A DNA stretch of 64,000 nucleotides from Arthrobacter cheniae. Lineage in GTDB: Bacteria; Actinomycetota; Actinomycetes; Actinomycetales; Micrococcaceae. The DNA is taken from contig NZ_QZVT01000004.1 in assembly GCF_003602275.1 (NCBI RefSeq), positions 240,463-304,462 of the forward strand, given 5' to 3'. The notes beneath the pieces are model-generated. The model was not told where the DNA came from. It worked only from the letters and a program-made list of their open reading frames with translations, and searched no databases. The stretch's first letter is position 1. Each line of letters begins with the position of its first letter. This document shows positions 1 through 64,000 of this stretch, in pieces. Position numbers and translations under genes: made by a program.

Positions 1-1038
1 GACGCCATCGGCCGCCCGGGCGAGGCCCTCGAGCAGGTCGCCGTCGGGCTGGGACACCGCGGCCCTGCCGTAGGTCTTCGATATCACCGTCACCCCGTAC
101 ATCTGCGCAGCGCCCTGTACGACCGCCTCGGCGCGCCGGTTCAGGTCGTCCAGGACGTCGTTGGAGGTGGAGCGCGTTTCGTAGGTGATCGTTGCGACGG
201 CTGGGATGATGTTGGCGCTGCCGTCGGCGTGGAACGTACCGACGTTGACCCTCGTGTCCGCCGCCGCGAACCGGGTGAGCCCGAGGATCGCGAGTGTCGC
301 CTGCGCGGCCGCGGCGAGTGCGTGGCGCCCCAGCTCGGGAGCTGCTGCGGCGTGGGACGCCTCTCCTTCGAACCGCGCCGTCCACTTGGTGGTGGCCATC
401 GCGTCCGTGACGCCGCCGACCACGGTCCCCGTCGGCAGATTCCCCCCGAGGTGCACCGCGAGCATGCGATCCACGCCGCGCGTCACCCCGGCGTCGATCA
501 TCGGCTGGGCGCCACGAACACCCTCCTCGGCGGGCTGGAACAGGATGCGGACCCGGCCCGGGAAGTCGCCGTCCTGCAGCCGGTCGGCGAGCGCGAGGCC
601 GATCGCGGCGTGCCCGTCGTGTCCGCAGGCGTGCATGTAAGGGGTGACGGAGCGGTAACCGCCTGCGGCAGGGGCGTGGTCGTCCGCCGACTCCTCCTCG
701 ACGGGAAGGGCGTCGATGTCGACGCGGAGGCCCCAGGTAGGCCCCGGCCTGTTCCCCTGCAGCTCGGCGATGATCGCCGTCCCGTGCTGTTGGAAGTAGG
801 CGACGTCGTCGGCCGCGGTACCCGCCTCGACGGCACGGCGCCCCCACTCGTCCTGCTCGGCCTGCGTGGGTGGCAGCGCGATGCGGGCGACGTCGATCGC
901 ACCGGCACCGGTGGTCACCGGGATGTCGCGCGAGCGGAGCTCTGCGAGGATCACGGATGCTGTCCGGTACTCGAGGAAGCCCGGCTCGGCGTGGGCGTGG
1001 AACTGGCGGCGGAGGGCGATGATCCTGTCGGGCTGCAT
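1..1038 (-). CDS. M20 family amidohydrolase, AbgA-like (3' end off window)
   Basis: Metal-dependent hydrolase of the M20 peptidase family, closest in pattern to p-aminobenzoyl-glutamate hydrolase subunit A and IAA-amino-acid hydrolases, which cleave amide bonds in the cytoplasm. The N-terminus carries the family signature AEPGFLEYRT, followed about residue 130 by MHACGHDGHAAIG and then FQPAEEG, which together supply the zinc ligands and catalytic Glu. The 346 codons seen run off the left edge, so the C-terminal part of the catalytic domain is missing. The ATG at 1038 is chosen because a TANNNT hexamer (1045-1050) sits six bases upstream, the leaderless arrangement seen elsewhere here; a GGAGG directly abutting the ATG is too close to act as a ribosome site. 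The substrate cannot be read from the sequence. Confidence 0.85.
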   Translation of the reverse strand, partial: MQPDRIIALRRQFHAHAEPGFLEYRTASVILAELRSRDIPVTTGAGAIDVARIALPPTQAEQDEWGRRAVEAGTAADDVAYFQQHGTAIIAELQGNRPGPTWGLRVDIDALPVEEESADDHAPAAGGYRSVTPYMHACGHDGHAAIGLALADRLQDGDFPGRVRILFQPAEEGVRGAQPMIDAGVTRGVDRMLAVHLGGNLPTGTVVGGVTDAMATTKWTARFEGEASHAAAAPELGRHALAAAAQATLAILGLTRFAAADTRVNVGTFHADGSANIIPAVATITYETRSTSNDVLDDLNRRAEAVVQGAAQMYGVTVISKTYGRAAVSQPDGDLLEGLARAADGV

Positions 1039-1079
1039 CCTCCGACCCTACGCACCGCCCGCACGCGGATGCCATCGGA

Positions 1080-3563
1080 TCAGGTGCCGGAGGCGCGCGG
1101 CTTCCCGAAGAAGTAGCCCTGACCCTGGTCGCACCCGAGTCCGTGAAGGATCATCGACTGCGTCTGCGTCTCGATGCCCTCGGCCACCACGGTCAGCCCC
1201 AGCGAGTGCGCGAGACTGATCACTGCCGTGATGACGGCGAAGGACTCCCTGCGGCGGGCAGGGCTGTCGAGGCCCGCGATGAACGAGCTGTCGATCTTTA
1301 TGGTGTCCACCGGGAACTGTCCGATGTAGGACAGGGACGAGTACCCGGTCCCGAAATCGTCGATGGCGAGCTGAACACCGAGCGACCGCAGCAGGGCGAG
1401 ATTACCCCGTGCCCGGCCGAGGTTGGTCATGAGGACACTCTCCGTGATCTCGAACCCGAGGGCACTCCCGGGGACGCCGTGCTGTGACAGTGCCTTCTCG
1501 ACACCGACCGCGAAGTCGGGATCGTCCAGCTCGGAGGCGGAGGTATTCATCCAGATGACACCGCGAGCGCCGACGCCCCGGCGTCCCGTCAGGGCCACCC
1601 TGCGCATGACCTCGCCGAGCACCCAGCGGCCCAGATGACGCATCAACCCGGCTTCCTCCGCGAGCTCGATGAACTCGCCCGGCATGAGTATGCCCAGCGT
1701 CGGGTGGTGCCACCGCACCAGTGCCTCGCTGCCCACCTGCTCCTCCGTGTTGAGGTCGATCTGCGGCTGGTAGTGCAGGCTCAGCTCGCCCTGGAGGATG
1801 GCGTCCGGCAATGCGGCCTTGAGCTGGAGGCGGCGCCGGATGCTCTCGCTGTGCGCCTCGTCGTGCAGGGTGTACCGGTTCCGTCCGGAGCCCTTCGCCG
1901 CGTACATCGCATCGTCGCTGTCACGCAGCAGTTGTTCCGCAGTGCTCCTCCCCGGCGCGGACAGGGCGATCCCCATGGACAGGGTCACCGGGATCTGCGC
2001 TTCGTTGATCGTGACCGGCTCGGCGAGCGCTGCGCGGATACGGTCCGCAGTGTCCTGCGCCTTCGCCGCGCTCGAGGACGTGCAGAGGACGGTGAGTTCG
2101 TCCCCGCCGAGCCGGGCTGCCGTGTCCGTGGGACGGAGGACCGACTGGATGCGCTGCGCGATCGACGTCAGGACGAGGTCGCCGACGTGGTGGCCGAACG
2201 TGTCGTTGATGGTCTTGAACCTGTCGATGTCGCAGAACAGCACTGCGACCCGGGCCGAACCGCTCCCGTCCTCCGATGCGAGCGCTCGCTCGAGGCGGTC
2301 CATGAACAGTGCACGGTTCGGCAGGCCCGTCAGGGTGTCGTGAAGAGCCTGGTGCTGGAGCCTGGCTTCGAGGTTCTGGCGGTCCGTGATGTCCTCGACG
2401 TGGTCGATCAGCAGCGTGGGCGTGCCCTGGGCATCACGCACCACCGATGAGGAATGCAGGATTCCGACGACGGTCCCGTCCGAATGAAGGAAGCGCGTCT
2501 CGTGCTGATGGGTGTCCTGCGCACCGCGGGTGAGCGCCCTTCGCTGGCGCTCGGAGTGCAGGACGTCATCCGGGTGGGTCACATCCTGCACGGAGTGCGC
2601 CAGCATCATCGACGGGGTGCGTCCGAGCAGATCACACAGTGCGTTGTTGACCTGGAGGAACTGCCCGGTCAGCGACGTGATGGCCATCCCGATGGGGGCG
2701 TCGTCGAAGGCGCTGCGGAAGCGCCCGTTGGTCACCTCGAGTTCCTCCTCGACCCGCACCCGGTCCGTGACATCGGCGCAGGCCACGACGACGCCGGTGA
2801 GTCCGTCCTCGTCTTTCGTCAGCTGCGAGGCCTGCAGCTCGAGCCAACGCCAGGTCCCGTCCCGGTGCTTCACGCGTACGGTCACGGGTGCCCGGGTGCC
2901 GAGGTGCGGGACGGCGGCCCCCGCCAGGATCGCCCGGGTGGGCGCCGGGTCGCCAGGATGGACGAGATCCTCGAAAGACCGGCCCTGCACCTGCTCGGGC
3001 TCGTACCCGAGGATCGCCCGGGACGCGGTGCTGGCTGCGGTGACGCGGCCGTCGTCGAGTACGAGGAGGAGGTCGGAGGTGCTGTCCAGCATGGTCTTGA
3101 TACCCAGCTCGCGGCGCTTACGCTCGGTGATCTCCCGCTGGATGGCGATCCAGTGGGTGAAGTGCCCCGCCCGGTCCGCGACCGGCGTGATGCTGATCTG
3201 CGCCCAGAACTCGCTACCGTCCTTGCGCACGTTGAGCAGCTCGACCTCGATGGGTCGCCAGGCCAGCAACGCGGCCCGCAGCCGGTCGAGCTCCCGGCGG
3301 TCCGTCGCCGGGGACTGCAGGATCCGGGGCGTCCGGCCGAGGATCTCGTGGGCTTCGTACCCGGTCATGCGGGTGAAGGCCGGGTTGACGTACACGACCT
3401 TCGGTCCGCCGGACGCCGCGTCGATCGGTTCTGCCCCCGTCACCAGGACGACGTCACCGGCATGGGTGACGACGGACTCGAAGAGGGCGTGCCTGTCGAG
3501 GACTCCGCCGTCACTCAACTCCTGCGGAGTGATGGCGCTGCCGTTCGTGCCGGTATCTACCAT
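1080..3563 (-). CDS. PAS-PAS-PAS-GGDEF-EAL cyclic-di-GMP turnover protein
   Basis: Soluble sensory protein of 827 residues that should make and/or break cyclic-di-GMP. Three PAS-type segments (about 25-150, 155-275 and 280-400) precede a GGDEF domain (about 405-565) and an EAL domain (about 580-820). The diguanylate cyclase signature reads GGDEL at 486-490 instead of GGDEF, with an intact RxxD inhibitory site (477-480) five residues before it. The phosphodiesterase half looks fully active: EALVRW at 613, DDFGTGYSSLSYI and AEGIET are present. The last-position change may reduce or leave intact cyclase activity, so net activity is uncertain. There are no membrane segments; the PAS region resembles those binding small ligands or redox cofactors. 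It stands alone between two unrelated genes on the same strand. Confidence 0.93.
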   Translation of the reverse strand: MVDTGTNGSAITPQELSDGGVLDRHALFESVVTHAGDVVLVTGAEPIDAASGGPKVVYVNPAFTRMTGYEAHEILGRTPRILQSPATDRRELDRLRAALLAWRPIEVELLNVRKDGSEFWAQISITPVADRAGHFTHWIAIQREITERKRRELGIKTMLDSTSDLLLVLDDGRVTAASTASRAILGYEPEQVQGRSFEDLVHPGDPAPTRAILAGAAVPHLGTRAPVTVRVKHRDGTWRWLELQASQLTKDEDGLTGVVVACADVTDRVRVEEELEVTNGRFRSAFDDAPIGMAITSLTGQFLQVNNALCDLLGRTPSMMLAHSVQDVTHPDDVLHSERQRRALTRGAQDTHQHETRFLHSDGTVVGILHSSSVVRDAQGTPTLLIDHVEDITDRQNLEARLQHQALHDTLTGLPNRALFMDRLERALASEDGSGSARVAVLFCDIDRFKTINDTFGHHVGDLVLTSIAQRIQSVLRPTDTAARLGGDELTVLCTSSSAAKAQDTADRIRAALAEPVTINEAQIPVTLSMGIALSAPGRSTAEQLLRDSDDAMYAAKGSGRNRYTLHDEAHSESIRRRLQLKAALPDAILQGELSLHYQPQIDLNTEEQVGSEALVRWHHPTLGILMPGEFIELAEEAGLMRHLGRWVLGEVMRRVALTGRRGVGARGVIWMNTSASELDDPDFAVGVEKALSQHGVPGSALGFEITESVLMTNLGRARGNLALLRSLGVQLAIDDFGTGYSSLSYIGQFPVDTIKIDSSFIAGLDSPARRRESFAVITAVISLAHSLGLTVVAEGIETQTQSMILHGLGCDQGQGYFFGKPRASGT

Positions 3564-3643
3564 GCTGCTACTCCGAAGCTCGGTGGACGGTGCACTGCTG
3601 GACTTCCGTCCCCATAGCCGAACGCTAACCCTGCGGAGCCTGC

Positions 3644-3665
3644 TGGGGGAACCACTTCTCCCCCA
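3644..3665 (-). terminator. Possible hairpin after the SGNH hydrolase gene
   Basis: A 7-bp perfect stem (TGGGGGA / TCCCCCA) with an 8-nt loop lies immediately after the stop codon of the upstream minus-strand gene. There is no obvious T-run, so termination is only a possibility. Confidence 0.35.
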
Positions 3666-4295
3666 TCAGCGTGCCAGGACCACCGGTCGACTCCCGGGCG
3701 GACCGGGAAGGAGGAATGCGGAGATGGCTGCCGCGATCTTCCTGCCGCCCTGCACGGAGGGCTCGATGGGGTTGGCGTAGTCGCCGTCGTCATCACACAC
3801 GAGGCGCAGGTCGACGACGGACACGTCGCGCGCGAACGCAGCCCGCGTGATGCAGTCATTGAAGAAGGCGAGCGCCGTGCGGACCACGGCGTAGCCCGGT
3901 TCCGAGGCGGGGGTGTCGTAGATGGTGCAGACGGCGACGGGTAGACCCCGCGCGGTGACCCCGTCGAGCATCGATCCGTAGGCGCGACCAACGTCGCGCT
4001 GGACGTCGTGGAAGGCGAGGAGCGCCTCGGGCACGCTGTCCACCGGCCGTTGCAACAGGTGGCGGTATCCCAGGGCATCGTTCCCTCCGACGCTGACCAC
4101 GAGGTGGGTGGCGTCGGGCGGCACGGACCGCAGTTGCCGGGCGACGCCACCGATGACATCGCCGTCGACGGCCAACAGGGTGGCTCTCCAATCCTCCGAC
4201 AGGGCGTCGCGGACCTGCGCGACGACGTCGGGGCCACCGTCCACGTACCGTCCATTGTCGAAGATCGAATCTCCGAGCAGCACCACATGCCCCAT
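3666..4295 (-). CDS. SGNH/GDSL-type hydrolase
   Basis: Probable esterase/lipase-like hydrolase of the SGNH superfamily, 209 residues. Block I is LLGDSIFDNG right at the N-terminus (nucleophile Ser) and block III is VVSVGGND (oxyanion Asn). The usual block V DxxH is replaced near the C-terminus by YANPIEPS, so the standard catalytic His is not visible; this version seems typical of a subgroup rather than a random mutation, but that is inference. The start at 4295 is fixed by an AGGAGG four bases upstream of the ATG, making the longer reading to 4403 unlikely. No signal peptide is seen, suggesting a cytoplasmic enzyme. Substrate unknown. Confidence 0.85.
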   Translation of the reverse strand: MGHVVLLGDSIFDNGRYVDGGPDVVAQVRDALSEDWRATLLAVDGDVIGGVARQLRSVPPDATHLVVSVGGNDALGYRHLLQRPVDSVPEALLAFHDVQRDVGRAYGSMLDGVTARGLPVAVCTIYDTPASEPGYAVVRTALAFFNDCITRAAFARDVSVVDLRLVCDDDGDYANPIEPSVQGGRKIAAAISAFLLPGPPGSRPVVLAR

Positions 4296-4466
4296 GCTTC
4301 CTCCTGGATCGTCGATCCCCCATGGTGAACCGCGGGCGCCCATGGCCACCAGTACGTGCAGCACTGGCGTCCCGGTTCCGTCCGGGGTACAAGGGACGCA
4401 CACCGGTGACCAGCCCGATCCGGGAGGAGGTGCCGTGGAGGCTGTCCGGCAGCTCGCTGAACTCCG

Positions 4467-5228
4467 CTAGTCGCCCAGGAACCAGTCCCGCGCCGGGTTC
4501 TCCACCCCGGGGGCGGAGCGTACGGAGCCGGGCCGCGCCACCCAGTCGACGCCGTTCGCGAGCACCCGCTGGATCTGCGGGTGGTGGTAGACGGGGTACT
4601 CCTGGTCACCGGGGCTGAAGTAGAAGATCCGGCCCTTTCCGCGCGAGAAGGTCACGCCCGAGCGGAACACCTCGCCGCCCTCGAAGGAGCTGATGAAGAT
4701 GAGGTCGTCCGGCTCGGGGATGTCGAACAGTTCGCCGTACATCTCCTGCTCGGGAATGACGATCGGGCTCTCGATACCAGCTGCGATCGGGTGGGACGGC
4801 TTGACCGTCCAGACCAGTTCGCGTTCGCCGTCGTTCCGCCACTTCAGCGAGCACGTGGTGCCGAGCAGACGGGTGAGGATCTTCGAGAAGTGGCCGGAGT
4901 GCAGCACCACGAGACCCATGCCTGCCAGTACGTGGCGGTGCACCCGGTCCACGACGTCGTCGGACACCTCGCCGTGCGCGATATGCCCCCACCACACCAG
5001 CACGTCGGTACCGGCCAGGCGCTCCTCCGTCAGGCCGTGCTCGGGGTCCGCGAGGGTCGCCGTCGTGATGTCCGATCCGGGGAAGTACCCGGCGAGGAAC
5101 TCCGCGATGGCACCGTGGATGCCCCGCGGGTAGGTTGTCCCGATGGTCGCCGGTTGATTGCGGGCCTCGTGGACGCCCTCGTTCCAGACGACGACGGTGG
5201 GCTCGGTGGAAAATGTGCCGGCTCCCAT
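4467..5228 (-). CDS. ThuA-like trehalose-utilisation family protein
   Basis: Member of the ThuA family (glutamine-amidotransferase-like fold), 253 residues, usually found with sugar oxidoreductases in trehalose or sucrose-derivative catabolism. Visible family features are [10 protein letters not shown] at the N-terminus, [28 protein letters not shown] and the C-terminal GRIFYFSPG with HP. The ATG at 5228 overlaps the upstream oxidoreductase stop as TGATG, a strong translational-coupling signal, so the longer in-frame reading is rejected. Its partner is therefore the neighbouring Gfo/Idh/MocA dehydrogenase, as in rhizobial thuAB where the pair makes and handles 3-keto sugars. Cytoplasmic; exact reaction unproven for this family. 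Confidence 0.9.
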
Positions 5229-6316
5229 CAGAGCTGTACCTCCCGGTGCTGGGCTGCGGATGCGTAGCAGGCGTCGATGATGCGGGCGCGGTGCAGGGCG
5301 ACGGCGCCGTCGTGCCGGGTCCACTGCGCCTCCCCCGCGCGGACGGCCGCGAGGAAGTCGTCGACGACGCCCTGGTGGCCTGGTGACGGACCCACCTCCG
5401 GGTCGAAGTCGCCCTCCTCCGTGTAGACGTGGAGGCTCTCGACGGCACTGTTCGCCGTACCGACCCTCCTCATCTCCGCACCGCCGTCGGTGCCGTAGAC
5501 GCGGAAGTCCATCACGTCCTCCTCGTCGCGGTAGGCCGCCCAGCCGGCCTCGACCAGCAGGGTCGCACCGCCGTCGAGCCGGATGAACGCGGACGCGAAG
5601 TCCTCGACCTCGAAGGCCGAGCCGGCGGCCTGTGCGCCGTACACACCCCCGCCGCGGCCCTTCGGACCGAGTTCGGAGTAGGTCGACGCCGAGACCGAGA
5701 GGACCTTCGGTTCACCCAGCAGGTGCAGGGCGTAATCGATGACGTGCACGCCGATGTCCGCCAGCGGTCCGCCGCCGGCCATCTCCCGGTTCGTGAACCA
5801 GCTGCCGAGCGACGGGATGCCGGACCGGCGCAGCCACGAGGCCTTGGCGTAGTAGGGGCGGCCGAGGACGCCGTCGTCGATCACGCGTTTAAGGGCGGCG
5901 ATGCCGCCGCGGCGGCGGTGGTTGAATGCGACCTCGAGGACGCGGCCGGCCCTTCGGGCGGCATCGACCATGAGTTGGCCCTCGTCACCGTTCCGGGCGA
6001 TCGGCTTCTCGCTCAGCACATGGAGTCCGTGCTCCAGGGCTGCGACGGTGATGGGCGCGTGCAGGAAGGTGGGGACGGCGACGCTGACGGCGTCGAGTCC
6101 CTCCAGGGCGATGAGGTCCTCCCACCGCTCGACGGCGTGCGGGATGCCGTACCGGGCCTGGAGTTCCGCGAGGAGGTCCGGCTCCAAGCCTGCCAGGCCG
6201 ATGATCTCGACGTCGTCGCTGTTCGCGTACGCCTCCAGGTGCTGGCGGCCGGCCCAGCCGATCCCTACCACCCCTACCCTCAGGCGGCGTTGCCCATGCG
6301 ATGCGTGCTCGTCCAA
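5228..6316 (-). CDS. Gfo/Idh/MocA family NAD(P)-dependent oxidoreductase
   Basis: NAD(P)-dependent sugar or cyclitol dehydrogenase of 362 residues. An N-terminal Rossmann domain begins [13 protein letters not shown] (GxGxxG-type) and contains the family EKP motif in SEKPIARN; the C-terminal domain is the usual alpha/beta substrate-binding half, with [14 protein letters not shown] carrying the expected Asp/His. The start is TTG at 6316 with GAAGGA about nine bases upstream; no in-frame ATG precedes the Rossmann strand. It is the first gene of a two-gene operon with the ThuA-like protein (TGATG overlap), which argues for a thuB-like role in oxidising a disaccharide or glycoside. A divergent promoter region of about 210 bp separates it from the QorB-like gene. 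Confidence 0.9.
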
Positions 6317-6525
6317 GAATGCCGTCCTTCGCCGTCGGATCGGGCAGCTTCGGTACGCGTCCCTCCAGCAGTCCTACCGGCTCGCCGGGCCCGGTGTCCA
6401 CGGCCTCCTGGTTCCCGTCGAGCAGCGACACCAGCTATAAGCACGCTTTTTCGGGAAGCCTTTTCGGCCGAAGCCGGTTACCGCCTGTAGTCGCACCCAA
6501 CGGGTGCCTGAGCAGGAGGACATCC

Positions 6526-7383
6526 ATGACCATCGTCATTACCGGAGCCACCGGCCACCTCGGCCGCCAGGTCGTCGAGCAGCTGCTGGCCCGCGGCGTC
6601 GACCCGTCGACCGTCGTCGCCGCCGGCCGCAACGAGGATGCGCTCGGCAAGCTCGCCGACCGCGGCGTCCGCACCGCCCGTATCGACTACTCCGACCCCT
6701 CCACGCTCGACGACGCCTTCGTGGGGGCCGACCGGATCCTGCTCATCTCGGGCAACGAGGTGGGCAAGCGCTCGGTGCAGCACAAGGCCGTCATCGACGC
6801 CGCCCGCAGGGTCGACGCCACACTCGTCTACACGAGCGCCCCGAAGGCCTCCACCTCGGCCCTCGTCCTCGCACCCGAACACAAGGCCACCGAGGGGCTG
6901 CTCGAAGGCTCCGGACTCACCTACACGGTGCTACGGAACAACTGGTACACAGAGAACTATGACGACACCATCCGTCAGGCCGCCTCGACCGGGATCATCC
7001 TGACCAGCGCGGGCACCGGCAGGGTCGCCAGCGCCACCCGTCGTGACTTCGCGGAAGCAGCCGCCGTCGTCCTGCTGTCGGAGGACTACGCGGGCGAGAT
7101 CCTCGAACTCGGCGGCGACGAGCCCTGGAACGTCGACGAACTCGCTTCGGCCGTGGCCGAGGTCGCAGGCCATGAGGTCACGGTCAACCAGGTGTCCACG
7201 GACGAGCACGTCGCCGCGCTGCAGGGCTTCGGGCTCGACGACGGCACGGCCGGCTTCGTCGCCGCCGTCGACGCCAATATCGCCGACGGTCTCCTCGCAG
7301 AGAGCGACGGCACCCTGTCGCGGATCATCGGCCGCCCGACGACGCCGCTGAAGCAGTACGTCGGTGAGCTCCTGGGCGGGTAG
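6526..7383 (+). CDS. QorB-like NAD(P)H:quinone oxidoreductase (NmrA/SDR family)
   Basis: Atypical short-chain dehydrogenase of 285 residues similar to E. coli YtfG/QorB, which reduces quinones with NADPH. The N-terminal nucleotide-binding motif is ITGATGHLGRQVV; further family features are the LLISGNEVGKR segment and LRNNWYTENY. The start is the ATG at 6526 behind AGGAGGA (6514-6520). Only nine bases separate it from soxR, and the next gene downstream is under a sox box, so the three form a redox-stress module in which this enzyme would detoxify quinones or other redox-cycling compounds. A TTCGGCCGAA palindrome lies upstream at 6463-6472 but no sox box was found there. Confidence 0.88.
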   Translation: MTIVITGATGHLGRQVVEQLLARGVDPSTVVAAGRNEDALGKLADRGVRTARIDYSDPSTLDDAFVGADRILLISGNEVGKRSVQHKAVIDAARRVDATLVYTSAPKASTSALVLAPEHKATEGLLEGSGLTYTVLRNNWYTENYDDTIRQAASTGIILTSAGTGRVASATRRDFAEAAAVVLLSEDYAGEILELGGDEPWNVDELASAVAEVAGHEVTVNQVSTDEHVAALQGFGLDDGTAGFVAAVDANIADGLLAESDGTLSRIIGRPTTPLKQYVGELLGG

Positions 7384-7392
7384 GGACGCGGC

Positions 7393-7833
7393 GTGCAGAA
7401 CGACCAGGACCTGTCGGTAGGACAACTTGCCGCGCGTAGCGGCATGAGCGTCTCGGCCCTGCACTTCTACGAGCGGCAGGGCCTCATCAGGAGCCGTCGC
7501 ACCTCGGGCAACCAGCGCCGGTACGACCGCTCGATCCTCCGCCGGGTCGCAGTCATCCGCGCGGCGCAGCGAGCGGGGATCCCGCTCGCCACCGTCGCCA
7601 CCGCCTTCGACGCGCTGCCGCAGGACGGGGTGCCGGACCAGGAGGACTGGCAACGGCTATCGGGTGTGTGGCGGCAGGAGATCGAGCAGCGCATCGCCCA
7701 GTTGGAGCACCTGAGGGATCGGTTGGGCGGTTGCATCGGTTGCGGCTGCCTCTCGCTGGCCTCGTGCGGCTTCGTCAACCCGAACGACGATGCGGGCCGC
7801 CGCGGCATCCCGTCCACCCTCCTCGAACCGTGA
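7393..7833 (+). CDS. soxR: SoxR-type MerR family [2Fe-2S] transcription regulator
   Basis: Redox-sensing activator of the MerR family, 146 residues, the usual SoxR length. The N-terminal winged helix reads LSVGQLAARSGMSVSALHFY and is followed by a dimerisation helix and the iron-sulfur motif C-x2-C-x-C-x5-C at Cys114, 117, 119 and 125, exactly the SoxR spacing. Oxidation or nitrosylation of the cluster, classically by redox-cycling drugs, lets SoxR untwist promoters with a 19-bp spacer. Such a promoter lies just downstream at 7842-7872, before the flavin reductase. The start is GTG at 7393 with only a weak ribosome site; translation may be coupled to the preceding gene nine bases away. Confidence 0.95.
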   Translation: MQNDQDLSVGQLAARSGMSVSALHFYERQGLIRSRRTSGNQRRYDRSILRRVAVIRAAQRAGIPLATVATAFDALPQDGVPDQEDWQRLSGVWRQEIEQRIAQLEHLRDRLGGCIGCGCLSLASCGFVNPNDDAGRRGIPSTLLEP

Positions 7834-7841
7834 TCCCCGAT

Positions 7842-7872
7842 TTGACCTCAACCTCTGTTGAGGTTCTAGCGT
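7842..7872 (+). promoter_or_regulatory. SoxR-regulated promoter with sox box and 19-bp spacer
   Basis: A -35 TTGACC (7842-7847) and a -10 TAGCGT (7867-7872) are separated by 19 bp, the over-long spacing typical of MerR/SoxR promoters. The spacer contains the perfect inverted repeat ACCTCAAC-N4-GTTGAGGT (7845-7864), which matches the arms of the enterobacterial sox box CCTCAA...TTGAGG. The ATG of the flavin reductase lies seven bases after the -10, so the mRNA should be leaderless. The soxR gene is immediately upstream. Confidence 0.92.
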
Positions 7873-7879
7873 TTAAACC

Positions 7880-8401
7880 ATGACTGCCCCGATGGAGTGT
7901 GCCATCCCCACCACCGATCTTTTCAAGGACGCTTTCCGCGCCCATCCCGCGGGCATCGCGGTCATCACGGCGCAGGGGCCGGCCGGACCGGTCGGCCTGA
8001 CGGCGTCGTCGGTGTCCTCGGTCTCAGCGGATCCGCCCGTCCTCGCCTTCTCGGTCTCGACGGCGTCGTCGTCTGCCGCCGTCCTGGTGCAGGCTGACAC
8101 ACTGATCGTGCATCTCCTCGGAGCGGACCAGCTCGACATCGCCCGCCTCTTCGCGACCCGCGGGGCCGATCGCTTCGGCGGAGCAACCCAGTGGCGCGCA
8201 CTTCCGTCGGGCGAGCCGCTTCTGACCGAGGCGCCCTGGGCCCTGCGGTGCCGCCTCCTGCACCGCCTGGCGGTCGGGGGATCGATGATCCTCGCCGCGG
8301 AGGTCCTCTCCATCGAGCAGGGCGGGAACGACGACGTCGCGCCGCTCGTCTACCACAACCGCTCCTACCATCGACTGGGCGACCACTCTCTGCTGGGCTG
8401 A
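7880..8401 (+). CDS. Flavin reductase domain protein, SoxR target
   Basis: FMN-binding flavin reductase-like protein of 173 residues. It shows the family pattern of a short N-terminal helix (FKDAFRAHPAGIAVIT), GLTASSVSSVSADPPVLAFSV for flavin binding, and a C-terminal PLVYHNRSYHRL. Such proteins supply reduced flavin to monooxygenases or act directly on electrophiles. Expression should be controlled by SoxR from the promoter immediately upstream; the TANNNT-N7-ATG spacing and lack of any Shine-Dalgarno suggest a leaderless transcript. It ends before a strong bidirectional hairpin shared with the convergent hydrolase gene. Physiological partner unknown. Confidence 0.9.
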   Translation: MTAPMECAIPTTDLFKDAFRAHPAGIAVITAQGPAGPVGLTASSVSSVSADPPVLAFSVSTASSSAAVLVQADTLIVHLLGADQLDIARLFATRGADRFGGATQWRALPSGEPLLTEAPWALRCRLLHRLAVGGSMILAAEVLSIEQGGNDDVAPLVYHNRSYHRLGDHSLLG

Positions 8402-8432
8402 CCACTGCAGGCACCACGCCACCGTCGTCGAC

Positions 8433-8461
8433 GTCGGACCACCGTCGAGGTCGGACCACCG
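8433..8461. repeat. Short tandem repeat, two 17-bp units
   Basis: GTCGGACCACCG occurs at 8433-8444 and again at 8450-8461, in two tandem units of 17 bp between the flavin reductase gene and its terminator. It may be a simple slippage duplication; no function is evident. Confidence 0.6.
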
Positions 8462-8480
8462 CCGTGGACGGCGGCAGCCG

Positions 8481-8517
8481 AAGGGCCACCCAGCCTCCGG
8501 GAGGATGGGTGGCCCTT
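8481..8517. terminator. Bidirectional terminator hairpin
   Basis: A perfect 12-bp outer stem (AAGGGCCACCCA / TGGGTGGCCCTT) encloses an inner CCTC/GAGG stem. It lies between the convergent flavin reductase (+) and alpha/beta hydrolase (-) genes and can serve both, with AA/TT at the base rather than a long T-run. Confidence 0.85.
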
Positions 8518-8527
8518 GGCGGATGAA

Positions 8528-9379
8528 CTACTTGGCGAGGAAAGTGAGCAGGTGCCGGTTCCACTCGTCACGGTGGGACACCGTCAGCCCGTGCGGGGCG
8601 CCCTCGATCAGGACGGTCTCGCTGCCGGCAATGGCCGCCGCCGTCCTCTTGCCGCTGACCTCGAAGGGCACGATCGTGTCCGAATCACCGTGGATCACGA
8701 GGGTGGGCACCGTGACCTTGCCCAGGTCACTCCTGAAATCCGTCGTCGCGAAGGCCGCAGTGGCATCGAGGGTGCCCTTCGGCGAGGCTGCGAGCGCGAT
8801 CGACAGGTTGTAGGCGATCTGCTCGTCGCTCACCATCGGCCGGTTCAGCAGCGTGGGCTTGCCTGCCGTGAAGAACATCTTCAGGAACTCGTGGAGGAAG
8901 GCCGCCCGGTCACCGGTGATTCCGGTCGAGAACCAGTCAGCCAGGTCCTGGTCGACGCCGCCGTCAGGATTGTCCTCCGACTTCCACAGGTACGGCGTCA
9001 CCGCACTGGCGAAGACGAGCTTCGCGACGCGCTCCTCCCCGTAGGTGCCGACATACCGGGCGAGTTCGCCACCGCCCATGGAGAAGCCGACGATGACGAC
9101 GTCGTGCAGGTCCAGTTCGTCGAGCAACGCTTCGAGGTCTGCGGCGAAGGTGTCGTAGTCGTAGCCTGACCACGGCTGCGACGACTGGCCGAAGCCACGG
9201 CGGTCATAGGTGATGACGCGATAGCCGGCCGCCACGAGGGCGGGGACCTGCCCCTCCCAGGAACGGCCGCTGAGGGGCCAGCCATGGATCAGGACGATCG
9301 GCTTCCCGACGCCATAGTCCTCGTAGTGGAGGTCCACCGGGGTGGTCGAATGCGCTGCTGGGATGGTGAGGAAGGGCAT
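8528..9379 (-). CDS. Alpha/beta hydrolase, non-haem haloperoxidase type
   Basis: Cofactor-free haloperoxidase/esterase-like alpha/beta hydrolase, 283 residues. The oxyanion strand VLIHGWPLSGRSWE, nucleophile elbow GFSMGGGE (Ser), the acid in VIHGDSD and the catalytic His in GAPHGL are all present, as is the family YDRRGFGQS. These enzymes hydrolyse esters and can form peracids that oxidise halides. The start at 9379 (MPFLTI) follows AAAGGT; the longer reading to 9535 lacks support. Upstream is a perfect 22-bp palindrome (9401-9422) that may be an operator. No signal peptide, so cytoplasmic. Confidence 0.92.
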   Translation of the reverse strand: MPFLTIPAAHSTTPVDLHYEDYGVGKPIVLIHGWPLSGRSWEGQVPALVAAGYRVITYDRRGFGQSSQPWSGYDYDTFAADLEALLDELDLHDVVIVGFSMGGGELARYVGTYGEERVAKLVFASAVTPYLWKSEDNPDGGVDQDLADWFSTGITGDRAAFLHEFLKMFFTAGKPTLLNRPMVSDEQIAYNLSIALAASPKGTLDATAAFATTDFRSDLGKVTVPTLVIHGDSDTIVPFEVSGKRTAAAIAGSETVLIEGAPHGLTVSHRDEWNRHLLTFLAK

Positions 9380-9400
9380 GCTGTACCTTTCACGCTCAGG

Positions 9401-9422
9401 AGCGGACCGGATCCGGTCCGCT
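9401..9422. promoter_or_regulatory. Perfect 22-bp palindrome upstream of the hydrolase gene
   Basis: Two uninterrupted half-sites AGCGGACCGGA read identically on both strands, centred 32 bp before the hydrolase ATG in its 5' untranslated/promoter region. It could be the operator of a dimeric repressor; no regulator gene is adjacent. Confidence 0.5.
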
Positions 9423-9812
9423 GTGGTGCGTTGATAACCCTTTGTCTTCGGAGTGGCCGAGCTGCCGGATGGACGAGCGGCAGGGACGGTCCGGTGGGCT
9501 GCCTCCAGCTTCCGCCGCCCGGAAGTACCCGTCAACAGTCGAAGCTGGTGGGCCGCCGGAGCCCCTCACGGCGGTGCCGCACCTCCTCCCGGCAATCAGG
9601 GCAGGGGCCGGCGCATCATCGTTGAGGAGAACAATGCAGGCACCCGTGGCGGAGCGGTCGCGTCTCCCCAGCACTGCTTCGATGACCGCGTCAAGCACCG
9701 GACGTGCGGCACGCAGGAGTGGGTCCAGGCGTGGTTTCGGCGTAGAATTCAACGAGCCTTCAGCATGCTTCGGATCAGAAGAATCCGGTCCCGTCCCCCG
9801 AAAGACCACGCC
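9423..9812. other. Intergenic region without a recognisable gene
   Basis: About 390 bp between the divergent hydrolase and Pro-rich protein genes. Open frames here have no ribosome site and no recognisable protein pattern. It must hold both promoters; no clear -35/-10 pair was identified. Confidence 0.5.
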
Positions 9813-10553
9813 ATGCGCTTCTCCCGCGCCCTTGCAACCCTCGTGCTCACTAGCGGATTCCTGCTGGCCGTTCCCGGCGTCTCCGTTGCGCACCCGACGA
9901 TCGCAGGGCAGGTAGGCCCGGTGGTGCCCTCACCCCCGATGGAGGAGGTCATCGCTCCGCCGACGGATGCCCCAGGCCCTCCCACTCGGCCTCCAGGACC
10001 ACCGCCACGTCCCGCACCGGCAAGTCCACCCGTCGAGCCGTCCGGTGCTCCTCCCTCGACGCCGCCGAGCGCGATACCGTCCGGGCCTGCGGCCGATACG
10101 CCGGATCCCACCGCTTCGCCCGGCGTCGTGCCCGAGCCGGCCCCGGCTCCGTCGGTACCCTCCTCTACCGCCCCCACAGTGTCGACATCACCATCCCCCT
10201 CGATGTCCCCATCCGCATCGGTTGCGGCGCCTCCCGACGCTCCGGCGTCGGCCTCCGCTGCGCCGGCTCTCCCCCGGCCGGCCAATAACGCCGTCGGTGT
10301 GGGAGGTGCCGAGGCTCCAGCTCCAGCAGTCCCTTCCTCGAACCCCTCGGGATCCGTCCGGACCGCACCCGCCGAGGATTCCACCACGGCGCAGCCGCCG
10401 GCCGACGAGGCCTTCGCGGCGCCGGCGGCCCAGGTGGAAACCGGACCACCGCTGCGCTACGTGGCCGCCGGGATCCTCAGTATCGTGGCCGTCGCCCTTG
10501 CCCTCGGCGTCGCCGTCGTGTCGCAACCGCGGCGTACGCGACGCACCCACTAG
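9813..10553 (+). CDS. Secreted Pro/Ala/Ser-rich membrane-anchored protein
   Basis: Low-complexity surface protein of 246 residues. Residues 1-26 form a signal peptide (charged start, hydrophobic core, cleavage near VSVAHP). The middle about 170 residues consist mostly of Pro, Ala, Ser and Thr, including runs of PPxxP and SPSxSPS, typical of wall-spanning spacers. A single C-terminal hydrophobic segment (RYVAAGILSIVAVALALGVA) followed by RRTRRTH anchors it with a short cytoplasmic tail; no LPxTG sortase signal is seen. The start at 9813 gives the signal peptide; weak ribosome site. It ends at a strong terminator facing the InhA-like protease. Function unknown. Confidence 0.75.
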   Translation: MRFSRALATLVLTSGFLLAVPGVSVAHPTIAGQVGPVVPSPPMEEVIAPPTDAPGPPTRPPGPPPRPAPASPPVEPSGAPPSTPPSAIPSGPAADTPDPTASPGVVPEPAPAPSVPSSTAPTVSTSPSPSMSPSASVAAPPDAPASASAAPALPRPANNAVGVGGAEAPAPAVPSSNPSGSVRTAPAEDSTTAQPPADEAFAAPAAQVETGPPLRYVAAGILSIVAVALALGVAVVSQPRRTRRTH

Positions 10554-10562
10554 GGCCGGGCA

Positions 10563-10598
10563 CAGAAGGAGCCGGGAGTCACCTCCCGGCTCCTTCTG
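10563..10598. terminator. Bidirectional terminator hairpin
   Basis: A perfect 16-bp stem (CAGAAGGAGCCGGGAG pairing with its complement) with a four-base loop TCAC lies between two convergent genes, the Pro-rich protein (+) and the M6 protease (-), and can terminate both. Confidence 0.88.
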
Positions 10599-10615
10599 CG
10601 TGCACATCTCGAGCG

Positions 10616-12454
10616 TCAGCGGACCTGTAGGGTCAGCTTCCCGGTCGCGTTGGACTGGACGACCTCGATCTTCGTTCCAGTGCCTGCCACCACGACCGAG
10701 CCCTGCGGGTTCGCGGCGTCGTAGTAGGCGTTCGGGTTGGTGTCGTCGAACACGGCGACGCCGGGCTGCGACGGCGCCGTCAGCGTGGTCATGCCCGACG
10801 GAACCTCGCGGTGCAGGCTCAGTGCGTCGGTGGCCTGCTTGCCGAATGTCGCGTCGAAACTCTGGATGCGGTTGCGGACGATCGTGCCGTCGGACCAGGT
10901 GAGGGCCTTCGGGTGTGCGTCCACGGGCAGGGCCAAGCCGGAGCCCGGGTGCTGGCGCGTGTTGTTGTTGCGCTGCGCCGTGTTCCAGTACGTGATGCTC
11001 AGGCCGTCCTGGTACGCGTAGTGCTCCACGGTGTCAGGCGCCGTGACGCCCCAGCCGAAGTTGTACGGACCCGAGGCGAGCGTCGCGTCGTACCCCGCGT
11101 ACACGCGGTTCTCGGCGATGTAGAAGCGGTTGTTGCCCGCGGCGTCCTTCGGCAGGTTCACGACGACGGCCTCCGGCGCCTTCGTGGCGTGGAACGAAGG
11201 GCCGATTTCGTGCGTCGACTTCACGCCGGCAGTGGCGACGTCGTAATCCAGCCAGCCGAGCTGCAGCTTTTCCCAGGCACCCATGTGGTTGGGCGTGGTG
11301 CCGATGGAGCCGTCACCATGGCCGAGCCAGGATCCGGAACTCATAAGGGTCCAGAAGCCTGTGCCGTTCTCGCCACCACTCGTGTCATAAAGATCCGGCA
11401 GTCCGAGGTCGTGTCCGTATTCGTGGGCGAACACACCGAGGCCGCCGTTCTCGGGCTCCGTGGTGTAGTCGCGGATCCAGAGGTCCGAATTGCCGATCTT
11501 GATGCCGCCGAAGGGGTTGGCTACCGGACCGGAGGTACCGCGTCCTGCCTGGCCGACGGACCAGCGGTGCGACCAGATGGCGGACGAGGCAGCACCCGCC
11601 TCCTCACCCTCCCCGGCGTGGATCGCCTGGAAGTGGTCGATGTAGCCGTCGGCCTCGTCGAAGTCGCCGTCCTTGTCGAAGTCGTAGCGGTCCCACTGGT
11701 CGAACGTCGCGAGGTACGCGTCGATCTCTGCAGCCGTCTTTCCGGCGGCGACCTGCGATTCGTACCAGGCATCGGCGGTGTCCTGCACGAAGCGGGTCAT
11801 GTCCGCCTGGCTTTCCGTCTCGCCGTAGCTGGCGGAGGAGTTGGGCACGGTCACCCAGTCGCTGACGTCGCCGTCGACCGTATAACGGCCGCTCGACATC
11901 TCCTCGTAGACGCCCTTCAGCGATTCGCCCTCCTCGCTGAAGAACATGTCGAGGTAGTGCTCGCGGTCGAAGGTGTCGGACCAGTACGTGGAATTGTCCA
12001 CGGCCCGGTCCGGTTCCTTGATGGTGTTGCGGATGGGGCCCGGAGCGGCTGTGGGGTACCGCGGATCCGTCGCATCGCCGAAGTCGACGAGGAAGGACAG
12101 GATCTGGTCGCTGTCCTCCAGTCCGTACTGCGCCCACTGACCTGGAGCGACCTTCACCGACTTCGAGCCGCCGCGGTTCTCGACCTTCGCTTCGCCGGAG
12201 ATCACCATCTCCACGGCCTGCTGGTTGAGGTCGCGACGTTCTTCCGCCGCGGGATCGGAGCGGTCGTCGAGCTTTTCCGCCGCACCAGCGCGGCCGTCAG
12301 CCCCGGGTGAGGCCGTGAACGACGACGCCGCTGTCGGCGCATCCGCTGCGGTGCCGGTGGTGGCCTGCGCGCTCACGGGAGCGAGCACGACGGCGGTGGT
12401 CACGGCGAGCGCCATCGCGCACCGTAGCCCCCGGGTACGAGTAGTGGAATTCAA
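10616..12454 (-). CDS. Immune inhibitor A-type M6 family metalloprotease
   Basis: Secreted zinc protease of 612 residues. A signal peptide (residues about 1-31, ending PVSAQA) precedes a pro-region and the catalytic domain. The metzincin motif HEYGHDLGLPD spans 344-354 and provides three zinc ligands and the catalytic Glu; a calcium-site-like DFDKDGDFDEADG lies at about 258-270. Bacillus InhA is near 800 residues; this one lacks much of the C-terminal region. The start is TTG at 12454 with AGGAG five bases upstream. Family members degrade host antimicrobial peptides or environmental proteins; in a soil-type actinobacterium a nutrient-scavenging role is more likely, but that is inference. Confidence 0.93.
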   Translation of the reverse strand: MNSTTRTRGLRCAMALAVTTAVVLAPVSAQATTGTAADAPTAASSFTASPGADGRAGAAEKLDDRSDPAAEERRDLNQQAVEMVISGEAKVENRGGSKSVKVAPGQWAQYGLEDSDQILSFLVDFGDATDPRYPTAAPGPIRNTIKEPDRAVDNSTYWSDTFDREHYLDMFFSEEGESLKGVYEEMSSGRYTVDGDVSDWVTVPNSSASYGETESQADMTRFVQDTADAWYESQVAAGKTAAEIDAYLATFDQWDRYDFDKDGDFDEADGYIDHFQAIHAGEGEEAGAASSAIWSHRWSVGQAGRGTSGPVANPFGGIKIGNSDLWIRDYTTEPENGGLGVFAHEYGHDLGLPDLYDTSGGENGTGFWTLMSSGSWLGHGDGSIGTTPNHMGAWEKLQLGWLDYDVATAGVKSTHEIGPSFHATKAPEAVVVNLPKDAAGNNRFYIAENRVYAGYDATLASGPYNFGWGVTAPDTVEHYAYQDGLSITYWNTAQRNNNTRQHPGSGLALPVDAHPKALTWSDGTIVRNRIQSFDATFGKQATDALSLHREVPSGMTTLTAPSQPGVAVFDDTNPNAYYDAANPQGSVVVAGTGTKIEVVQSNATGKLTLQVR

Positions 12455-12660
12455 GGGTTCTCCTTTTTATGGCAATGTCCCAGCCGATGTAGACCACGCT
12501 CAGGGTAAGTGCCTGAGGTTACGAACATGTTGCCTAGGTCACACGTTCTGGACGGGACGCTAGCACTGCGCTCGGACATTGTGGAGATGATCCTTGATCC
12601 GCCGGGCGACAACAGCACGAGCTCTGGCGCAGGGGCGGGCTGCCGTCTATAGTGCGCAAC

Positions 12661-13806
12661 TCAGGCGAACGCCGATAGCACCCTTGCTGCCTCCTGGAAC
12701 ACCTCGGAACGGGTTGTGGCGTGGACGGAGAGCCGGATGCGGTCCTCCCCGTGCTGCGTGGTGGAGATGCCTGCTCCCGCGAGGGCCAGCTGCGCCTCGG
12801 CTGCCCGTCCGGAAAGCCCCACGGCCACGATGCCCGCCCGTTCGCCGCGGTCACGCGGTGAGAGGACCGGCACGCCGGCATCGTCGAGCCTGTCGACGAG
12901 AGCCTGTGCGTGAGTGGCGATGATGCCCTCGATGGCCGGCACTCCCACCGACTCGATCAGCTCGAGGGCCTCGGCGAACGCACCGGTCGCGTAGGGCGAG
13001 AGGTTCGAGATGGAGAAGCGCTCTGCCCCCGGCAGGGGCGGATGCTCGTCGCCGTCGTACCGTTTGGAGTCGGTGACGCCGGTCCACCCGGTGAGTAGCG
13101 GCTCGATCCGCTCGACGCCCTGCGGCGATACCGCGATAGCGGCCACGCCCCAGGAACCGCGCACCCACTTCTGGGCACCTGCGACCAGCACGTCGGCCAG
13201 CGTCCACTCGTTGTCGACAACGCCGAACCCCTGGACGCCGTCCACCACGAGAAGACGGTCCGGTCCGATCACCTCCCGGATACCGGCGAGGTCCGCGCGG
13301 TAGCCCGTGCGGAAGTCGACCGCGCTCACGCTGACCGCGACGGTATCGTCGGTGAGTCCACGGGCGACGACGTCGGGCGTCACGTGGGTGCCGGGGACGC
13401 CGATCAGTTCCACGCGGGCCCGGCCTGCACCGCTCGTCCGCAGCCACGGGTAGGTATTGGCCGGGAACTCGCCGGCGCTGACCAGCACGGTTCCACCGGC
13501 GAGGCCGAACGCCACCTGGAACAACCCCAGCGACGTGCTGGCGGTCAGGCCGACCTGGTCCAGGGGGAAGCCCGTCAGCCGGGAGAACGCCGACCGCGCG
13601 CGAAGATCCTCACCGTGGAGGTGGTCCATACCGCCGACTTCGCCGTTGCCGGCCGTCTCCAGGAGATGCGCAACGCGGTCACGGACATTGCTCGACGGCG
13701 GGCCGTAGCTCGCGAAATTCAGGTAGCCGGGTTCCTCGGAGAAGGCGGACTGGTAGGACGCGAACGCTTCGGCATCGTCGTTCTCGGTGGGTGCCATCAG
13801 GCCCAC
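12661..13806 (-). CDS. Class V aminotransferase / cysteine desulfurase-fold PLP enzyme
   Basis: Pyridoxal-phosphate enzyme of 381 residues with the fold of isopenicillin N epimerase-like and SufS-like class V enzymes. The PLP-binding Asp lies in LLVVDGVQGFG and the Schiff-base Lys in AGAQKWVRG; the N-terminal YLNFASYGPPS is the family's usual opening. The C-terminal RIRLSVHATTR binds the substrate carboxylate. No cysteine-desulfurase active-site Cys loop is obvious, so amino-acid cleavage or epimerisation is more likely than sulfur transfer. The start may be GTG at 13806 (GGAAAG five bases upstream) or the ATG at 13797. It stands alone; substrate unknown. Confidence 0.85.
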   Translation of the reverse strand: MGLMAPTENDDAEAFASYQSAFSEEPGYLNFASYGPPSSNVRDRVAHLLETAGNGEVGGMDHLHGEDLRARSAFSRLTGFPLDQVGLTASTSLGLFQVAFGLAGGTVLVSAGEFPANTYPWLRTSGAGRARVELIGVPGTHVTPDVVARGLTDDTVAVSVSAVDFRTGYRADLAGIREVIGPDRLLVVDGVQGFGVVDNEWTLADVLVAGAQKWVRGSWGVAAIAVSPQGVERIEPLLTGWTGVTDSKRYDGDEHPPLPGAERFSISNLSPYATGAFAEALELIESVGVPAIEGIIATHAQALVDRLDDAGVPVLSPRDRGERAGIVAVGLSGRAAEAQLALAGAGISTTQHGEDRIRLSVHATTRSEVFQEAARVLSAFA

Positions 13807-13835
13807 GATACTTTCCCGTGCTTCCTGCCTCCTGG

Positions 13836-14906
13836 TCAGCGCCGCTTCTTCTTCCCCTTGATCAGCGCATTGGGGCTGTTCGTCGCGACCCTCGAGGACC
13901 GGTCCTCGTCGTCGTGGCCTGCGGAGGTCTTCCCAGAGGCTCGTCCGGTTGCGGACGAGCGACGTCCCTTCCGGGTGCCACCTGCGGTTTCACCCTCGAC
14001 GCTGCTCTCGATGCGCTCTTTCCGAACCTGCTCCCTGACCGTCGTCCTCCCGGTGATCGTTGCCTTGTTCAGCCGGACGCGTTCGACGGCCACGGTCTCC
14101 TTCCGCACCACGGCAACTTCCTCGTGCCCGACCATCTCCACGGAGTCCTCCTGGAACAGCGAATCGTCGGGCACGAAGTCGAGGGTTCCCGGGCCGATCG
14201 GTTCCCGCTCGACCCGAAGTTCGTCCCTGCGCAGCGGCACCGCTTTCGTCTCTTCCTCGGTGACGACGTACTTCCTCAGGCGGACGCGAGCGGCCTCATA
14301 CTGCTCCGTGCCCACCCGGAGCCGTTCCTCCGAGCGGATCATCCACCGTTTGCCGGAGTCAGCCCCATCAGCCACCAGCCCACCGAGGGTCTCGTCGCGA
14401 GCCACGGGTTCGTCGCTCCTGACCGGAACGTCCGGGCTGACCGGTACGTCCGCGGTGATCGACTCGTCGTGACCGACCGGTACCTCCGGCTGAGCCGGCG
14501 AGACCGCCGCGACCTGCCCGGCCGGCGCGACCTGCCCGATCGATGACTGTTCGTTGGTGGAGGCATCCTGCTGAGCCGGCGCGGCCGGGTCCACCAGGTC
14601 GTAGTGCTGGTACAGCCCGTTCTCATCGCCCGGACCCAGCTGTCCGTCGCGCTCCGTGGAGGGGGCGCGCCTGATCAGGTCCCGCGGGTAGGCCACGACG
14701 ACGTGGCCGCCCTGCACCGTGGCACCGTGAAGTGGGACGAAGGATTCCTTGGTGCCGAACAGGCCAGTGTGGACCGTGATCCAGGTGGGGTCCTCGGTGA
14801 CATCGCTGAGGTACACCTCCCCCAGCGATCCCACCTTGTCGCCCTGCTCGGTGACGACGGCGCTGCGACGGCCGTGAAGGGGCGTGAGATCGTTCATGGA
14901 GAGCAT
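13836..14906 (-). CDS. PRC-barrel and DUF2382 domain stress protein (paralogue 1)
   Basis: Cytoplasmic protein of 356 residues with an N-terminal PRC-barrel-like domain (about 1-90, containing VGSLGEVYLSDVTEDPTWITV) and a C-terminal DUF2382 domain (about 200-320, starting RSEERLRVGTE and rich in alternating charged strands). A Val/Pro/Ala/Asp-rich linker with repeated DVPVSPDVPV-like steps joins them, and the tail ends in a Lys/Arg cluster. Such proteins are common, uncharacterised stress-associated proteins of radiation- and desiccation-tolerant actinobacteria. The start at 14906 has AGGA six bases upstream. A second paralogue lies at 62065-62877 and the two share a promoter motif, suggesting co-regulation. 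Confidence 0.88.
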   Translation of the reverse strand: MLSMNDLTPLHGRRSAVVTEQGDKVGSLGEVYLSDVTEDPTWITVHTGLFGTKESFVPLHGATVQGGHVVVAYPRDLIRRAPSTERDGQLGPGDENGLYQHYDLVDPAAPAQQDASTNEQSSIGQVAPAGQVAAVSPAQPEVPVGHDESITADVPVSPDVPVRSDEPVARDETLGGLVADGADSGKRWMIRSEERLRVGTEQYEAARVRLRKYVVTEEETKAVPLRRDELRVEREPIGPGTLDFVPDDSLFQEDSVEMVGHEEVAVVRKETVAVERVRLNKATITGRTTVREQVRKERIESSVEGETAGGTRKGRRSSATGRASGKTSAGHDDEDRSSRVATNSPNALIKGKKKRR

Positions 14907-14955
14907 GGCATTCCTGTCATCGGATCCGGCCGCCGGGAATCGGGCGGCGATCGTC

Positions 14956-14996
14956 AGAGTAGAACGACCGGAGGCGGAAAAACAAGCAGGCTTACT
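14956..14996 (-). promoter_or_regulatory. Promoter of DUF2382 paralogue 1 with shared palindromic motif
   Basis: On the minus strand the motif AGTAAGCCTGCTTG (14983-14996) overlaps a -35 TTGTTT (14980-14985), with a -10 TACTCT (14956-14961) after 18 bp. The same motif, one base different and in the same position, precedes the paralogue at 62065-62877. Confidence 0.65.
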
Positions 14997-15154
14997 GTTT
15001 TGATCCGGCTGGACAGGACGATCGGTCGGCGTCCGGTCCCGATCCACGAGGGCGAGCGCCGCGACAATCCCCTGCTGCACAGAGACCGCCGTCGTGAGCG
15101 AAGGGGAGAAGGACGTCCGGGGCACTGCCTGTGATGCATCTGACAGCCTCCTTA

Positions 15155-15184
15155 TTTTGAGTCATTCAAAACAAGACGTAGGCT
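15155..15184 (+). promoter_or_regulatory. Fur/PerR-type operator and promoter
   Basis: The perfect inverted repeat TTTTGA-N5-TCAAAA (15155-15171) overlaps a -35 TTGAGT (15157-15162); a -10 TAGGCT (15179-15184) follows after 16 bp. The ATG of the Fur-family gene lies six bases after the -10, implying a leaderless, autoregulated transcript. Confidence 0.82.
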
Positions 15185-15190
15185 TGATGC

Positions 15191-15655
15191 ATGACGCAAT
15201 CACCTGAATCCGACTCCCGGACGGACACGCTCCGGCAGTCCATCCGCGCTGCCGGGTTACGGGTGACCGTCCCACGCGTCGCCGTCCTCGAGGCCCTGCA
15301 GGACAATCCGCACTCGAGTGCGGAGAAGGTCACGGACAAGGTTCGTCCCGTACTGAAGGGCACGTCGAGCCAGGCCGTCTACGGAATCCTGGCAGCCCTC
15401 ACGGGAGCGGGACTCGTCCGTCGTTTCGACCCGGCGGGTTCACCTGCCCTGTTCGAATGCCGTGTCGGGGACAACCACCATCATCTGGTGTGTATCCGCT
15501 GCGGAGCGATCAAGGACGTCGATTGCGTCATCGGAGCGGCACCCTGCCTCACTCCGTCCGATGCGTCCGGCTTCGCTGTTTTTGCAGCAGAAGTCACGTT
15601 CAACGGCCTGTGCCGGGAGTGCCAGGACTTCTCCACTCCAGAGCACATCGACTGA
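15191..15655 (+). CDS. Fur/PerR family metalloregulator
   Basis: Metal- and probably peroxide-responsive repressor of 154 residues. The N-terminal winged helix includes LRVTVPRVAVLEAL and SSQAVYGILAALTGAGLVRR; the dimerisation domain carries the metal-binding stretch DNHHHLVCIRCG and the C-terminal CREC, giving two CxxC pairs for a structural zinc as in PerR and actinobacterial FurA/CatR. A matching inverted repeat covers its own promoter, so negative autoregulation is expected. In relatives the regulator sits beside a catalase gene; here the next gene encodes a small repetitive protein, so the target set differs or catalase lies elsewhere. The close TANNNT-N6-ATG spacing indicates a leaderless mRNA. 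Confidence 0.92.
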   Translation: MTQSPESDSRTDTLRQSIRAAGLRVTVPRVAVLEALQDNPHSSAEKVTDKVRPVLKGTSSQAVYGILAALTGAGLVRRFDPAGSPALFECRVGDNHHHLVCIRCGAIKDVDCVIGAAPCLTPSDASGFAVFAAEVTFNGLCRECQDFSTPEHID

Positions 15656-15762
15656 CACCGCATCTCCCCTCGTGGTCCTGACCGACCACCCGCGATCAAG
15701 CACGCCCACAACAAGCCGCCGGCGCTTCACGCGACCGACCGCACCGACCGAAGGAACCAGCC

Positions 15763-16005
15763 ATGACTCTCATCGAGCGCCCGAACCTCACCCGCCGCCC
15801 CACCGTAACCTCGTCGCCGGTCGTCGAATCCACCTCGCCAGTACGTGAGGGTGGCAGGTACGTGACCAGCAACATGCCCCAGCCGGCTACACAAGGCCAA
15901 TATGTGACCGGCTCCACGCCGACCTTCTCGATGGGGCGCGGCACCTACGTCACGACCTCGATGCCGACGGACCTGCGCGGCGGCAGCTACACCTACTCCA
16001 GCTGA
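15763..16005 (+). CDS. Small protein with GxYVTxSxP repeats
   Basis: Unrecognised 80-residue protein. From residue about 30 it consists of three near-identical units, GRYVTSNMP, GQYVTGSTP and GTYVTTSMP, spaced 15-20 residues apart, and a closing GSYTYSS; the N-terminus is Thr/Pro/Arg-rich. No signal peptide, Cys or membrane segment. GAAGGAACC before the ATG gives good ribosome-site support. It is the only gene downstream of the Fur/PerR-type regulator in the same direction, 107 bp away, so co-transcription and a role in metal or peroxide stress are plausible. The Tyr/Thr/Ser repeats might polymerise or bind metal, but nothing in the sequence proves it. Confidence 0.75.
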   Translation: MTLIERPNLTRRPTVTSSPVVESTSPVREGGRYVTSNMPQPATQGQYVTGSTPTFSMGRGTYVTTSMPTDLRGGSYTYSS

Positions 16006-16060
16006 CCGCCTGCTGGGGACAACCACCCCGTCATGCCTGGGCCCGAGCCGCGACTGCCCG

Positions 16061-17050
16061 TCACGGCCGGGCCTGAGCTGCGACCAGCCCCGCCAGCATC
16101 TCGTCCGAGCGCTCCTGGGCTTCCAGATCGAACGCTCCGCCGCTGACGAGGAACTCGTCCGCGCCGGTCCGCGCGTGGAGATCGGCGAGCTGCCGCGTTA
16201 CTTCAGCAGGCGTTCCGTAGATCGCGGAGCCGAGTGACTCCTCCACGAGCCCGGTCTCCCTTGCGTTCAGCTGATGGCCGGTTACCGCCTCCAACGCAGG
16301 GAAGAAGCCTTTCGTCCGTGAGACGGCGAGCGCCCGGGCCTCCGGCAGGAGCAGGTGCCGGGCGTCCGGCGTCGTTTCGGCGACCGACACATTGAGTGAG
16401 GCGACGATGTACGGCCGGTCCCACCAGGGTGAGGGCCGGAACGAGTCCCGGTAGCGTTCCAGCACGCTGGCGCGGTCCCGGAACAGGGCAGGACCGCCCA
16501 GCACGACGGCGAGACCGGCCTGCGCCGCGATGTCCACTCCCTGCCCGGTGGCGAGTACGAACACGGGTGTCCGCCCGCCGTCCTGCGGCCGCGCGGTGAC
16601 GGCCGAGGAGCCGCCGAGGAACGCGAGCAGCTCTGCGATGTCCGCTCCGAAGCGTTCCGAGTCCTTCTTGTCCGCCCGCAGTGCCGCACGTACAGCCTGC
16701 GTGAAGCCGAGCGAACGGCCCACACCCAGGTCGAACCGTCCCGCGGACAGCGCGCGCAGGGTGGCCGCCTGCTCGGCAACGACCAGCGGCTGATGGTTGG
16801 GGAGCATGATCCCACCCGTACCCACGCGGATCGTCGTCGTGGCCGACGCCACCGCTGCGGCCAGGACGGCGGGGGCGGATCCCGCGATACCCGGCACCCC
16901 ATGATGTTCTGCAACCCAGAACCTCCGGTAGCCGAGCCGCTCCGCACGCCGTGCCCGCGTGATGACCTGCTGCAGTGTGGCCTCCTCGGAGGACCCGGAA
17001 CGGGACTGCGCACGATCGAGTATGGACACGGCGGGAAAGCGAAGGGGCAT
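16061..17050 (-). CDS. LLM-class flavin-dependent monooxygenase (luciferase-like)
   Basis: Single-component luciferase-fold FMN monooxygenase-like protein of 329 residues. The opening LRFPAVSILDRAQ, RFWVAEHHGVPGIAGSAPAV, GTGGIMLPNHQPLVVAEQ and FDLGVGRSLGF are characteristic of the MsnO8-type group that uses reduced flavin. The substrate is unknown; relatives act in antibiotic modification or remain uncharacterised. The start at 17050 gives the canonical N-terminus. Beyond its stop a 26-bp imperfect duplicate of the last codons occurs at about 16030-16055, a small local duplication. It is divergent from the membrane hydrolase gene. Confidence 0.88.
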   Translation of the reverse strand: MPLRFPAVSILDRAQSRSGSSEEATLQQVITRARRAERLGYRRFWVAEHHGVPGIAGSAPAVLAAAVASATTTIRVGTGGIMLPNHQPLVVAEQAATLRALSAGRFDLGVGRSLGFTQAVRAALRADKKDSERFGADIAELLAFLGGSSAVTARPQDGGRTPVFVLATGQGVDIAAQAGLAVVLGGPALFRDRASVLERYRDSFRPSPWWDRPYIVASLNVSVAETTPDARHLLLPEARALAVSRTKGFFPALEAVTGHQLNARETGLVEESLGSAIYGTPAEVTRQLADLHARTGADEFLVSGGAFDLEAQERSDEMLAGLVAAQARP

Positions 17051-17242
17051 ACCTCCGGAAACCCCTGATGTGCGGAAGTCATTCCGGCAGGGATTTTGGG
17101 CCGGCGCCAGGCGGAGACCCGTGCCGCGTGTCCGACCTCGTCGGTCATCCCGGAGAATGACGGTGGCACACGACAGGATGGGACCCTTCCGCCGGTTGCG
17201 ATCCTGCAGTCCGGCCCGGTCTCACCGAGAGGACACCCCGCC

Positions 17243-18088
17243 ATGATGGGCGCCCACCATGCTGCCTGCGGCGCCGCCGCCTGGGTCGCCGCGACCACCC
17301 GGATCGAGGTGCATCCGGCACTGCTGATCCCCGGTCTTCCGGAGTCCGTGACACTCGGCCTCGGACTGCTCGACGTCAGCCCGGTCGGCGTCGTCACCGG
17401 GGCCCTCGTTACGGCGGGCGCAGCCCTGCTGCCGGACGCCGACCATCACAACGCCACGATCGCGCATTCCCTGCCACCGCTGTCCAACCTGCTGTGCGCC
17501 GGGATCGGCACCATCTCCGGCGGCCACCGGCGCGGCACGCATTCGCTGCTCGGCGTCGCCTGCTTCGTCGCCGTCGCCTTCATTTCCGGGCTGTGGACCG
17601 TGGACACCGTCGATTTCGGGACGGTATACCCGGGTGCGGGGGTGCTGACCGTGTTGCTGGTTTCCTTTGCGGCGAAGGCGCTGAAGATCATCCCCGATGG
17701 CATGCGCCGTTCTCCGTGGGCTGTCGGGCTCACAGCAGGAGCTTTCGTCACAGCCTTCGCGCCGGAGGAGCAGTTCTGGTTCCCGCTCGCGGTGGGCATC
17801 GGCGTCGTCGTCCACATCCTCGGCGACATGCTGACCACCGGCGGGTGCAATCCCGTCTACCCCTTCCGCCTTCGGCGTCCGCGCAATCTTGCGAAGCTGC
17901 CGGTGGTCGCGCAGGTCTGGCGTCCCAACGGGAACATCGCGGTGCCCGTCCTCGGCAACGCCGGGTCCGTCCGTGAGTGGTGCCTCCTGGTGCCCGTCTC
18001 GCTCTACGCGATCGGCGGTATCGGCTGGGCCGTGTCACGGATCAACGACGGCGGCACTGTCGTCGCGCACGCCTCAGGTCTCGGCTGA
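17243..18088 (+). CDS. YdjM-like membrane-bound metal-dependent hydrolase
   Basis: Integral membrane protein of 281 residues of the YdjM/LexA-regulated hydrolase family. The N-terminal MGAHHAACGAA (His pair), LLPDADHHNATIAHS, GGHRRGTHSLLG and HILGDMLTTGG hold the conserved His/Asp residues thought to bind a metal at the membrane surface, interspersed with about six hydrophobic segments. Family members are often SOS-linked in enterobacteria, but no LexA box was noticed here. The start at 17243 puts the conserved His pair right at the N-terminus; a longer reading from 17096 is not supported. Reaction unknown. Confidence 0.85.
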   Translation: MMGAHHAACGAAAWVAATTRIEVHPALLIPGLPESVTLGLGLLDVSPVGVVTGALVTAGAALLPDADHHNATIAHSLPPLSNLLCAGIGTISGGHRRGTHSLLGVACFVAVAFISGLWTVDTVDFGTVYPGAGVLTVLLVSFAAKALKIIPDGMRRSPWAVGLTAGAFVTAFAPEEQFWFPLAVGIGVVVHILGDMLTTGGCNPVYPFRLRRPRNLAKLPVVAQVWRPNGNIAVPVLGNAGSVREWCLLVPVSLYAIGGIGWAVSRINDGGTVVAHASGLG

Positions 18089-18161
18089 CCGCGCACGAAA
18101 ACAGTCGGAAACACGGGAAGGCTAACCTCGGAGGAAGATACCGGACGCTGGAGGAGAGCTG

Positions 18162-18425
18162 ATGCATCGCGACGGATTGTTCTTCGATCCCCTGAATGAC
18201 GAGAAGACCGTGCACGAGGACGGCGCTCCGGAGGATGACGCGGAGGCGTCATCCGCTGCCGCCTCCGAGCCGAGGCGGCACCACCGGCCGGACGCCCAGG
18301 AACTCAAGGCCCAGCGACAACGCGAGCTGGCCCGGGTCCAGGACGATCTGAAGAAGATGGCACAGTGTCCCCCCACGAGCGGGGTGCCACCCCGCCGTCG
18401 TCCCGTCACGGGAACGGCCCGCTAG
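18162..18425 (+). CDS. Small hydrophilic protein, unrecognised
   Basis: An 87-residue acidic-then-basic protein of unknown function. GGAGGAGAG four bases before the ATG makes translation very likely. The middle DAQELKAQRQRELARVQDDLKK is predicted to form a single charged alpha-helix; a lone Cys is near the C-terminus. Its stop codon TAG overlaps the stop of the convergent FrnE-like gene within CTAG (18422-18425). No signal peptide or membrane segment. Confidence 0.7.
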   Translation: MHRDGLFFDPLNDEKTVHEDGAPEDDAEASSAAASEPRRHHRPDAQELKAQRQRELARVQDDLKKMAQCPPTSGVPPRRRPVTGTAR

Positions 18426-19117
18426 CAGCCGTCAGGTCCGCACGCCGGACCATCGGCGGACTGCGTCAGTGACACCAGCGGATGCGCTTCCTGCCACGCC
18501 TGGTCGAGTGCCTGCCGGAACAGTTCGGCAGGCTGGGCGCCGGAAATGCCGTACTTACGGTCGATGACGAAGAATGGCACGCCCTGGACCCCGAGGGTCT
18601 GCGCCTCTTCGATGTCGCGACGCACATCGTCGGCGAAGCGGTCGCCGGTCACGGTTTCGCGGATTTCGTCCTCGCGGAGACCGATCCCGGTGCCCAGGGA
18701 GACGAGGGTGTCTATGTCAGAGGTGTCCAAGCCCTGCTCGAAATGGGCCGACATGATTGCTTCCTTGGCAGCGTCGCCCAGTCCGTGCGACTTCGCGAGG
18801 TGCAGGAAGCGGTGGGCCGTGAAACTGTTGCCGACGACAATGCGGTCGAAGTCGAAATCGAGCCCCTCACCCGAGGCCTGCTCGGCGAGGTGCTGCCACA
18901 TCTGACGGACCTGGTCGGGGTCGATCCCCTTGCGCTCCGCGAGGTACTGCTGCTCGGTACCCTCGTAGTGATCGGGGAGGCTCGGGTCCAGCTGGTAGCT
19001 CTTCCACGTCACCTCGACGCCATCACGGTGGGGGAAGTCCGCCAGGGCCTTCTCGAAACGGCGCTTACCCACGAAACACCATGGGCACTTCACATCTGAC
19101 CAAATCTCTATCTGCAT
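18422..19117 (-). CDS. FrnE-like DsbA family oxidoreductase
   Basis: Cytoplasmic thioredoxin-fold protein of 231 residues. The active-site CPWC occurs near the N-terminus in IWSDVKCPWCFVGKRRFE, the helical insertion carries EQASGEGLDFDFDRI, and the cis-Pro loop is GVQGVPFFVIDRKYGISGAQ. FrnE of Streptomyces acts in polyketide biosynthesis, and the Deinococcus homologue is a stress-linked disulfide isomerase. The ATG at 19117 is the canonical start even though AAGGA lies unusually close. A second pair, CGPDGC, ends the protein and may take part in redox chemistry. Convergent overlap of four bases with the small upstream gene. Confidence 0.92.
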   Translation of the reverse strand: MQIEIWSDVKCPWCFVGKRRFEKALADFPHRDGVEVTWKSYQLDPSLPDHYEGTEQQYLAERKGIDPDQVRQMWQHLAEQASGEGLDFDFDRIVVGNSFTAHRFLHLAKSHGLGDAAKEAIMSAHFEQGLDTSDIDTLVSLGTGIGLREDEIRETVTGDRFADDVRRDIEEAQTLGVQGVPFFVIDRKYGISGAQPAELFRQALDQAWQEAHPLVSLTQSADGPACGPDGC

Positions 19118-19179
19118 ATCCTTTTCAACCGCGGGATGCTCGGGCCCTATTCCCCGCGGGACGGGCCCGAGCATTCTTC

Positions 19180-19374
19180 CTAGCGGCGGTTGAGCAGGTT
19201 GCGAAGGATTCCACCGACCTTGCCCGAAGGAACGGGGCTGCCGCTTCGGCCGCGACCGACGCCGCCACCGACTCCCCTACCGGCTCCACCTACGGGCCGT
19301 CCCGTCGTCGTTCCGGTGCCCTTCCTGCCGATGTAGCGTCCGGCAGCATTCTTGACCATGTTGCTGATACCCAT
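19180..19374 (-). CDS. Small Gly/Arg-rich basic protein
   Basis: A 64-residue, very basic protein with AAGGAG seven bases upstream of its ATG. The N-terminal MGISNMVKNAAGRYIGRK and C-terminal GGILRNLLNRR are amphipathic helix-like; the centre is a Gly/Arg/Thr linker (for example GRGVGGGVGRGR). It could bind nucleic acid or membrane; no family recognised. It lies between the ABC importer operon and frnE on the same strand. Confidence 0.65.
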   Translation of the reverse strand: MGISNMVKNAAGRYIGRKGTGTTTGRPVGGAGRGVGGGVGRGRSGSPVPSGKVGGILRNLLNRR

Positions 19375-19402
19375 TTGGATCTCCTTCGATCGTCCGCCTC
19401 GT

Positions 19403-19420
19403 CACCTGAAACATCAGGTG
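19403..19420. repeat. 18-bp perfect inverted repeat
   Basis: CACCTGA-AACA-TCAGGTG lies between the ABC importer operon end and the small Gly/Arg-rich gene. It could end the importer transcript or act as an operator for the small gene; no T-run follows. Confidence 0.5.
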
Positions 19421-19460
19421 GCTGATGAGTTTACGCGGAAAAGCCTGCGAGATACAGGAA

Positions 19461-20312
19461 TCACGAGGCGGCCGGAGGTTCCACCGCCAGCCCGGACCGC
19501 TTGAGCAGCGCATAGGTCTTCGCGTGTTTCGGCCTGAAGAACACCTCGTCCGGCGTTCCCTTCTCGACGATGATGCCCTGGTCCATCACCACGATCACGT
19601 CCGCGATATCGCGAGCGAACTGCATCTCGTGGGTGACGATCACCATCGTGGTTCCCTGCGCGGCGATGGCCTTGATGACGGCGAGCACCTCCTCCACCAA
19701 CTCCGGGTCCAGTGCCGACGTCGGCTCATCGAAGAGCATCACGCTCGGATCCATGGCCAGCGCGCGGGCTATGGCCACGCGTTGCTTCTGGCCGCCGGAC
19801 AGCTTGGACGGGTAGTTGTCCTTGCGGTCCAGCAGTCCGACCCGCTTGAGGTTCTGGAGGGCGAGCTCCTCCGCCGCCTCCCGCGGCATCTTCTTCACGT
19901 CCTGCAGCGGCGCCATCACATTGCCCAGCGCCGTCTTGTTGAGGAACAGGTTGAACTGCTGGAAGACCATGCCGAGATCGGTCCGCTTCTGTGCCGTGAC
20001 AGAGGCCTTCTCGTCCACGAGCTTCCCGTCGCGCTCCTCGTAGCCCACCAGGTGCCCGTTGACGAGGATCCGGCCACTGTCGATGGTCTCCAACTTGTTC
20101 ATGCAGCGCAGCAGCGTGCTCTTGCCGGACCCGCTCGAGCCGAGGATCACCACGGTCTGTCCCTTGTGGACGTCGAGATCGACACCCTTCAGCACCTCGA
20201 TCCGGTTGATCTCGGTCCGCGCTCCCCGGAGCCTGCTGAAGATCCCGGGGGTCTTCGTCACCGTGAACGTCTTGTGGACGTCCCGGGCACTCACGATCAC
20301 TTCGTCAGACAT
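19461..20312 (-). CDS. Polar amino acid ABC transporter, ATP-binding protein
   Basis: ATPase of a PAAT-family importer, 283 residues. Walker A is GSSGSGKST, the ABC signature [15 protein letters not shown] and Walker [15 protein letters not shown], with the H-loop THEMQFARD. It is longer than GlnQ because of an insertion between the first strands ([17 protein letters not shown]) and one around the Q-loop ([20 protein letters not shown]), as in some actinobacterial members. The start at 20312 overlaps the permease stop by eight bases. Last gene of the hisD-like / binding protein / permease / ATPase operon. Confidence 0.93.
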
Positions 20313-20958
20313 GGACCCTCGCCCTCTTCTCAAGCGCGCTCACGATGCGGGACAGCGGAAGGCTGATCAGCAGGTACAGCAGGGCAGCTGCCGTGTAGAC
20401 CTGGGTGGTCTCGAACGTCTGCGCGTTGATGACGTTCGCGGTCTTCAGGATCTCGGTCACCGCGATTACCGAGGTCAGCGCCGTGTCCTTCACCATGGCG
20501 ATGAAGTAGTTGCCGATCGGCCCGAGCGAGACGATGAACGACTGCGGCAGCACCACCTTCCACAGGGCCTTGCCCGGCGTGTAGCCGAGGGACAGCGCGG
20601 CCTCCGTCTGACCGGCTTCGACGGACAGGATGGCAGAGCGGAACACCTCGGACAGGTAGGCCGCGTAGTTCAACCCGAGCCCGAGGATTCCCGCCGGCAC
20701 CGGGTCGATATTGACCCCGATCGCCGGCAGTACGAAGAAGATGTACACGAGCTGGACCAGGAGCGGCGTCCCCCGCATGACCTCGACGTAGACCAGGGCG
20801 ATCCCCCGGAGGATCCTCGACTTCGAGATCCGCGCCAGGGCCAGCAGCAGTCCCAGGACCAGGGCCAGCACCATTGCCCCCAGCGCGAGCTGGATGACGA
20901 TCGGCGCAGCGGCGAGCAGGCGCGGGAAGTAGCTGAGGGTGCTCTCGATGAATTCGAT
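20305..20958 (-). CDS. Polar amino acid ABC transporter permease, probable AUC start
   Basis: Membrane subunit of the PAAT importer, 217 residues, with about five transmembrane helices and the EAA loop in [22 protein letters not shown]. The first in-frame ATG (20874) would begin inside the first membrane helix ([11 protein letters not shown] precedes it), so it is unlikely to be the true start. The frame remains open upstream, and AAAGGA (20966-20971) lies seven bases before an ATC at 20958 that would give (M)[14 protein letters not shown], a normal family N-terminus. No ATG, GTG or TTG exists in frame between. Translation from AUC is therefore inferred. The product is in an operon with the binding protein upstream and the ATPase downstream. 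Confidence 0.85.
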
Positions 20959-20998
20959 GACGATGTCCTTTCGACCTCGGTGGAACGGGAAGGAATGG

Positions 20999-21805
20999 TC
21001 AGTCGACGGCGTTGCTCTCGGTCAGTCCGTACTTCGTGAGGATCTCCATGTACTCGGGGGAGGCCTTCAGCTCGGCGAGGCCGGAATTCAGTTCCTCGAG
21101 CAGCTGCGTGTTCTCCTTGGGGACTGCTGCTCCGATCAGGCCGGGGAAGAAGGGCTCATAGGGGTCGACGATCTTGATGGCGTCATTCGGGTTCTGGACG
21201 AGGCTGTAGGCGACGACGGCCGCGTCGGTGAAGACGACGTCGACCTGCTTGTTCTCCACCGCGGTGAGGAGTGCCGCCTGTGAGTCGAAGTACTTGATCT
21301 CCTTCGGCTCGAGGGACTCGGCCAGTTCGATGAAGGTGGTGCCGGTCTGGACTCCGATGACGGTGCCCTTGGCGTCGTCGCGGTTGGTCATGGTCGAGTC
21401 GCCGGGCACCACCATGCCCTCGCCCTGCTGGTACCAGGTGTCCGTGAAGTTCACTTCTTCCTTGCGCACGTCCGTGATGTACATGGCGTCCACGACGGTG
21501 TCCGCCTTTCCGGCCTTGATAGCGGGGATCAGGGTGGCGAACTCGGAGACGAAGACCTCCACCTCCCAGCCCTTCTTCTCGGCAATCCAGTTGATCATCT
21601 CGCCGTCGATGCCCTGCAGGTCACCGGCTTCGTCGGTGAAGGAGAAGGGCGCGTCGTTGGAGGTGGCGATGGTGATCGTCGTGATCTCACCGTCGCCCCC
21701 TCCTCCCTCACTGCCGCCGGAATCGCCGCCCCCGCACGCGGTGAGGGTCAGGGCGATTCCCAGTGCCCCGGCTGCGATCGAGGTTGCTGCTCGCCTGCTG
21801 TTCAT
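20999..21805 (-). CDS. Polar amino acid ABC transporter, substrate-binding lipoprotein
   Basis: Extracellular solute-binding protein family 3, 268 residues. A lipoprotein signal peptide ends with lipobox LTAC, then a Gly/Ser/Asp linker. The binding fold shows IATSNDAPFSFTDEAGDLQGIDGEMI, the family's ligand-binding start, and DVVDAM-type hinge segments. Its ATG overlaps the stop of the HisD-family gene as ATGA, coupling transport to the dehydrogenase. The ligand is probably an amino acid or amino-alcohol-like compound processed by the dehydrogenase; it is not identifiable from sequence. Confidence 0.92.
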   Translation of the reverse strand: MNSRRAATSIAAGALGIALTLTACGGGDSGGSEGGGGDGEITTITIATSNDAPFSFTDEAGDLQGIDGEMINWIAEKKGWEVEVFVSEFATLIPAIKAGKADTVVDAMYITDVRKEEVNFTDTWYQQGEGMVVPGDSTMTNRDDAKGTVIGVQTGTTFIELAESLEPKEIKYFDSQAALLTAVENKQVDVVFTDAAVVAYSLVQNPNDAIKIVDPYEPFFPGLIGAAVPKENTQLLEELNSGLAELKASPEYMEILTKYGLTESNAVD

Positions 21806-23148
21806 GGTTGCTCCTTGGTCGGTGCTGCGTGGTTCCCGAATCGGGCGATGCGGTAGTCGGCGGTGCGCTGGTGGGCTTCCATGCCCTCGTATGCGGAGAT
21901 TTCGGAGACCAGCGGAGCGAGGTTCATCGTGGCCGAGCGGTCGATGCGCTGGAAGGTCAGCGGCTTCAGGAAACGTGAGACGGACAACCCGGCGGAGGAG
22001 CGCGCGCCACCCCCGGTGGGCAGGACGTGATTGGTGCCGGTGATGCCCTTGTCGGAGTAGGCAACCGTCGACCAGGGACCGAGGAAGAGCGAGCCGTAGT
22101 TGGTGAGGTTCGTCTGGTAGTAGGCGTCATCGGCCGTGATGACTTCCAGGTGCTCGGGGGCGAGCACGTCCATGAGCTCGACGGCGGTCGCGCGGTCGTC
22201 CGCTACGTACACCGTCCCGTAGTCGCGCCACGCCGCTCCTGCGATGTCCCGCGTGGACAGGTCCTCCAACTGGCGGTCAACCTCGGCGAGAACCGCGACG
22301 GCGAGTTCGCGGGAGGTGGTGACGAGAGCCGCGGGAGACTGCGGGCCGTGTTCCGCCTGGCCGAGCAGGTCCGCGGCGACGATGACGGGGTCCGCGGTGT
22401 CATCGGCGATGACGGCCACCTCGGACGGGCCGGCGAGCAGATCCATCCCCACCCTCCCGAAGAGTTGCCGTTTGGCCTCGGTGACGAAGGCGTTGCCTGC
22501 ACCGACCAGCATGTCCATGGGCTGTTCCCCGAGCAGCCCGAAGGCCATGGCGGCGAGCGCCTGGACACCACCGACGACGAACGCCCGGTCCACGCCGGAC
22601 AAATAGGCGGAGTAGAACACCGCAGGGTTGCCGGCGGTCGCGGAGGTGGGCGGCGAACAGGCGACGACGGTGGGCACGCCCGCCGTCTTGGCGACGCCGA
22701 CCGTCATGAAGGCGCTGGCGAGGATGGGGAAGCGACCGGCCGGGAGGTAGGCGCCGACACGCTGGACGGGGATGTACCGGTGGCCCACCACCACTCCCGG
22801 CATCACCTCGGCCTCGAAGTCCTGGAGATGCTGGAGCTGGAGCCCGGCGAAGTTCCTGGTGCGTTCCGCCCCGGCCTCGAGTGCTGTGCGCAATGCGGGC
22901 TCGAGGGCGTCCCCGGTGCGCCGGAGGGAGTCCGCACCCATCTCGAGGTCGCCGCCTCCCCACCCGTCGAGGGTGCGTGAGTACTCCAGGACGGCGTCGC
23001 GCCCGCCCTTCTCGATGACCGACAGCATCTCCGATACGGTCTCCACGACCTTCGGCAACCGCTGCGCGGGCACCCCGCCGATCGCCGCACTCTTCAGGCA
23101 CTCGTAGGATCCGCTGATGAACGAGGCGTGATGGGCATTCAGTTCCAT
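21802..23148 (-). CDS. Histidinol dehydrogenase family enzyme, catabolic type
   Basis: NAD-dependent zinc dehydrogenase of 448 residues. All HisD zinc and catalytic positions are visible: Gln and His in LLGQAEHG, the Glu-His pair in LAPEHLEV, the Asp in YSDKGITGTNHVLPT and the final His in GMEAHQRTADYR. Context is not histidine biosynthesis: it heads an operon with a polar amino acid importer and has a divergent LysR gene. HisD homologues such as sulfopropanediol dehydrogenase HpsN oxidise other alcohols, so a catabolic alcohol substrate brought in by the importer is inferred. TACGCT (23155-23160) lies six bases before the ATG with no ribosome site, indicating a leaderless mRNA. Confidence 0.88.
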   Translation of the reverse strand: MELNAHHASFISGSYECLKSAAIGGVPAQRLPKVVETVSEMLSVIEKGGRDAVLEYSRTLDGWGGGDLEMGADSLRRTGDALEPALRTALEAGAERTRNFAGLQLQHLQDFEAEVMPGVVVGHRYIPVQRVGAYLPAGRFPILASAFMTVGVAKTAGVPTVVACSPPTSATAGNPAVFYSAYLSGVDRAFVVGGVQALAAMAFGLLGEQPMDMLVGAGNAFVTEAKRQLFGRVGMDLLAGPSEVAVIADDTADPVIVAADLLGQAEHGPQSPAALVTTSRELAVAVLAEVDRQLEDLSTRDIAGAAWRDYGTVYVADDRATAVELMDVLAPEHLEVITADDAYYQTNLTNYGSLFLGPWSTVAYSDKGITGTNHVLPTGGGARSSAGLSVSRFLKPLTFQRIDRSATMNLAPLVSEISAYEGMEAHQRTADYRIARFGNHAAPTKEQP

Positions 23149-23154
23149 GCGGGA

Positions 23155-23221
23155 AGCGTAGGTCCGGCAGGAACATAGGGGAACCCACCTTTTGCCAGTA
23201 GAAGATATAGGTTTCCCCTAT
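23155..23221. promoter_or_regulatory. Divergent hisD-like / lysR control region with inverted repeat
   Basis: The near-perfect repeat ATAGGGGAACCC (23175-23186) and GGTTTCCCCTAT (23210-23221) spans the intergenic region, and its right arm overlaps the lysR ATG. The -10 for lysR is TAGGTT (23208-23213) and for the dehydrogenase TACGCT on the minus strand (23155-23160), each six bases from its ATG. This fits a LysR site controlling both directions. Confidence 0.75.
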
Positions 23222-24134
23222 GACGTTGAACCAGCTGCGTGCGTTCCTCGCGGTCTATGCCCTTGGTTCGCTGAGCGCGGCGGCGAAGGAGCTGGGTATC
23301 AGCCAGGCATCCGCGTCCGAACTGATCTCCCGGCTCGAACAGGAGCTGGGCTCCTCGCTCTTCACGCGCACCTCGAAGGGACTCTCCCCGGCGCCTGCGG
23401 CCGAAGAGCTTCACCCGCACGCTCTCGACTGCGTGAATTCGGCCCGCCGCGGCGTGGAGGCCGTGCAGGCGCTGCACACACTGACCGGGGGTGTCTCGAC
23501 CTTCGGCGTTCTCAGGTACGCCGCGAACTACGACCTCGCGGACCTCGTCGTGCAGTTCCACCGCAAGTACCCGGACGTCCGGGTACGGATGATCGGCCTG
23601 AACTCGCACGTCGTCGCCGCATCCGTAGCCAGCGGGGAGATCGAATGCGGGCTCGTCGTCCTTCCCGTCGACGCCCAGGACCTCGAGGTCCGGCAGCTGG
23701 CGAGGGACGAGGTCCGCTTCATCTCCTCGACCCGCGATCCCGACGCCGGACCCGTCACCATCGAGGAGCTGGCCGAAGCGAAACTCGTCCTCTACGACGC
23801 CAACGCCGGCTGGATGGACCCCACCCGGCGGCAGCTCCAGGCGCGCGCGAGCCTTGCGGGGCTGTCCATCGAGGGCCAGATGGAGGTGGAACACGCCGAG
23901 ACGGCGTACGACCTCGTGGCTGCCGGTGCCGGTGAGTCCTTCATGGCACGGGGTATCCTGGCGTCGCTCCGAACCGAGGACCAGGTCCGGAGCTTCCCCT
24001 TCGCCGAACCGCTGTACGACACGATCGCACTCGTCCAGCGGAAGCACGGGTACCTCTCACCCGCGACCAGGCGGTTCTCCGCCCTGGCCCAGCACGCCGT
24101 CGCCGCACAGGAGGGGCTGACCAGCCTGGTGTGA
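23220..24134 (+). CDS. LysR family regulator of the HisD-like importer operon
   Basis: LysR-type regulator of 304 residues. The N-terminal helix-turn-helix reads LRAFLAVYALGSLSAAAKELGISQASASELISRLEQELG; the remainder is a periplasmic-binding-like effector domain. It is divergent from the HisD-family dehydrogenase and shares with it a 47-bp inverted repeat that covers its own start codon. The ATG lies six bases after a TAGGTT -10 with no ribosome site, so it is probably leaderless and autorepressed. The effector is likely the operon's substrate. Confidence 0.92.
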   Translation: MTLNQLRAFLAVYALGSLSAAAKELGISQASASELISRLEQELGSSLFTRTSKGLSPAPAAEELHPHALDCVNSARRGVEAVQALHTLTGGVSTFGVLRYAANYDLADLVVQFHRKYPDVRVRMIGLNSHVVAASVASGEIECGLVVLPVDAQDLEVRQLARDEVRFISSTRDPDAGPVTIEELAEAKLVLYDANAGWMDPTRRQLQARASLAGLSIEGQMEVEHAETAYDLVAAGAGESFMARGILASLRTEDQVRSFPFAEPLYDTIALVQRKHGYLSPATRRFSALAQHAVAAQEGLTSLV

Positions 24135-24205
24135 TGGCCGTTCCGCCGCTGCGCAACCCCTCTGTACCCGTGTCGGAGCTCCAAGCCGCGGCGTACGGTT
24201 GAAGG

Positions 24206-25669
24206 ATGAGCGTGCCTACACAGTCCAAGGTCACCTTCGACGGTCGCTTCGCGCGGGACCTGCCCGAGATGGCGGTCGCCTGGCAGGCCGACGAAGCTCC
24301 TGAGCCCCAGATCCTCGCCCTGAATGAAGGTCTCGCCGCCGAGCTCGGCTTCGACGTCGAGTTCCTCCGCTCCCCCGACGGCCTCGGTCTCCTGACGGGG
24401 ACATCGGTGCCCGTCGGAGTGGTGCCGGTAGCCCAGGCGTACTCCGGACATCAGTTCGGGAGCTTCAACCCGCGCCTCGGCGACGGCCGCGCCCTGCTGC
24501 TGGGCGAGATCACCGACACCGAAGGGAAACTGCGGGACGTCCATCTCAAGGGTTCGGGCCGCACGCCCTTCGCCCGCGGCGGTGACGGGCTCGCCGCCGT
24601 CGGCCCCATGCTGCGCGAGTACATCGTCAGCGAGGCCATGCACGCACTCGGGATTCCCACCACGCGTTCCCTCGCCGTCGTCGCTACCGGACGTGCGGTG
24701 CGCCGCGAGACGATGCTGCCCGGGGCCCTCCTCACGCGCGTCGCCAGTAGCCACCTGCGTGTCGGCAGCTTCCAGTACGCCGCGGCTACGGGTGACCAGG
24801 ACCTCCTCAAGCGCCTCGCCGACCACGCCATCAACCGCCACTACCCGTCCGCGGCCCAGGCCGAGAATCCGCATCTGGCGCTCTTCGAGTCCGTCATCAC
24901 GGCACAGGCATCGCTCGTGGCGCAGTGGATGCTCGCGGGCTTCATCCACGGCGTGATGAACACGGACAACATGACCATCTCGGGTGAGACCATCGACTAC
25001 GGGCCCTGCGCGTTCATGGACGTCTTCGACTACGCCGCCGTCTACAGCTCCATCGACCACTCCGGCCGCTACGCCTACGCCAACCAGCCGCTCATCGCGG
25101 AATGGAATCTTGCGCGCCTCGCGGAGGCACTGCTGCCGCTGATCGGCGAGGACCAGGAGCAGGCGGTGAAGACCGCCGTCGCGACGCTCGAGCAGTTCCG
25201 CCCCCAGTACAGCGCGGCGTGGCTCTCCGGGATGAAGGCGAAGCTGGGACTGCCCGACGACGTCGCGGACGAGGACGCATCACCGCTCGCCGATCAGGTC
25301 CTCACCCTGCTGCAGGACAACCACGTCGACTACACGTCCTTCTTCCGGGGCCTCAGCTCGGTGGTGCGTGGTGACGCCCGGCCCGCGCGCGACAAGGTGC
25401 TCGACGTCGCCGCCTTCGACGCCTGGGCCGAGCGATGGCTGGCCCTCGGGCCGGACGCCGACGCAATGGACCGCGTGAATCCGGTCTACATCCCGAGGAA
25501 CCACCTTGTCGAGGAGGCTCTCGGGGCCGCGACCGCGGGAGACCTGGAACCACTGGACCAGCTCGTCGATGCCGTCCGACGGCCCTTCGAGGAGCGCCCC
25601 GGCCTGGAGCGCTTTGCCGCCGGAGCCCCGGACAACTTCGGTGAATACACGACCTACTGCGGCACCTGA
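24206..25669 (+). CDS. selO: SelO/YdiU family protein AMPylase
   Basis: Pseudokinase-fold enzyme of 487 residues that transfers AMP from ATP to Ser/Thr/Tyr of target proteins in redox control. Family landmarks are [34 protein letters not shown] (nucleotide-binding Lys), [21 protein letters not shown], and the catalytic [21 protein letters not shown]. It ends in TYCGT, with Cys at the position near the C-terminus where many homologues carry a redox Cys. The start at 24206 has a TACGGT -10 six bases upstream and also a GAAGG; both leaderless and leadered initiation are possible. Single gene between a lysR and the convergent sugar operon. Confidence 0.94.
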
Positions 25670-25749
25670 GAGCCGGCAGGAAGCTGTCACACTGCTGGAT
25701 TGTCGTGCCGTGATCAAGCCAAGACCTGTGTGACAAACGCCGCAGGTCA

Positions 25750-26403
25750 TCAGGCAGCGGCGACTTCTTCCAACCTGACGACGAGATCCGCTCGGTCCCG
25801 GGTGCTGCGGATCAAGTGCGCATTCGGCTCGTCGACCTGCGTCACCCACTCGGCGGCAGCGGCTGGGCTCTTCCCGAACCGTACGTGGCGGTCGATCAGG
25901 CGTTGGATCCTGACGTCGTCGTCCTGCTCGCAGTACCAGATCTCGGTGCACTGCTCCCGCACTTCATGCCAGCCAGGCGTATCGAGGAGGAGGTAATTGC
26001 CTTCGGTGAGGATGGTGGTGGCTGCGGGAAAGACCGGGATCGCACCGGCGATCGGTTGCTCGAGCGTCCGTTCGAATCCCGGCGCGTAGACCACGTCGTC
26101 GTGCCGTTCTCTCAGCCGTTTGAGGAGCGCTGCATACCCGTACGCATCGAAGGTGTCGGGTGCCCCCTTTCGGTCGAGCCTGCCCAGGCGGGTGAGTTCG
26201 ACGTCGGCGAGGTGGTATCCGTCCATCGGCACATGCGCATGGCGCTGGAGCTCCGGTGACTCCTGCCCGGCGTTGAGCCGCATCATGAGTTGTTCGACGA
26301 GCGTCGTCTTGCCTGCCCCGGGAGCGCCGACGACCCCGATGATCACGGAGTCGGCCTGCGTCTTGAGTTGCGCGATCCGCTGAAGGAGTTCCTCCAGGGT
26401 CAC
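25750..26403 (-). CDS. FrcK-like nucleoside/sugar kinase-fold protein
   Basis: P-loop kinase of the uridine kinase/PanK-like group, 217 residues. Walker A is GVVGAPGAGKTT, followed by VPMDGYHLADVEL and the TEGNYLLLD strand, the pattern of FrcK from rhizobial fructose importer operons. The GTG at 26403 overlaps the upstream epimerase stop as GTGA, so the longer reading to 26481 is unlikely. As the last gene of the binding protein / permease / ATPase / epimerase cassette it is expected to phosphorylate the imported or epimerised sugar, though direct activity of FrcK on sugar is not firmly established. Confidence 0.88.
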   Translation of the reverse strand: MTLEELLQRIAQLKTQADSVIIGVVGAPGAGKTTLVEQLMMRLNAGQESPELQRHAHVPMDGYHLADVELTRLGRLDRKGAPDTFDAYGYAALLKRLRERHDDVVYAPGFERTLEQPIAGAIPVFPAATTILTEGNYLLLDTPGWHEVREQCTEIWYCEQDDDVRIQRLIDRHVRFGKSPAAAAEWVTQVDEPNAHLIRSTRDRADLVVRLEEVAAA

Positions 26404-27275
26404 CGCGTGGCCTGGTTCGCGTGCAGGTGGTTCTCCATGAAGGTACGTGCGTGGACCGCGAGGTCCTCGCTGTCGGTCCACAGGTTCCGCCAGACGGCGA
26501 GGTCGTTGGACAGGCCACGGGCGACGACGGCGGACGAGAAGCTCTCGAAGGTGATGGGACCGGAGTAGTTGATGCCGGCGAGGGCGTGGAAGAACGACGT
26601 GAAGTCGAGGTGTCCCGAGCCGAGGTAGCCACGGTGGTTCTCACCGATGTGCACGTAGCCCAACCGCTCCCCCACCTCGTACACCGGGGTCACGAGATCG
26701 TTCTCCTCAATGTTCATGTGGTACGTGTCGAGGTGGATCAGCACGTTGTCCTCGCCGATGTCATCGGCCAGGCGCAGCGCGTCGTGCGCGGTGTTGATGA
26801 CGTTCGTCTCGTATCTGTTGCAGATCTCCAGTCCGAGGGTCATCGAGCGTGACTTCGCCTCGGCGGCGAGTTCTTTGAGGACACCCACCACGTTGTCCCT
26901 GCCTGCGGCCGTCATGGGGGCGCCGTACTTGCCGAGGGCGCTGAACAGGGCCCCGGTGAAATGGGTACCACCGAGTTCGTGCGTGATCTGCAGCGAGTCC
27001 TGGAGCAGCTTCGCGCCGCGGTCGACCGTCGCCGCATCATCGCTGGAGACATCGGCGTCGAAGGCCAGCCCGCGCGAGCAGACCACTCCGAGATCGTTCT
27101 CCACGAGGAGTTTCCTGGCGTGCTCGACGTCGAGGTTCAGCGAGTCGTGGAGGGAGAACTCGACGAGGTCATAGCCTGCGGCGGCTGTACGGGTGATGAC
27201 GGTCTCGACGGAGTCGCGGGAGGTGTCGCCTGCCCACACGAGAGCGTGGACACCAAGCTTGTTCTGGATGGTCAT
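26400..27275 (-). CDS. D-tagatose/D-allulose 3-epimerase family enzyme
   Basis: Metal-dependent ketose 3-epimerase, 291 residues, TIM-barrel fold. Diagnostic motifs are GVHALVWAG at the N-terminus, LEICNRYETNV (metal-binding Glu), HLDTYHMNIEE (Asp), YVHIGENHRGYLGSG (His) and TFESFSSAV (Glu), the metal-ligand set of the D-tagatose/D-psicose 3-epimerase family known also from Arthrobacter globiformis. It should interconvert fructose with allulose or a related pair. Start at 27275; GTGA overlap with the kinase. Its place inside a frc-type importer operon suggests the imported sugar is allulose, tagatose or a similar rare ketose. Confidence 0.9.
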   Translation of the reverse strand: MTIQNKLGVHALVWAGDTSRDSVETVITRTAAAGYDLVEFSLHDSLNLDVEHARKLLVENDLGVVCSRGLAFDADVSSDDAATVDRGAKLLQDSLQITHELGGTHFTGALFSALGKYGAPMTAAGRDNVVGVLKELAAEAKSRSMTLGLEICNRYETNVINTAHDALRLADDIGEDNVLIHLDTYHMNIEENDLVTPVYEVGERLGYVHIGENHRGYLGSGHLDFTSFFHALAGINYSGPITFESFSSAVVARGLSNDLAVWRNLWTDSEDLAVHARTFMENHLHANQATR

Positions 27276-27295
27276 GGGAATTCGTTCCTTCGTCT

Positions 27296-28054
27296 CTACT
27301 GCTCGCGGGAGCCGGTGATGAGGGCGACGATCTCGTCGCCGGTGGTTTCGCTGGTGCGCCTGCCTGCGACGCATCGGCCGGCGCGCATGACCCAGACCTG
27401 ATCGCTGAGTCGCATGACCTGGCTGAAATTGTGGCTGATGAGGAGCACCGGGTGTCCGTCGTCGCGCAATCTGAGGATCAGTTGCTCGACTTTCGCCGTT
27501 TCCTGGACACCGAGCGCGGCAGTGGGTTCGTCCATGATGACGAGCCGGGAACTGAAGCCCGCAGCCCGGCAGATGGACACGGCTTGCCGCTGCCCGCCGG
27601 ACAGTCGGCGGACCTTGGACTTCACGGCCGGCACGTTCACGGCGAGGGTGGACACCATGCGTTCGGCCTCCTGGCGCATCGCCTTCCGATCAAGGAAGCG
27701 AATCGGTCCAAGGCCGCGGGTGAGTTCGCGGTTCAGGAAGAGGTTCTGCCAAACGGTGAGGTCATCAACCAGCGCCAGGTTCTGATGCACGGTCTCGATG
27801 CCCTTTTCCCGGGCGTCCTCCGGGTTGCGGAAGTGTGTCTCCTCGCCGTCGAACCGGATGGAGCCTGACTGCGCACGGTGGATACCTGAGATGCAGCGGA
27901 CCAGTGTCGACTTCCCGGCGCCGTTGTCTCCGACGATCGCGGTGATCTCACCGGGGGCGAGCGTGAGACTCACGTTCTGGAGGGCCTTGACGTTGCCGAA
28001 GGACAGGGAAACATCCTGCACGTCGACGATCGGTTGGGTCGTGGTGGTGGTCAT
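27296..28054 (-). CDS. Sugar ABC transporter ATP-binding protein, FrcA-like
   Basis: Single-domain ATPase (252 residues) of a CUT2-type sugar importer. Walker A GDNGAGKST, signature LSGGQRQAVSICRA and Walker B LVIMDEPTAALG are intact. Most ribose-type importers have a tandem ATPase of about 500 residues; the single-domain form is the FrcA type. ATG overlaps the upstream permease stop as ATGA. It powers uptake by the adjacent binding protein and permease. Confidence 0.93.
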   Translation of the reverse strand: MTTTTTQPIVDVQDVSLSFGNVKALQNVSLTLAPGEITAIVGDNGAGKSTLVRCISGIHRAQSGSIRFDGEETHFRNPEDAREKGIETVHQNLALVDDLTVWQNLFLNRELTRGLGPIRFLDRKAMRQEAERMVSTLAVNVPAVKSKVRRLSGGQRQAVSICRAAGFSSRLVIMDEPTAALGVQETAKVEQLILRLRDDGHPVLLISHNFSQVMRLSDQVWVMRAGRCVAGRRTSETTGDEIVALITGSREQ

Positions 28055-29088
28055 TTCTGGAACCTCGAAAGTAGGGCGGCGAGGATGACGACGACGCCGA
28101 CGGCCAGGGGCTGGTAGAACTGCGACACGTTCATCAAGGTGAGTCCGTTGGTGAGCACCGTCAGAAGCAGTGCACCCACGATGGGTCCGAAGATGTTCCC
28201 CTTTCCACCGGCGAGGCTGATACCTCCCAGGACGACGGCGGCGACCGAGTTGAGCAGGAACGTCATGTTCGCTGCCGGTTCGGAGGCGCCTACCCGTGCG
28301 ATGAGCATGATGGCAGCGATACCGGCGAGGACACCGGAGATCGTGTAGACCGCGATCTTGATGCGGGCCGTGTTGATGCCGGTAGCCTGGGCTGCTTCCT
28401 TCGACCCGCCGGTCGCGAACAGGTGCGTTCCGAAGCGAGTCCTGAAGAGCAGCACGTGAGCCAGAACGGCGATCACCGCAGCGACGATGAAAGGAAAGCC
28501 GAAGATCAGCAGGCCATGCGTGGAGAAATTGATCAGGTCCACACTGAAGACCGAGATCGGCTTTCCGTCCGAAAGCACCAGGGCGAGGCCGGATGCCACG
28601 GAGAGTGATCCGAGGGTCACGATGAAGTCGGTGATCTTGCCCTTGGCCACGAGAATGCCGTTCAGGAAGCCGATCAGCGCGCTTGCCACGACGGCGGAAA
28701 TCATGCTGATCAGCAGGCCTGCGCCCTGGGAGAAGGCGATACCGAAGGCGATCACCCCGAGGGTCATGGTCGATGCGACGGACAGGTCAATGCCGTCACT
28801 GAGGATCACGAAGGCCTGACCCACTGTGAGGACCATCAGGATCGACGACGCGACGAGGATCGATTGGACGTTCCCGAGAGTCAGGAAGACCGGATTCAGG
28901 GCGGTGAACACGATGACGAGCAACACCAGGCCGATGATGGCGGCGTGGTCGGCCCAGAATCCGATGCGCCGCAGGTTCGAATACCAGCGGTCGCCGTGCG
29001 GCGCACTCGGAGACGGGGGCTGTCGGGTACTGGTTGCCGGCGGTGTCTTCCCTACCGGAGGCGTGGATGTATGCGGAACGGAGGACAT
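28051..29088 (-). CDS. Sugar ABC transporter permease, FrcC-like
   Basis: CUT2-family membrane permease of 345 residues with about ten transmembrane helices after a Pro/Ser-rich cytoplasmic N-terminus of about 35 residues. Family motifs include LTVGQAFVILSDGIDLSV, GFLNGILVAKGKITDFIVTLG, and the EAA-like FATGGSKEAAQATGINTARIK. The start at 29088 is chosen from the codon frame and position; the ribosome site (AAGGAAG) is rather far. The last codons overlap the ATPase start as ATGA. Imports the ketose handled by the epimerase and kinase. Confidence 0.92.
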   Translation of the reverse strand: MSSVPHTSTPPVGKTPPATSTRQPPSPSAPHGDRWYSNLRRIGFWADHAAIIGLVLLVIVFTALNPVFLTLGNVQSILVASSILMVLTVGQAFVILSDGIDLSVASTMTLGVIAFGIAFSQGAGLLISMISAVVASALIGFLNGILVAKGKITDFIVTLGSLSVASGLALVLSDGKPISVFSVDLINFSTHGLLIFGFPFIVAAVIAVLAHVLLFRTRFGTHLFATGGSKEAAQATGINTARIKIAVYTISGVLAGIAAIMLIARVGASEPAANMTFLLNSVAAVVLGGISLAGGKGNIFGPIVGALLLTVLTNGLTLMNVSQFYQPLAVGVVVILAALLSRFQK

Positions 29089-29119
29089 GGCGCCTGGCTT
29101 CCTTGGTCGGGCCTGAATG

Positions 29120-30127
29120 CTACTGAGCGAATGGATTGTCGAAGTCTTCGAAGGGTGCGGGTGCGGCGGCAAGGGCGTCGGAGACGTTGTCCTTGGTGAC
29201 CAGGGCCACCGGTGCCTCGACGTTCTCGGGGAGCTCGTCGCCGGCAGCCGCTGCTGCGCAAGCCTGGGCCCCCATCTCGCCGATGGCGTAGGGGTACTGG
29301 GCCACGGTCGCCGTCAGCTCGCCGGATTCCACGCCCGACAGGCCCTCGGGGACGCCGTCGACGCTGATGATGGACACTGTTCCGGTGAGGCCGGCATCCG
29401 CGACGGCGCGGGCGACACCCAGGCCCATGATGTCGTTGGCCACGAAGAAGCCAGCGATATCCGGGTTTGCGCGCAGCAGGTCCCCGGCCTTGGTCAGGGC
29501 GACCTGGCGATCCCAGTCCGCCGAGACGGTCTCCAGGACCTGGCCCTTTCCACCGAGTCCCTCCGTGAACCCCGTGACCCTGTCGCCGCTGGTGACGTCA
29601 CCGGCGATGCCGCCGATCACGGCGACCTTCGCGCCGTCGTCGACGAGGCTCGCCATGTGCTCGCCGGCCAGATTGCCCGCGGAGACATTGTCCGTGCCGA
29701 TGTAGGTGTCGGGCGTCGCGTTCGCGGACGCTGCAGCGTCCGGATCGACCGGGCTGTCGATGTTCACGACGGTCTTGCCGCTGGCCTTGAGTTGCGCCAC
29801 GCCCTGCAGCAGGTTGTTGCCGCTAATGGGGTTGATGATGAAGCAACTGAAGTCCTGGCCGGCCAGCGAGGAGAGCCGGTCCGCTTGGCCGCTCGTGTCG
29901 GTGATGTCCTGGGCGGCCTGGACCGTGATGGAGTCATCAGCTGCCTTGATGCCCTCTTCCATCGACTGGAAGAACGGGTTGTCGAGGCCCTTGATGACGG
30001 CGGCGGTCTTTGCTTCTCCGCCCCCGGACGCAGCGGGCGTGGTGGCGGTGGTGCTGCACCCCGCGAGGGAGACAACTCCCACAGTGGTGGCGGCGATAAC
30101 GATCAAGGTGTTCCGTAGCTGTGGCAT
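29120..30127 (-). CDS. Sugar ABC transporter substrate-binding lipoprotein, FrcB-like
   Basis: Periplasmic-binding-protein-like family 4 lipoprotein of 335 residues. The signal peptide ends in lipobox LAGC; the mature part has the sugar-binding opening KTAAVIKGLDNPFFQSMEEG, INPISGNNLL and DIAGFFVANDIMGLG hinge motifs. The start at 30127 has GAAGGGG at suitable distance. It is the first gene of the operon and is transcribed from a promoter (TTGCGT-17-TATGCT) that overlaps a palindrome next to the divergent ROK regulator. Ligand likely a ketohexose such as fructose or allulose. Confidence 0.92.
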   Translation of the reverse strand: MPQLRNTLIVIAATTVGVVSLAGCSTTATTPAASGGGEAKTAAVIKGLDNPFFQSMEEGIKAADDSITVQAAQDITDTSGQADRLSSLAGQDFSCFIINPISGNNLLQGVAQLKASGKTVVNIDSPVDPDAAASANATPDTYIGTDNVSAGNLAGEHMASLVDDGAKVAVIGGIAGDVTSGDRVTGFTEGLGGKGQVLETVSADWDRQVALTKAGDLLRANPDIAGFFVANDIMGLGVARAVADAGLTGTVSIISVDGVPEGLSGVESGELTATVAQYPYAIGEMGAQACAAAAAGDELPENVEAPVALVTKDNVSDALAAAPAPFEDFDNPFAQ

Positions 30128-30179
30128 CGTTGCCCCTTCTGACTTTGAAAACCATATGTACGTCGAAGTAACGTTGGGT

Positions 30180-30211
30180 GTTAGCATAACTACAGGTTGT
30201 GACGTACGCAA
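30180..30211 (-). promoter_or_regulatory. Promoter of the frc-type operon with palindromic operator
   Basis: On the minus strand -35 TTGCGT (30206-30211) and -10 TATGCT (30183-30188) are 17 bp apart. The -10 sits inside GTTA-GCA-TAAC (30180-30190), a likely operator of the divergent ROK repressor. TACGTC at about 30159 and GACGTA at 30201-30206 form a second, wider inverted pair. Confidence 0.65.
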
Positions 30212-30267
30212 CTACCAGCTCTGATCGGGTTAATATGACAAGCAGGGTCCGCAACGAAGGGGTGAGA

Positions 30268-31494
30268 GTGGGCGACAGTCCGTACACACCACCGCCCACA
30301 GGTGGTGCAACAGGTGGCACCGTGGAAATCCTGCAACTCTTTCGATCAGGACTCGTGCTCACGAAAACAGAGGTTGCTGCGCGGACAGGTCTGTCCCGCT
30401 CGACCATCAACCAGCGCATCGACTCACTCCTCGATACGCGTCTCGTAACCCCCTCCGGAGCGGAGTCCACGAAGGGCCGCCCAGCGGAGTCTTTTGCCTT
30501 CAACCGCACGGGTGGGCATCTGCTGGTCGCTGATATCGGCGCAACCGGAATGCGCGTAGGGCTATGCGATCTTTCCGGAACCATCCTGGCTGAAGTGGAA
30601 CTCACCATCCCGGTCACCGAGGGCCCCGACATCGTCCTTGGTCTCGTAGGGGATGAGTTCGTGCGCCTGCTCAAGGGCGCCGCCGCCCTGCCCGACTCCG
30701 TGGTGGGCATCGGCATCAGCGTGCCCGGTCCGGTGGACACGGCGTCCGGGCAGGTGGTGCACCCGCCGATCATGACGGGCTGGGACCAGTACGACATTCC
30801 CGGCTGGTTCAGCCGCGGTTACGACTGCCCCGTCATCGTCGACAAGGACGCAAACGCGATGGCATTCGGGGAACAGCAGGTATCGCACCCCGAGGTCAGG
30901 CACCTCCTCATGGTGAAGGTGGGCACCGGCGTCGGATCCGGCTTGATCTCAGATGGCCGGCTACATCGGGGAGCGGACGGGGCCGCGGGGGATATCGGCC
31001 ACAACTACGTCTCGAAGCCCGCATACGTGCGGGACGAACCGGAGTGCCGATGCGGCAACATCGGATGCCTGGAGGCTTATGCGGGTGGTTGGGCGATCCT
31101 CCGCGACCTCCAGGCCCTCGGCGTCGATGCAGATTCGGTGGACGATGCCGTCAGGTTGCTGCGCAGTGGCAATCGGGATGCCGTTCGGCTGGCGCGCAAC
31201 GCGAGCCAGCTCCTCGGCGAGGCCATCGCGGTCACTGTGAATCTCTTCAATCCGCAAGTTGTCGTAATCGGCGGGCAGCTGGCCGCGGCGGACGACTACC
31301 TGTTCGCCGGCATCAAGAGCGCCGTGTACCGCCGGTCCCTGCCACTCGCCACGCGCAGGATCCAGATCGTGGGCGCCACGCAGGGAAAGCAGGCCGGCAT
31401 CATCGGCCTCGCGCTGCTCGTCGCTCAATCCGTCTTTTCTGACCTCCCGTTGCCCATGCTGCGGCCCACGACCGCCGATAGGGTCGCTAGCTAG
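30268..31494 (+). CDS. ROK family transcriptional repressor, FrcR-like
   Basis: NagC/XylR-type regulator of 408 residues: N-terminal winged helix (GGTVEILQLFRSGLVLTK, TGLSRSTINQRIDSLL) plus a sugar-kinase-like ROK domain with DIGATGMRVGL, GTGVGSGLI and the zinc motif CRCGNIGCLEAYAG. The GTG at 30268 is favoured because GAAGGGG lies five bases upstream; an ATG at 30235 and a GTG at 30199 are in frame but lack ribosome sites. Rhizobial fructose operons carry a ROK repressor (FrcR) in the same divergent position, supporting control of the neighbouring importer by its sugar. Confidence 0.92.
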   Translation: MGDSPYTPPPTGGATGGTVEILQLFRSGLVLTKTEVAARTGLSRSTINQRIDSLLDTRLVTPSGAESTKGRPAESFAFNRTGGHLLVADIGATGMRVGLCDLSGTILAEVELTIPVTEGPDIVLGLVGDEFVRLLKGAAALPDSVVGIGISVPGPVDTASGQVVHPPIMTGWDQYDIPGWFSRGYDCPVIVDKDANAMAFGEQQVSHPEVRHLLMVKVGTGVGSGLISDGRLHRGADGAAGDIGHNYVSKPAYVRDEPECRCGNIGCLEAYAGGWAILRDLQALGVDADSVDDAVRLLRSGNRDAVRLARNASQLLGEAIAVTVNLFNPQVVVIGGQLAAADDYLFAGIKSAVYRRSLPLATRRIQIVGATQGKQAGIIGLALLVAQSVFSDLPLPMLRPTTADRVAS

Positions 31495-31623
31495 GACAAT
31501 TGCGCATAGCACACCCCTTCCGCATACCGGCTGGGCCCGAGGCCGCAGTCCTGGTGATTCCTCAGAACGGATGGGTCCTCCCCTGCTCAGAACACCCGGT
31601 AACACCGTCGTCGAGCGGGTGGT

Positions 31624-31635
31624 TAGGGTGGATGG
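31624..31635 (+). promoter_or_regulatory. -10 element for leaderless transcript of the phosphatase gene
   Basis: TAGGGT at 31624-31629 is followed by six bases and the ATG at 31636, with no Shine-Dalgarno. A clear -35 was not found. Confidence 0.5.
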
Positions 31636-32337
31636 ATGGCCACAGTTATCCTCGTGCGGCACGGCCGCACCACAGCGAATGCCACCGGACTGCTGGCCGG
31701 TCGATCCGTCGGCGTCAGCCTGGACGAGATCGGGCGCGACCAGGCGGCCCTGACCGGGGACCGGATCGCGGCCGTTCCCGTCGTCGGAGTGGTGTCGAGC
31801 CCCCTCGAGCGCTGTCAGCAGACCGCCCGGTTCATCCTCGATCGGCAGACCGGCACCCCGCACGCGCCTCTCGATCCCGACCTCACCGAGTGCGATTACG
31901 GCCAGTGGCAGGGCCGCACGCTCACCGAGCTCGCGACCGAGGATCTGTGGTCGGTCGTGCAGTCGCAACCGTCCGCCGTGACCTTTCCCGGTGGCGAATC
32001 CATGGCCGCGATGCAGGCCAGGTCGGTGGCAGCAATTCGACGCCACGATGCTGCCTTCGAGGCAGAGCACGGGCCAGGGGCCGTGTGGGTGGCAGTGAGC
32101 CACGGCGACATCATCAAGTCGATCCTCGCCGACGCGCTCGGCATGCACCTCGACCTGTTCCAGCGAATCAACGTGGGCCCCGCCTCCGTATCGATCGTGC
32201 GGTACGGCACCAGTCGGCCGAGCGTCTTCGCAACCAACACCGACGCCGGAGATCTGTCGTGGTTGTCGAACAGCGGCCAGTCCGACGATGCGCCGGTAGG
32301 CGGTGGCGCAGGGCACACGGCGCCACGAACCTCATGA
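31636..32337 (+). CDS. Histidine phosphatase, MSMEG_4193 type
   Basis: Phosphoglycerate-mutase-fold phosphatase of 233 residues. The catalytic RHG lies in ILVRHGRTTANATGLLAGR, the second His in WVAVSHGDIIKSIL, and the phosphate-pocket Arg in SSPLERCQQTA. It belongs to an actinobacterial group found next to DUF3090 and SCO1664-like genes near mycothiol synthesis in many genomes. The substrate is not known. Probably leaderless. Fifteen bases separate it from the DUF3090 gene. Confidence 0.9.
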   Translation: MATVILVRHGRTTANATGLLAGRSVGVSLDEIGRDQAALTGDRIAAVPVVGVVSSPLERCQQTARFILDRQTGTPHAPLDPDLTECDYGQWQGRTLTELATEDLWSVVQSQPSAVTFPGGESMAAMQARSVAAIRRHDAAFEAEHGPGAVWVAVSHGDIIKSILADALGMHLDLFQRINVGPASVSIVRYGTSRPSVFATNTDAGDLSWLSNSGQSDDAPVGGGAGHTAPRTS

Positions 32338-32352
32338 GCCTAAAATAGTTCC

Positions 32353-32925
32353 ATGCCCACAATTGTTCACGAGTTTGCCTGGCCCGATCGGGTCATCGTC
32401 GGCACCATCGGCGTTCCGGGGGAACGCACGTTCTACCTGCAGGTGCGCACCGGAAAGCAGATCGTCAGTATCGCCCTGGAGAAACAGCAGTCTGCCCTGC
32501 TCGCCGAGAAGATCGACGAGATCCTCGACCAGCTCATCAAGCTCGAGGGCAATCCCTTCAGCATTCCCACGAGCACTCCCGTCGAACTTGTCGACAATGA
32601 CCAGCTCGAGGCCGTCGAGGAACAGTTCCGGACCGGCACCATGAGCCTGGGGTGGGACCCGACGACGGCGCAAGTCGTCATCGAGGCCTACCCACTCATC
32701 GATGCTGATGCTGATGCTGATGCTGATGCTGATGCCATCGAGGAATCGCTCGATGAAGACGGCACCGACGCGCCGGAAATGCTGCTGGTCCGCATGCCGG
32801 TCGGCACCGCCCGTGCCTTCGCCAAGCGCACCCGTGAGGTCGTGGGCGCCGGGCGTCCGATCTGCGTGCTCTGCGGTTACCCCATAGACGCCGACGGGCA
32901 TGTCTGCACCGTTCCCGAGGTCTGA
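32353..32925 (+). CDS. DUF3090 family protein with Asp-Ala repeat
   Basis: Conserved actinobacterial protein of 190 residues (DUF3090 / YjaB-like with SCO1664-type neighbour). It begins HEFAWPDRVIVGTIGVPGERTFYLQ and ends with a probable zinc knuckle CVLCGYPIDADGHVC. Unusually, a run of six Asp-Ala pairs (about 116-128), encoded by the GATGCT repeat at 32701-32736, replaces a short loop. TAAAAT at 32341-32346 stands six bases before the ATG with no ribosome site, so an internal leaderless promoter is likely. It overlaps the next gene by one base (TGATG). Confidence 0.9.
   Translation: MPTIVHEFAWPDRVIVGTIGVPGERTFYLQVRTGKQIVSIALEKQQSALLAEKIDEILDQLIKLEGNPFSIPTSTPVELVDNDQLEAVEEQFRTGTMSLGWDPTTAQVVIEAYPLIDADADADADADAIEESLDEDGTDAPEMLLVRMPVGTARAFAKRTREVVGAGRPICVLCGYPIDADGHVCTVPEV
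32701..32736 (+). repeat. Hexanucleotide microsatellite, (GATGCT)5 GATGCC
   Basis: Six tandem 6-bp units inside the DUF3090 gene encode alternating Asp-Ala. Being a multiple of three, copy changes alter protein length without frameshift. Confidence 0.95.
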
Positions 32926-33692
32926 TGCCGGCGCCCGACCTGGTGACCGCCGAGCTGACGCTCACCGGCCGCATCACGACGGCGTCGAACGCTACCTTCC
33001 TGGGCAGCATCGGCGAGGCGGCTGTCGTCTATAAGCCGATCAAGGGCGAAAAGCCGTTGTGGGACTTTCCGGACGGGTTCCTGGCGCACCGGGAGGTTGC
33101 CGCCTACCTGGTCTCCGAGGTTCTCGGCTGGAACATCGTGCCGCGCACGTGGTTGCGCGATGGTCCGTTCGGCGAGGGAATGGTGCAACTCTGGCAGGAG
33201 ACGGACCCCGACCAGACGGCGGTTGATCTGGTCGCGGCCGACGATGTACCGGAGACCGGATGGAAGCAGGTCCTCGAGGGTCGAGACGAGAACAACCGAC
33301 GAGTCGCCCTCATTCACGAGGACTCGCAGGCTCTGCGACGCATGGCCGTTTTCGACGTCGTCGTCGACAACGCCGACCGCAAAGGCGACCACGTCCTCGC
33401 CATGGAGGACGGACACCGACACGGCGTGGATCATGGACTTACCTTCAACAGTGATCACAAGCTGCGCACTGTGCTCTGGGGGTGGCTGGGAGACCCGCTC
33501 ACCGCCGAGGAGCTCGATGGCATCGATCGTGTCAGCGACGGGTTGAACGGTGAGTTGGGCCGGGACTTGGCGGACCTGCTCACCGCCGAGGAAATCGCTA
33601 CGCTCGCCGCGCGCTGCGCCCGGTTGCGATCGGCCGGCCGGTTTCCGGTTCCCCGTGGCGAAATGCCGGCCGTGCCCTGGCCGCTGTTCTGA
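32925..33692 (+). CDS. SCO1664-family kinase-like protein
   Basis: Protein of 255 residues from a conserved actinobacterial family with a PI3/4-kinase-like or HipA-like fold. Features are SNATFLGSIGEAAVVYKPIKGEKPLWDFPDG (nucleotide-binding Lys), AHREVAAYLVSEVLGW, the probable catalytic DNADRKGDHVL and VDHGLTFN. Third gene of the phosphatase/DUF3090 trio, with its ATG overlapping the previous stop as TGATG. The target is unknown. It ends at a strong convergent terminator. Confidence 0.9.
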   Translation: MPAPDLVTAELTLTGRITTASNATFLGSIGEAAVVYKPIKGEKPLWDFPDGFLAHREVAAYLVSEVLGWNIVPRTWLRDGPFGEGMVQLWQETDPDQTAVDLVAADDVPETGWKQVLEGRDENNRRVALIHEDSQALRRMAVFDVVVDNADRKGDHVLAMEDGHRHGVDHGLTFNSDHKLRTVLWGWLGDPLTAEELDGIDRVSDGLNGELGRDLADLLTAEEIATLAARCARLRSAGRFPVPRGEMPAVPWPLF

Positions 33693-33701
33693 CGGACGCA
33701 C

Positions 33702-33738
33702 AACGTCCCGGCCTCTTGTAGCAGGAAACCGGGACGTT
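33702..33738. terminator. Bidirectional terminator hairpin
   Basis: A 10-bp perfect stem AACGTCCCGG / CCGGGACGTT with a 17-nt loop that can fold further lies between the SCO1664-like (+) and terC-like (-) genes. Confidence 0.8.
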
Positions 33739-33752
33739 CGTCGTCGAGCGGG

Positions 33753-34832
33753 TTACTTCCGGCTGGTCGCGGTGCTCTTGCCGTCGTCGAGCCCGGACTC
33801 GATGTCCGTACCCTCGGCATCGGCCGTGACGACGGGCTCGCCCTCAACCTGATCGCGATCCTTCTTCGCGCCGTCGCCCCGGGTCTTCAAGAGGCTGGCG
33901 ACGGTGGCGACGGCGATCGTGGCGCCGATGAAGAGCAGCGAGAGCCAGATCGGGATCTCGGGCACCCAGAGGAGCGGTTCGCCGCCGTTGATGAAGGACA
34001 GCTCGTTGACGTGCAGGGCGTGGAAGACGAGCTTCACGCCGATGAACGCGAGGATCACGGCGAGGCCCTGCGCCAGGTAGACCAGGCGCTCGAGGAGTCC
34101 GCCGATGAGGAAGAACAGCTGACGCAGGCCCATGAGGGCGAAGGCGTTGGCGGTGAAGACGATGTACGCCTCGTTGGTGAGGCCGTAGATCGCGGGGATG
34201 GAGTCGACGGCGAAGATCAGGTCCACGAAGCCGATCGCGATGATGGTCAGCAGCATCGGCGTGACGTAGCGCGTGCCACCCTTCTTCACGGTGAGCTTGT
34301 CCTCGTGGTACTCGTCGGTGACGGGGAGCACGCGGCGGACGAGCTGCATGAACTTGCCGTCAGCCGGGTTGGCGTCGTGGCTGCCGAAGGCCTGCTTGTA
34401 GGCGAGGAAGAGCAGCAGTGCGCCGAAGATGTAGAAGATCCAGGAGAAGTTCTCGATCAGACCGGCGCCGATGGCGATGAACGCGCCACGCAGGATCAGG
34501 GCGATGATGATGCCGATCATCAGCACCTTCTGCTGGTACTTCTTGGGTACCGCGAAGCCCGTCATCACGATGAGGAAGACGAAGAGATTGTCGATCGAGA
34601 GGGCCTTCTCGGTGAGGTAGCCGGCGAAGTACTCGCCGCCGAACGTCCAGCCGGAGACGGTGCCGATACCGACGCCGAACAGCAGGGCCAGGCCGATGTA
34701 GAAGGCGGACCAGCGTGCGGATTCACCGATGGTCGGTTCGTGGGGTGTGCGCACGTGCGCGAAGAACTCGTAGACGAAGAAGAGGATCGTCACGGCAATG
34801 GTGATCAACCAGATGGTGGGGGTGACCTGCAT
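33753..34832 (-). CDS. TerC family manganese/metal exporter
   Basis: Integral membrane protein of 359 residues, eight or nine helices, of the TerC/Alx family now linked to manganese efflux. Motifs are FFAHVRTPHEPT, ALSIDNLFVFLIV, and VDLIFAVDSIPAI with conserved acidic residues inside helices. The C-terminal about 50 residues are a charged cytoplasmic tail. The start at 34832 has CTGGAG at about nine bases; an in-frame ATG at 34865 would add eleven residues and abuts the riboswitch. A yybP-ykoY-like element upstream supports manganese-responsive expression. Confidence 0.92.
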   Translation of the reverse strand: MQVTPTIWLITIAVTILFFVYEFFAHVRTPHEPTIGESARWSAFYIGLALLFGVGIGTVSGWTFGGEYFAGYLTEKALSIDNLFVFLIVMTGFAVPKKYQQKVLMIGIIIALILRGAFIAIGAGLIENFSWIFYIFGALLLFLAYKQAFGSHDANPADGKFMQLVRRVLPVTDEYHEDKLTVKKGGTRYVTPMLLTIIAIGFVDLIFAVDSIPAIYGLTNEAYIVFTANAFALMGLRQLFFLIGGLLERLVYLAQGLAVILAFIGVKLVFHALHVNELSFINGGEPLLWVPEIPIWLSLLFIGATIAVATVASLLKTRGDGAKKDRDQVEGEPVVTADAEGTDIESGLDDGKSTATSRK

Positions 34833-34867
34833 GAGGTGTACTCCAGAGGGGTAGGCGTCGGACATAG

Positions 34868-34972
34868 GCGCCAAGGTCTCCTCCGCCCGGCCTGAGCCGG
34901 TACCGATGGCCCGGGATGCATCAGTGCATCCGTAGTGACGGGTCCATCGCAGTCGGGAGTACTCCCCTTGAT
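34868..34972 (-). promoter_or_regulatory. Probable yybP-ykoY (manganese) riboswitch
   Basis: Read on the minus strand, the 5' arm CAAGGGGAGTACTCCC contains the family's GGGGAGTA; the middle has CGTCACTACGG; the 3' end GAGACCTTGG pairs with the opening CAAGG to form stem P1. Two internal hairpins (GATGCA/TGCATC and CCGG...CCGG arms) fill the centre. It sits 36 bases before a TerC-family start, the usual place for this class. Call made from memory of the class consensus. Confidence 0.75.
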
Positions 34973-35110
34973 ACATCGATGCTAACGCATCGGGTCGGGT
35001 GCTAGTTCCTTTGTCGAGGAGGGACCGGGGAAGACTTCCCTGATCATGTGCCAGCTCGAACCCGCCGCCAAAAAAGCCGCTAGTCGATCCCTCAGCGGGA
35101 CGATGAAGTT

Positions 35111-35270
35111 TCACTCATGCTTTGCTGGGCCACGACCCCGATCAGTCACTTTGTAAGGCATGCCGTCCCGGTCATATGTGGTCCATTCGTCTACCGGCTC
35201 ACCCATCTCGAAATACCCGGACCTCTTCAGAGTGCCGTCGATTCTGTACCACTCCCAGTAAGCAGGGTCA
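35111..35270 (-). pseudogene. Remnant of a YwqK/MORN-like protein gene
   Basis: An open minus-strand stretch encodes AYWEWYRIDGTLKRSG and then EWTTYDRDGMPYKVTDRG before a stop at 35111-35113. This is the C-terminal pattern of YwqK-family MORN-repeat proteins. The frame upstream contains no credible start codon or recognisable N-terminal repeats before a TGA near 35420, so the gene appears truncated. It lies between the TerC riboswitch and the mycothiol-type transferase. Confidence 0.6.
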
Positions 35271-35464
35271 GCCGATGCCCCACCGACAGCTTCAGCGCAA
35301 GCGCCAAGGGAAAAACCCTCGAGCGGTAGGGGCCGGGTGCTGATGAATTCAGGTGCAACGCCGGAGTTCTGAATCCGGTACTTCCGCTTTCTGTTCCTGC
35401 CGATGATTTCTGAGGTTCAGTTGCGTCTACTGCTTTTATAAGCACTCAAGGACGAAGGACGAAC

Positions 35465-36088
35465 ATGAAGAATAATTGGCAGCTCGTGCATCAGGAACGC
35501 CAAGCCCTGGCTGAAGATCTCGCATCGCTGACCGACGCGCAGTGGTCCGTTGCCTCTTCATGCGTAGCCTGGGATGTTCACGATGTTGTTGCTCACCTGA
35601 CCGGGTCAGCTGGAACCACTCGACGCGGCTTTTGGGTGTCCCTCGCTCGGGCGGGCTTTGACTTCGACCGAGCGAACGCGCGGGAAGTAGCAGCCGAACG
35701 AGCCGTTACTCCTGCAGGAACGCTTCGAAAATATAGGGCGTCGATGACCAGCACCACCAGGCCTCCCGGGCCGTTCATCACCAGACTCATCGAGATCGTC
35801 GTGCACGGTGAGGACATCAGGCGACCTCTCGGTATCAAGCGCCCAGTCGTCAACCTGACGTTGGAGGAAGCGTTGATCTACCTCTCGGGTGACCGCTTAT
35901 CCGGCGGGAGGAAACGGCTTGCTGGCTTGGAACTCACCGCGACTGATGAAGGATTCACGATCGGTTCGGGGCAGGTCGTCCTGGGACCAGCGTTGTCGCT
36001 TCTTCTCGTGGCGTCCGGACGTCCGGCAGCCCTAGAAAATCTCCAGGGACCCGGCCTCTCGCTTCTGCAGGAACGCCTGAACGCCTGA
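35465..36088 (+). CDS. Maleylpyruvate isomerase-like mycothiol-dependent protein (DinB fold)
   Basis: Protein of 207 residues of the actinobacterial maleylpyruvate-isomerase family, which uses mycothiol. It opens WQLVHQERQALAEDLASLTDAQWSVASSCVAWDVHDVVAHLTG, with the metal-binding His in VVAHLTG and another in EIVVHGEDIRRPLG, the family's second ligand site. These proteins conjugate or isomerise with mycothiol; substrate unknown. GAAGGACGAAC precedes the ATG at 35465. First intact gene of the accessory region. Confidence 0.85.
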   Translation: MKNNWQLVHQERQALAEDLASLTDAQWSVASSCVAWDVHDVVAHLTGSAGTTRRGFWVSLARAGFDFDRANAREVAAERAVTPAGTLRKYRASMTSTTRPPGPFITRLIEIVVHGEDIRRPLGIKRPVVNLTLEEALIYLSGDRLSGGRKRLAGLELTATDEGFTIGSGQVVLGPALSLLLVASGRPAALENLQGPGLSLLQERLNA

Positions 36089-36479
36089 GCGGGATGAGAC
36101 CAGCCATGACCTCCGTGCTCTGCACAAGACACAGTGTCCGTGTCAGATATCAGGGTCCGGTCCGTGTCCGACCAAAGACTGTCACCCACTTCGACCGATG
36201 AGGAATCTGGGACGGGGCTGCCCTGACGGCGGCTGCTTGACCATGTCAGGACAGCCACAGCCAGTCGAACACCGGACTCGGCTTCGCGCAGGGTTTCCGC
36301 GGCCGACCACGACCCCTCGACAAGGCCGAAGAACAGCAGGGTCTCGTATGGGAGCCACTTCAGGTCATCAGCCCTTACGACTCCGGGCCCTAGCCTTCAT
36401 CTAAGGGTGGTCTGAGAGACCGTGGATAGCTGAGCGTCAACGCGCTAGACAGAAGGCCTGCTACGAAGGGATGGTCGGC
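36089..36479. other. Intergenic region without a recognisable gene
   Basis: About 390 bp with no convincing coding pattern on either strand. It must hold the promoter of the XRE-type regulator; no clear element was identified. Confidence 0.5.
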
Positions 36480-37319
36480 ATGATTGATCGTGAAGGTTTG
36501 GGCTCGTTTCTGCGGCATCGCCGTGAGGCGCTGCAGCCCGAGGATGTAGGGCTGATGCGGGGCCAGCGAAGGAGGACCAGTGGCCTGCGCCGTGAGGAAG
36601 TAGCCGGGCTGTGTCACATGTCAACCGACTACTACGCCCGGTTGGAGCGCGGCACCGGACCGCACCCTTCGGAGCAAATGATCACCTCGATCGCCCAAGG
36701 GCTGCATCTGGCTCTCGGGGAACGGGATCATCTCTTTCGCCTCGCCGGACACACACCTCCTTCCCGTAGCGTCCGCAGCGAGTTCGTCAGTCCCGGGCTG
36801 CTGAGGATCCTCGACCGGCTGACCGATACGCCGGCGGAGATCATCACCGAGGTAGGAGACACTCTGCGGCAGACACCTCTCGGCCTGGCCCTGCTCGGAG
36901 ACGCTTCACTGCGCACAGGCCCAGGGCGCAGTATCGGGTACCGGTGGTTCACCGACCCGACAGTCAGGGAAGCGTACCCACCCGAGGAACGTGACCAACT
37001 GTCCCTTCTCTACGCCTCAGGACTCCGCCAGCTTGTCGCCCTCCGCGGACCAGGCTCACGTGCCGCCGAACTCGCCGCGCTCCTACAGGACAATGAAGAC
37101 TTCCGCCGGGTCTGGGACACCCAGGAAGTCGGCGTGCAGCCGCCCGAGGTCAAACGATTCCTCCACCCCACCGTCGGCCGAGTGGATCTGAACTGCCAGA
37201 CCCTACTCGACCCAGACCAATCCCACCGCCTACTCGTCTACACGGCAGTGCCGGGCAGCGACAGCTACGAGAAACTGCAACTGCTGACGGTCATCGGCGC
37301 GCAAACCATCAGCCCCTGA
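36480..37319 (+). CDS. XRE family regulator with MmyB-like ligand domain
   Basis: Transcription regulator of 279 residues. The N-terminal helix-turn-helix reads LRREEVAGLCHMSTDYYARLERG, followed by an MmyB-like PAS-type domain (about 105-260) that binds fatty-acid-like ligands in Streptomyces relatives. The ATG at 36480 is preferred because GAAGGG lies nine bases upstream; the ATG at 36471 overlaps that site. In this family the regulator commonly sits beside the SDR gene it controls, as here with the gene at 37507, whose upstream region holds a CGGTGATCACCG palindrome. Confidence 0.9.
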   Translation: MIDREGLGSFLRHRREALQPEDVGLMRGQRRRTSGLRREEVAGLCHMSTDYYARLERGTGPHPSEQMITSIAQGLHLALGERDHLFRLAGHTPPSRSVRSEFVSPGLLRILDRLTDTPAEIITEVGDTLRQTPLGLALLGDASLRTGPGRSIGYRWFTDPTVREAYPPEERDQLSLLYASGLRQLVALRGPGSRAAELAALLQDNEDFRRVWDTQEVGVQPPEVKRFLHPTVGRVDLNCQTLLDPDQSHRLLVYTAVPGSDSYEKLQLLTVIGAQTISP

Positions 37320-37470
37320 CCTTGCCTCACAGCATCTGGTCGCGAAGCATGTGGCGTCGGAGCCTGTGGCGTCCCAGTAGCGACAATCATCCGCTGCTTC
37401 GTTATCCGTGGATCGACAGGTCCTAGATGTGGTGCGGCAACCGGTACAGCATGAACTCAGGCACCGATCC

Positions 37471-37482
37471 CGGTGATCACCG
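37471..37482. promoter_or_regulatory. 12-bp palindrome, possible operator of the SDR gene
   Basis: CGGTGATCACCG is a perfect palindrome 24 bp before the SDR start and just after the XRE regulator gene. Candidate binding site for that regulator. Confidence 0.4.
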
Positions 37483-37506
37483 AACACTCGACCGAAGGAC
37501 CCTGAG

Positions 37507-38433
37507 ATGCCACGAAGTTACGACCTCCCCATCCCTAACCTGACCGGACAGATCGCCGTCGTCACCGGCGCCAGCGACGGCATCGGCACCGTCATCGCCA
37601 CTCGTCTCGCACAAGCCGGCGCGGAAGTTATCATGCCCGTCCGCAACCAGGACAAAGGCGCCGCCGTAGCGGAAGGGATTTGCACCGGCGTCGACGGCGC
37701 GGAGGTCAGCACCCGACCCCTGGACCTGTCCTCCCTGACCTCCGTCACCGATCTCGTCACCACCCTTTCCGCCGAGGGACGAACCATCAACATCCTGGTC
37801 AACAACGCCGGCGTCATGCGCCCACCCGCACGGCAGGTCACCCAAAACGGGTTCGAACTGCAATGGGGCACGAATCACCTCGGCCACTTCGCGCTCACCC
37901 TGGGCTTGATGCCGCTCCTCAGGGAAGGCCACGCCCGTGTCACCCACCAGACCAGCGTCGCTGCACGGAAAGGCACCGTGGACTGGGCAGACCTGAACTA
38001 CGAGCAGAACTACAACGTAATGAAGGCCTACATCAGCTCCAAGATCGCCGTCGGCCTGTTCGCCCGAGAACTCGACGCTAGAAGCCGCGTCAACGGGTGG
38101 GGCATCAGCAGCAACCTCTCACACCCCGGCATTTCCCCCACGAACCTGCTCGCCGCGCAGCCCGGAATGGGACGCGACCGTGTACCCCCGGAGCGCCGCC
38201 TCATCGGGGCACTCTCCCTCATCGGCCTGGCCGGAACCCCACAGAACGCAGCGTTACCCGCGCTCATGGCAGCCACAACCCCCGACAGCGGTGACCAGTT
38301 CTTCGGACCCAAACGCACCGCAGGCGGTCCACCCACCGCCCAGGAACACTGGGCACCCATGCAGAACATGGACGACGCACACCGTATCTGGGAAGCCTCC
38401 GAACAGCTCATCAATCTGAGAACAGCCCGCTGA
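37507..38433 (+). CDS. Short-chain dehydrogenase/reductase
   Basis: Classical SDR of 308 residues. TGASDGIGTVIA is the nucleotide-binding Gly motif, NILVNNAGVM the structural NNAG, and the catalytic Tyr and Lys occur in AYISSKIAVG with the Ser in THQTSVAA. The C-terminus carries PTAQEHWAPMQNMDDAHRIWEASEQLI, typical of SDRs next to MmyB-type regulators. A GAAGGA precedes the ATG. Substrate unknown. Confidence 0.9.
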   Translation: MPRSYDLPIPNLTGQIAVVTGASDGIGTVIATRLAQAGAEVIMPVRNQDKGAAVAEGICTGVDGAEVSTRPLDLSSLTSVTDLVTTLSAEGRTINILVNNAGVMRPPARQVTQNGFELQWGTNHLGHFALTLGLMPLLREGHARVTHQTSVAARKGTVDWADLNYEQNYNVMKAYISSKIAVGLFARELDARSRVNGWGISSNLSHPGISPTNLLAAQPGMGRDRVPPERRLIGALSLIGLAGTPQNAALPALMAATTPDSGDQFFGPKRTAGGPPTAQEHWAPMQNMDDAHRIWEASEQLINLRTAR

Positions 38434-39149
38434 CCAGGAGGATCCATCCTAGAACTCGCCTGCCACGGCCACTCAAGGCGAACCGGCGAGGTTTCGTCGG
38501 CGGGCTCCCTTCCCCGCTAGCTCTTCGCATCAGAATCGAGGTCGAGGGACTGGAGAACTTCCGCCAAGCAGAGGTCACCCGTGCACTGGGTAGCGCTGAA
38601 GGTACAAGCGCACTCCGACACTGCCTCTTTGCTTGGGCTGTAGTGCGAACAGGCCCTGACCCAAGCACTGCTCGACGGCACGATCGCCGGTGCCACGCTG
38701 GACGTGCGCGAGAGCGAACCCCTTACCCGACGACAGCCCTCTCCGGGGACTGGACAACGTACTCATCACTTCGCACCTCGCCGGACAGACAGTTGAGGCG
38801 TGACGATCCGTGTGACCCTAAAGGCGAAGTGACCCGGTCAAAGCGTTCTACGACTACTGCGCCCCGATCACACCGAATTACGCAGACCCTCGCCTCTTGC
38901 TCTCGGATAGATGGAGCCGAGCGTCGATCGGACCGTCCACGGCATTGATTTCTTGAGGCTTACGGCCCTACCCAGCTCTCACGATTTCCGCAGCATCATC
39001 TTGCAACCGTTGAGCTGCACCACGGTTTCTGGGGCGATCGAAGAATCAAAGTGGCATGGGCGAGTTGATCGGGCACTGAGTGGAAGATGGCTGGCCACTT
39101 GAGCAACTCGCTATCACTGGGCGACGAGCAGCCCTGATGGCGCGTTGTT
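38434..39149. other. Degraded region with one gene remnant
   Basis: About 700 bp without an intact gene. The only recognisable coding signal is the 2-hydroxyacid dehydrogenase fragment at 38644-38803, listed separately. Lower codon bias and many stops suggest decay of former genes. Confidence 0.55.
38644..38803 (+). pseudogene. D-2-hydroxyacid dehydrogenase remnant, frameshifted
   Basis: One frame gives ALTQALLDGTIAGATLDV followed by RESEP, then a different frame continues LPDDSPLRGLDNVLITSHLAG and QTVEA before a stop. Together these match the conserved end of NAD-dependent D-isomer 2-hydroxyacid dehydrogenases (GxIAGAALDVFExEPL...NVxxTPHxAG). A frameshift at about 38725 and loss of the nucleotide-binding part mark it as a pseudogene of about 53 codons. 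Confidence 0.75.
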
Positions 39150-39425
39150 TCAGCGGCGGGTGCGCGGCCGGGAGTATCGGCTCACGAGATCGTTGAGCGC
39201 AAGCGTGGCGACGATGATCGACACGGCGACGCCCGCGAGCATGACGTAGAGTCCGACCAGCATCGACATGGGCGAACTCGCCTCGGTCAGGAAACCGATA
39301 CCGCCCACTGCTCCAACAACCCAAAACACAGTCACGGCGAGCAGCACCGCCATCGACGGCAGGGCCGATTTGTTGTCCCTGAGCCACTGCACTTTTCGTC
39401 CTGCTTCAATCCCCATGAGCGCCAT
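39150..39425 (-). CDS. Small membrane protein with two helices
   Basis: Unrecognised protein of 91 residues with two hydrophobic segments, SMAVLLAVTVFWVVGAVGGIG and MLVGLYVMLAGVAVSIIVATL, and a basic C-terminus (SRYSRPRTRR). Starts at 39425 (AAGGA ten bases upstream) or ATG 39416. Function unknown. Confidence 0.55.
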   Translation of the reverse strand: MALMGIEAGRKVQWLRDNKSALPSMAVLLAVTVFWVVGAVGGIGFLTEASSPMSMLVGLYVMLAGVAVSIIVATLALNDLVSRYSRPRTRR

Positions 39426-39640
39426 GCTCCAAGTGTCCTTACCCGTCGATCACAGAGCGGGCGAGGACACGTCTCGACTGGGTCACAATGTGGATTCAAC
39501 ACACCGGCTCAGCACATGGTTGTGCCACCAGGCTCGGCTGTCCACCAGGGTCATCGGTATCCGGCGGAGTCCGCGACATGGAGTCGGGACATCATGAGGG
39601 TACTCTCACGCACGCACACACACAGCGTTAGCTGCTGGAG

Positions 39641-40081
39641 TCACCGTAGTGGGATCGCACGTTCCTGGAACCAGCGGATCAGCTTCTGAAGGGTGCGGAT
39701 TGTCCTAGCGGGGTCCGGGTCCGAGTCAGCATCGGCGAACGTCCGCTCGTAGCCAGGCACCTCATCGGATAGCTCGTGAGACATGATGGGACTGATGGAC
39801 TCGTAGGCCATGGTCCAGTCCGGGAATTGTCGTTGTTCTGCGGTGTCCTCGACCAGGATGCGGATCGCTCTATGACGGGTGTCCTCGATGATGGCGCTCA
39901 TTCGCTCACGCACAGACATCGCCGGGCCTTCGAGAACCTGAAGAAAACGGCCTTCCCGGTACAACAACATGCCTGTCACCAGCGTTTCAGCGTTGTTGCG
40001 TCGGCTTGTCGTCAACAATGCGATCAGATCCGCCTCCGTGAAGAGGTCCACGGCGGTACTGGTATAGACAATCGATAGCAA
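39641..40081 (-). CDS. BLUF domain blue-light photoreceptor
   Basis: FAD-binding blue-light sensor of 146 residues, almost only the BLUF domain. Residues expected to contact flavin are present: Tyr in LSIVYTSTA, Asn in SRRNNAETLVTGMLLY, and Gln in GRFLQVLEG, together with the conserved Trp/Met region (FPDWTMAYESI). The best-supported start is TTG at 40081 with AGGAGG five bases upstream; two ATGs at 40099 and 40102 are in frame but have no ribosome site. No output domain is fused, so it must signal through a partner protein. No obvious partner is adjacent. Confidence 0.88.
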   Translation of the reverse strand: MLSIVYTSTAVDLFTEADLIALLTTSRRNNAETLVTGMLLYREGRFLQVLEGPAMSVRERMSAIIEDTRHRAIRILVEDTAEQRQFPDWTMAYESISPIMSHELSDEVPGYERTFADADSDPDPARTIRTLQKLIRWFQERAIPLR

Positions 40082-40221
40082 CTGATCCTCCTGGAGCATC
40101 ATGGCAGCGAGCCTAGCCGAGGTACGGCAGCAACTTAAGCTTCCACTTCTCAACAAATGCGTACTGAATCGATGGGATCAGTCGACTAGCTGAAGAGACC
40201 GAGCTCGGGCACGCTGAGAGC

Positions 40222-40986
40222 ATGACGACCACCATCGCGGTACTCTCCGACATTCATGGGATGCTTCCGGCTCTAAACCGGGTACTCGCGGAGCCAGCTG
40301 TGCAAGCCGCTGAGCTGATAGTCGTAACCGGCGACCACACGTGGGGCCCGCAACCTGCTGAAGTGCTGGATCGACTCATCGGACTAGGTGATCGCGCAGT
40401 TCTGATCCGCGGTAACGCCGACCGAGAGCTCCTGCAGATGGCTCAAGGCATGGATGTCGGCCTCAATGATGACCCCCTCTCGGTGTGGGGTGCAGCCCAG
40501 TTGTCGCCTGCTCATCTCGAGCTCCTGGCCGACATGCCCGAGCAACTCATCCTGGATGTGCAGGGCTTCGGTTCCGTCTTGTTCTGTCATGCCACCCCTC
40601 GTGACGATGAGGAAGTTGTCCTCGTCGACAGCCGACTCGAACGCTGGGAGCAAGTCCTGCAGGAGATGCCGACGGAGGTGCAGACGATTGTCTGCGGGCA
40701 TACACACATGCCGTTCATGCGACTCGCCGCGAACCGTTTGGTGATCAATCCCGGCAGCGTCGGGCTTCCCTACGGTAGGGCCGGTGCGCACTGGGCGCTG
40801 CTTGACGACGGTGCTGTCACCTTCGCTCGAACAATCCTCGACAGTAATCAACTCATCGAGGCCGTCCGGTCGACGTCAACTTTCCCGCAAGTCACCAATT
40901 GGTTGGAGGATGCAGTTCGCCACCCTGCAACCGATACGGACGCCATCAAAGCCTTCGGACCCAGAGACGGCCGCCCGTCCCAGTGA
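40222..40986 (+). CDS. Calcineurin-like metallophosphoesterase
   Basis: YfcE/ApaH-type phosphoesterase of 254 residues with two-metal site motifs: LSDIHGMLPAL, VVTGDHTWGP, IRGNADREL, LFCHATPRDD and CGHTHMPF, in correct order. Likely a phosphodiesterase; substrate unknown. The start at 40222 puts the first metal motif at residue about 9. It stands alone in the accessory region. Confidence 0.9.
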   Translation: MTTTIAVLSDIHGMLPALNRVLAEPAVQAAELIVVTGDHTWGPQPAEVLDRLIGLGDRAVLIRGNADRELLQMAQGMDVGLNDDPLSVWGAAQLSPAHLELLADMPEQLILDVQGFGSVLFCHATPRDDEEVVLVDSRLERWEQVLQEMPTEVQTIVCGHTHMPFMRLAANRLVINPGSVGLPYGRAGAHWALLDDGAVTFARTILDSNQLIEAVRSTSTFPQVTNWLEDAVRHPATDTDAIKAFGPRDGRPSQ

Positions 40987-41075
40987 AGGAGTATGTCTTC
41001 TGAGACTGCCGTGCTCACTGACCAAACACACCTATGTAGACACCGTCGTGGCTTTTTATCGGACAGGGCTCTTCA

Positions 41076-41310
41076 TCAGATGCTGCCTTGTCGTTCGATC
41101 ACGAGGATGCGGGCTTCGGGGGCTGGGTAGGCGACGTGCTCGTCTCCTGGTTCGGCGTAGCAGATGCGCCCTGGAGTGAGTCATTCTACGTATTCACCAG
41201 TGTCGTCGCGGTAGTGCATGTCGACGGCTCCATCGAGGACCACGAAGACTTCGGCCCGGATCCTCTTCAGACATGGCTTGGAGAAGAGCTGCCCCCCCCG
41301 AGTTGCTTAA
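41076..41310 (-). pseudogene. Cupin protein pseudogene with in-frame TGA
   Basis: The minus-strand frame encodes AEVFVVLDGAVDMHYRDD, TGEYVE, a TGA stop, then in the same frame LTPGRICYAEPGDEHVAYP and APEARILVIERQGSI before the normal stop at 41076. These are the two halves of a cupin barrel (AEVFVVLEG...PGDEHVA). The N-terminal part is lost near a G8 run at about 41292. The nonsense codon and truncation indicate a recent pseudogene. Confidence 0.75.
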
Positions 41311-41326
41311 CATCACATTCGTTTAC

Positions 41327-42259
41327 CTACTGCTTGGCGGTTGTGGTTGCTAGAGCGGGTGATGGGGTCGGGGGTGATTGTTCGGTGCGGTTCCGGCCGC
41401 CTGTAAGCACTGCTGTGGCTACTCCGCCTAGGAGAAGCAGTCCGCCGACTATCTCGGTGATGGTTGGCTGTTCCTGCAGGATCAGCCAGGCGGTACTCAT
41501 TCCGACGACGGGAACGAGCAAGGTGAACGGCACCACCGCAGATGACGGGTATCTGGCCAGGAGGTGGTTCCAGATCCCGTAGCCGATCAGGGACGCGAAA
41601 ATCGCTGTGTAGAGGGCGCTCAGGACAGTGGCGGTCTGCAGATCGGTAATCGTTGCGGCGACAGCTTCCGGACCGTCGATGACGAGAGAGAGCCCAGCCA
41701 GGGGCAGCGGCACGACGGCGCCGGACCAGACCACCAACCCGAGTCCGGATGCGGCTTTGGCTTTGCGTGCGATCACGTTGCCAGCAGCCCAGGAAAGAGC
41801 TGCTCCGAGCACGATGATCAACGGAAGCAGTGGCGCTACCGCGCTGCGGCCCAGGGCTACGACGGCCAGACCGGCAACACCTAGGATGACACCGGCGATC
41901 TGGCGCCGACTCGGACGTTCACCGAGGAACGCGGCGGCCAGCAGCACGGTCAGCAGTACCTGTGCTTGAAGCACCAGGGAGGCCAGACCCGCCGGCATGC
42001 CTAGCGCCAGGGCCAGGTACAGCAGCCCGAATTGCCCGGCACTCATGAAGAATCCCACGCCGAGAATTGCCGCCCAACTCACGTCAGGCTTCCGCACGAA
42101 AAAGATCCAGGGAAACACCACCAGAGCGAACCTCATCGCTACGAACAGCAAAGGCGGGACATCGCGGCCGTTGGCATGAAGACCTAGCTCGATGGCCACG
42201 AAGTTCAGCCCCCATAGGACGGCGACGAGGGCGGCAAGAAGGGAATGGCGGAGACTCAT
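41327..42259 (-). CDS. EamA/DMT superfamily exporter
   Basis: Ten-helix drug/metabolite transporter of 310 residues consisting of two EamA repeats (about 5-135 and 145-290). It starts SLLAALVAVLWGLNFVAIELG and contains the repeat-like VFPWIFF, LLGERP-type FLGERPSRRQIAGV. ATG at 42259 has ACAGGA at eight bases; the longer reading to 42310 is less likely. Divergent from a LysR gene through a short control region with an inverted repeat, the usual setting for amino-acid-type exporters induced by their substrate. Confidence 0.92.
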   Translation of the reverse strand: MSLRHSLLAALVAVLWGLNFVAIELGLHANGRDVPPLLFVAMRFALVVFPWIFFVRKPDVSWAAILGVGFFMSAGQFGLLYLALALGMPAGLASLVLQAQVLLTVLLAAAFLGERPSRRQIAGVILGVAGLAVVALGRSAVAPLLPLIIVLGAALSWAAGNVIARKAKAASGLGLVVWSGAVVPLPLAGLSLVIDGPEAVAATITDLQTATVLSALYTAIFASLIGYGIWNHLLARYPSSAVVPFTLLVPVVGMSTAWLILQEQPTITEIVGGLLLLGGVATAVLTGGRNRTEQSPPTPSPALATTTAKQ

Positions 42260-42285
42260 ATTCATCATCCTGTCGTAGCGAAGGG

Positions 42286-42335
42286 ATGAAGCACCAGCGT
42301 TGATTTCCAACCGCTACCGTGTACGTTTGCTTCAT
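42286..42335. promoter_or_regulatory. Divergent eamA / lysR control region with inverted repeat
   Basis: ATGAAGCA (42286-42293) and TGCTTCAT (42328-42335) form an inverted repeat whose right arm overlaps the lysR ATG. For lysR, -35 TTGATT (42300-42305) and -10 TACGTT (42322-42327) are 16 bp apart and the ATG follows after six bases. Confidence 0.75.
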
Positions 42336-43242
42336 GGTGGATATCGGGGCACTGCAAGCCCTAGCAGCTGTCGAGCAGCACGGATCCGTTGTTGCTGCCG
42401 CGCAGATGATGGGTTTCAGTCCGTCAGCCGTATCCCAGCAGATCAAGAAACTGGAGAAACAAACCGGCTTTTCGGTGTTGGAGCGGCACGGACGCGGAGT
42501 GCTGCTCACCGAACGCGGCCATGCCCTTGCCTCGTACGGGCGCCGTATTCTCGCGGAACTGGAAGAACTCCAGGCCACACTGTTAGCTGATCCAACTGCA
42601 CCGCATGGCCGGCTGCGGGTTGTGTCCTTCTCCACCGCATGCCGGGGTCTGGTGGGACCGATGCTGGGAAGAATCAGTACCTCCAAAGTTGATCTGGATG
42701 TCACGGTGGTCGCGGAAGACCCACGCGAAGCGGTAGCCCATGTCGCTGACGGCACAGCCGATCTGGGCATCGTCCACAACTGGAACTCCGTGCCACTGGA
42801 GGTGCCCGACCATCTACTACTCGAATGGCTGTGTGAGGATGTCGCGGACCTGCTAGTCCACCGCAACCATCCTCTTGCCGGGTATGAGGAGGTTGAACCG
42901 TCCCAACTGATCAACGAGCACTGGATCAGCACCCCGCACGGCGCCATCTGCAACGAGGCTCTCCTGCGGATCTTCGCCGATCTGGGACGCATTCCGCAGA
43001 TCAAGGTGTACGACCCTGACTTCGCAACCCACATAGCGATGGTCGAACAAGGAGCACTCGTCGCGCTCATGCCTCGCCTTGGCCGTTCCCCCTTGCCCGC
43101 CGACGTGATCGCGATACCGATGATCAACCCCGTACCGGCACGCCAGGTAGGGCTGGTGCACCGCAGGACGATGGCTCAAAGCCCAGGCATCGGACATGTA
43201 GTAGGGCTCCTGCGCGAGATCACACTGCAGACGGTTAGCTGA
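42334..43242 (+). CDS. LysR family regulator next to EamA exporter
   Basis: LysR-type regulator of 302 residues with helix-turn-helix LQALAAVEQHGSVVAAAQMMGFSPSAVSQQIKKLE and a substrate-binding effector domain. ATG at 42334 is six bases after a TACGTT -10, with no ribosome site, so leaderless; a GTG at 42319 is in frame but lies inside the promoter. An inverted repeat over the start codon suggests autoregulation and control of the divergent exporter. Confidence 0.92.
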   Translation: MVDIGALQALAAVEQHGSVVAAAQMMGFSPSAVSQQIKKLEKQTGFSVLERHGRGVLLTERGHALASYGRRILAELEELQATLLADPTAPHGRLRVVSFSTACRGLVGPMLGRISTSKVDLDVTVVAEDPREAVAHVADGTADLGIVHNWNSVPLEVPDHLLLEWLCEDVADLLVHRNHPLAGYEEVEPSQLINEHWISTPHGAICNEALLRIFADLGRIPQIKVYDPDFATHIAMVEQGALVALMPRLGRSPLPADVIAIPMINPVPARQVGLVHRRTMAQSPGIGHVVGLLREITLQTVS

Positions 43243-43353
43243 ACCCCATCGCGTTGCACTCACCGCGATGGGCACGTGCCGCGATGGGCCGCCTTATCTC
43301 GCGGTCGCGCGGTACTTTGACAGTGGCTTACCACCAGGATATGGAGGTGAGCG

Positions 43354-44421
43354 CTACGTCGTGGTCGGCGTGGTCGATTTAGCGCCACGAAGGTACTTGA
43401 TCCATCTAATCGTTTCCAGAGACCAAAAACAGCAAAAGAGCACAATCTCGTACCACTCCAGAATCAACACCCTGTGCTCGGCGTCGTATTTCGACGCTAG
43501 GAGAAATACGGCTATAGAGCCAACCGACATGAGCCCTGCCAAGATTTTGTAAAAGTGGCGCAAGGTGCGATCCGCTGCCTGCACAGTGCGCTCTGGGTCG
43601 CCTTCTGCTGCAATATTCGGCCACCCATGGCTAAACACCACCACTATCAACGAGGCGATCATGAAAATTGCTGCGATAGTGTGCACATCGAACTGGAATG
43701 AATTCAAGGAAAGCCCCGGCAGCGTCACCCTGTCAACTGCGACGGACAACAATTGTGAGTATGCCAAGGTGACGAAAAAGATTACTGCCGCTGCTGTGCA
43801 GAGAACTATTGCGCGCTTACCCCGTCCGCCCCTGACGAGGAGGTTTACAGTGCGGCGGGACTTGATCAACTCTCTGATCAGCAACACGGCGCAGAACAAG
43901 AGGACGACGGTCAGTGTGATCCGCAGAGACAAGCCGTACCCCTCCGCGGTCAATGCCGGCTCTGCGCCCCTGAGCGCAGTGGGCAATTCGTCCGGAAGGT
44001 CACCATCGCTTCTCAAGGCAACGGCAAGGGCCGCTTCACGATTGCGCAAGTCACGCATGATGGTATCCAACTCGGCTGGTACCAACGCCACGAAGACGGC
44101 GAAAAAGCCCGCCGAGTTCAGTGCGAAATCCTCCACTGCGAACCACCCGCGGTAGGTCACCATACACGCGGCGGTAGCGATGATTACCGCGACGAAGACG
44201 TCTCTCATCGGGCCGCCGTAGTAGGCGCTGATCGAACTCTCGAATCCCCCAGTCTCCCGCGCATACCAGGCGGTAACTAAAAACAGCAGGAAGGGAAGCC
44301 CAATCATCATCCACCGCAAGAAGCTGTAGGTAATCAGCAGGTCGTCGTAGTCACGTCGGGCCACGGTTATCGTGGCTCCTGGCTGATCGGGAGCAACTTC
44401 ATCCTGCAGGGGGCCTTGCAT
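43354..44421 (-). CDS. Polytopic membrane protein, unrecognised
   Basis: About 355 residues with seven to eight predicted transmembrane helices, beginning after a hydrophilic N-terminus (ITVARRDYDDLLITYSFLRW). Notable motifs are SSISAYYGGPMRDVFVAV after the first helix and LRHFYKILAGLMSVGSIAV near the end; the Tyr-rich SAYYGG occurs in some DUF998-like membrane proteins. Base and codon use is clearly less G/C-biased than the flanking core genes, a sign of acquisition. Start at 44421 is uncertain (TTG and ATG alternatives to 44457). Function unknown. Confidence 0.7.
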   Translation of the reverse strand: MQGPLQDEVAPDQPGATITVARRDYDDLLITYSFLRWMMIGLPFLLFLVTAWYARETGGFESSISAYYGGPMRDVFVAVIIATAACMVTYRGWFAVEDFALNSAGFFAVFVALVPAELDTIMRDLRNREAALAVALRSDGDLPDELPTALRGAEPALTAEGYGLSLRITLTVVLLFCAVLLIRELIKSRRTVNLLVRGGRGKRAIVLCTAAAVIFFVTLAYSQLLSVAVDRVTLPGLSLNSFQFDVHTIAAIFMIASLIVVVFSHGWPNIAAEGDPERTVQAADRTLRHFYKILAGLMSVGSIAVFLLASKYDAEHRVLILEWYEIVLFCCFWSLETIRWIKYLRGAKSTTPTTT

Positions 44422-44629
44422 GCCCGAATTTTGCTCCAACCTTTTAACCGGCGTCAAGAGTGCGTATCAACGCGCCCCAGCGGGACGGCCTCCGTAGGCA
44501 GCAGCGTTCCTTGCCTGTACGCTGGCGATGTCGGTGCTGGGCGTCGAGTTATACACGAGGGGCACTCGTCCGGCAAGTTCCAGCTGACACTCTTCAGTTT
44601 GACACGGTCTCAACCAAAGGTCTCACACC

Positions 44630-45259
44630 ATGAAAAATCCTTCAGCGCGCATGCGCAAAATCGCTATGCTCGGTGCCGCTCCTCTTGCTGTGCTCGTTGC
44701 CGGGGGGATGGTCTGGCAGGGCTCGCAGGCTGCATTCACCGCTTCTACGCGCAATGCCGGTAACTCCTGGAGCACCGGAAATGTCGTCCTGAACGATGAT
44801 GACCTCGGAGCTGCCGCGTTCACCGTAGAGAACATCGTTCCAGGGCAGTCCGGCGAGAAGTGCATTGTGGTCACCTCCCAGTCGAACGTCGCCGGGGAAG
44901 TGCGGGCCTATACCCAGAACCTGATCCCCTCGCGCGGCATGGAGGACAGGATCTTCATCGACCTGGAGCAAGGCACCGGCGGCTCCTTCGCCGACTGCAC
45001 CGACTTCATCCCAGCGGCCGAGAACACCGTACCGGAGCTACCGCTGTCGACCCTTGCAACGGTCAACAGTGACTTCGCGACGGGCGGTTCCGCCTGGCAG
45101 ACCGCCGGCACCCCCGGAGAGACTCAGAGTTACCGGGCCACCTGGCGCTTTGAAACCGGCGACATGAGCCAGGACGCGATCAACGCCCTGCAGGGCGCGC
45201 GGACCGGCATCGATCTCGTCTGGGAGCTCCAGTCAGACGACTCCCCAACTGCCCCGTAA
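44630..45259 (+). CDS. SipW-type signal peptide protein (TasA-like surface protein)
   Basis: Exported protein of 209 residues with the special signal peptide recognised by SipW-type signal peptidases: basic start, hydrophobic core LGAAPLAVLVAGGMVW and the cleavage region GSQAAFTASTRNAGNSWSTGN. The mature part resembles TasA/CalY-type matrix proteins in being a beta-rich domain with one Cys pair (Cys in EKCIVV and FADCTDF). It is followed at 27 bases by the SipW-fusion gene, its likely processing peptidase. A role in a surface or biofilm matrix is inferred. Confidence 0.82.
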   Translation: MKNPSARMRKIAMLGAAPLAVLVAGGMVWQGSQAAFTASTRNAGNSWSTGNVVLNDDDLGAAAFTVENIVPGQSGEKCIVVTSQSNVAGEVRAYTQNLIPSRGMEDRIFIDLEQGTGGSFADCTDFIPAAENTVPELPLSTLATVNSDFATGGSAWQTAGTPGETQSYRATWRFETGDMSQDAINALQGARTGIDLVWELQSDDSPTAP

Positions 45260-45286
45260 CGCGGGCATACAGGAGACAGTGACTTT

Positions 45287-47749
45287 GTGAACCGGGAGGA
45301 ACCCGGGCACGTCCCGGTGTCCTCCCGGTTCGGCTTGGTGTTTTCCGCTGACGGGTGGGTGTCCTTCGTGGCGTCCGCCCTGTCGCGCCTATATCTGGGT
45401 GTGGTGCTCAGCCTTGCCCTGATCGCGATCCTGCCCCTTCTGCTGCCGTCGCTGAATTTGCACGGCACGGTTGTCCAAAGCGGGTCGATGGAACCACACA
45501 TCAGTGCTGGCGACGTCGTTCTCGCCGCTCCCCTGGAACCCCGAACGCCCGCCCCCGTCGGCGGAGTGGTGGAGTACACCAGTCCTGCCTTCGCGGAGCC
45601 CAGTGGAGTGGACAAAACCCGGCTCCATAGAATCGTCGCCGAGAATACGGATGGCACCTTCGTCACCGCCGGCGATGCGAACGCCGACGTGGACAGCACG
45701 CCGCTGACCCTCGAGCAGATCACGGGACAGGCACGGCTTCTGGTTCCGATGATCGGTCTGCCCGGATTGTGGCTGAACATCAGGGATTATTCGTCGCTTG
45801 CATGGTGGTCCGCGTTGACTCTCCTCGCCATCGTCATGGCCCTCTTCGGCGGTCCGCGCAGTGATCCCCACGATAAAGATGCTGATGAGGAGGATCCTGC
45901 AGGCAGTGACGGAGTTGCTCCATCCGGCGTCGCGGGCTTCACGGTCAGGGTTGGTGCGGCCGTAGGAATGATTGCAGTGATACTGGCTCTCGTCGTCGCC
46001 AGTGGCATCATGTCATCGACCGCCGCCTTCACAGCCACCACCGTAAATTCCCCGAATACGTTCGGTGCAGCTGCTGACTGGACCCCGCCGTCCGTCACCA
46101 TGGTCAGCCCCGGCCCATCAGTGCAGGCCACCACGGCCCTCGCCGCTGAAGCTTCCGACACCGAAACCGCCATCAGCAACATCACAATCGAGTACCAGGC
46201 AGACGGAGGCACCACGTGGACAGCCGTGTGCACGGTGACCACCGCTCCCTACGCTTGCGATTGGAACACCCTAAGCGTGCCGGACGGCTCGTATAGTCTG
46301 CGCGCCACCGCCACCAGCACCATCGGCCTCAGCGCCACCTCCGCCGAGGTGCACACCACGGTATCCAACACCTTCATGGTCACCCTTGCAGACCCCGGCG
46401 AAATTCAGCGCGGCACAGTCGTTCTAGCCGCGACCCTCTCCGGCTCAGGCTCACGCAGCTACTCGGTACGCACGGAATACTCCCTGGCCGGAAGCAACCG
46501 GTGGAGCGCTCTGTGCACGACCGTCGCCGCACCCTATAACTGCGCCTGGAACACTGGCGGTCTTACCAACGACTACTACGACTTGCGCGCCGTCGCCGTA
46601 TCGGGAAGCACGACGACCTACTCGGAAACCATCACTGATGTCCTGGTCGACAATCTGGCGCCCGTCGTCACCCTGAGCGACTCCGGTACGCCATTGAGTG
46701 GAACCAGAACTTTCACAGCAACCGCGACCGATGCTCATTCCGGTATCGCCCAGGTCCAGATGCAGTACAACCGAACAGGCACACCCACCTGGACAACCAT
46801 GTGCACCATCGATACGGCGCCGTTCTCGTGCCGGTTCGACACGACGACCCTGACCGCCGGCGCCTACAATTTCCGTGCTATCGCCACCGACGCTGCAGGT
46901 ACCAGTACAACCTCAGCCGTCGTGTCGAATCGAACGGTGGACAACACCATTGCCTCCGTGTCGGTAGAAGACCCCGGCGCCTACCTGACCGGAATAGCAA
47001 GACTTACGGCATCGGCGAACTCCACCGCCGGAATCCGGCAAGTACGTATCCAATCCGCGCCCACGGGAACCACCGCCTGGACCACGCGCTGCATCCCCAC
47101 CGTCACCCCGTACAGCTGTGACTGGGACACCAAGAGCGTCCCCGACGGTCTCTATGACCTGCGCGCGGTCCTCACGGACAACACCGGACGGGAGACCCTG
47201 TCGGCGACCGTCAGCGCCCGCAGGGTAGATAACAGTCCGCTACGCGGTGCCGACATCCAGACAACCAACGGTCCCGGGACACCAGGAGCACTGGGAGCCG
47301 GCGACTCCATGACGTTCACCTACAGCCAGCAGGTCAACACCGCCACTGTTGTCTCCGGATGGACCGGAGCCGCGCTGCCCGTGACCGTTCGCTTGCGGGA
47401 CGGGAACCTGCTCGGTCTCGGCAACATCGGGGACACCGTCGACATCCAGCGTTCCGGCACCACTGTCACCCTCGGCACGGTCAATCTCATGCAGAACTAC
47501 GTCAGGAACCGTAAGACTGCCACCTTCATCGCGACGATGACAGCCACCACTGTGACTACCAACGGAGTTCCACGAACGGTCATCACGGTGGCACTCGGCG
47601 CCGCCACCAACGGACCTGGCAATCTCCGCACCACGATCACCCCATCGACCATGATCTGGAACCCCACCACCGCAGTCGCCAGCACCACCGGCACCCCCAG
47701 TTCCAGCGCCCCGGTCACCGAAACAGGCCCCCTCGACAGAGACTTCTGA
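45287..47749 (+). CDS. SipW-like signal peptidase I fused to Ig-like repeat array with its own SipW-type signal
   Basis: An 820-residue two-part protein. Residues 1-190 form an ER/SipW-type signal peptidase: membrane helix about 38-56, catalytic Ser67 in SGSMEP, His114 in TRLHRIV, the acidic GDANADVD at 129-136 and a second helix about 170-188. After a charged linker (190-215), a third hydrophobic segment (about 218-241) ends in a SipW-dependent signal pattern STAAFTATTVNSPNTFG (244-260). The rest carries four Ig-like repeats of about 95 residues, each with a Cys pair spaced about 8 apart (e.g. AVCTVTTAPYACDW), then a C-terminal beta domain. It thus looks like a protease joined to its substrate. 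GTG start at 45287; AGGAG eleven bases upstream. Confidence 0.85.
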   Translation: MNREEPGHVPVSSRFGLVFSADGWVSFVASALSRLYLGVVLSLALIAILPLLLPSLNLHGTVVQSGSMEPHISAGDVVLAAPLEPRTPAPVGGVVEYTSPAFAEPSGVDKTRLHRIVAENTDGTFVTAGDANADVDSTPLTLEQITGQARLLVPMIGLPGLWLNIRDYSSLAWWSALTLLAIVMALFGGPRSDPHDKDADEEDPAGSDGVAPSGVAGFTVRVGAAVGMIAVILALVVASGIMSSTAAFTATTVNSPNTFGAAADWTPPSVTMVSPGPSVQATTALAAEASDTETAISNITIEYQADGGTTWTAVCTVTTAPYACDWNTLSVPDGSYSLRATATSTIGLSATSAEVHTTVSNTFMVTLADPGEIQRGTVVLAATLSGSGSRSYSVRTEYSLAGSNRWSALCTTVAAPYNCAWNTGGLTNDYYDLRAVAVSGSTTTYSETITDVLVDNLAPVVTLSDSGTPLSGTRTFTATATDAHSGIAQVQMQYNRTGTPTWTTMCTIDTAPFSCRFDTTTLTAGAYNFRAIATDAAGTSTTSAVVSNRTVDNTIASVSVEDPGAYLTGIARLTASANSTAGIRQVRIQSAPTGTTAWTTRCIPTVTPYSCDWDTKSVPDGLYDLRAVLTDNTGRETLSATVSARRVDNSPLRGADIQTTNGPGTPGALGAGDSMTFTYSQQVNTATVVSGWTGAALPVTVRLRDGNLLGLGNIGDTVDIQRSGTTVTLGTVNLMQNYVRNRKTATFIATMTATTVTTNGVPRTVITVALGAATNGPGNLRTTITPSTMIWNPTTAVASTTGTPSSSAPVTETGPLDRDF

Positions 47750-47960
47750 CCCCCGTACATCAGCACTGCCTCCACATCCGGTGGCACGGAGGAGTCCGCA
47801 ACGCTTCCCCCGGAGGCTCCCGCCCGTCAGACCGCACCAACCTATGAGCGTCCTACAGAGCCTGTACCCATCCTCGAGCAGCCACTGCGCGAACCTCCTC
47901 TGAATCCACCAATCGTCCAGCTTTCGCCGAGCCGACAACTGCAGAGAAAAAGGGCCCACC
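47750..47960 (+). other. In-frame Pro-rich open stretch after the SipW-fusion stop
   Basis: Directly after the TGA stop the same frame stays open and encodes a Pro/Thr/Glu-rich sequence (for example TLPPEAPARQTAPTYERPT and EPVPILEQPLREPPLNPPI) of about 65 codons up to the next gene. It looks like a wall-spanning tail. Either a nonsense mutation shortened the protein or the TGA is read through at low level. Confidence 0.4.
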
Positions 47961-47963
47961 ACA

Positions 47964-48893
47964 ATGATCAGCACCGTTCTCGTCGCAGGCGCCACGGGCG
48001 ACCTCGGCGCCCGCATCGTTCGCGAGCTGCTCGGCGACAACTCACACCCGGCCACCCTCGTCCGGGTTCTGACACGCCCCGGCAGCGGGACGGCCCAGGG
48101 CATGTATGCCAGGGAGGATCGGGTGGAAATCCACGAGGCGGCATACACGGATCAGTCCACCCTCACGATCGCGTTGTCAGGCGTGGACACCGTCATTTCG
48201 GCTGTCAGCGGTGCGAGCACCGTCATTCTTGACGCTCAGCGGGTCCTGCTCGCGGCTGCTGTGGACGCCGGAGTGAAGCGCTTCATCCCGTCGGACTACT
48301 CGGCGGACTACCGCCGGGTGACTCCCGGCAGCAACCGCAACTTCGAGCTCCGGCGCGAGTTCGCCGCCGATCTCGACGCCGCGCCACTCCGCGTGACGTC
48401 CGTCCTCAACGGTGCCTTCACCGACATGCTCACGGGACAGGCCCCCATGATCCTGTTCGCGCGGCACCGTGTCCTGTTCTGGTCCTCCCCCGACCAGGTC
48501 CTCGACTTCACCACGAAGGACGACGTCGCACGTGTCGTCGCGCTCGTGGCCCTAGATGCGGATGCTCCCCGCGTCGTCGAGGTTGCAGGTGACCGCGTCA
48601 CCGCCCGCGACATTACCCGGACCCTGAGCGAACTCACGGGTACACCCTTCACCACACAGTGGGCCGGCACCACGGGGACCCTGTCCGCGATGAGCAAGAT
48701 CGGGCGATTCTTGTCGAAGGACAAGAACGCGACGTTCCCGGCTTGGCAGGGCATGCAGTACTTCGTCAGCATGTTCAGCGGCGAGGCCGAACTGCACCAT
48801 GTCGACAACGAACGCTACGGTCCGCACAACTGGACATCGGTGCGTGACGTGCTTCAGGCGCACCTGCAAAGAACGACGGTCGATTCCAAGTAG
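47964..48893 (+). CDS. NmrA/isoflavone reductase-like NAD(P)-binding protein
   Basis: Atypical SDR of 309 residues with nucleotide-binding VLVAGATGDLGARIV and the NmrA-type middle SDYSADYRRVTPGSN. Such proteins act as redox sensors or reductases. AAAGGG precedes the ATG. Stands alone; no cofactor-independent clue to substrate. Confidence 0.85.
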   Translation: MISTVLVAGATGDLGARIVRELLGDNSHPATLVRVLTRPGSGTAQGMYAREDRVEIHEAAYTDQSTLTIALSGVDTVISAVSGASTVILDAQRVLLAAAVDAGVKRFIPSDYSADYRRVTPGSNRNFELRREFAADLDAAPLRVTSVLNGAFTDMLTGQAPMILFARHRVLFWSSPDQVLDFTTKDDVARVVALVALDADAPRVVEVAGDRVTARDITRTLSELTGTPFTTQWAGTTGTLSAMSKIGRFLSKDKNATFPAWQGMQYFVSMFSGEAELHHVDNERYGPHNWTSVRDVLQAHLQRTTVDSK

Positions 48894-49039
48894 ACGGCTT
48901 GGTCCGAGCGAGGACGGTTCGGCGACCAGCACCTACCGGGTGGACCTCACCGGTAGCGTTCCCCGCAGCACGACGACGGAGCGTCCGCAACAGCGGGCGC
49001 CCCGTCGTCAGCGGGCCGGCGCCTGCCGAGGCTGGATCG

Positions 49040-49387
49040 ATGATCCCTGCGCACTGGATGCCGTACTACCGGCGGGGCGACGGTGAGCTCCTCGGTTACC
49101 TCGTGCCCGAGGGGGAGCAGTACCTGCCCGTCACCGTGTTCGGCTACGGGCTCGCGGCTGCGGCCGATGAGGACGACGCCGGCCAGGTCCTCGAGAACGT
49201 CGGCCTGAGTTACCTTGCCGACACCTGGTTGCTCACCCTCGAGGACCGCGACGACCCCATCAATGTGCAGATCGTCGAAGCCAGTCCCGAGCGCCTCCGC
49301 GTGAAGAGCGTGGACTACGGGTGGGAGCAGGACTACGGCACGATCATCGAGCTGCAGGTTCCCGATGACGGCAGGCTCGGCCGCTGA
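49040..49387 (+). CDS. Small conserved protein, unrecognised
   Basis: A 115-residue acidic protein beginning HWMPYYRRGDGELLGYLVPEG; mainly beta-strands predicted (VTVFGYGLA, WLLTLED). No membrane segments or Cys. The ATG at 49040 has GAGG nine bases upstream; a longer reading from 48899 gives low-complexity Arg/Pro sequence and is rejected. Convergent with the TetR gene. Function unknown. Confidence 0.7.
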   Translation: MIPAHWMPYYRRGDGELLGYLVPEGEQYLPVTVFGYGLAAAADEDDAGQVLENVGLSYLADTWLLTLEDRDDPINVQIVEASPERLRVKSVDYGWEQDYGTIIELQVPDDGRLGR

Positions 49388-49418
49388 TTGCGCTGAGCCG
49401 ATCAAGGCGCGTACAGCT

Positions 49419-50135
49419 CTAGCGCGCGCCGACCACCGAGAGGTCCGGCATCTCGCGCCCGAGACCCGCGATGAGCGCACGGCTCTGTGCCCGAATGGCC
49501 TCGAGCAGGGTGCCTGCACCACAGAGCACCATGGCCGCGTCGGCCACCTGCAGCGGCGAGTCCGGGGTCACCTGGCCGTCGGCCCGGAGGCTCACCAGGG
49601 ATTCGACGAGACGGAAGGCCAGCTCCCCGTGGTGCTGGGGATCTCCGGGCCACAGCGGAGCAGGAACCACCGCGCACCCGAGAATCCGGTACAGGCCCCG
49701 CAGCTCCTCGCGGTCCGCGAGGAAACCACGGAACCGCTCATCCCTCGCTTCGGGCAGGTGGTAGAGGATACCGATGTTCCATCGGCCGCTGCACAGGTGC
49801 GTCCCGTCGAACAGCGCCACGGCATGGAGCCGAGCCGCAGGAGACACGGCATCGTCGGCCTTCCCCATGTCAGCGGACACTGCCCGCGCGAAGGCCAGCC
49901 CCTCCGCGACCGTCCCGGCCAGGACCTCCTCGAGGATGTCGTCCTTCGTGGCGAAGTGGTGATAGAGGGAGGACTGGCGGACGCCCACGGCTTCGGCGAT
50001 GGCGCGCGTGGAGGTGGTGGCGTAGCCCTGAGTGGTGAAGAGCTCCGCTGCCGCGTCGAGGATCTCCTCACGGGCGGTGGCTCCGGGGCAGGTGGATTGT
50101 CGCGCTCGGGGACGTCCAGGGCCGGCTAGTGTCAC
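49419..50135 (-). CDS. TetR family repressor of the guanidine/urea operon
   Basis: TetR-type regulator of 238 residues. The DNA-binding helix-turn-helix is EILDAAAELFTTQGYATTSTRAIAEAVGVRQSSLYHHFATKDDIL. It is divergent from the permease-carboxylase operon; relatives in the same place control urea carboxylase clusters. GTG start at 50135. The intergenic region holds GGTATTACC (near palindrome, about 50283-50293) that could be its operator. No ykkC guanidine riboswitch core (ACACGG / GGGATAA) was seen, so this repressor probably senses the pathway's substrate or nitrogen state. Confidence 0.88.
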   Translation of the reverse strand: MTLAGPGRPRARQSTCPGATAREEILDAAAELFTTQGYATTSTRAIAEAVGVRQSSLYHHFATKDDILEEVLAGTVAEGLAFARAVSADMGKADDAVSPAARLHAVALFDGTHLCSGRWNIGILYHLPEARDERFRGFLADREELRGLYRILGCAVVPAPLWPGDPQHHGELAFRLVESLVSLRADGQVTPDSPLQVADAAMVLCGAGTLLEAIRAQSRALIAGLGREMPDLSVVGAR

Positions 50136-50351
50136 GGCTTCATTCTTGCATCCGGGAAAACGGCCGGACAGCGATGCCCCCTCGCAGGGAAATCGCGAAA
50201 CATCGCGGAAACAAGCTCCTCACACGCTTTTTACGGCGGTGAAACCCGCGCGGGATGCCGGGTTGGAAAACTATCACTTGACCGGTATTACCGAGGGCTT
50301 CCGACGCCTTCCCCTCTTCGCCCCATCCCCGTTCGAAGCACGGAGCCCCCG

Positions 50352-51851
50352 ATGACGATTTCCACCTCGACCACCACGGACGACGCCGACCTCACCGCCC
50401 TCGGGTATGAGCCCTCCCTGCACCGCAAGCTGGGCCGCTATGCATCCTTCGCAGCCGGTTTCTCCTTCGTCTCGATCCTGACGACCATCTTCCAGCTCTT
50501 CGCCTTCGGGTATTCGTTCGCCGGCCCGGCGTTCTTCTGGACCTGGCCCATCGTCCTCGTCGGCCAGCTCCTCGTGGCCCTCAACTTCGCCGAACTGGCC
50601 GCACGGTATCCGCTCTCCGGGGCCGTCTACCAGTGGGCGCGGCGCGTGGGCGGCGAGACGGTGGGCTGGTTCGCCGGGTGGTTCATGGCAGTGGCGCAGG
50701 TGGTCACCGCGGCTGCGGCGGCCATCGCACTCCAGGTCGTCCTGCCGCAGCTGTGGAGCGGGTTCCAGGTGGTCGGGGGTGATCCCGCCCTCAACACCGT
50801 CACCGGTGCCGCGAACGCCGTCGTCCTCGGTGCCATCCTCCTCGTCGCCACCACCGTGATCAACGTGATGGGTGTGCGGCTCATGAGCCACGTCAACTCC
50901 ATCGGCGTGACCTGCGAGATCGTCGGCGTCATCGCCGTCGTCCTCGCACTCATCACCGCAGCGCAGCGCGGGCCCGACGTCGTGATGGACACCACGGTGC
51001 TGCAGGGCTCGGATCTCGGTGCCGTGGGAGCATTCCTCGTCTCGGGCCTCATGGCGGCGTACGTCATGGTCGGGTTCAACTCCGCCGGCGAACTGTCAGA
51101 AGAAACCAGGGACCCGCGGCGCACGGCACCCCGCACCATCATCTCCGCGCTCGTGATCTCCGGTATCGGCGGGGCCCTGATGATCATCACTGCCCTGATG
51201 GCAGCGCCGAGCCTCGACGACGGCCGGCTCGCCACCGAGGGCCTCCCCTACGTCCTGACCGCCGTCCTCGGCACGTTCTGGGGCAAGGTCCTGCTGGTCG
51301 ACGTCGCCATCGCCATCTTCGTCTGCACCCTCGCCATCCAGACCGCCGGCTCGCGCCTGGTCTTCTCGATGGCACGCGACGGGAAGCTGCCGGCCTCGGC
51401 ACTGCTCTCCACCGTCCACCCCCGCCGCGGCACCCCGATGTGGCCGTCCATCGTCATCGGGGCCCTCGCGGTCGGCGTCCTGGCGATCAACGTCGGAAAC
51501 GCCGCGCTCTTCACCACGCTGACGAGTGTCTGCATCGTCATGGTGTACATCGCCTACCTGCTGGTCACCGTTCCGCAACTGGTCAACCGGCTGCGCGGCG
51601 ACTGGGACCGCGTGGGACAGACCATGCCGTCCGGCCTCTTCTCCCTCGGCCGCTGGGGCCTGCCCGTGAATGTGCTCGCCGTCCTCTACGGCGCCGTCAT
51701 GGTCATCAACCTCGCCTGGCCACGTCCCGAGGTGTACGACCCCGCCGGCGAGAACGGGATCCTCCTCTACTCCGCTCCGCTCATGGTCACCATCGTGCTG
51801 CTCCTGGGACTCTGGATCCGCCGGAGCATCGCAGCCAGGGCCTCCTCGTAA
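50352..51851 (+). CDS. APC family permease of guanidine/urea carboxylase cluster
   Basis: Amino-acid/polyamine/organocation transporter of 499 residues with about twelve membrane helices. FAAGFSFVSILTTIFQLFAFGYSFAGP and the following LVALNFAELAARYPLSGAVYQWARR are the usual first helices, and the SEETRDPRRTAPRTI loop is typical. Such permeases sit at the head of urea/guanidine carboxylase operons and presumably import the substrate. First gene of the five-gene operon. Confidence 0.92.
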   Translation: MTISTSTTTDDADLTALGYEPSLHRKLGRYASFAAGFSFVSILTTIFQLFAFGYSFAGPAFFWTWPIVLVGQLLVALNFAELAARYPLSGAVYQWARRVGGETVGWFAGWFMAVAQVVTAAAAAIALQVVLPQLWSGFQVVGGDPALNTVTGAANAVVLGAILLVATTVINVMGVRLMSHVNSIGVTCEIVGVIAVVLALITAAQRGPDVVMDTTVLQGSDLGAVGAFLVSGLMAAYVMVGFNSAGELSEETRDPRRTAPRTIISALVISGIGGALMIITALMAAPSLDDGRLATEGLPYVLTAVLGTFWGKVLLVDVAIAIFVCTLAIQTAGSRLVFSMARDGKLPASALLSTVHPRRGTPMWPSIVIGALAVGVLAINVGNAALFTTLTSVCIVMVYIAYLLVTVPQLVNRLRGDWDRVGQTMPSGLFSLGRWGLPVNVLAVLYGAVMVINLAWPRPEVYDPAGENGILLYSAPLMVTIVLLLGLWIRRSIAARASS

Positions 51852-51897
51852 TCCGCTCGCAAGCATCACCTGCTCCCCCAGCCCTGATAGGAAGAAC

Positions 51898-52773
51898 ATG
51901 ACCCAGACCACCGACACCCCGGCGGGCACGGCCACCACGGCCGGAGCCCGGGCCCACGCCCGTGACCAGCACAGCCGCACGGCGGACACCATGCGCCACG
52001 TGCCGGTGTCCACAGCACCCTCCCGGGTCACGGGCACACTGCCCGACGGTGCCGCCGACCGCCTGGTCTGGTCCGAGACACTGGCCTTCGGCCGCTACAC
52101 GACCATGCACCTCGCCCGGGGCACCCGCGTCCGGCTCACCGACACGGGTGACGCCTGCGTGCACACCCTCCTGTACCGGGCCGGCGCACTCCACGAACGC
52201 TTCAATGCCGCCGACACCGTCAAGGTGCCGTGGCAGGCCTACCCAGGGACAGGGCACCCCCTCCTGTCCGACGCCGGACGCGTCCTCGCAACGATCGTCG
52301 AGGACACCTCGGTCCACCACGACGCCCTCACCGGCGCCACCACCCTGGCCGGGAACACGGCCAAATACGGAGCAGGCACGGCCCACAGCGCCTCGCCCGC
52401 CGCACGCGAACTACTGACCCTCGGGGCGCTGAAGAACGGCCTCGGGCCGCGGGACGTCGCGCCGTCACTGACCCTCTTCAAGGGCATCCGGGTGCACGAC
52501 GACGGCAGCATCCGCTTTTCGGGAAGCACCGGCACGGAAACCCATGTGGATCTGCTGCTGCAGCTGGACACCGTCGTCGTCCTGGCCAACACCGCCCACC
52601 CCCTCGACCCGCGGACCGACTTCACCGGCACCGCCGTCGAGCTCGCCGCCTGGCGTGCCCCTGAGGACCTCACCGCGCTGGCGGACGGAAGCCTGGTGGG
52701 ACCACTGGCTCCCGAACACCTGCAGGCACTGAACAACACCGAACATGATCTCGCCGCAAGGAGCACCCGATGA
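51898..52773 (+). CDS. DUF1989 urea carboxylase-associated protein, carboxyguanidine deiminase subunit type
   Basis: Protein of 291 residues of the larger DUF1989 type (UAAP). It includes WSETLAFGRYTTMHLARGTRVRLTD and the Asn/Cys-containing GDACVHTLLYRAGALHERFNAADTVKV. Pairs of such proteins (CgdA/CgdB) are now known to deiminate carboxyguanidine to allophanate. Its stop overlaps the next start as ATGA. AGGAAG precedes the ATG. Confidence 0.85.
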   Translation: MTQTTDTPAGTATTAGARAHARDQHSRTADTMRHVPVSTAPSRVTGTLPDGAADRLVWSETLAFGRYTTMHLARGTRVRLTDTGDACVHTLLYRAGALHERFNAADTVKVPWQAYPGTGHPLLSDAGRVLATIVEDTSVHHDALTGATTLAGNTAKYGAGTAHSASPAARELLTLGALKNGLGPRDVAPSLTLFKGIRVHDDGSIRFSGSTGTETHVDLLLQLDTVVVLANTAHPLDPRTDFTGTAVELAAWRAPEDLTALADGSLVGPLAPEHLQALNNTEHDLAARSTR

Positions 52774-53435
52774 CCACGATCCTCTCGCAGCCGGCGAGCA
52801 GCACGGCGCTCGTGCCCGGCGCCGTCGTCCTCGACGAGTACGTCGAAGCACGCGGGCCCTGGTCCGCCGTCGTCGTCGCCGGCGATGTCCTCACCATCGT
52901 GGACCTCGACGGAAACCAGGCCGTCGACTGCCTGCTCTACGCCGCCGGCGACACCACCGTCCGGTACTCCGCCGCCGTCACCATCGCCCAGCAGCGCTCC
53001 ATCGTCCTCACCACCGGTTCCGTGCTCCGCGCCGAGACGGGTCTCCCCCTCATGACCGTCGTCGCCGACGAGGTAGGCGTGCACGACACCATCGGCGGCG
53101 CCTGCTCCCAGGAATCGAACACCCTCCGGTACGGCCAGCACACGCGCGAGCAGCATGCGTGCGTGGAGAACTTCCTCATCGAAGGGTCCCGCTGGGGACT
53201 CGGCAAGCGGGACCTCGTCCCCAACATCAACTGGTTCATGAATGTGCCGGTGGACCCCGACGGCGCCCTCGGGATAGTCGACGGCCTCTCCGCTCCCGGC
53301 AAGCGGGTGGCACTTCGGGCCGAGGTGGACACCCTCGTGCTCGTCTCGAACTGCCCGCAGGTCAACAACCCGTGCAACGGCTTCGACCCCACTCCCGTCC
53401 GCATGATCGTCACCCACCCGGAGGATGCCGCATGA
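52770..53435 (+). CDS. DUF1989 urea carboxylase-associated protein, second subunit
   Basis: Protein of 221 residues of the smaller DUF1989 type. Motifs are GDVLTIVDLDGNQAVDCLLYAAGD, CSQESNTLRYG, and NCPQVNNPCNGFDPTPVR; the Cys and His residues probably bind metal. It pairs with the preceding gene, forming a likely carboxyguanidine deiminase. ATGA overlaps join it to both neighbours, so production is tightly coupled with the carboxylase. Confidence 0.88.
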   Translation: MTTILSQPASSTALVPGAVVLDEYVEARGPWSAVVVAGDVLTIVDLDGNQAVDCLLYAAGDTTVRYSAAVTIAQQRSIVLTTGSVLRAETGLPLMTVVADEVGVHDTIGGACSQESNTLRYGQHTREQHACVENFLIEGSRWGLGKRDLVPNINWFMNVPVDPDGALGIVDGLSAPGKRVALRAEVDTLVLVSNCPQVNNPCNGFDPTPVRMIVTHPEDAA

Positions 53436-56400
53436 ACCGTTTCGACACCCTGCTCGTGGCCAACCGCGGGGAGATCGCCTGCCGCATTATCGAATCCGCC
53501 CGGAAACTCGGGCTGCGCACGGTCGCCGTGTTCTCCGAGGCGGACCGCGGTGCACGCCACGTCCAACTGGCCGACGAGGCCGTCCTCCTCGGGCCGGCCC
53601 CCGCCAAGGAGTCCTACCTGCGGATCGACGCCCTGCTAACCGCTGCCGCGTCCACCGGCGCCGGCGCGATCCACCCCGGCTACGGGTTCCTGTCCGAGGA
53701 TGCCGGCTTCGCGGAGGCCGTCGAGGCGGCCGGACTCGTCTTCGTGGGCCCCACACCGGATCAGCTCCGCATCTTCGGCACGAAGCACACGGCGCGTGAC
53801 GCCGCCTCCGCCGCAGGCGTCCCCATGATCGCCGGGTCCGGCCTGCTCGACGGCGTGGAGGAGGCCCTTGCTGCCGGGGCATCGATCGGTTACCCACTGA
53901 TGCTCAAGGCGACCGGCGGTGGAGGCGGCATCGGTATGACGGTGTGCCACACGGAGGAGGAGCTCGCGGACAGCTTCCCCAGAGTGGCCCGCCTCGCCGG
54001 AGCAAGCTTCGGCACCGCGGGCGTGTTCGCGGAGCGGTACGTGGAGAACGCCCGTCATGTGGAGGTGCAGGTCTTTGGTGACGGAGAGGGCCGGGTCGTC
54101 AGCCTCGGTGACCGCGACTGCTCCCTGCAGCGACGACACCAGAAGGTGCTCGAGGAGGCGCCCGCCCCCGACCTGCCGGACGAGCTACGCGAGGAACTGC
54201 ACCGCAGCTCACGCGCGCTCTGCGCCTCACTCGGCTACCGCTCGGCCGGGACCGTGGAATTCGTCTACGACCCCGTCCGCCGGGAGGCATCCTTCCTCGA
54301 GGTGAATGCACGCCTGCAGGTCGAACACCCCGTGACGGAATCGGTGACCGGCGTCGACCTCGTCGAGTGGATGCTCCGCCTCGCGCAGGGCGGGCCCGAC
54401 GCCGAGGCCGTCCTCGCCGGCGTCCCCGACAGCGTCCCGGTGTCCGGCCACGCCGTCGAGGCCCGGGTGTACGCGGAAGATCCCGCCCGGGGATTCCAGC
54501 CCAGTGCTGGCACCATCACCAACGCCGCCTACCCCGAGGCGGACCACGTCCGCGTGGACACCTGGGCCGAGACCGGCAGCGAGGTCTCCACGAACTACGA
54601 TCCCCTGCTGGCCAAGATCATCACCTCCGGCAGCAGCCGCGACGAGGCCTTCGACCGGCTGGCCGTCGCCCTGACCGGCACGCGGATCGACGGCATCGAG
54701 ACCAACCTCGGCATGCTCCGCGCCGTCAGCACCCTCGACGTCGTCCGGGCGGCTGCCCATTCGACCAGCACGCTCGACGCCGTGGGCGACCCCGAACCGC
54801 GCATCACCGTGGAGCGCCCCGGCCTGCAGACCAGCGTGCAGGACTGGCCGGGCCGCACCGGTCTGTGGCAGGTGGGCGTCCCTCCGAGCGGTCCCATGGA
54901 CGACCTCTCCTTCCGCCTCGGCAACCAGGCCCTCGGCAACCCGGAGGGTGCCCCCGGCCTCGAATTCACCATGACCGGACCCGCCCTGACCTTCTCGCAC
55001 GACACCACCGTGTGCGTGACGGGTGCGGCGGTAAGCGTCACGGTCGACGGCGCGGAGGTGCCGGCCTGGGAACAAATCACGGTGCCGGCGGGCGGAACGC
55101 TCGACGTCGGCACGGCGGAGGGAGCGGGCCTGCGCGGCTACGTCCTGTTCGCTGGCGGCCTCGACATCCCCCTGCACCTCGGCAGCGCGTCCACCTTCAC
55201 CCTCGGCCAGTTCGGCGGGCACGCGGGGCGCGTCCTACGGACCGGTGACGTGCTGAGGACCGTGCAGGCGGACGTGCCCGTGACGGCATCCCACGTGCGG
55301 GAATCACGCGTGCCGCTCGACGCCCGGCCTGTCCTGACCTCCCACTGGGAGCTCACTGTCCTCGAAGGCCCGCACGGTGCACCGGAGTTCTTCCAGCGCG
55401 AAGACATCGACGAGCTCTTCGCAACGGACTACGAGGTTCACTTCAACTCCGCTCGGACCGGCGTCAGGCTCATCGGGCCGAAACCCCGCTGGGCACGGAA
55501 CGACGGCGGCGAGGCCGGCCTCCACCCGTCCAACATCCACGACACCCCCTATTCGGTCGGTGCCCTGGACTTCACCGGTGACACTCCCATCCTCCTCGGA
55601 CCGGACGGCCCCAGTCTCGGCGGCTTCGTGTGCCCGGTGACCGTCGTGACGGCCGACCGCTGGAAGCTCGGACAGCTCCGCCCAGGCGACACCGTACGCT
55701 TCGTCCCGGTCAAGGCCGCGCAGGCACCTTCGCTGCGGGACCTCGGTCCGGGCCGGCAGCTGATCCTGCCGGACGCCCCGGAGCCGGGCGCCGGTCCCTC
55801 CCCCCTGCGCAGGCACCTCCTCAGGGGCGGAGACCTCGACGACGGCGTGCTCGCGCGGGTCGCGGAGGAACCCGGCCGGCCGGCAGTGACCTACCGTCGA
55901 TCCGGCGACGACAACCTGCTCGTCGAGTACGGCGACATGGTGCTCGACCTCGGCCTCCGGGCCCGGGTGCATGCCCTTCACCAGTCCATCGAGCAGATGC
56001 GGCTCACCGGCGTGGTGGACCTGACGCCCGGGATCCGCAGCCTGCAGATCAAGGTGGATCCGACCGTCCTGTCCACCCGCCGCATGCTGCAGGTGGTGCA
56101 GGACATCGAAAGCTCCCTGCCGGCCAGTTCCGAACTCGTGGTGCCCAGCCGTACGGTGCGCCTGCCCCTGTCCTGGGACGACCCGGCGACCCGTGAGGCG
56201 ATCGAGCGGTACATGGCCGGCGTGCGCGACGACGCCCCGTGGTGCCCGTGGAACATCGAGTTCATCCGGCGCGTGAACGGGCTGGGCTCGGTCAACGACG
56301 TCTTCGACACCGTGTTCGACGCCGAATACCTGGTGCTCGGTCTGGGCGACGTGTACCTCGGGGCGCCCGTCGCAACACCGCTGGACCCGCGGCACCGCCT

Positions 56401-57181
56401 CGTCACCACCAAGTACAACCCCGCAAGGACCTGGACGCCGGAGAACGCGGTCGGGATCGGCGGTGCCTACATGTGCATCTACGGGATGGAAGGACCCGGC
56501 GGCTACCAGTTCGTGGGCCGCACCACCCAGGTCTGGTCGCGCTACGCCGATTCCGCACCCTTCGAACCGGGCTCCCCGTGGCTGCTGCGGTTCTTCGACC
56601 GCATCTCCTGGTACCCGGTCAGCCCGGAGGAACTGCTGGACCTGCGCGCCGACATGGCCGCCGGCCGGGGTCGCGGAGTCGAGATCGAGGAGGGCACCTT
56701 CTCCCTCGCCGAGCACGAGCGCTTCCTGGCGGACAACAGCGAATCCATTGCGGAGTTCCGGGTGCAGCAGTCCGCCGCCTTCGCCGTCGAACGCAAGGCA
56801 TGGGCCGACGCCGGCGAGTTCGACCGCGCCGACGCCGCCGCGGCCATTATTCCCGAGCCGGAGGAGCTGGTGGTGCCCGACGGCGCCTCCCTCGTCTCCG
56901 CGCCGTTCGCCGCCAGCGTCTGGAAGGTGGACGTTGCGCCGGGCGACACGGTGCTGAAGGGACAGCCCCTCGTCTCGCTCGAAGCCATGAAGATGGAGAC
57001 CGTCCTCAGCGCTCCCTGCGACGGCCTGGTGCTGCAGGTCCTGCCCCTCGCAGGGTCGCAGGTCGTGGCCGGCGAGGCACTGGTGGTCCTGGGCTCATCC
57101 CCGGACACGTCGCCCGATCCGGGACAGGCACCACGACAGCAGGAACCCGAGGCACGCGCAACAGAAGAGGTAGCAGCATGA
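53432..57181 (+). CDS. Guanidine/urea carboxylase (biotin-dependent)
   Basis: Multidomain enzyme of 1249 residues. Residues about 1-450 form biotin carboxylase (LVANRGEIACRII, KATGGGGGIGM, FLEVNARLQVEHPVTE). About 460-1165 hold the carboxyltransferase, made of two allophanate-hydrolase-subunit-like (KipA-type then KipI-type) domains. A biotin domain follows with EAMKMET (Lys1187), then a 30-residue tail. It carboxylates urea or, given the adjacent DUF1989 pair, more probably guanidine, to feed allophanate hydrolase. ATG at 53432 overlaps the previous stop; a longer reading to 52745 is a shadow. Specificity depends on one Asp/Asn position not checked here. Confidence 0.9.
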   Translation: MNRFDTLLVANRGEIACRIIESARKLGLRTVAVFSEADRGARHVQLADEAVLLGPAPAKESYLRIDALLTAAASTGAGAIHPGYGFLSEDAGFAEAVEAAGLVFVGPTPDQLRIFGTKHTARDAASAAGVPMIAGSGLLDGVEEALAAGASIGYPLMLKATGGGGGIGMTVCHTEEELADSFPRVARLAGASFGTAGVFAERYVENARHVEVQVFGDGEGRVVSLGDRDCSLQRRHQKVLEEAPAPDLPDELREELHRSSRALCASLGYRSAGTVEFVYDPVRREASFLEVNARLQVEHPVTESVTGVDLVEWMLRLAQGGPDAEAVLAGVPDSVPVSGHAVEARVYAEDPARGFQPSAGTITNAAYPEADHVRVDTWAETGSEVSTNYDPLLAKIITSGSSRDEAFDRLAVALTGTRIDGIETNLGMLRAVSTLDVVRAAAHSTSTLDAVGDPEPRITVERPGLQTSVQDWPGRTGLWQVGVPPSGPMDDLSFRLGNQALGNPEGAPGLEFTMTGPALTFSHDTTVCVTGAAVSVTVDGAEVPAWEQITVPAGGTLDVGTAEGAGLRGYVLFAGGLDIPLHLGSASTFTLGQFGGHAGRVLRTGDVLRTVQADVPVTASHVRESRVPLDARPVLTSHWELTVLEGPHGAPEFFQREDIDELFATDYEVHFNSARTGVRLIGPKPRWARNDGGEAGLHPSNIHDTPYSVGALDFTGDTPILLGPDGPSLGGFVCPVTVVTADRWKLGQLRPGDTVRFVPVKAAQAPSLRDLGPGRQLILPDAPEPGAGPSPLRRHLLRGGDLDDGVLARVAEEPGRPAVTYRRSGDDNLLVEYGDMVLDLGLRARVHALHQSIEQMRLTGVVDLTPGIRSLQIKVDPTVLSTRRMLQVVQDIESSLPASSELVVPSRTVRLPLSWDDPATREAIERYMAGVRDDAPWCPWNIEFIRRVNGLGSVNDVFDTVFDAEYLVLGLGDVYLGAPVATPLDPRHRLVTTKYNPARTWTPENAVGIGGAYMCIYGMEGPGGYQFVGRTTQVWSRYADSAPFEPGSPWLLRFFDRISWYPVSPEELLDLRADMAAGRGRGVEIEEGTFSLAEHERFLADNSESIAEFRVQQSAAFAVERKAWADAGEFDRADAAAAIIPEPEELVVPDGASLVSAPFAASVWKVDVAPGDTVLKGQPLVSLEAMKMETVLSAPCDGLVLQVLPLAGSQVVAGEALVVLGSSPDTSPDPGQAPRQQEPEARATEEVAA

Positions 57182-59058
57182 ACACCCTGGCAACCGACCG
57201 TGTACGCGCGGCACTGGCCGCCATCGACGCCGTTGACCGGCCCGAGATCTGGTTGACCATCCGCAGCACGGAGGACCTGCTCGCCGAGGCCGCCGACATC
57301 GACGCCCGGGCCGGCCGGGGTGAGGAGCTGCCCCTGGCAGGCCTCGTGCTCGCCGTGAAGAACAACGTGGACGTGGCGGGGATCCCCACCACCGCGGCCT
57401 GCCCGGGCTTCGCCTACCTCCCGGAGGAGGACGCGGAAGCGGTGCGCCGCCTGCGCGCCGCGGGCGCAGTGGTGCTGGGTGCAACCAACCTCGATCAGTT
57501 TGCGACAGGGCTTGTGGGCACGCGCAGCCCCCACGGGGCTGTCCGTGACTCGCGTCGTCCCGAGTACATCTCCGGCGGGTCCAGTTCCGGGTCCGCCGTC
57601 GCCGTCGCCCTCGGGCTGGCCGACATCGCCATCGGCACCGACACCGCCGGTTCCGGCCGCATCCCCGCGGGCCTCCAGGGGATCGTGGGCATCAAACCGA
57701 CCCTGCATGTCGTCTCGACGGACGGTGTGGTGCCGGCCTGCCGTTCCTGGGACGCGGTCACCATCCTGGCCCGGGACCTGTCGACGGCGGAACGCGCCAT
57801 GGGTGTGATGGCCGGCGGCGCGCGTGCGTGGCCTGCCGACATACGCCTGGCCGCCCCCACCCGGCCCCGTGTCGCCGTTCCGGCAGAGTTGCCCGAGCTC
57901 GCACTCGCCTGGGCTGCGGAATTCGGACGCCAGGTCTCCCGGCTCGAGGCATCCGGTGCCGACGTCCACCCCATTCCGATCGACCTGTTCCTGCAGGCCG
58001 CGCGCCTTCTCTACGACGGCGCACTCGTGGCGGAGCGCCATGCCGCCGTCGGTGCCTTCGTCGACAGCGCCGCCGGTGACGACGGTGCGGCCGGCCTTGA
58101 TCCCACGGTCGCCGGCATCATCAGCCGCGCCGGCACCCTGGTTGCCAGCGCGTACGTGGCGGACACCGCCCGGCTCGCCGACCTGAAGCGGGAGGCGCTC
58201 GCGCTGCTCGACGGCTTCGACGCCCTCCTGGTGCCAACGGCTCCCCTGCATCCGCTCCTCGCGGAGGTCGCGGCCGACCCCGTGGGCGTGAACTCGCGCA
58301 TGGGAACGTACACGAACTTCTGCAACCTGTTCGATATGTGCGCGGTTGCAGTGCCCGCCGGCGAAGTGGAGGGCTCGCAGTTCGGGGTGACGGTGGTGGG
58401 GCGCACGTTCGACGACGCCGTCGTCGCGGATATCGCCCGCCGAATCGAGGTCACGCCCGCTCCTCCCGCCCTCTTCGCCGCCGGCACCGCCGGCAGTACC
58501 GGTGGTGAGGAGCGCCGAGCTGCCGCCGCAGGCCGGCCCTGGCCGTTGGCGGCCGGAGCGTCGGGCGTCCCGCTCGTCGTCGTCGGCGCGCACCGCCGCG
58601 GTCAGGTCCTCGCTGCCGACCTCGAGGCACTCGGCGGCTTCTGGGCCGGTCCGGTGCGCACGGCCGCCCGCTACCGCATGGTGGCGCTGGATACTCAGCC
58701 GCCGAAACCCGGCGTGTACCGCTCGGACGACGGCGCAGAACTCGTCGGCGAACGGTGGATCCTCTCCGAAGCGGCTCTCGGCCGGTTCCTGGCCGTGCTG
58801 CCCGAACCCATGCTCCTCGGTTCCGTGCGCCTGAGCGACGGCACCACAGCCGTCGGATTCGCCTGTGATGCCGTAGCCGCGGCAACCGGCGAGGACATCA
58901 CCCATCACGGGGACTGGCTCCTCGCGACGGCAGCAACATCCGCCACGCCGGCGGGTTCAGGGCGGGAAACCGTAGGGCACCGGTCCCACGGCGCCGTACG
59001 CGACTTCCTCGTGACGGCGCTCTCGCGCGGTTCCTACACCGATTCCAGGCGAGGGTAG
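57178..59058 (+). CDS. atzF: Allophanate hydrolase (AtzF type)
   Basis: Amidase of 626 residues that splits allophanate into ammonia and carbon dioxide. The amidase-signature triad is present: Lys in LVLAVKNNVDVAGIPTT, Ser in GGSSSGSAVAVA and the nucleophile region GTDTAGSGRIPAG. The C-terminal about 130 residues form the small AtzF domain that decarboxylates carboxyurea intermediates. Its start overlaps the carboxylase stop as ATGA. Last gene of the operon. Confidence 0.9.
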   Translation: MNTLATDRVRAALAAIDAVDRPEIWLTIRSTEDLLAEAADIDARAGRGEELPLAGLVLAVKNNVDVAGIPTTAACPGFAYLPEEDAEAVRRLRAAGAVVLGATNLDQFATGLVGTRSPHGAVRDSRRPEYISGGSSSGSAVAVALGLADIAIGTDTAGSGRIPAGLQGIVGIKPTLHVVSTDGVVPACRSWDAVTILARDLSTAERAMGVMAGGARAWPADIRLAAPTRPRVAVPAELPELALAWAAEFGRQVSRLEASGADVHPIPIDLFLQAARLLYDGALVAERHAAVGAFVDSAAGDDGAAGLDPTVAGIISRAGTLVASAYVADTARLADLKREALALLDGFDALLVPTAPLHPLLAEVAADPVGVNSRMGTYTNFCNLFDMCAVAVPAGEVEGSQFGVTVVGRTFDDAVVADIARRIEVTPAPPALFAAGTAGSTGGEERRAAAAGRPWPLAAGASGVPLVVVGAHRRGQVLAADLEALGGFWAGPVRTAARYRMVALDTQPPKPGVYRSDDGAELVGERWILSEAALGRFLAVLPEPMLLGSVRLSDGTTAVGFACDAVAAATGEDITHHGDWLLATAATSATPAGSGRETVGHRSHGAVRDFLVTALSRGSYTDSRRG

Positions 59059-59728
59059 ATGCGACGGTCCTCGGGAAGCTTCCGGGAAACTTCTGCCGCA
59101 CCCGCGACACGTGCAGGCGAAGCTGACCCACGTTGCGACAGCGACGGGCAATCCGGGATGTCCTGGTGGCGAAAGATGTTCCACGCCGCACAGGACCAGC
59201 CGGGGACGAGAGGCCCCTCGCGCATCTCGTCCGATGGACAAGGGCGATACGCGTGGCTACTGCCCGGGGACGTCGTGTAGGCACCGTCGACCGCCCCTGC
59301 CTCGATTGATACTGGGACTGAAGTTGCGATTGATGCTGCGCTTCTGTGGAGCAGGGCGCACACTGAAGGAACTTGGCTGTCACCGGACGCGGTATGTGAG
59401 ATTCAGTCGGAGACATTGCCGGAACGATTTCGTGGCGGTGGGTTCCCCTCGCACGGTCAAGAAGCCGGCTGCGTGAGGGGAACAGCACTATTTCCCCGAG
59501 CAACGGCTCGAGCCACGCGCCAGGCGCGCCCGCTCCCCCACGGTAGAGGCCGCTCCACACAGGCATCGGAAACCCGCCCATCACGCGCGTGTCACCACCG
59601 TGGCGGAGCTCAACGACCTGAACGCTTTCACGTCGTAGGATGCAGCAACAACCGGTACCGGTAGCGATCGATCCGTGGGTTTGCGACTCCATCCTGGCTC
59701 AGCCGGGGTGGTTGAAAAGGAGAATAGC
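59059..59728. other. Intergenic region without a recognisable gene
   Basis: About 670 bp. One short open frame at 59059-59280 (+) contains MSWWRKMFHAAQ but has no ribosome site; another on the minus strand is low-complexity. Also present is a small repeat GATTGATACTG/GATTGATGCTG near 59310. No RNA gene recognised. The promoter of the following oxidoreductase must lie here. Confidence 0.5.
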
Positions 59729-60721
59729 GTGAGCAAGACATTGCGTTGGGGCGTACTGGGCACCGCCCGCATCATCCGCAAGACGATCCCGGCGTTGCAG
59801 CAGACACGGAACGGTGAGGTCATAGGTATCGCCTCCCGTACGGAGGAAAGGGCCAGGGAGTACGCCGACAAGCATGGCGTACCGCAGGCGTTCAGCTCCT
59901 ACGAGGCGCTGCTTGCCTCGCCGGACATCGACGCTGTTTACATTTCGCTGCCGAACGCACTGCATCGTGAGTGGGTTCTGAAATCTTTGGACGCAGGCAA
60001 GCACGTCCTGTGTGAGAAGCCCCTTGCGATGAGCGCTGCGGAGGTCGAGGAGATCACGCGCAAAGCCGAGGAGACCGGACTCCGGGTCCTGGAAGGCTTC
60101 ATGTACCGTTTCCACCCGCGCTTCGAGAAGCTGCAGGAGCTACTCGCGTCCGGTGCAGTGGGTACCTTGACCTTTCTCCACGTCGGACACACCTTCGACG
60201 CCGGCGGAGATGACAACATTCGCTGGTATACCGGTCTCGGCGGTGGTGCACTCTTCGACGCAGGAGGCTACTGCGTCAACGTCAGCCGGATGGTCACGGG
60301 CCAGGAGCCGGTTCACGTCGCAGCCTTCGGCAACTACCGTGACGCCAGCGACACAGGCCGGATCGATACGAGCTTCGCGGGCATGCTGCGCTTTCCCGGA
60401 AGCGCCACCGCCCTCTTCGATACCGGGGTCAACCTCGAGCGCCGCAACTTCCTGGAGCTCACGGGCACCAAGGGCCGGCTCTACCTCGACAATCCTTTCG
60501 GCCTTCTGGAAGAGGACTCCGTTCTGGAGGAGCATCACTTCGGGCAGGACAGCATTCACCACAGGATCAAGGGCGGGAACCACTTCGTACGGATGGGTGA
60601 ACATTTCGCCGACAGTGTTCTGAACGGCGTGCCGCTTCGGTACGATCTGGCAGACGCCGCGAACAACGCGCGGGTGCTGGAAGCGCTCGACAGTGCAGCG
60701 CGATCACAAGACGGCGCCTGA
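59729..60721 (+). CDS. Gfo/Idh/MocA family oxidoreductase
   Basis: NAD(P)-dependent dehydrogenase of 330 residues. Rossmann opening LRWGVLGTARIIRKTIPAL and the motif CEKPLAMSAAEVEEI are clear; substrate-domain landmarks are EGFMYRFHPRFEKLQELL and GGGALFDAGGYCVNVSRM, as in glucose-fructose oxidoreductase-like and dihydrodiol dehydrogenase-like members. GTG at 59729 has AAAAGGAGA seven bases upstream; the longer reading is rejected. Convergent with the HAD phosphatase. Substrate unknown. Confidence 0.92.
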   Translation: MSKTLRWGVLGTARIIRKTIPALQQTRNGEVIGIASRTEERAREYADKHGVPQAFSSYEALLASPDIDAVYISLPNALHREWVLKSLDAGKHVLCEKPLAMSAAEVEEITRKAEETGLRVLEGFMYRFHPRFEKLQELLASGAVGTLTFLHVGHTFDAGGDDNIRWYTGLGGGALFDAGGYCVNVSRMVTGQEPVHVAAFGNYRDASDTGRIDTSFAGMLRFPGSATALFDTGVNLERRNFLELTGTKGRLYLDNPFGLLEEDSVLEEHHFGQDSIHHRIKGGNHFVRMGEHFADSVLNGVPLRYDLADAANNARVLEALDSAARSQDGA

Positions 60722-60786
60722 ACCACGATCCGGAACGTATCGCAGCGGCAGGCAGTGCGCATGAGGGCTGCTCTCGCGGTGAATTC

Positions 60787-61428
60787 CTACAGCGCAGTGG
60801 TCACGTCGGCATTCAGCGTGGCTCGTGGGTTGTGTGAATGCCGCACGCCCACAGTGAATGCTCCAAGTTCCCGGCCGATGCCGAGGTAATGGTCGCTGTC
60901 CTCCAGGACCACGCAGGGGAGCAGGCAATGGGCTCGAAAAACAACTTCCTTGTCCTCGGTAGGTCCGCGTCGAGCAACATCGACGTATCTGGCCAGATTC
61001 CACGATTGCAGGAGTTCTTCGATCAGGTCAGGATTCCCGTTCGATACGACGGTTTGCTGCGCAGCTACTCCTGACAGCGCCGGCATCAATCGTGAGGCTA
61101 CCCACGACGGTTCGAGGCTCCGCTTCGCTGCTTCAGCAACGACGACGGCGCGCTCAGAATAGAGGCCCTGGATCTGACCCGTCTCGGCGGGAAAGCCGCG
61201 TTCGATTAGGCGGCACCAGATCCAGTGCTCGGTGTTCCCTATGAGGTCGGCGAAGAAGTCATCAGCGAAGTGATAGCCCCGACGGCGTGCCAACTCACGA
61301 AAGCTGTCTTCGTGCAGGGGTTCCGTGTGCGCCACCACGCCGTCGAAGTCCCAGATCACCCGGGCACCCGTTCCCTGGATGATCATCGCGGAGATGAGTT
61401 CGTCCGAGTCCCGACCCCAATCAACCAT
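60787..61428 (-). CDS. HAD superfamily hydrolase, beta-phosphoglucomutase-like
   Basis: Phosphatase of 213 residues. Motif I is WDFDGVVAHTEPLH (nucleophile Asp and Asp+2), motif II TVVSNGNPDL, motif III Lys in TEDKEVV, and motif IV VLEDSDHYLGIG. Beta-phosphoglucomutase-like helical cap between I and II. Start at 61428 (MVDWG) or ATG 61386. Codon use is slightly less biased. Substrate unknown. Confidence 0.85.
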   Translation of the reverse strand: MVDWGRDSDELISAMIIQGTGARVIWDFDGVVAHTEPLHEDSFRELARRRGYHFADDFFADLIGNTEHWIWCRLIERGFPAETGQIQGLYSERAVVVAEAAKRSLEPSWVASRLMPALSGVAAQQTVVSNGNPDLIEELLQSWNLARYVDVARRGPTEDKEVVFRAHCLLPCVVLEDSDHYLGIGRELGAFTVGVRHSHNPRATLNADVTTAL

Positions 61429-61640
61429 TCGTCTCGACCTCTCTGTGGGTGACACGTGCCGTCACCCACGACCCGAAGCGTAGCCCGTTCGCTGTAGCGT
61501 CACGGCGACGGCGACACCTACCGCGCTGGATGAGTACGGCGCGCCGGACGAGAACGCGACCAGATTCCGCTTGAGACCTCGCGGACAGTGCCTGTCCGGA
61601 TGACGGTGCGCCACGCCGGTGGTCGGAGCACAATCGGGGC

Positions 61641-62039
61641 ATGACCCTGCGCTGGTACTCCACCGTCATCGAATCCACGGACCATCGAGCCCTCGCCCGG
61701 TGGTGGGCCGAGGCCCTCGGCTGGGACATCATGTTCGAGGACCCCGACGAGGCCGTACTCGTGCCGCCGTGGGCACGCGAGCTTGCGCCGAGGCTCCGCT
61801 TCGAGCAGGTCCCGCCCGGCCTCGTGTTCGTTTCCGTCGAGCACCGTAAGGAGGGCAAGAACCGCCTGCACCTGGATTTTGCGCCGCACACCGGTGACGA
61901 CCGCGACGCGGAGATCGCGCGGCTCCTGGCGCTCGGCGCCGCAAGGGTCGACGTCGGGCAGGGCCCGGACGTGAGCTGGGACGTTCTCGCCGACCCCGAC
62001 GGCAACGAATTCTGCGTGCTGTCCTCGCGCGAGGACTAG
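61641..62039 (+). CDS. VOC superfamily glyoxalase-like protein
   Basis: Protein of 132 residues with one VOC domain: TLRWYSTVIESTDHRALARWWAEALGW opening, HLDFAPHTGDDRDAEIARLLALGA and the terminal DPDGNEFCVL. Metal ligands at His and Glu are plausible. Often a resistance or detoxification protein. Single gene. Confidence 0.85.
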   Translation: MTLRWYSTVIESTDHRALARWWAEALGWDIMFEDPDEAVLVPPWARELAPRLRFEQVPPGLVFVSVEHRKEGKNRLHLDFAPHTGDDRDAEIARLLALGAARVDVGQGPDVSWDVLADPDGNEFCVLSSRED

Positions 62040-62064
62040 GCGCGCGGCAGTCCGACGCCGGTTC

Positions 62065-62877
62065 CTACAGCTCGATGCGCTCTGTCTCGATCACTTCCTT
62101 GCGCACCTGCCCCGTGACCGTTTCGTCGTGCGTGCGCGCCTCGCGGCTGATGCGCACGCGTTCGATGGGGACCACGTCGATCTCGACGCGTGGCTTCTCC
62201 TCGTACAGGACCATTTCGACGACGTCGCCGTTGAAGGCGGTCTCGACGGCCGCGTAGAGCCGGTCGCGCTCGGCCTTGCTGAAGGTGCCTGCACCGTCGT
62301 CGTAGAGGGGTGCTCCATCCTTGACCGGTACGCGCTCCACAACGAGCTCCTCACGCCGGATCTGCACGGTCATGGTGACGTCCTCGGTGACCACGCGCTT
62401 AACGAGGCGTACGCGCTCCGTCTCGCGAAGTTCGGTTCCTACCCGGAGTTGTTCCTCGGAGCGCGTCATCGCGTAGTCGCCCTCGGGGCGGGAGGACTGG
62501 CTGCGGGTGCGGCCGGCGTCGGGAGCTGCCTGGTCCGCAGTGCCGTCGTCGTCCTTTGCCGCCATGAGCCCGTAGTAGCGCAGGAGGTGCTGCTCCTCCT
62601 CCGGGCTGAGGTGCCCGTCCAGCGACATCTTCGGGGAGTCGTACACCTTCGCATGGGTGTAGGGCAGGCGGACGTTGCGGCCGTCGAGGGTTGCGCCGTG
62701 CAGCGGGGCGAACGATTCCGGTTTCCCCATTGTGTGCGTGGTCACGGTCACCCAGCTGGGTTCCCCGGTGGCGTCGTCGACGTAGAGCTGGCCCATGGGA
62801 CCGAGAACTGCTCCGTCCTCGCTCAGCACATTGGCGCCGGCGTTCATCGAGTTCTTCATCTGGTCGAGCGTGATCAT
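62065..62877 (-). CDS. PRC-barrel and DUF2382 domain stress protein (paralogue 2)
   Basis: A 270-residue paralogue of the protein encoded at 13836-14906. The N-terminal PRC-barrel-like part includes LGPMGQLYVDDATGEPSWVTV and SFAPLHGATL; the DUF2382 part begins TRSEEQLRVGTE and ends with RKEVIETERIEL. The linker is shorter and the basic tail absent. ATG at 62877 with AAAGGG upstream. Its promoter shares the AGTAAGC-TGCTTG motif with paralogue 1, supporting a common regulon. Confidence 0.88.
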   Translation of the reverse strand: MITLDQMKNSMNAGANVLSEDGAVLGPMGQLYVDDATGEPSWVTVTTHTMGKPESFAPLHGATLDGRNVRLPYTHAKVYDSPKMSLDGHLSPEEEQHLLRYYGLMAAKDDDGTADQAAPDAGRTRSQSSRPEGDYAMTRSEEQLRVGTELRETERVRLVKRVVTEDVTMTVQIRREELVVERVPVKDGAPLYDDGAGTFSKAERDRLYAAVETAFNGDVVEMVLYEEKPRVEIDVVPIERVRISREARTHDETVTGQVRKEVIETERIEL

Positions 62878-62909
62878 GATGGCCCTTTCGAGGAGATTGA
62901 CTTTTCATC

Positions 62910-62949
62910 ACCGTAGGTCGCGTCACCCCCGATAGCAAGCATGCTTACT
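62910..62949 (-). promoter_or_regulatory. Promoter of DUF2382 paralogue 2 with shared palindromic motif
   Basis: On the minus strand AGTAAGCATGCTTG (62936-62949) overlaps a -35 TTGCTA (62933-62938); a -10 TACGGT (62910-62915) follows after 17 bp. The motif differs by one base from that of paralogue 1. Confidence 0.7.
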
Positions 62950-63007
62950 ACCCAATTCCCGGTTTGTCGTCCATTCCAGGCCAGCGGCTACCGCTGTCCG
63001 CGCAGCC

Positions 63008-63932
63008 TCAGCCCGTGAGGACCCCGATCACGAGGAACACCATGGGCAGGTACAGCACTCCCGCTACGGTCTGCAGCGTGATGGTGGACGCCATGAGGCG
63101 CGAATCGCCGCCCAGCGCCCTCGCCTTTCCCTCCCGACGACGCCGTCGGGAGGGAAAGGAAGAGGATCACAGTGGCTGCAGGCTCCCCGGTCAGCCCGAA
63201 GAGCAGGCAGCCCGCGATCCCGAGGCCCGGCAGAACCGCGAACTTGACCGCAGTCGCCATCAGCACCGCGCCGAGGTTGCGGCCCATGCTGCGCAGCTCG
63301 AGCGCCGCCCCCACGCACAGCAGGCCGAGCGGCAGTGACGCCGTGCCGAGGGTCCGCACGAATTCGGCGATGCCCGGCGGCAATCCGACGCCGGTTACGT
63401 TGAGCAGGATGCCCATCACGCAGCCGAGGATCAACGGGTTGGTGATGATGCTCCGAACCGTTCCGCCGATGGTGAGTCGCTCCGAGCCGTAGCGAGCGAA
63501 CGCGAGCGTGCAGAGGACGTTCACGAGTGGAACGAGGACGGTATTGGCGATGGCAGCGAGCGCGACGCCGTCGGACCCGAAGAGGGCCAGGGCGATCGAC
63601 AGGCCGAGATAGTTGTTGAACCGGATGCTGCCCTGGATGACCGAGGTGAAGGCCGGTCCATCGAGGTCCAGCCAGCGTTGCGCGATCACGAGACCGAGCG
63701 CCGTGACGATGACGGGTCCGGCGAGGATCGGCGCCATGAGTCCGATCGGCAGGCCCGCGAGATCCGCCGTCGCGGTGCCGTTGATGAACAGGGCCGGCAG
63801 GAGGATGAAGTAGCAGAGCCGCTCGGCCGGCGGCCAGAACGACGGCGAGAGGAAGCTGCGTGCCCTGATGCCGTAACCGAGCGCGATCAGCCCGATCACC
63901 GGACCGAGCGCCACCAGGGTCTGCAGGATCAT
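63008..63932 (-). pseudogene. AEC family transporter gene, frameshifted by an inverted repeat
   Basis: Auxin-efflux-carrier-type membrane transporter gene. The first about 265 codons are a normal ten-helix AEC protein (LVALGPVIGLIALGYG; QGSIRFNNYLGLS; LGTASLPLGLLCVGAALE) up to LFLSLPTASS. After that, another frame continues normally with ARALGGDSRLMASTITLQT and VAGVLYLPMVFLVIGVLTG to a stop at 63008. At the junction ten bases that complete a perfect 16-bp inverted repeat (63124-63159) replace the expected twelve or so. The gene is therefore frameshifted, by templated mutation or assembly artefact. Start at 63932 overlaps an upstream frame as ATGA. Confidence 0.8.
63124..63159. repeat. Perfect 16-bp inverted repeat at AEC frameshift
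   Basis: CCTTTCCCTCCCGACG and its exact reverse complement flank a four-base loop inside the AEC coding region. It coincides precisely with the break in reading frame. Confidence 0.95.
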
Positions 63933-64000
63933 GAGGTGGCGCAGGCTGGACGAGCAGGCGACGCGCGACGCCGGGCTCGTGCCAGGGCTGCGGTCAGGAC
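63929..64000 (-). CDS. C-terminal end of an upstream gene (partial)
   Basis: A minus-strand frame entering from the right edge encodes an Ala/Arg-rich end (ALARARRRASPARPACATS) and stops at 63929-63931, overlapping the AEC start as ATGA. This arrangement suggests the tail of a co-transcribed gene, but 23 codons are too few to identify it. Confidence 0.35.
   Translation of the reverse strand, partial: VLTAALARARRRASPARPACATS

What the first reader, a model, noticed from the sequence alone, without database searches (positions are those of the whole stretch)
45287..47749. A SipW-type signal peptidase fused to its own apparent substrate
Seen: residues 1-190 carry Ser67, His114 and the GDANADVD acid motif of ER/SipW-type signal peptidases; residues 218-260 form a second signal-like segment with the SipW-dependent pattern TAAFTATTVNSPNTFG; four Cys-containing Ig-like repeats follow. 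Known: SipW peptidases process TasA-type proteins, normally separate genes. Inference: the protein cleaves itself, in cis or trans, to release an adhesive Ig-array, and also processes the adjacent TasA-like protein at 44630-45259. I do not know of this fusion being described.
Basis: partly seen in the sequence, partly recalled or inferred. Interest (0 to 1): 0.8.

Follow-up and report, generated by a model that had tools for sequence, protein, structure and literature searches.

The report
Signal peptidase fused to its substrate
A bacterial membrane enzyme that trims secretion tags is built into one protein with a secreted cargo carrying the same kind of tag, and relatives pair the same enzyme with quite different cargos, which suggests it releases its own cargo beside a biofilm-fibre-like protein.

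Summary
The 820-aa ORF is real, not an assembly error. Fused relatives occur in 13 named actinobacterial genera and in closed plasmids, annotated only as "Ig-like domain-containing protein". The head is an ER/SipW-type signal peptidase: Ser67, His114, Asp130 and Asp136 are invariant in 26 of 26 rows, and the profile finds human SEC11 at 2e-12. A third membrane segment follows, then a SipW-type site (A246|A-F-T) and the Ig array. Related heads carry other cargos behind such a site: ice-binding, LamG, CBM2, GH26, TasA-like. At four loci the Ig array is a separate gene, in tasA-like–peptidase–Ig order, with this segment as its N-terminal signal peptide. The upstream neighbour folds like TasA. Cargo and TasA-like N-termini share a tag with two aromatics 10-11 residues apart (38 of 43 cargos; about 6 expected), like TasA's donor strand. 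Best reading: the enzyme releases its own cargo and the TasA-like subunit, and the cargo may join the fibre. Cleavage and assembly are inferred, not shown. Nine paper searches aimed at such a fusion listed none.

The parts
44630..45259 (+). TasA-like exported protein, 209 aa; SipW-type signal peptide ending QGSQA|AFTASTRNAGNSW
   Evidence: TasA fold top PDB match; a homologue (whole or part) lies at 27 of 28 actinobacterial loci
45287..47749 (+). Fusion gene: ER/SipW-type signal peptidase + internal signal + Ig array, 820 aa, 27 bp after the TasA-like gene
45347..45442 (+). Membrane helix 1 (residues 21-52)
   Evidence: AF2; hydropathy
45458..45760 (+). Peptidase S26B domain (about residues 58-158)
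45485..45487 (+). Presumed catalytic Ser67 (SGSMEP)
   Evidence: invariant in 26 of 26
45626..45628 (+). Presumed catalytic His114 (LHR)
   Evidence: invariant in 26 of 26
45671..45694 (+). Acid motif GDANADVD (129-136)
   Evidence: Asp130 and Asp136 invariant in 26 of 26
45788..45847 (+). Membrane helix 2 (168-187)
45848..45928 (+). Charged linker, presumed cytoplasmic (188-214), variable in length and weakly constrained
45929..46009 (+). Internal signal segment / membrane helix 3 (215-241)
   Evidence: equals the N-terminal signal peptide of stand-alone Ig homologues
46022..46027 (+). Predicted cleavage site A246|A247 (P1|P1'), P2' Phe248
   Evidence: by analogy with TasA's P2' Phe
46025..46063 (+). 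Mature N-terminal tag (247-259) with Phe248 and Phe259, like that of the TasA-like partner
46082..47206 (+). Four Big_7 Ig-like repeats with paired Cys (about 266-640; outer limits approximate)
47207..47746 (+). Conserved C-terminal domain without a Pfam family (641-820), ending LDRDF

Best explanation
The protein is a SipW-type (ER-type, Ser-His-Asp) signal peptidase joined by a cytoplasmic linker to a secreted Ig-array protein that keeps its own SipW-type signal peptide as a third membrane segment. The Ig part is exported. The fused peptidase, in cis or in a neighbouring copy, cuts at A246|A247 and releases a 574-residue cargo; the same active site trims the TasA-like protein made just upstream. 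The cargo then carries an N-terminal strand resembling that of the TasA-like subunit, which may let it start, cap or decorate a TasA-like fibre as TapA does in Bacillus. Shown by sequence: architecture, invariant catalytic residues, conserved cleavage-type site, cargo swapping, TasA-like partner, shared tag. Inferred: topology, cleavage, which molecule cuts which, and the link to a fibre.
For: Catalytic residues invariant in 26 of 26; SEC11 by profile and fold. Cleavage-type site near the end of the third segment in 41 of 44 fused or truncated rows against 5.5 expected, with P3 small or aliphatic in 43 of 43 while P2 and P4 are free. None of 143 verified LepB substrates in E. coli has an aromatic P2', and TasA, with P2' Phe, is left to SipW (PMC10269814). 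Stand-alone Ig homologues have the same segment as an N-terminal signal peptide, in tasA-like, peptidase, Ig gene order, at 4 of 4 loci examined, the peptidase of L065 reading in two frames. Cargo replaced by unrelated folds behind the same kind of head and site. TasA-like gene beside 27 of 28, TasA fold. Purifying selection on both halves: dN/dS 0.05-0.19 (peptidase) and 0.07-0.25 (cargo) in six pairs; linker looser in the three pairs where it could be computed. Second aromatic at +10/+11 of P2' in 38 of 43 cargos against 5.9 expected; TasA's donor strand has Phe29 and Phe39 (PMC9674648).
Against: No cleavage data. The same genome has an unfused SipW-type peptidase between two TasA-like ORFs that could do the cutting. 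PMC10269814 lays much of TasA's resistance to LepB on Trp at P2 (abstract); here P2 is Thr, so LepB is not excluded. P2' Phe may be kept as a fibre anchor rather than as a cleavage mark. Tag identity hardly differs between same-locus and other-locus pairs (0.378 and 0.358), and only 17 of 30 loci exceed the 99th percentile of random windows. The second aromatic is missing in the three Fn3-like fusions, in LamG L136 and in L133; one further fused-looking row, L141_2_1198, lacks the site.
Confidence: 0.7

Rival explanations
1. The third segment is a permanent anchor. The Ig array stays tethered next to the peptidase, perhaps as a membrane base for a TasA-like fibre, and the peptidase serves only the TasA-like protein.
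For: Three-helix topology. The TasA-like gene is nearly always there (27 of 28). Phe248 and Phe259 could be kept for strand insertion alone.
Against: P3 small in 43 of 43 with P2 and P4 free is the -3/-1 pattern of cut signal peptides. Stand-alone homologues have the segment as an ordinary N-terminal signal peptide.
Confidence: 0.15
2. The cargo is cut, but by another enzyme (the unfused SipW-type peptidase or a LepB-type one); the fused head acts mainly on the TasA-like protein.
For: The genome has a second SipW-type peptidase and LepB-type ones. The Trp at P2 that blocks LepB in TasA is absent here.
Against: An aromatic P2' is not found among 143 verified LepB substrates (PMC10269814). The fused pair is kept as one gene with both halves under purifying selection and recurs with many cargos. 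Whether the other fused genomes also have a second SipW-type peptidase was not checked throughout.
Confidence: 0.12
3. Gene-calling or assembly artefact, or a decayed chance fusion.
For: Five of the 28 actinobacterial loci are broken or short: L087 (two frames), L095 (one Ig repeat), L097 (no cargo), L100 (degraded), L102 (short cargo).
Against: Intact single ORFs in many species and in two closed plasmids; dN/dS well below 1 in both halves.
Confidence: 0.01

Closest known systems
Bacillus subtilis tapA-sipW-tasA (biofilm fibre operon)
   Same: ER-type signal peptidase with a TasA-fold subunit beside it; P2' Phe; a minor SipW substrate whose N-terminus resembles the TasA donor strand (TapA; PMC10151520, PMC9674648, passages read)
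   Different: Here the second substrate and the peptidase are one polypeptide, the gene order is tasA-like then fusion, and the cargo is an Ig array or an unrelated binding or enzyme domain; homology to TapA was not tested
ER/archaeal-type signal peptidase I (S26B; SEC11, SipW, TIGR02228)
   Same: Ser-His-Asp residues, fold and profile match
   Different: Extra third membrane segment with its own cleavage-type site and a C-terminal exported cargo
Three-gene tasA-like / S26B / Ig loci of the same family (L048, L064, L065, L066; seen here)
   Same: Same Ig array and C-terminal domain, same kinds of partner
   Different: Peptidase and Ig protein are separate genes. The L048 peptidase falls far from the fused branch, but on a long branch whose place is unsure; the other three were not placed in a tree
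Streptococcus pyogenes SipA (4n31)
   Same: Signal-peptidase fold near a surface-fibre system (Foldseek rank 3 and 4; only title and start of abstract seen)
   Different: Listed as a separate signal-peptidase-like protein needed for pilus polymerisation; no fusion mentioned in what was seen

Membership tests
ER-type signal peptidase I (S26B) | Ser-His(-Asp) catalytic residues in conserved boxes | tested here: met
   Ser67, His114, Asp130, Asp136 invariant in 26 of 26
ER-type signal peptidase I (S26B) | Profile or fold match to SEC11 | tested here: met
   2e-12; Foldseek ranks 1 and 2, TM by target 0.55
ER-type signal peptidase I (S26B) | NCBI TIGR02228 curated cut-off (51.85 bits) | tested here: inconclusive
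   Window protein 45.9 bits. Of five fused relatives scanned, four pass (L105 56.4, L132 63.5, L135 56.7, L072 59.7) and L108 does not (46.5)
ER-type signal peptidase I (S26B) | Removes signal peptides | not testable with these tools
   needs a bench assay
SipW proper (NF046067, Bacillus) | Curated equivalog cut-off (190 bits) | tested here: not met
   27.3 bits: SipW-type, not SipW
TasA/camelysin (for 44630-45259) | TasA jelly-roll fold | tested here: met
   Top three PDB matches are TasA, E 4.3e-4 to 7.5e-4, TM by target 0.43-0.51
TasA/camelysin (for 44630-45259) | Pfam M73 or NCBIfam TasA match | tested here: not met
   None for the window protein; M73 in 5 of 22 rows at best E 0.005, TasA model in 1 of 22 at 0.033
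TasA/camelysin (for 44630-45259) | Fibre formation by donor-strand exchange | not testable with these tools
   only the N-terminal pattern was compared
TapA-like minor subunit (for the cargo) | SipW-type signal and donor-strand-like N-terminus | tested here: inconclusive
   Tag identity to TasA-like 0.378 at 30 loci against 0.089 in random cargo windows; insertion not modelled
TapA-like minor subunit (for the cargo) | Homology to TapA | not tested
   no TapA sequence was fetched

The most novel reading that the evidence does not exclude
A modular self-loading cargo system in Actinobacteria: one SipW-type peptidase head carries an exchangeable secreted cargo (Ig array, ice-binding, lectin-like, carbohydrate-binding or glycosidase domain) behind a cleavable signal and a donor-strand tag, cuts itself free of the cargo, and so couples release of the cargo to release of the TasA-like subunits that the cargo then caps or decorates.
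Probability: 0.42. Interest if true: 0.85.

Novelty: new variant of a known kind. Interest (0 to 1): 0.72.

Why it matters
Signal peptidases normally act on other proteins in trans (self-cutting of some purified ones is recalled, not looked up). A recurrent natural fusion of peptidase and substrate gives a one-protein test of whether such an enzyme can cut in cis, and a possible built-in link between fibre subunit release and a functional tip or decoration. It predicts donor-strand fibres carrying ice-binding, lectin, cellulose-binding or glycosidase domains in Arthrobacter and relatives, and it explains why at least two of these proteins are annotated by their cargo alone.

Tried and rejected
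Single-query scan of genome contigs with the whole window protein confirmed nothing; the alignment query gave 29 loci. The first impression that the fusion is the genome's only SipW-type peptidase was wrong: a family search found a second. Internal translation start for a separate Ig product: in the stretch read, in-frame ATG/GTG codons occur at residue 184 (in helix 2) and inside the third segment (228, 231), none just ahead of it; unlikely, not excluded. Per-locus co-evolution of tag and TasA-like N-terminus: not seen. PDB matches by sequence for the partner: none useful. C-terminal domain: no PDB or Pfam match of weight. Wider survey by class or phylum: not obtained.

Rows dropped before counts: the 69-row tree leaves out duplicate loci of the same genomes (L046, L049, L050, L052, L053, L055-L057, L059-L062), a degraded Kocuria rosea copy (L058/L100), L080 (spurious), L081 (other architecture), L138 (near copy of L137) and the peptidases of L064-L066; the plasmid copies L160-L162 came later and are in no count. 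The site table has 43 of the 44 fused or truncated rows, without L141_2_1198. The motif chose the positions, so P1 Ala and P2' aromatic are counted by construction, while P3, P6' and the second aromatic are not; L104 and L097 were placed by hand. Many Ig rows are close relatives, so counts are not independent. One TasA-like site (L107) was mis-picked by the script and two (L063, L112) were not picked. The labels Fn3-like and Iglike, and TasA for L141_2_1198, are from reading sequences (no Pfam cargo match; no TasA-like profile match for L141_2_1198); CBM2 rests on Pfam for L112 only; CBM5 is under Pfam's cut-off.

Full report
What is there. Window 45287-47749 (+) is one open frame of 820 aa with a GTG start, 27 bp after a 209-aa frame at 44630-45259. 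The genus is that of several named Arthrobacter: contigs of two genomes placed in the window's genus (G016, G021) have the lengths of Arthrobacter sp. Br18 and B0490 contigs. In order the protein has: helix 1 (21-52), an S26B peptidase domain, helix 2 (168-187), a charged linker, a third hydrophobic segment (215-241), the stretch SSTA|AFTATTVNSPNTF, four Big_7 Ig-like repeats, and a conserved C-terminal domain of about 180 residues.

The head is an ER-type signal peptidase. Ser67, His114, Asp130 and Asp136 are invariant in 26 of 26 aligned fusions. A profile of those rows finds three SEC11 sequences in the PDB and nothing else up to E 1 (2e-12 to 4e-11). Foldseek ranks SEC11 first and second and Streptococcus SipA third and fourth. 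The window protein scores 45.9 bits on TIGR02228, just under its cut-off of 51.85, and is far from the Bacillus SipW equivalog cut-off; four of five fused relatives scanned pass TIGR02228.

The fusion is real and recurrent. Close full-length relatives occur in the genus and in other genera of the family. A scan of named genomes gave 28 actinobacterial loci, in Arthrobacter, Paeniglutamicibacter, Pseudarthrobacter, Paenarthrobacter, Kocuria, Zafaria, Labedella, Planctomonas, Lacisediminihabitans, Cellulosimicrobium, Cellulomonas, Nocardioides, Glycomyces and MAGs without a genus name, plus one unfused Oscillospiraceae locus. Five of the 28 are damaged or short: L087 (Br18, two frames), L095 (one Ig repeat), L097 (A. 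echini, no cargo), L100 (a degraded Kocuria rosea copy) and L102 (short cargo). Two closed plasmids, of Arthrobacter alpinus A3 and Arthrobacter sp. TMP15, hold the fusion as one CDS annotated 'Ig-like domain-containing protein', each after a 'hypothetical protein' in the TasA-like position. In a sample of 197 genomes of the family, 15 places in 14 genomes match the profile strongly and through the internal signal (to position 256 or beyond, E 3e-38 or better); of the other listed places only one, in G063, reaches as far. So the architecture is widespread but in a minority of genomes. Wider surveys by class or phylum failed.

The cargo is exchangeable. Behind the same kind of head, third segment and site come, by Pfam, Big_7, Ice_binding (L056, L104, L107, L109), Laminin_G_3 (L051, L110, L111, L136), CBM_2 (L112), a weak CBM_5_12 (L139, L141) and, in Pseudarthrobacter BIM B-2242, Glyco_hydro_26. 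One head carries a TasA-like domain (L135, profile E 1.1e-11). Others (L105, L108, L072, L076, L084) have no Pfam match of weight in the cargo. In a tree of 69 peptidase domains, a 32-row branch (support 93/80, just short of the tool's mark for firm support) holds only fused or truncated copies with four cargo types. The three Fn3-like fusions and L141_2_1198 form a separate branch (100/99), and a CBM5/LamG set a third (98/91). Fused against unfused needs 5 changes and the cargo label 11, truncated rows left out. The root is unknown, and sampling by similarity to the window favours fused copies.

The internal segment is a signal peptide. (i) A site A-x-[FWY]-[TSVHFN] lies near its end in 41 of 44 fused or truncated rows; 5.5 are expected from cargo composition. 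The 25 unfused rows have none by a looser pattern, partly by definition. (ii) At the aligned sites P3 is one of A, S, T, V, L, G in 43 of 43, while P2 is bulky or charged in 14 of 43 and P4 in 27 of 43: the -3/-1 rule, which an uncut anchor would not need. (iii) In L048, L064, L065 and L066, the four stand-alone Ig loci that one search listed, the Ig protein is a separate gene and this segment is its N-terminal signal peptide. All four read TasA-like, S26B, Ig; the S26B of L065 reads in two frames. In L048 the first gene matches the TasA model at 2.2e-7, far under its cut-off (30.6 of 450 bits). A tree of the Ig part puts the 13 fused copies together (91/87) with the split ones outside under midpoint rooting, which fits one fusion event for the Ig type. 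(iv) P2' Phe is a feature of TasA, which B. subtilis leaves to SipW; none of 143 verified E. coli LepB substrates has an aromatic there (PMC10269814, abstract and introduction read). The same abstract, however, lays the poor cutting of TasA largely on Trp at P2, and the window protein has Thr there. (v) dN/dS in six pairs is 0.05-0.19 for the peptidase and 0.07-0.25 for the cargo; the linker is 0.37-0.59 in the three pairs where it can be computed; some dS values are near saturation.

The neighbour is TasA-like. By sequence it has no family (weak M73 in 5 of 22 rows). Its AF2 model (mean pLDDT 79.5) has TasA 5of2 and 5of1 as its three best PDB matches. A homologue, whole or in part, is found at 27 of 28 loci, the miss being A. 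echini.

Shared tag. In the TasA-like proteins, and loosely in cargos of unrelated fold, the mature N-terminus reads A-A-F-T-x-x-T-x-N-x-x-N-x-[FW]. A second aromatic lies 10 or 11 residues after P2' in 38 of 43 cargos (5.9 expected): Ig 15/15, Ice 10/10, LamG 5/6, Iglike 2/2, CBM2 2/2, CBM5 2/2, TasA-like 1/1, Fn3-like 0/3, truncated 1/2. Over P3'-P14' identity between TasA-like and cargo at the same locus is 0.378 on average at 30 loci, against 0.089 for random cargo windows; 17 of 30 exceed the 99th percentile of those windows; other-locus pairs give 0.358. In B. subtilis TasA the donor strand is residues 28-38, with Phe29, Ile32 and Phe39 as hydrophobic contacts; TapA's N-terminus resembles it and is thought to give the first strand; a strain secreting only TapA 44-57 formed proper biofilm (PMC9674648 and PMC10151520, passages read). 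A signal peptidase is not expected to read 13 residues past its cut (my inference), so I read the tag as a likely fibre-insertion strand. In L133 only 17 residues follow the site, i.e. little but the tag (without the second aromatic), and I recognised no cargo in the other frames; this is one case from a draft genome.

Mechanism. The head and the third segment place the Ig array outside; the head cuts A246|A247 in cis or in a neighbour and also trims the TasA-like protein; the released cargo may enter the fibre. Shown: sequence features and conservation. Inferred: topology, cutting, fibre. Against: no biochemical data; a second unfused SipW-type peptidase with two TasA-like ORFs in the same genome; LepB not excluded; no per-locus co-evolution of tags.

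Novelty. Nine full-text searches aimed at such a fusion or its parts (the tenth was about TasA fibres) listed no paper on it by title or start of abstract. The library holds only open-licence PubMed Central papers, some lists were cut, and the listed papers were mostly not opened, so this is weak evidence of absence. Components are known; their fusion, cargo exchange and tag sharing look new. I file it as a new variant of the SipW/TasA kind.

Noticed in passing
L096, L098, L099, L101-L104, L106, L107 (internal signal of the ice-binding type): A twin-arginine, Tat-like motif (such as TRRAFF, TRRTFL, SRRSAL) precedes the third segment in 9 of 10 ice-binding fusions and in LamG L051; of the 15 Ig type two have RR (SRRWK) and none has hydrophobic residues at the usual places after it (read by eye). 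It hints at a Sec-inserted peptidase with a Tat-exported cargo.
   Followed up: partly
L133 3487-4410: A peptidase whose 'cargo' is only 17 residues after the site, i.e. little but the tag, between two TasA-like genes.
   Followed up: partly
L161 4001-5572: Plasmid-borne fusion of the peptidase with a GH26 glycosidase; the annotated start is the Met just after the catalytic Ser, while the tblastn match begins upstream at 4001.
   Followed up: partly
L153 3564-6432: Second, unfused SipW-type peptidase between two TasA-like ORFs in the window's own genome.
   Followed up: partly
window 47207-47746: Conserved C-terminal domain ending LDRDF without a Pfam family or PDB match of weight, also in the split Ig proteins.
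   Followed up: partly
L072, L076, L084: A separate branch of S26B fusions with small unannotated, Fn3-like-looking cargos; they have the AAF site but not the second aromatic.
   Followed up: partly
L160, L162: Fusion carried on plasmids of Arthrobacter from glacier permafrost and a meltwater pond, with a separate ice-binding protein downstream in L162.
   Followed up: no
window 50352-57181: Amino-acid permease-like protein followed by ORFs that look like a urea carboxylase cluster (recalled, from reading); ordinary.
   Followed up: no
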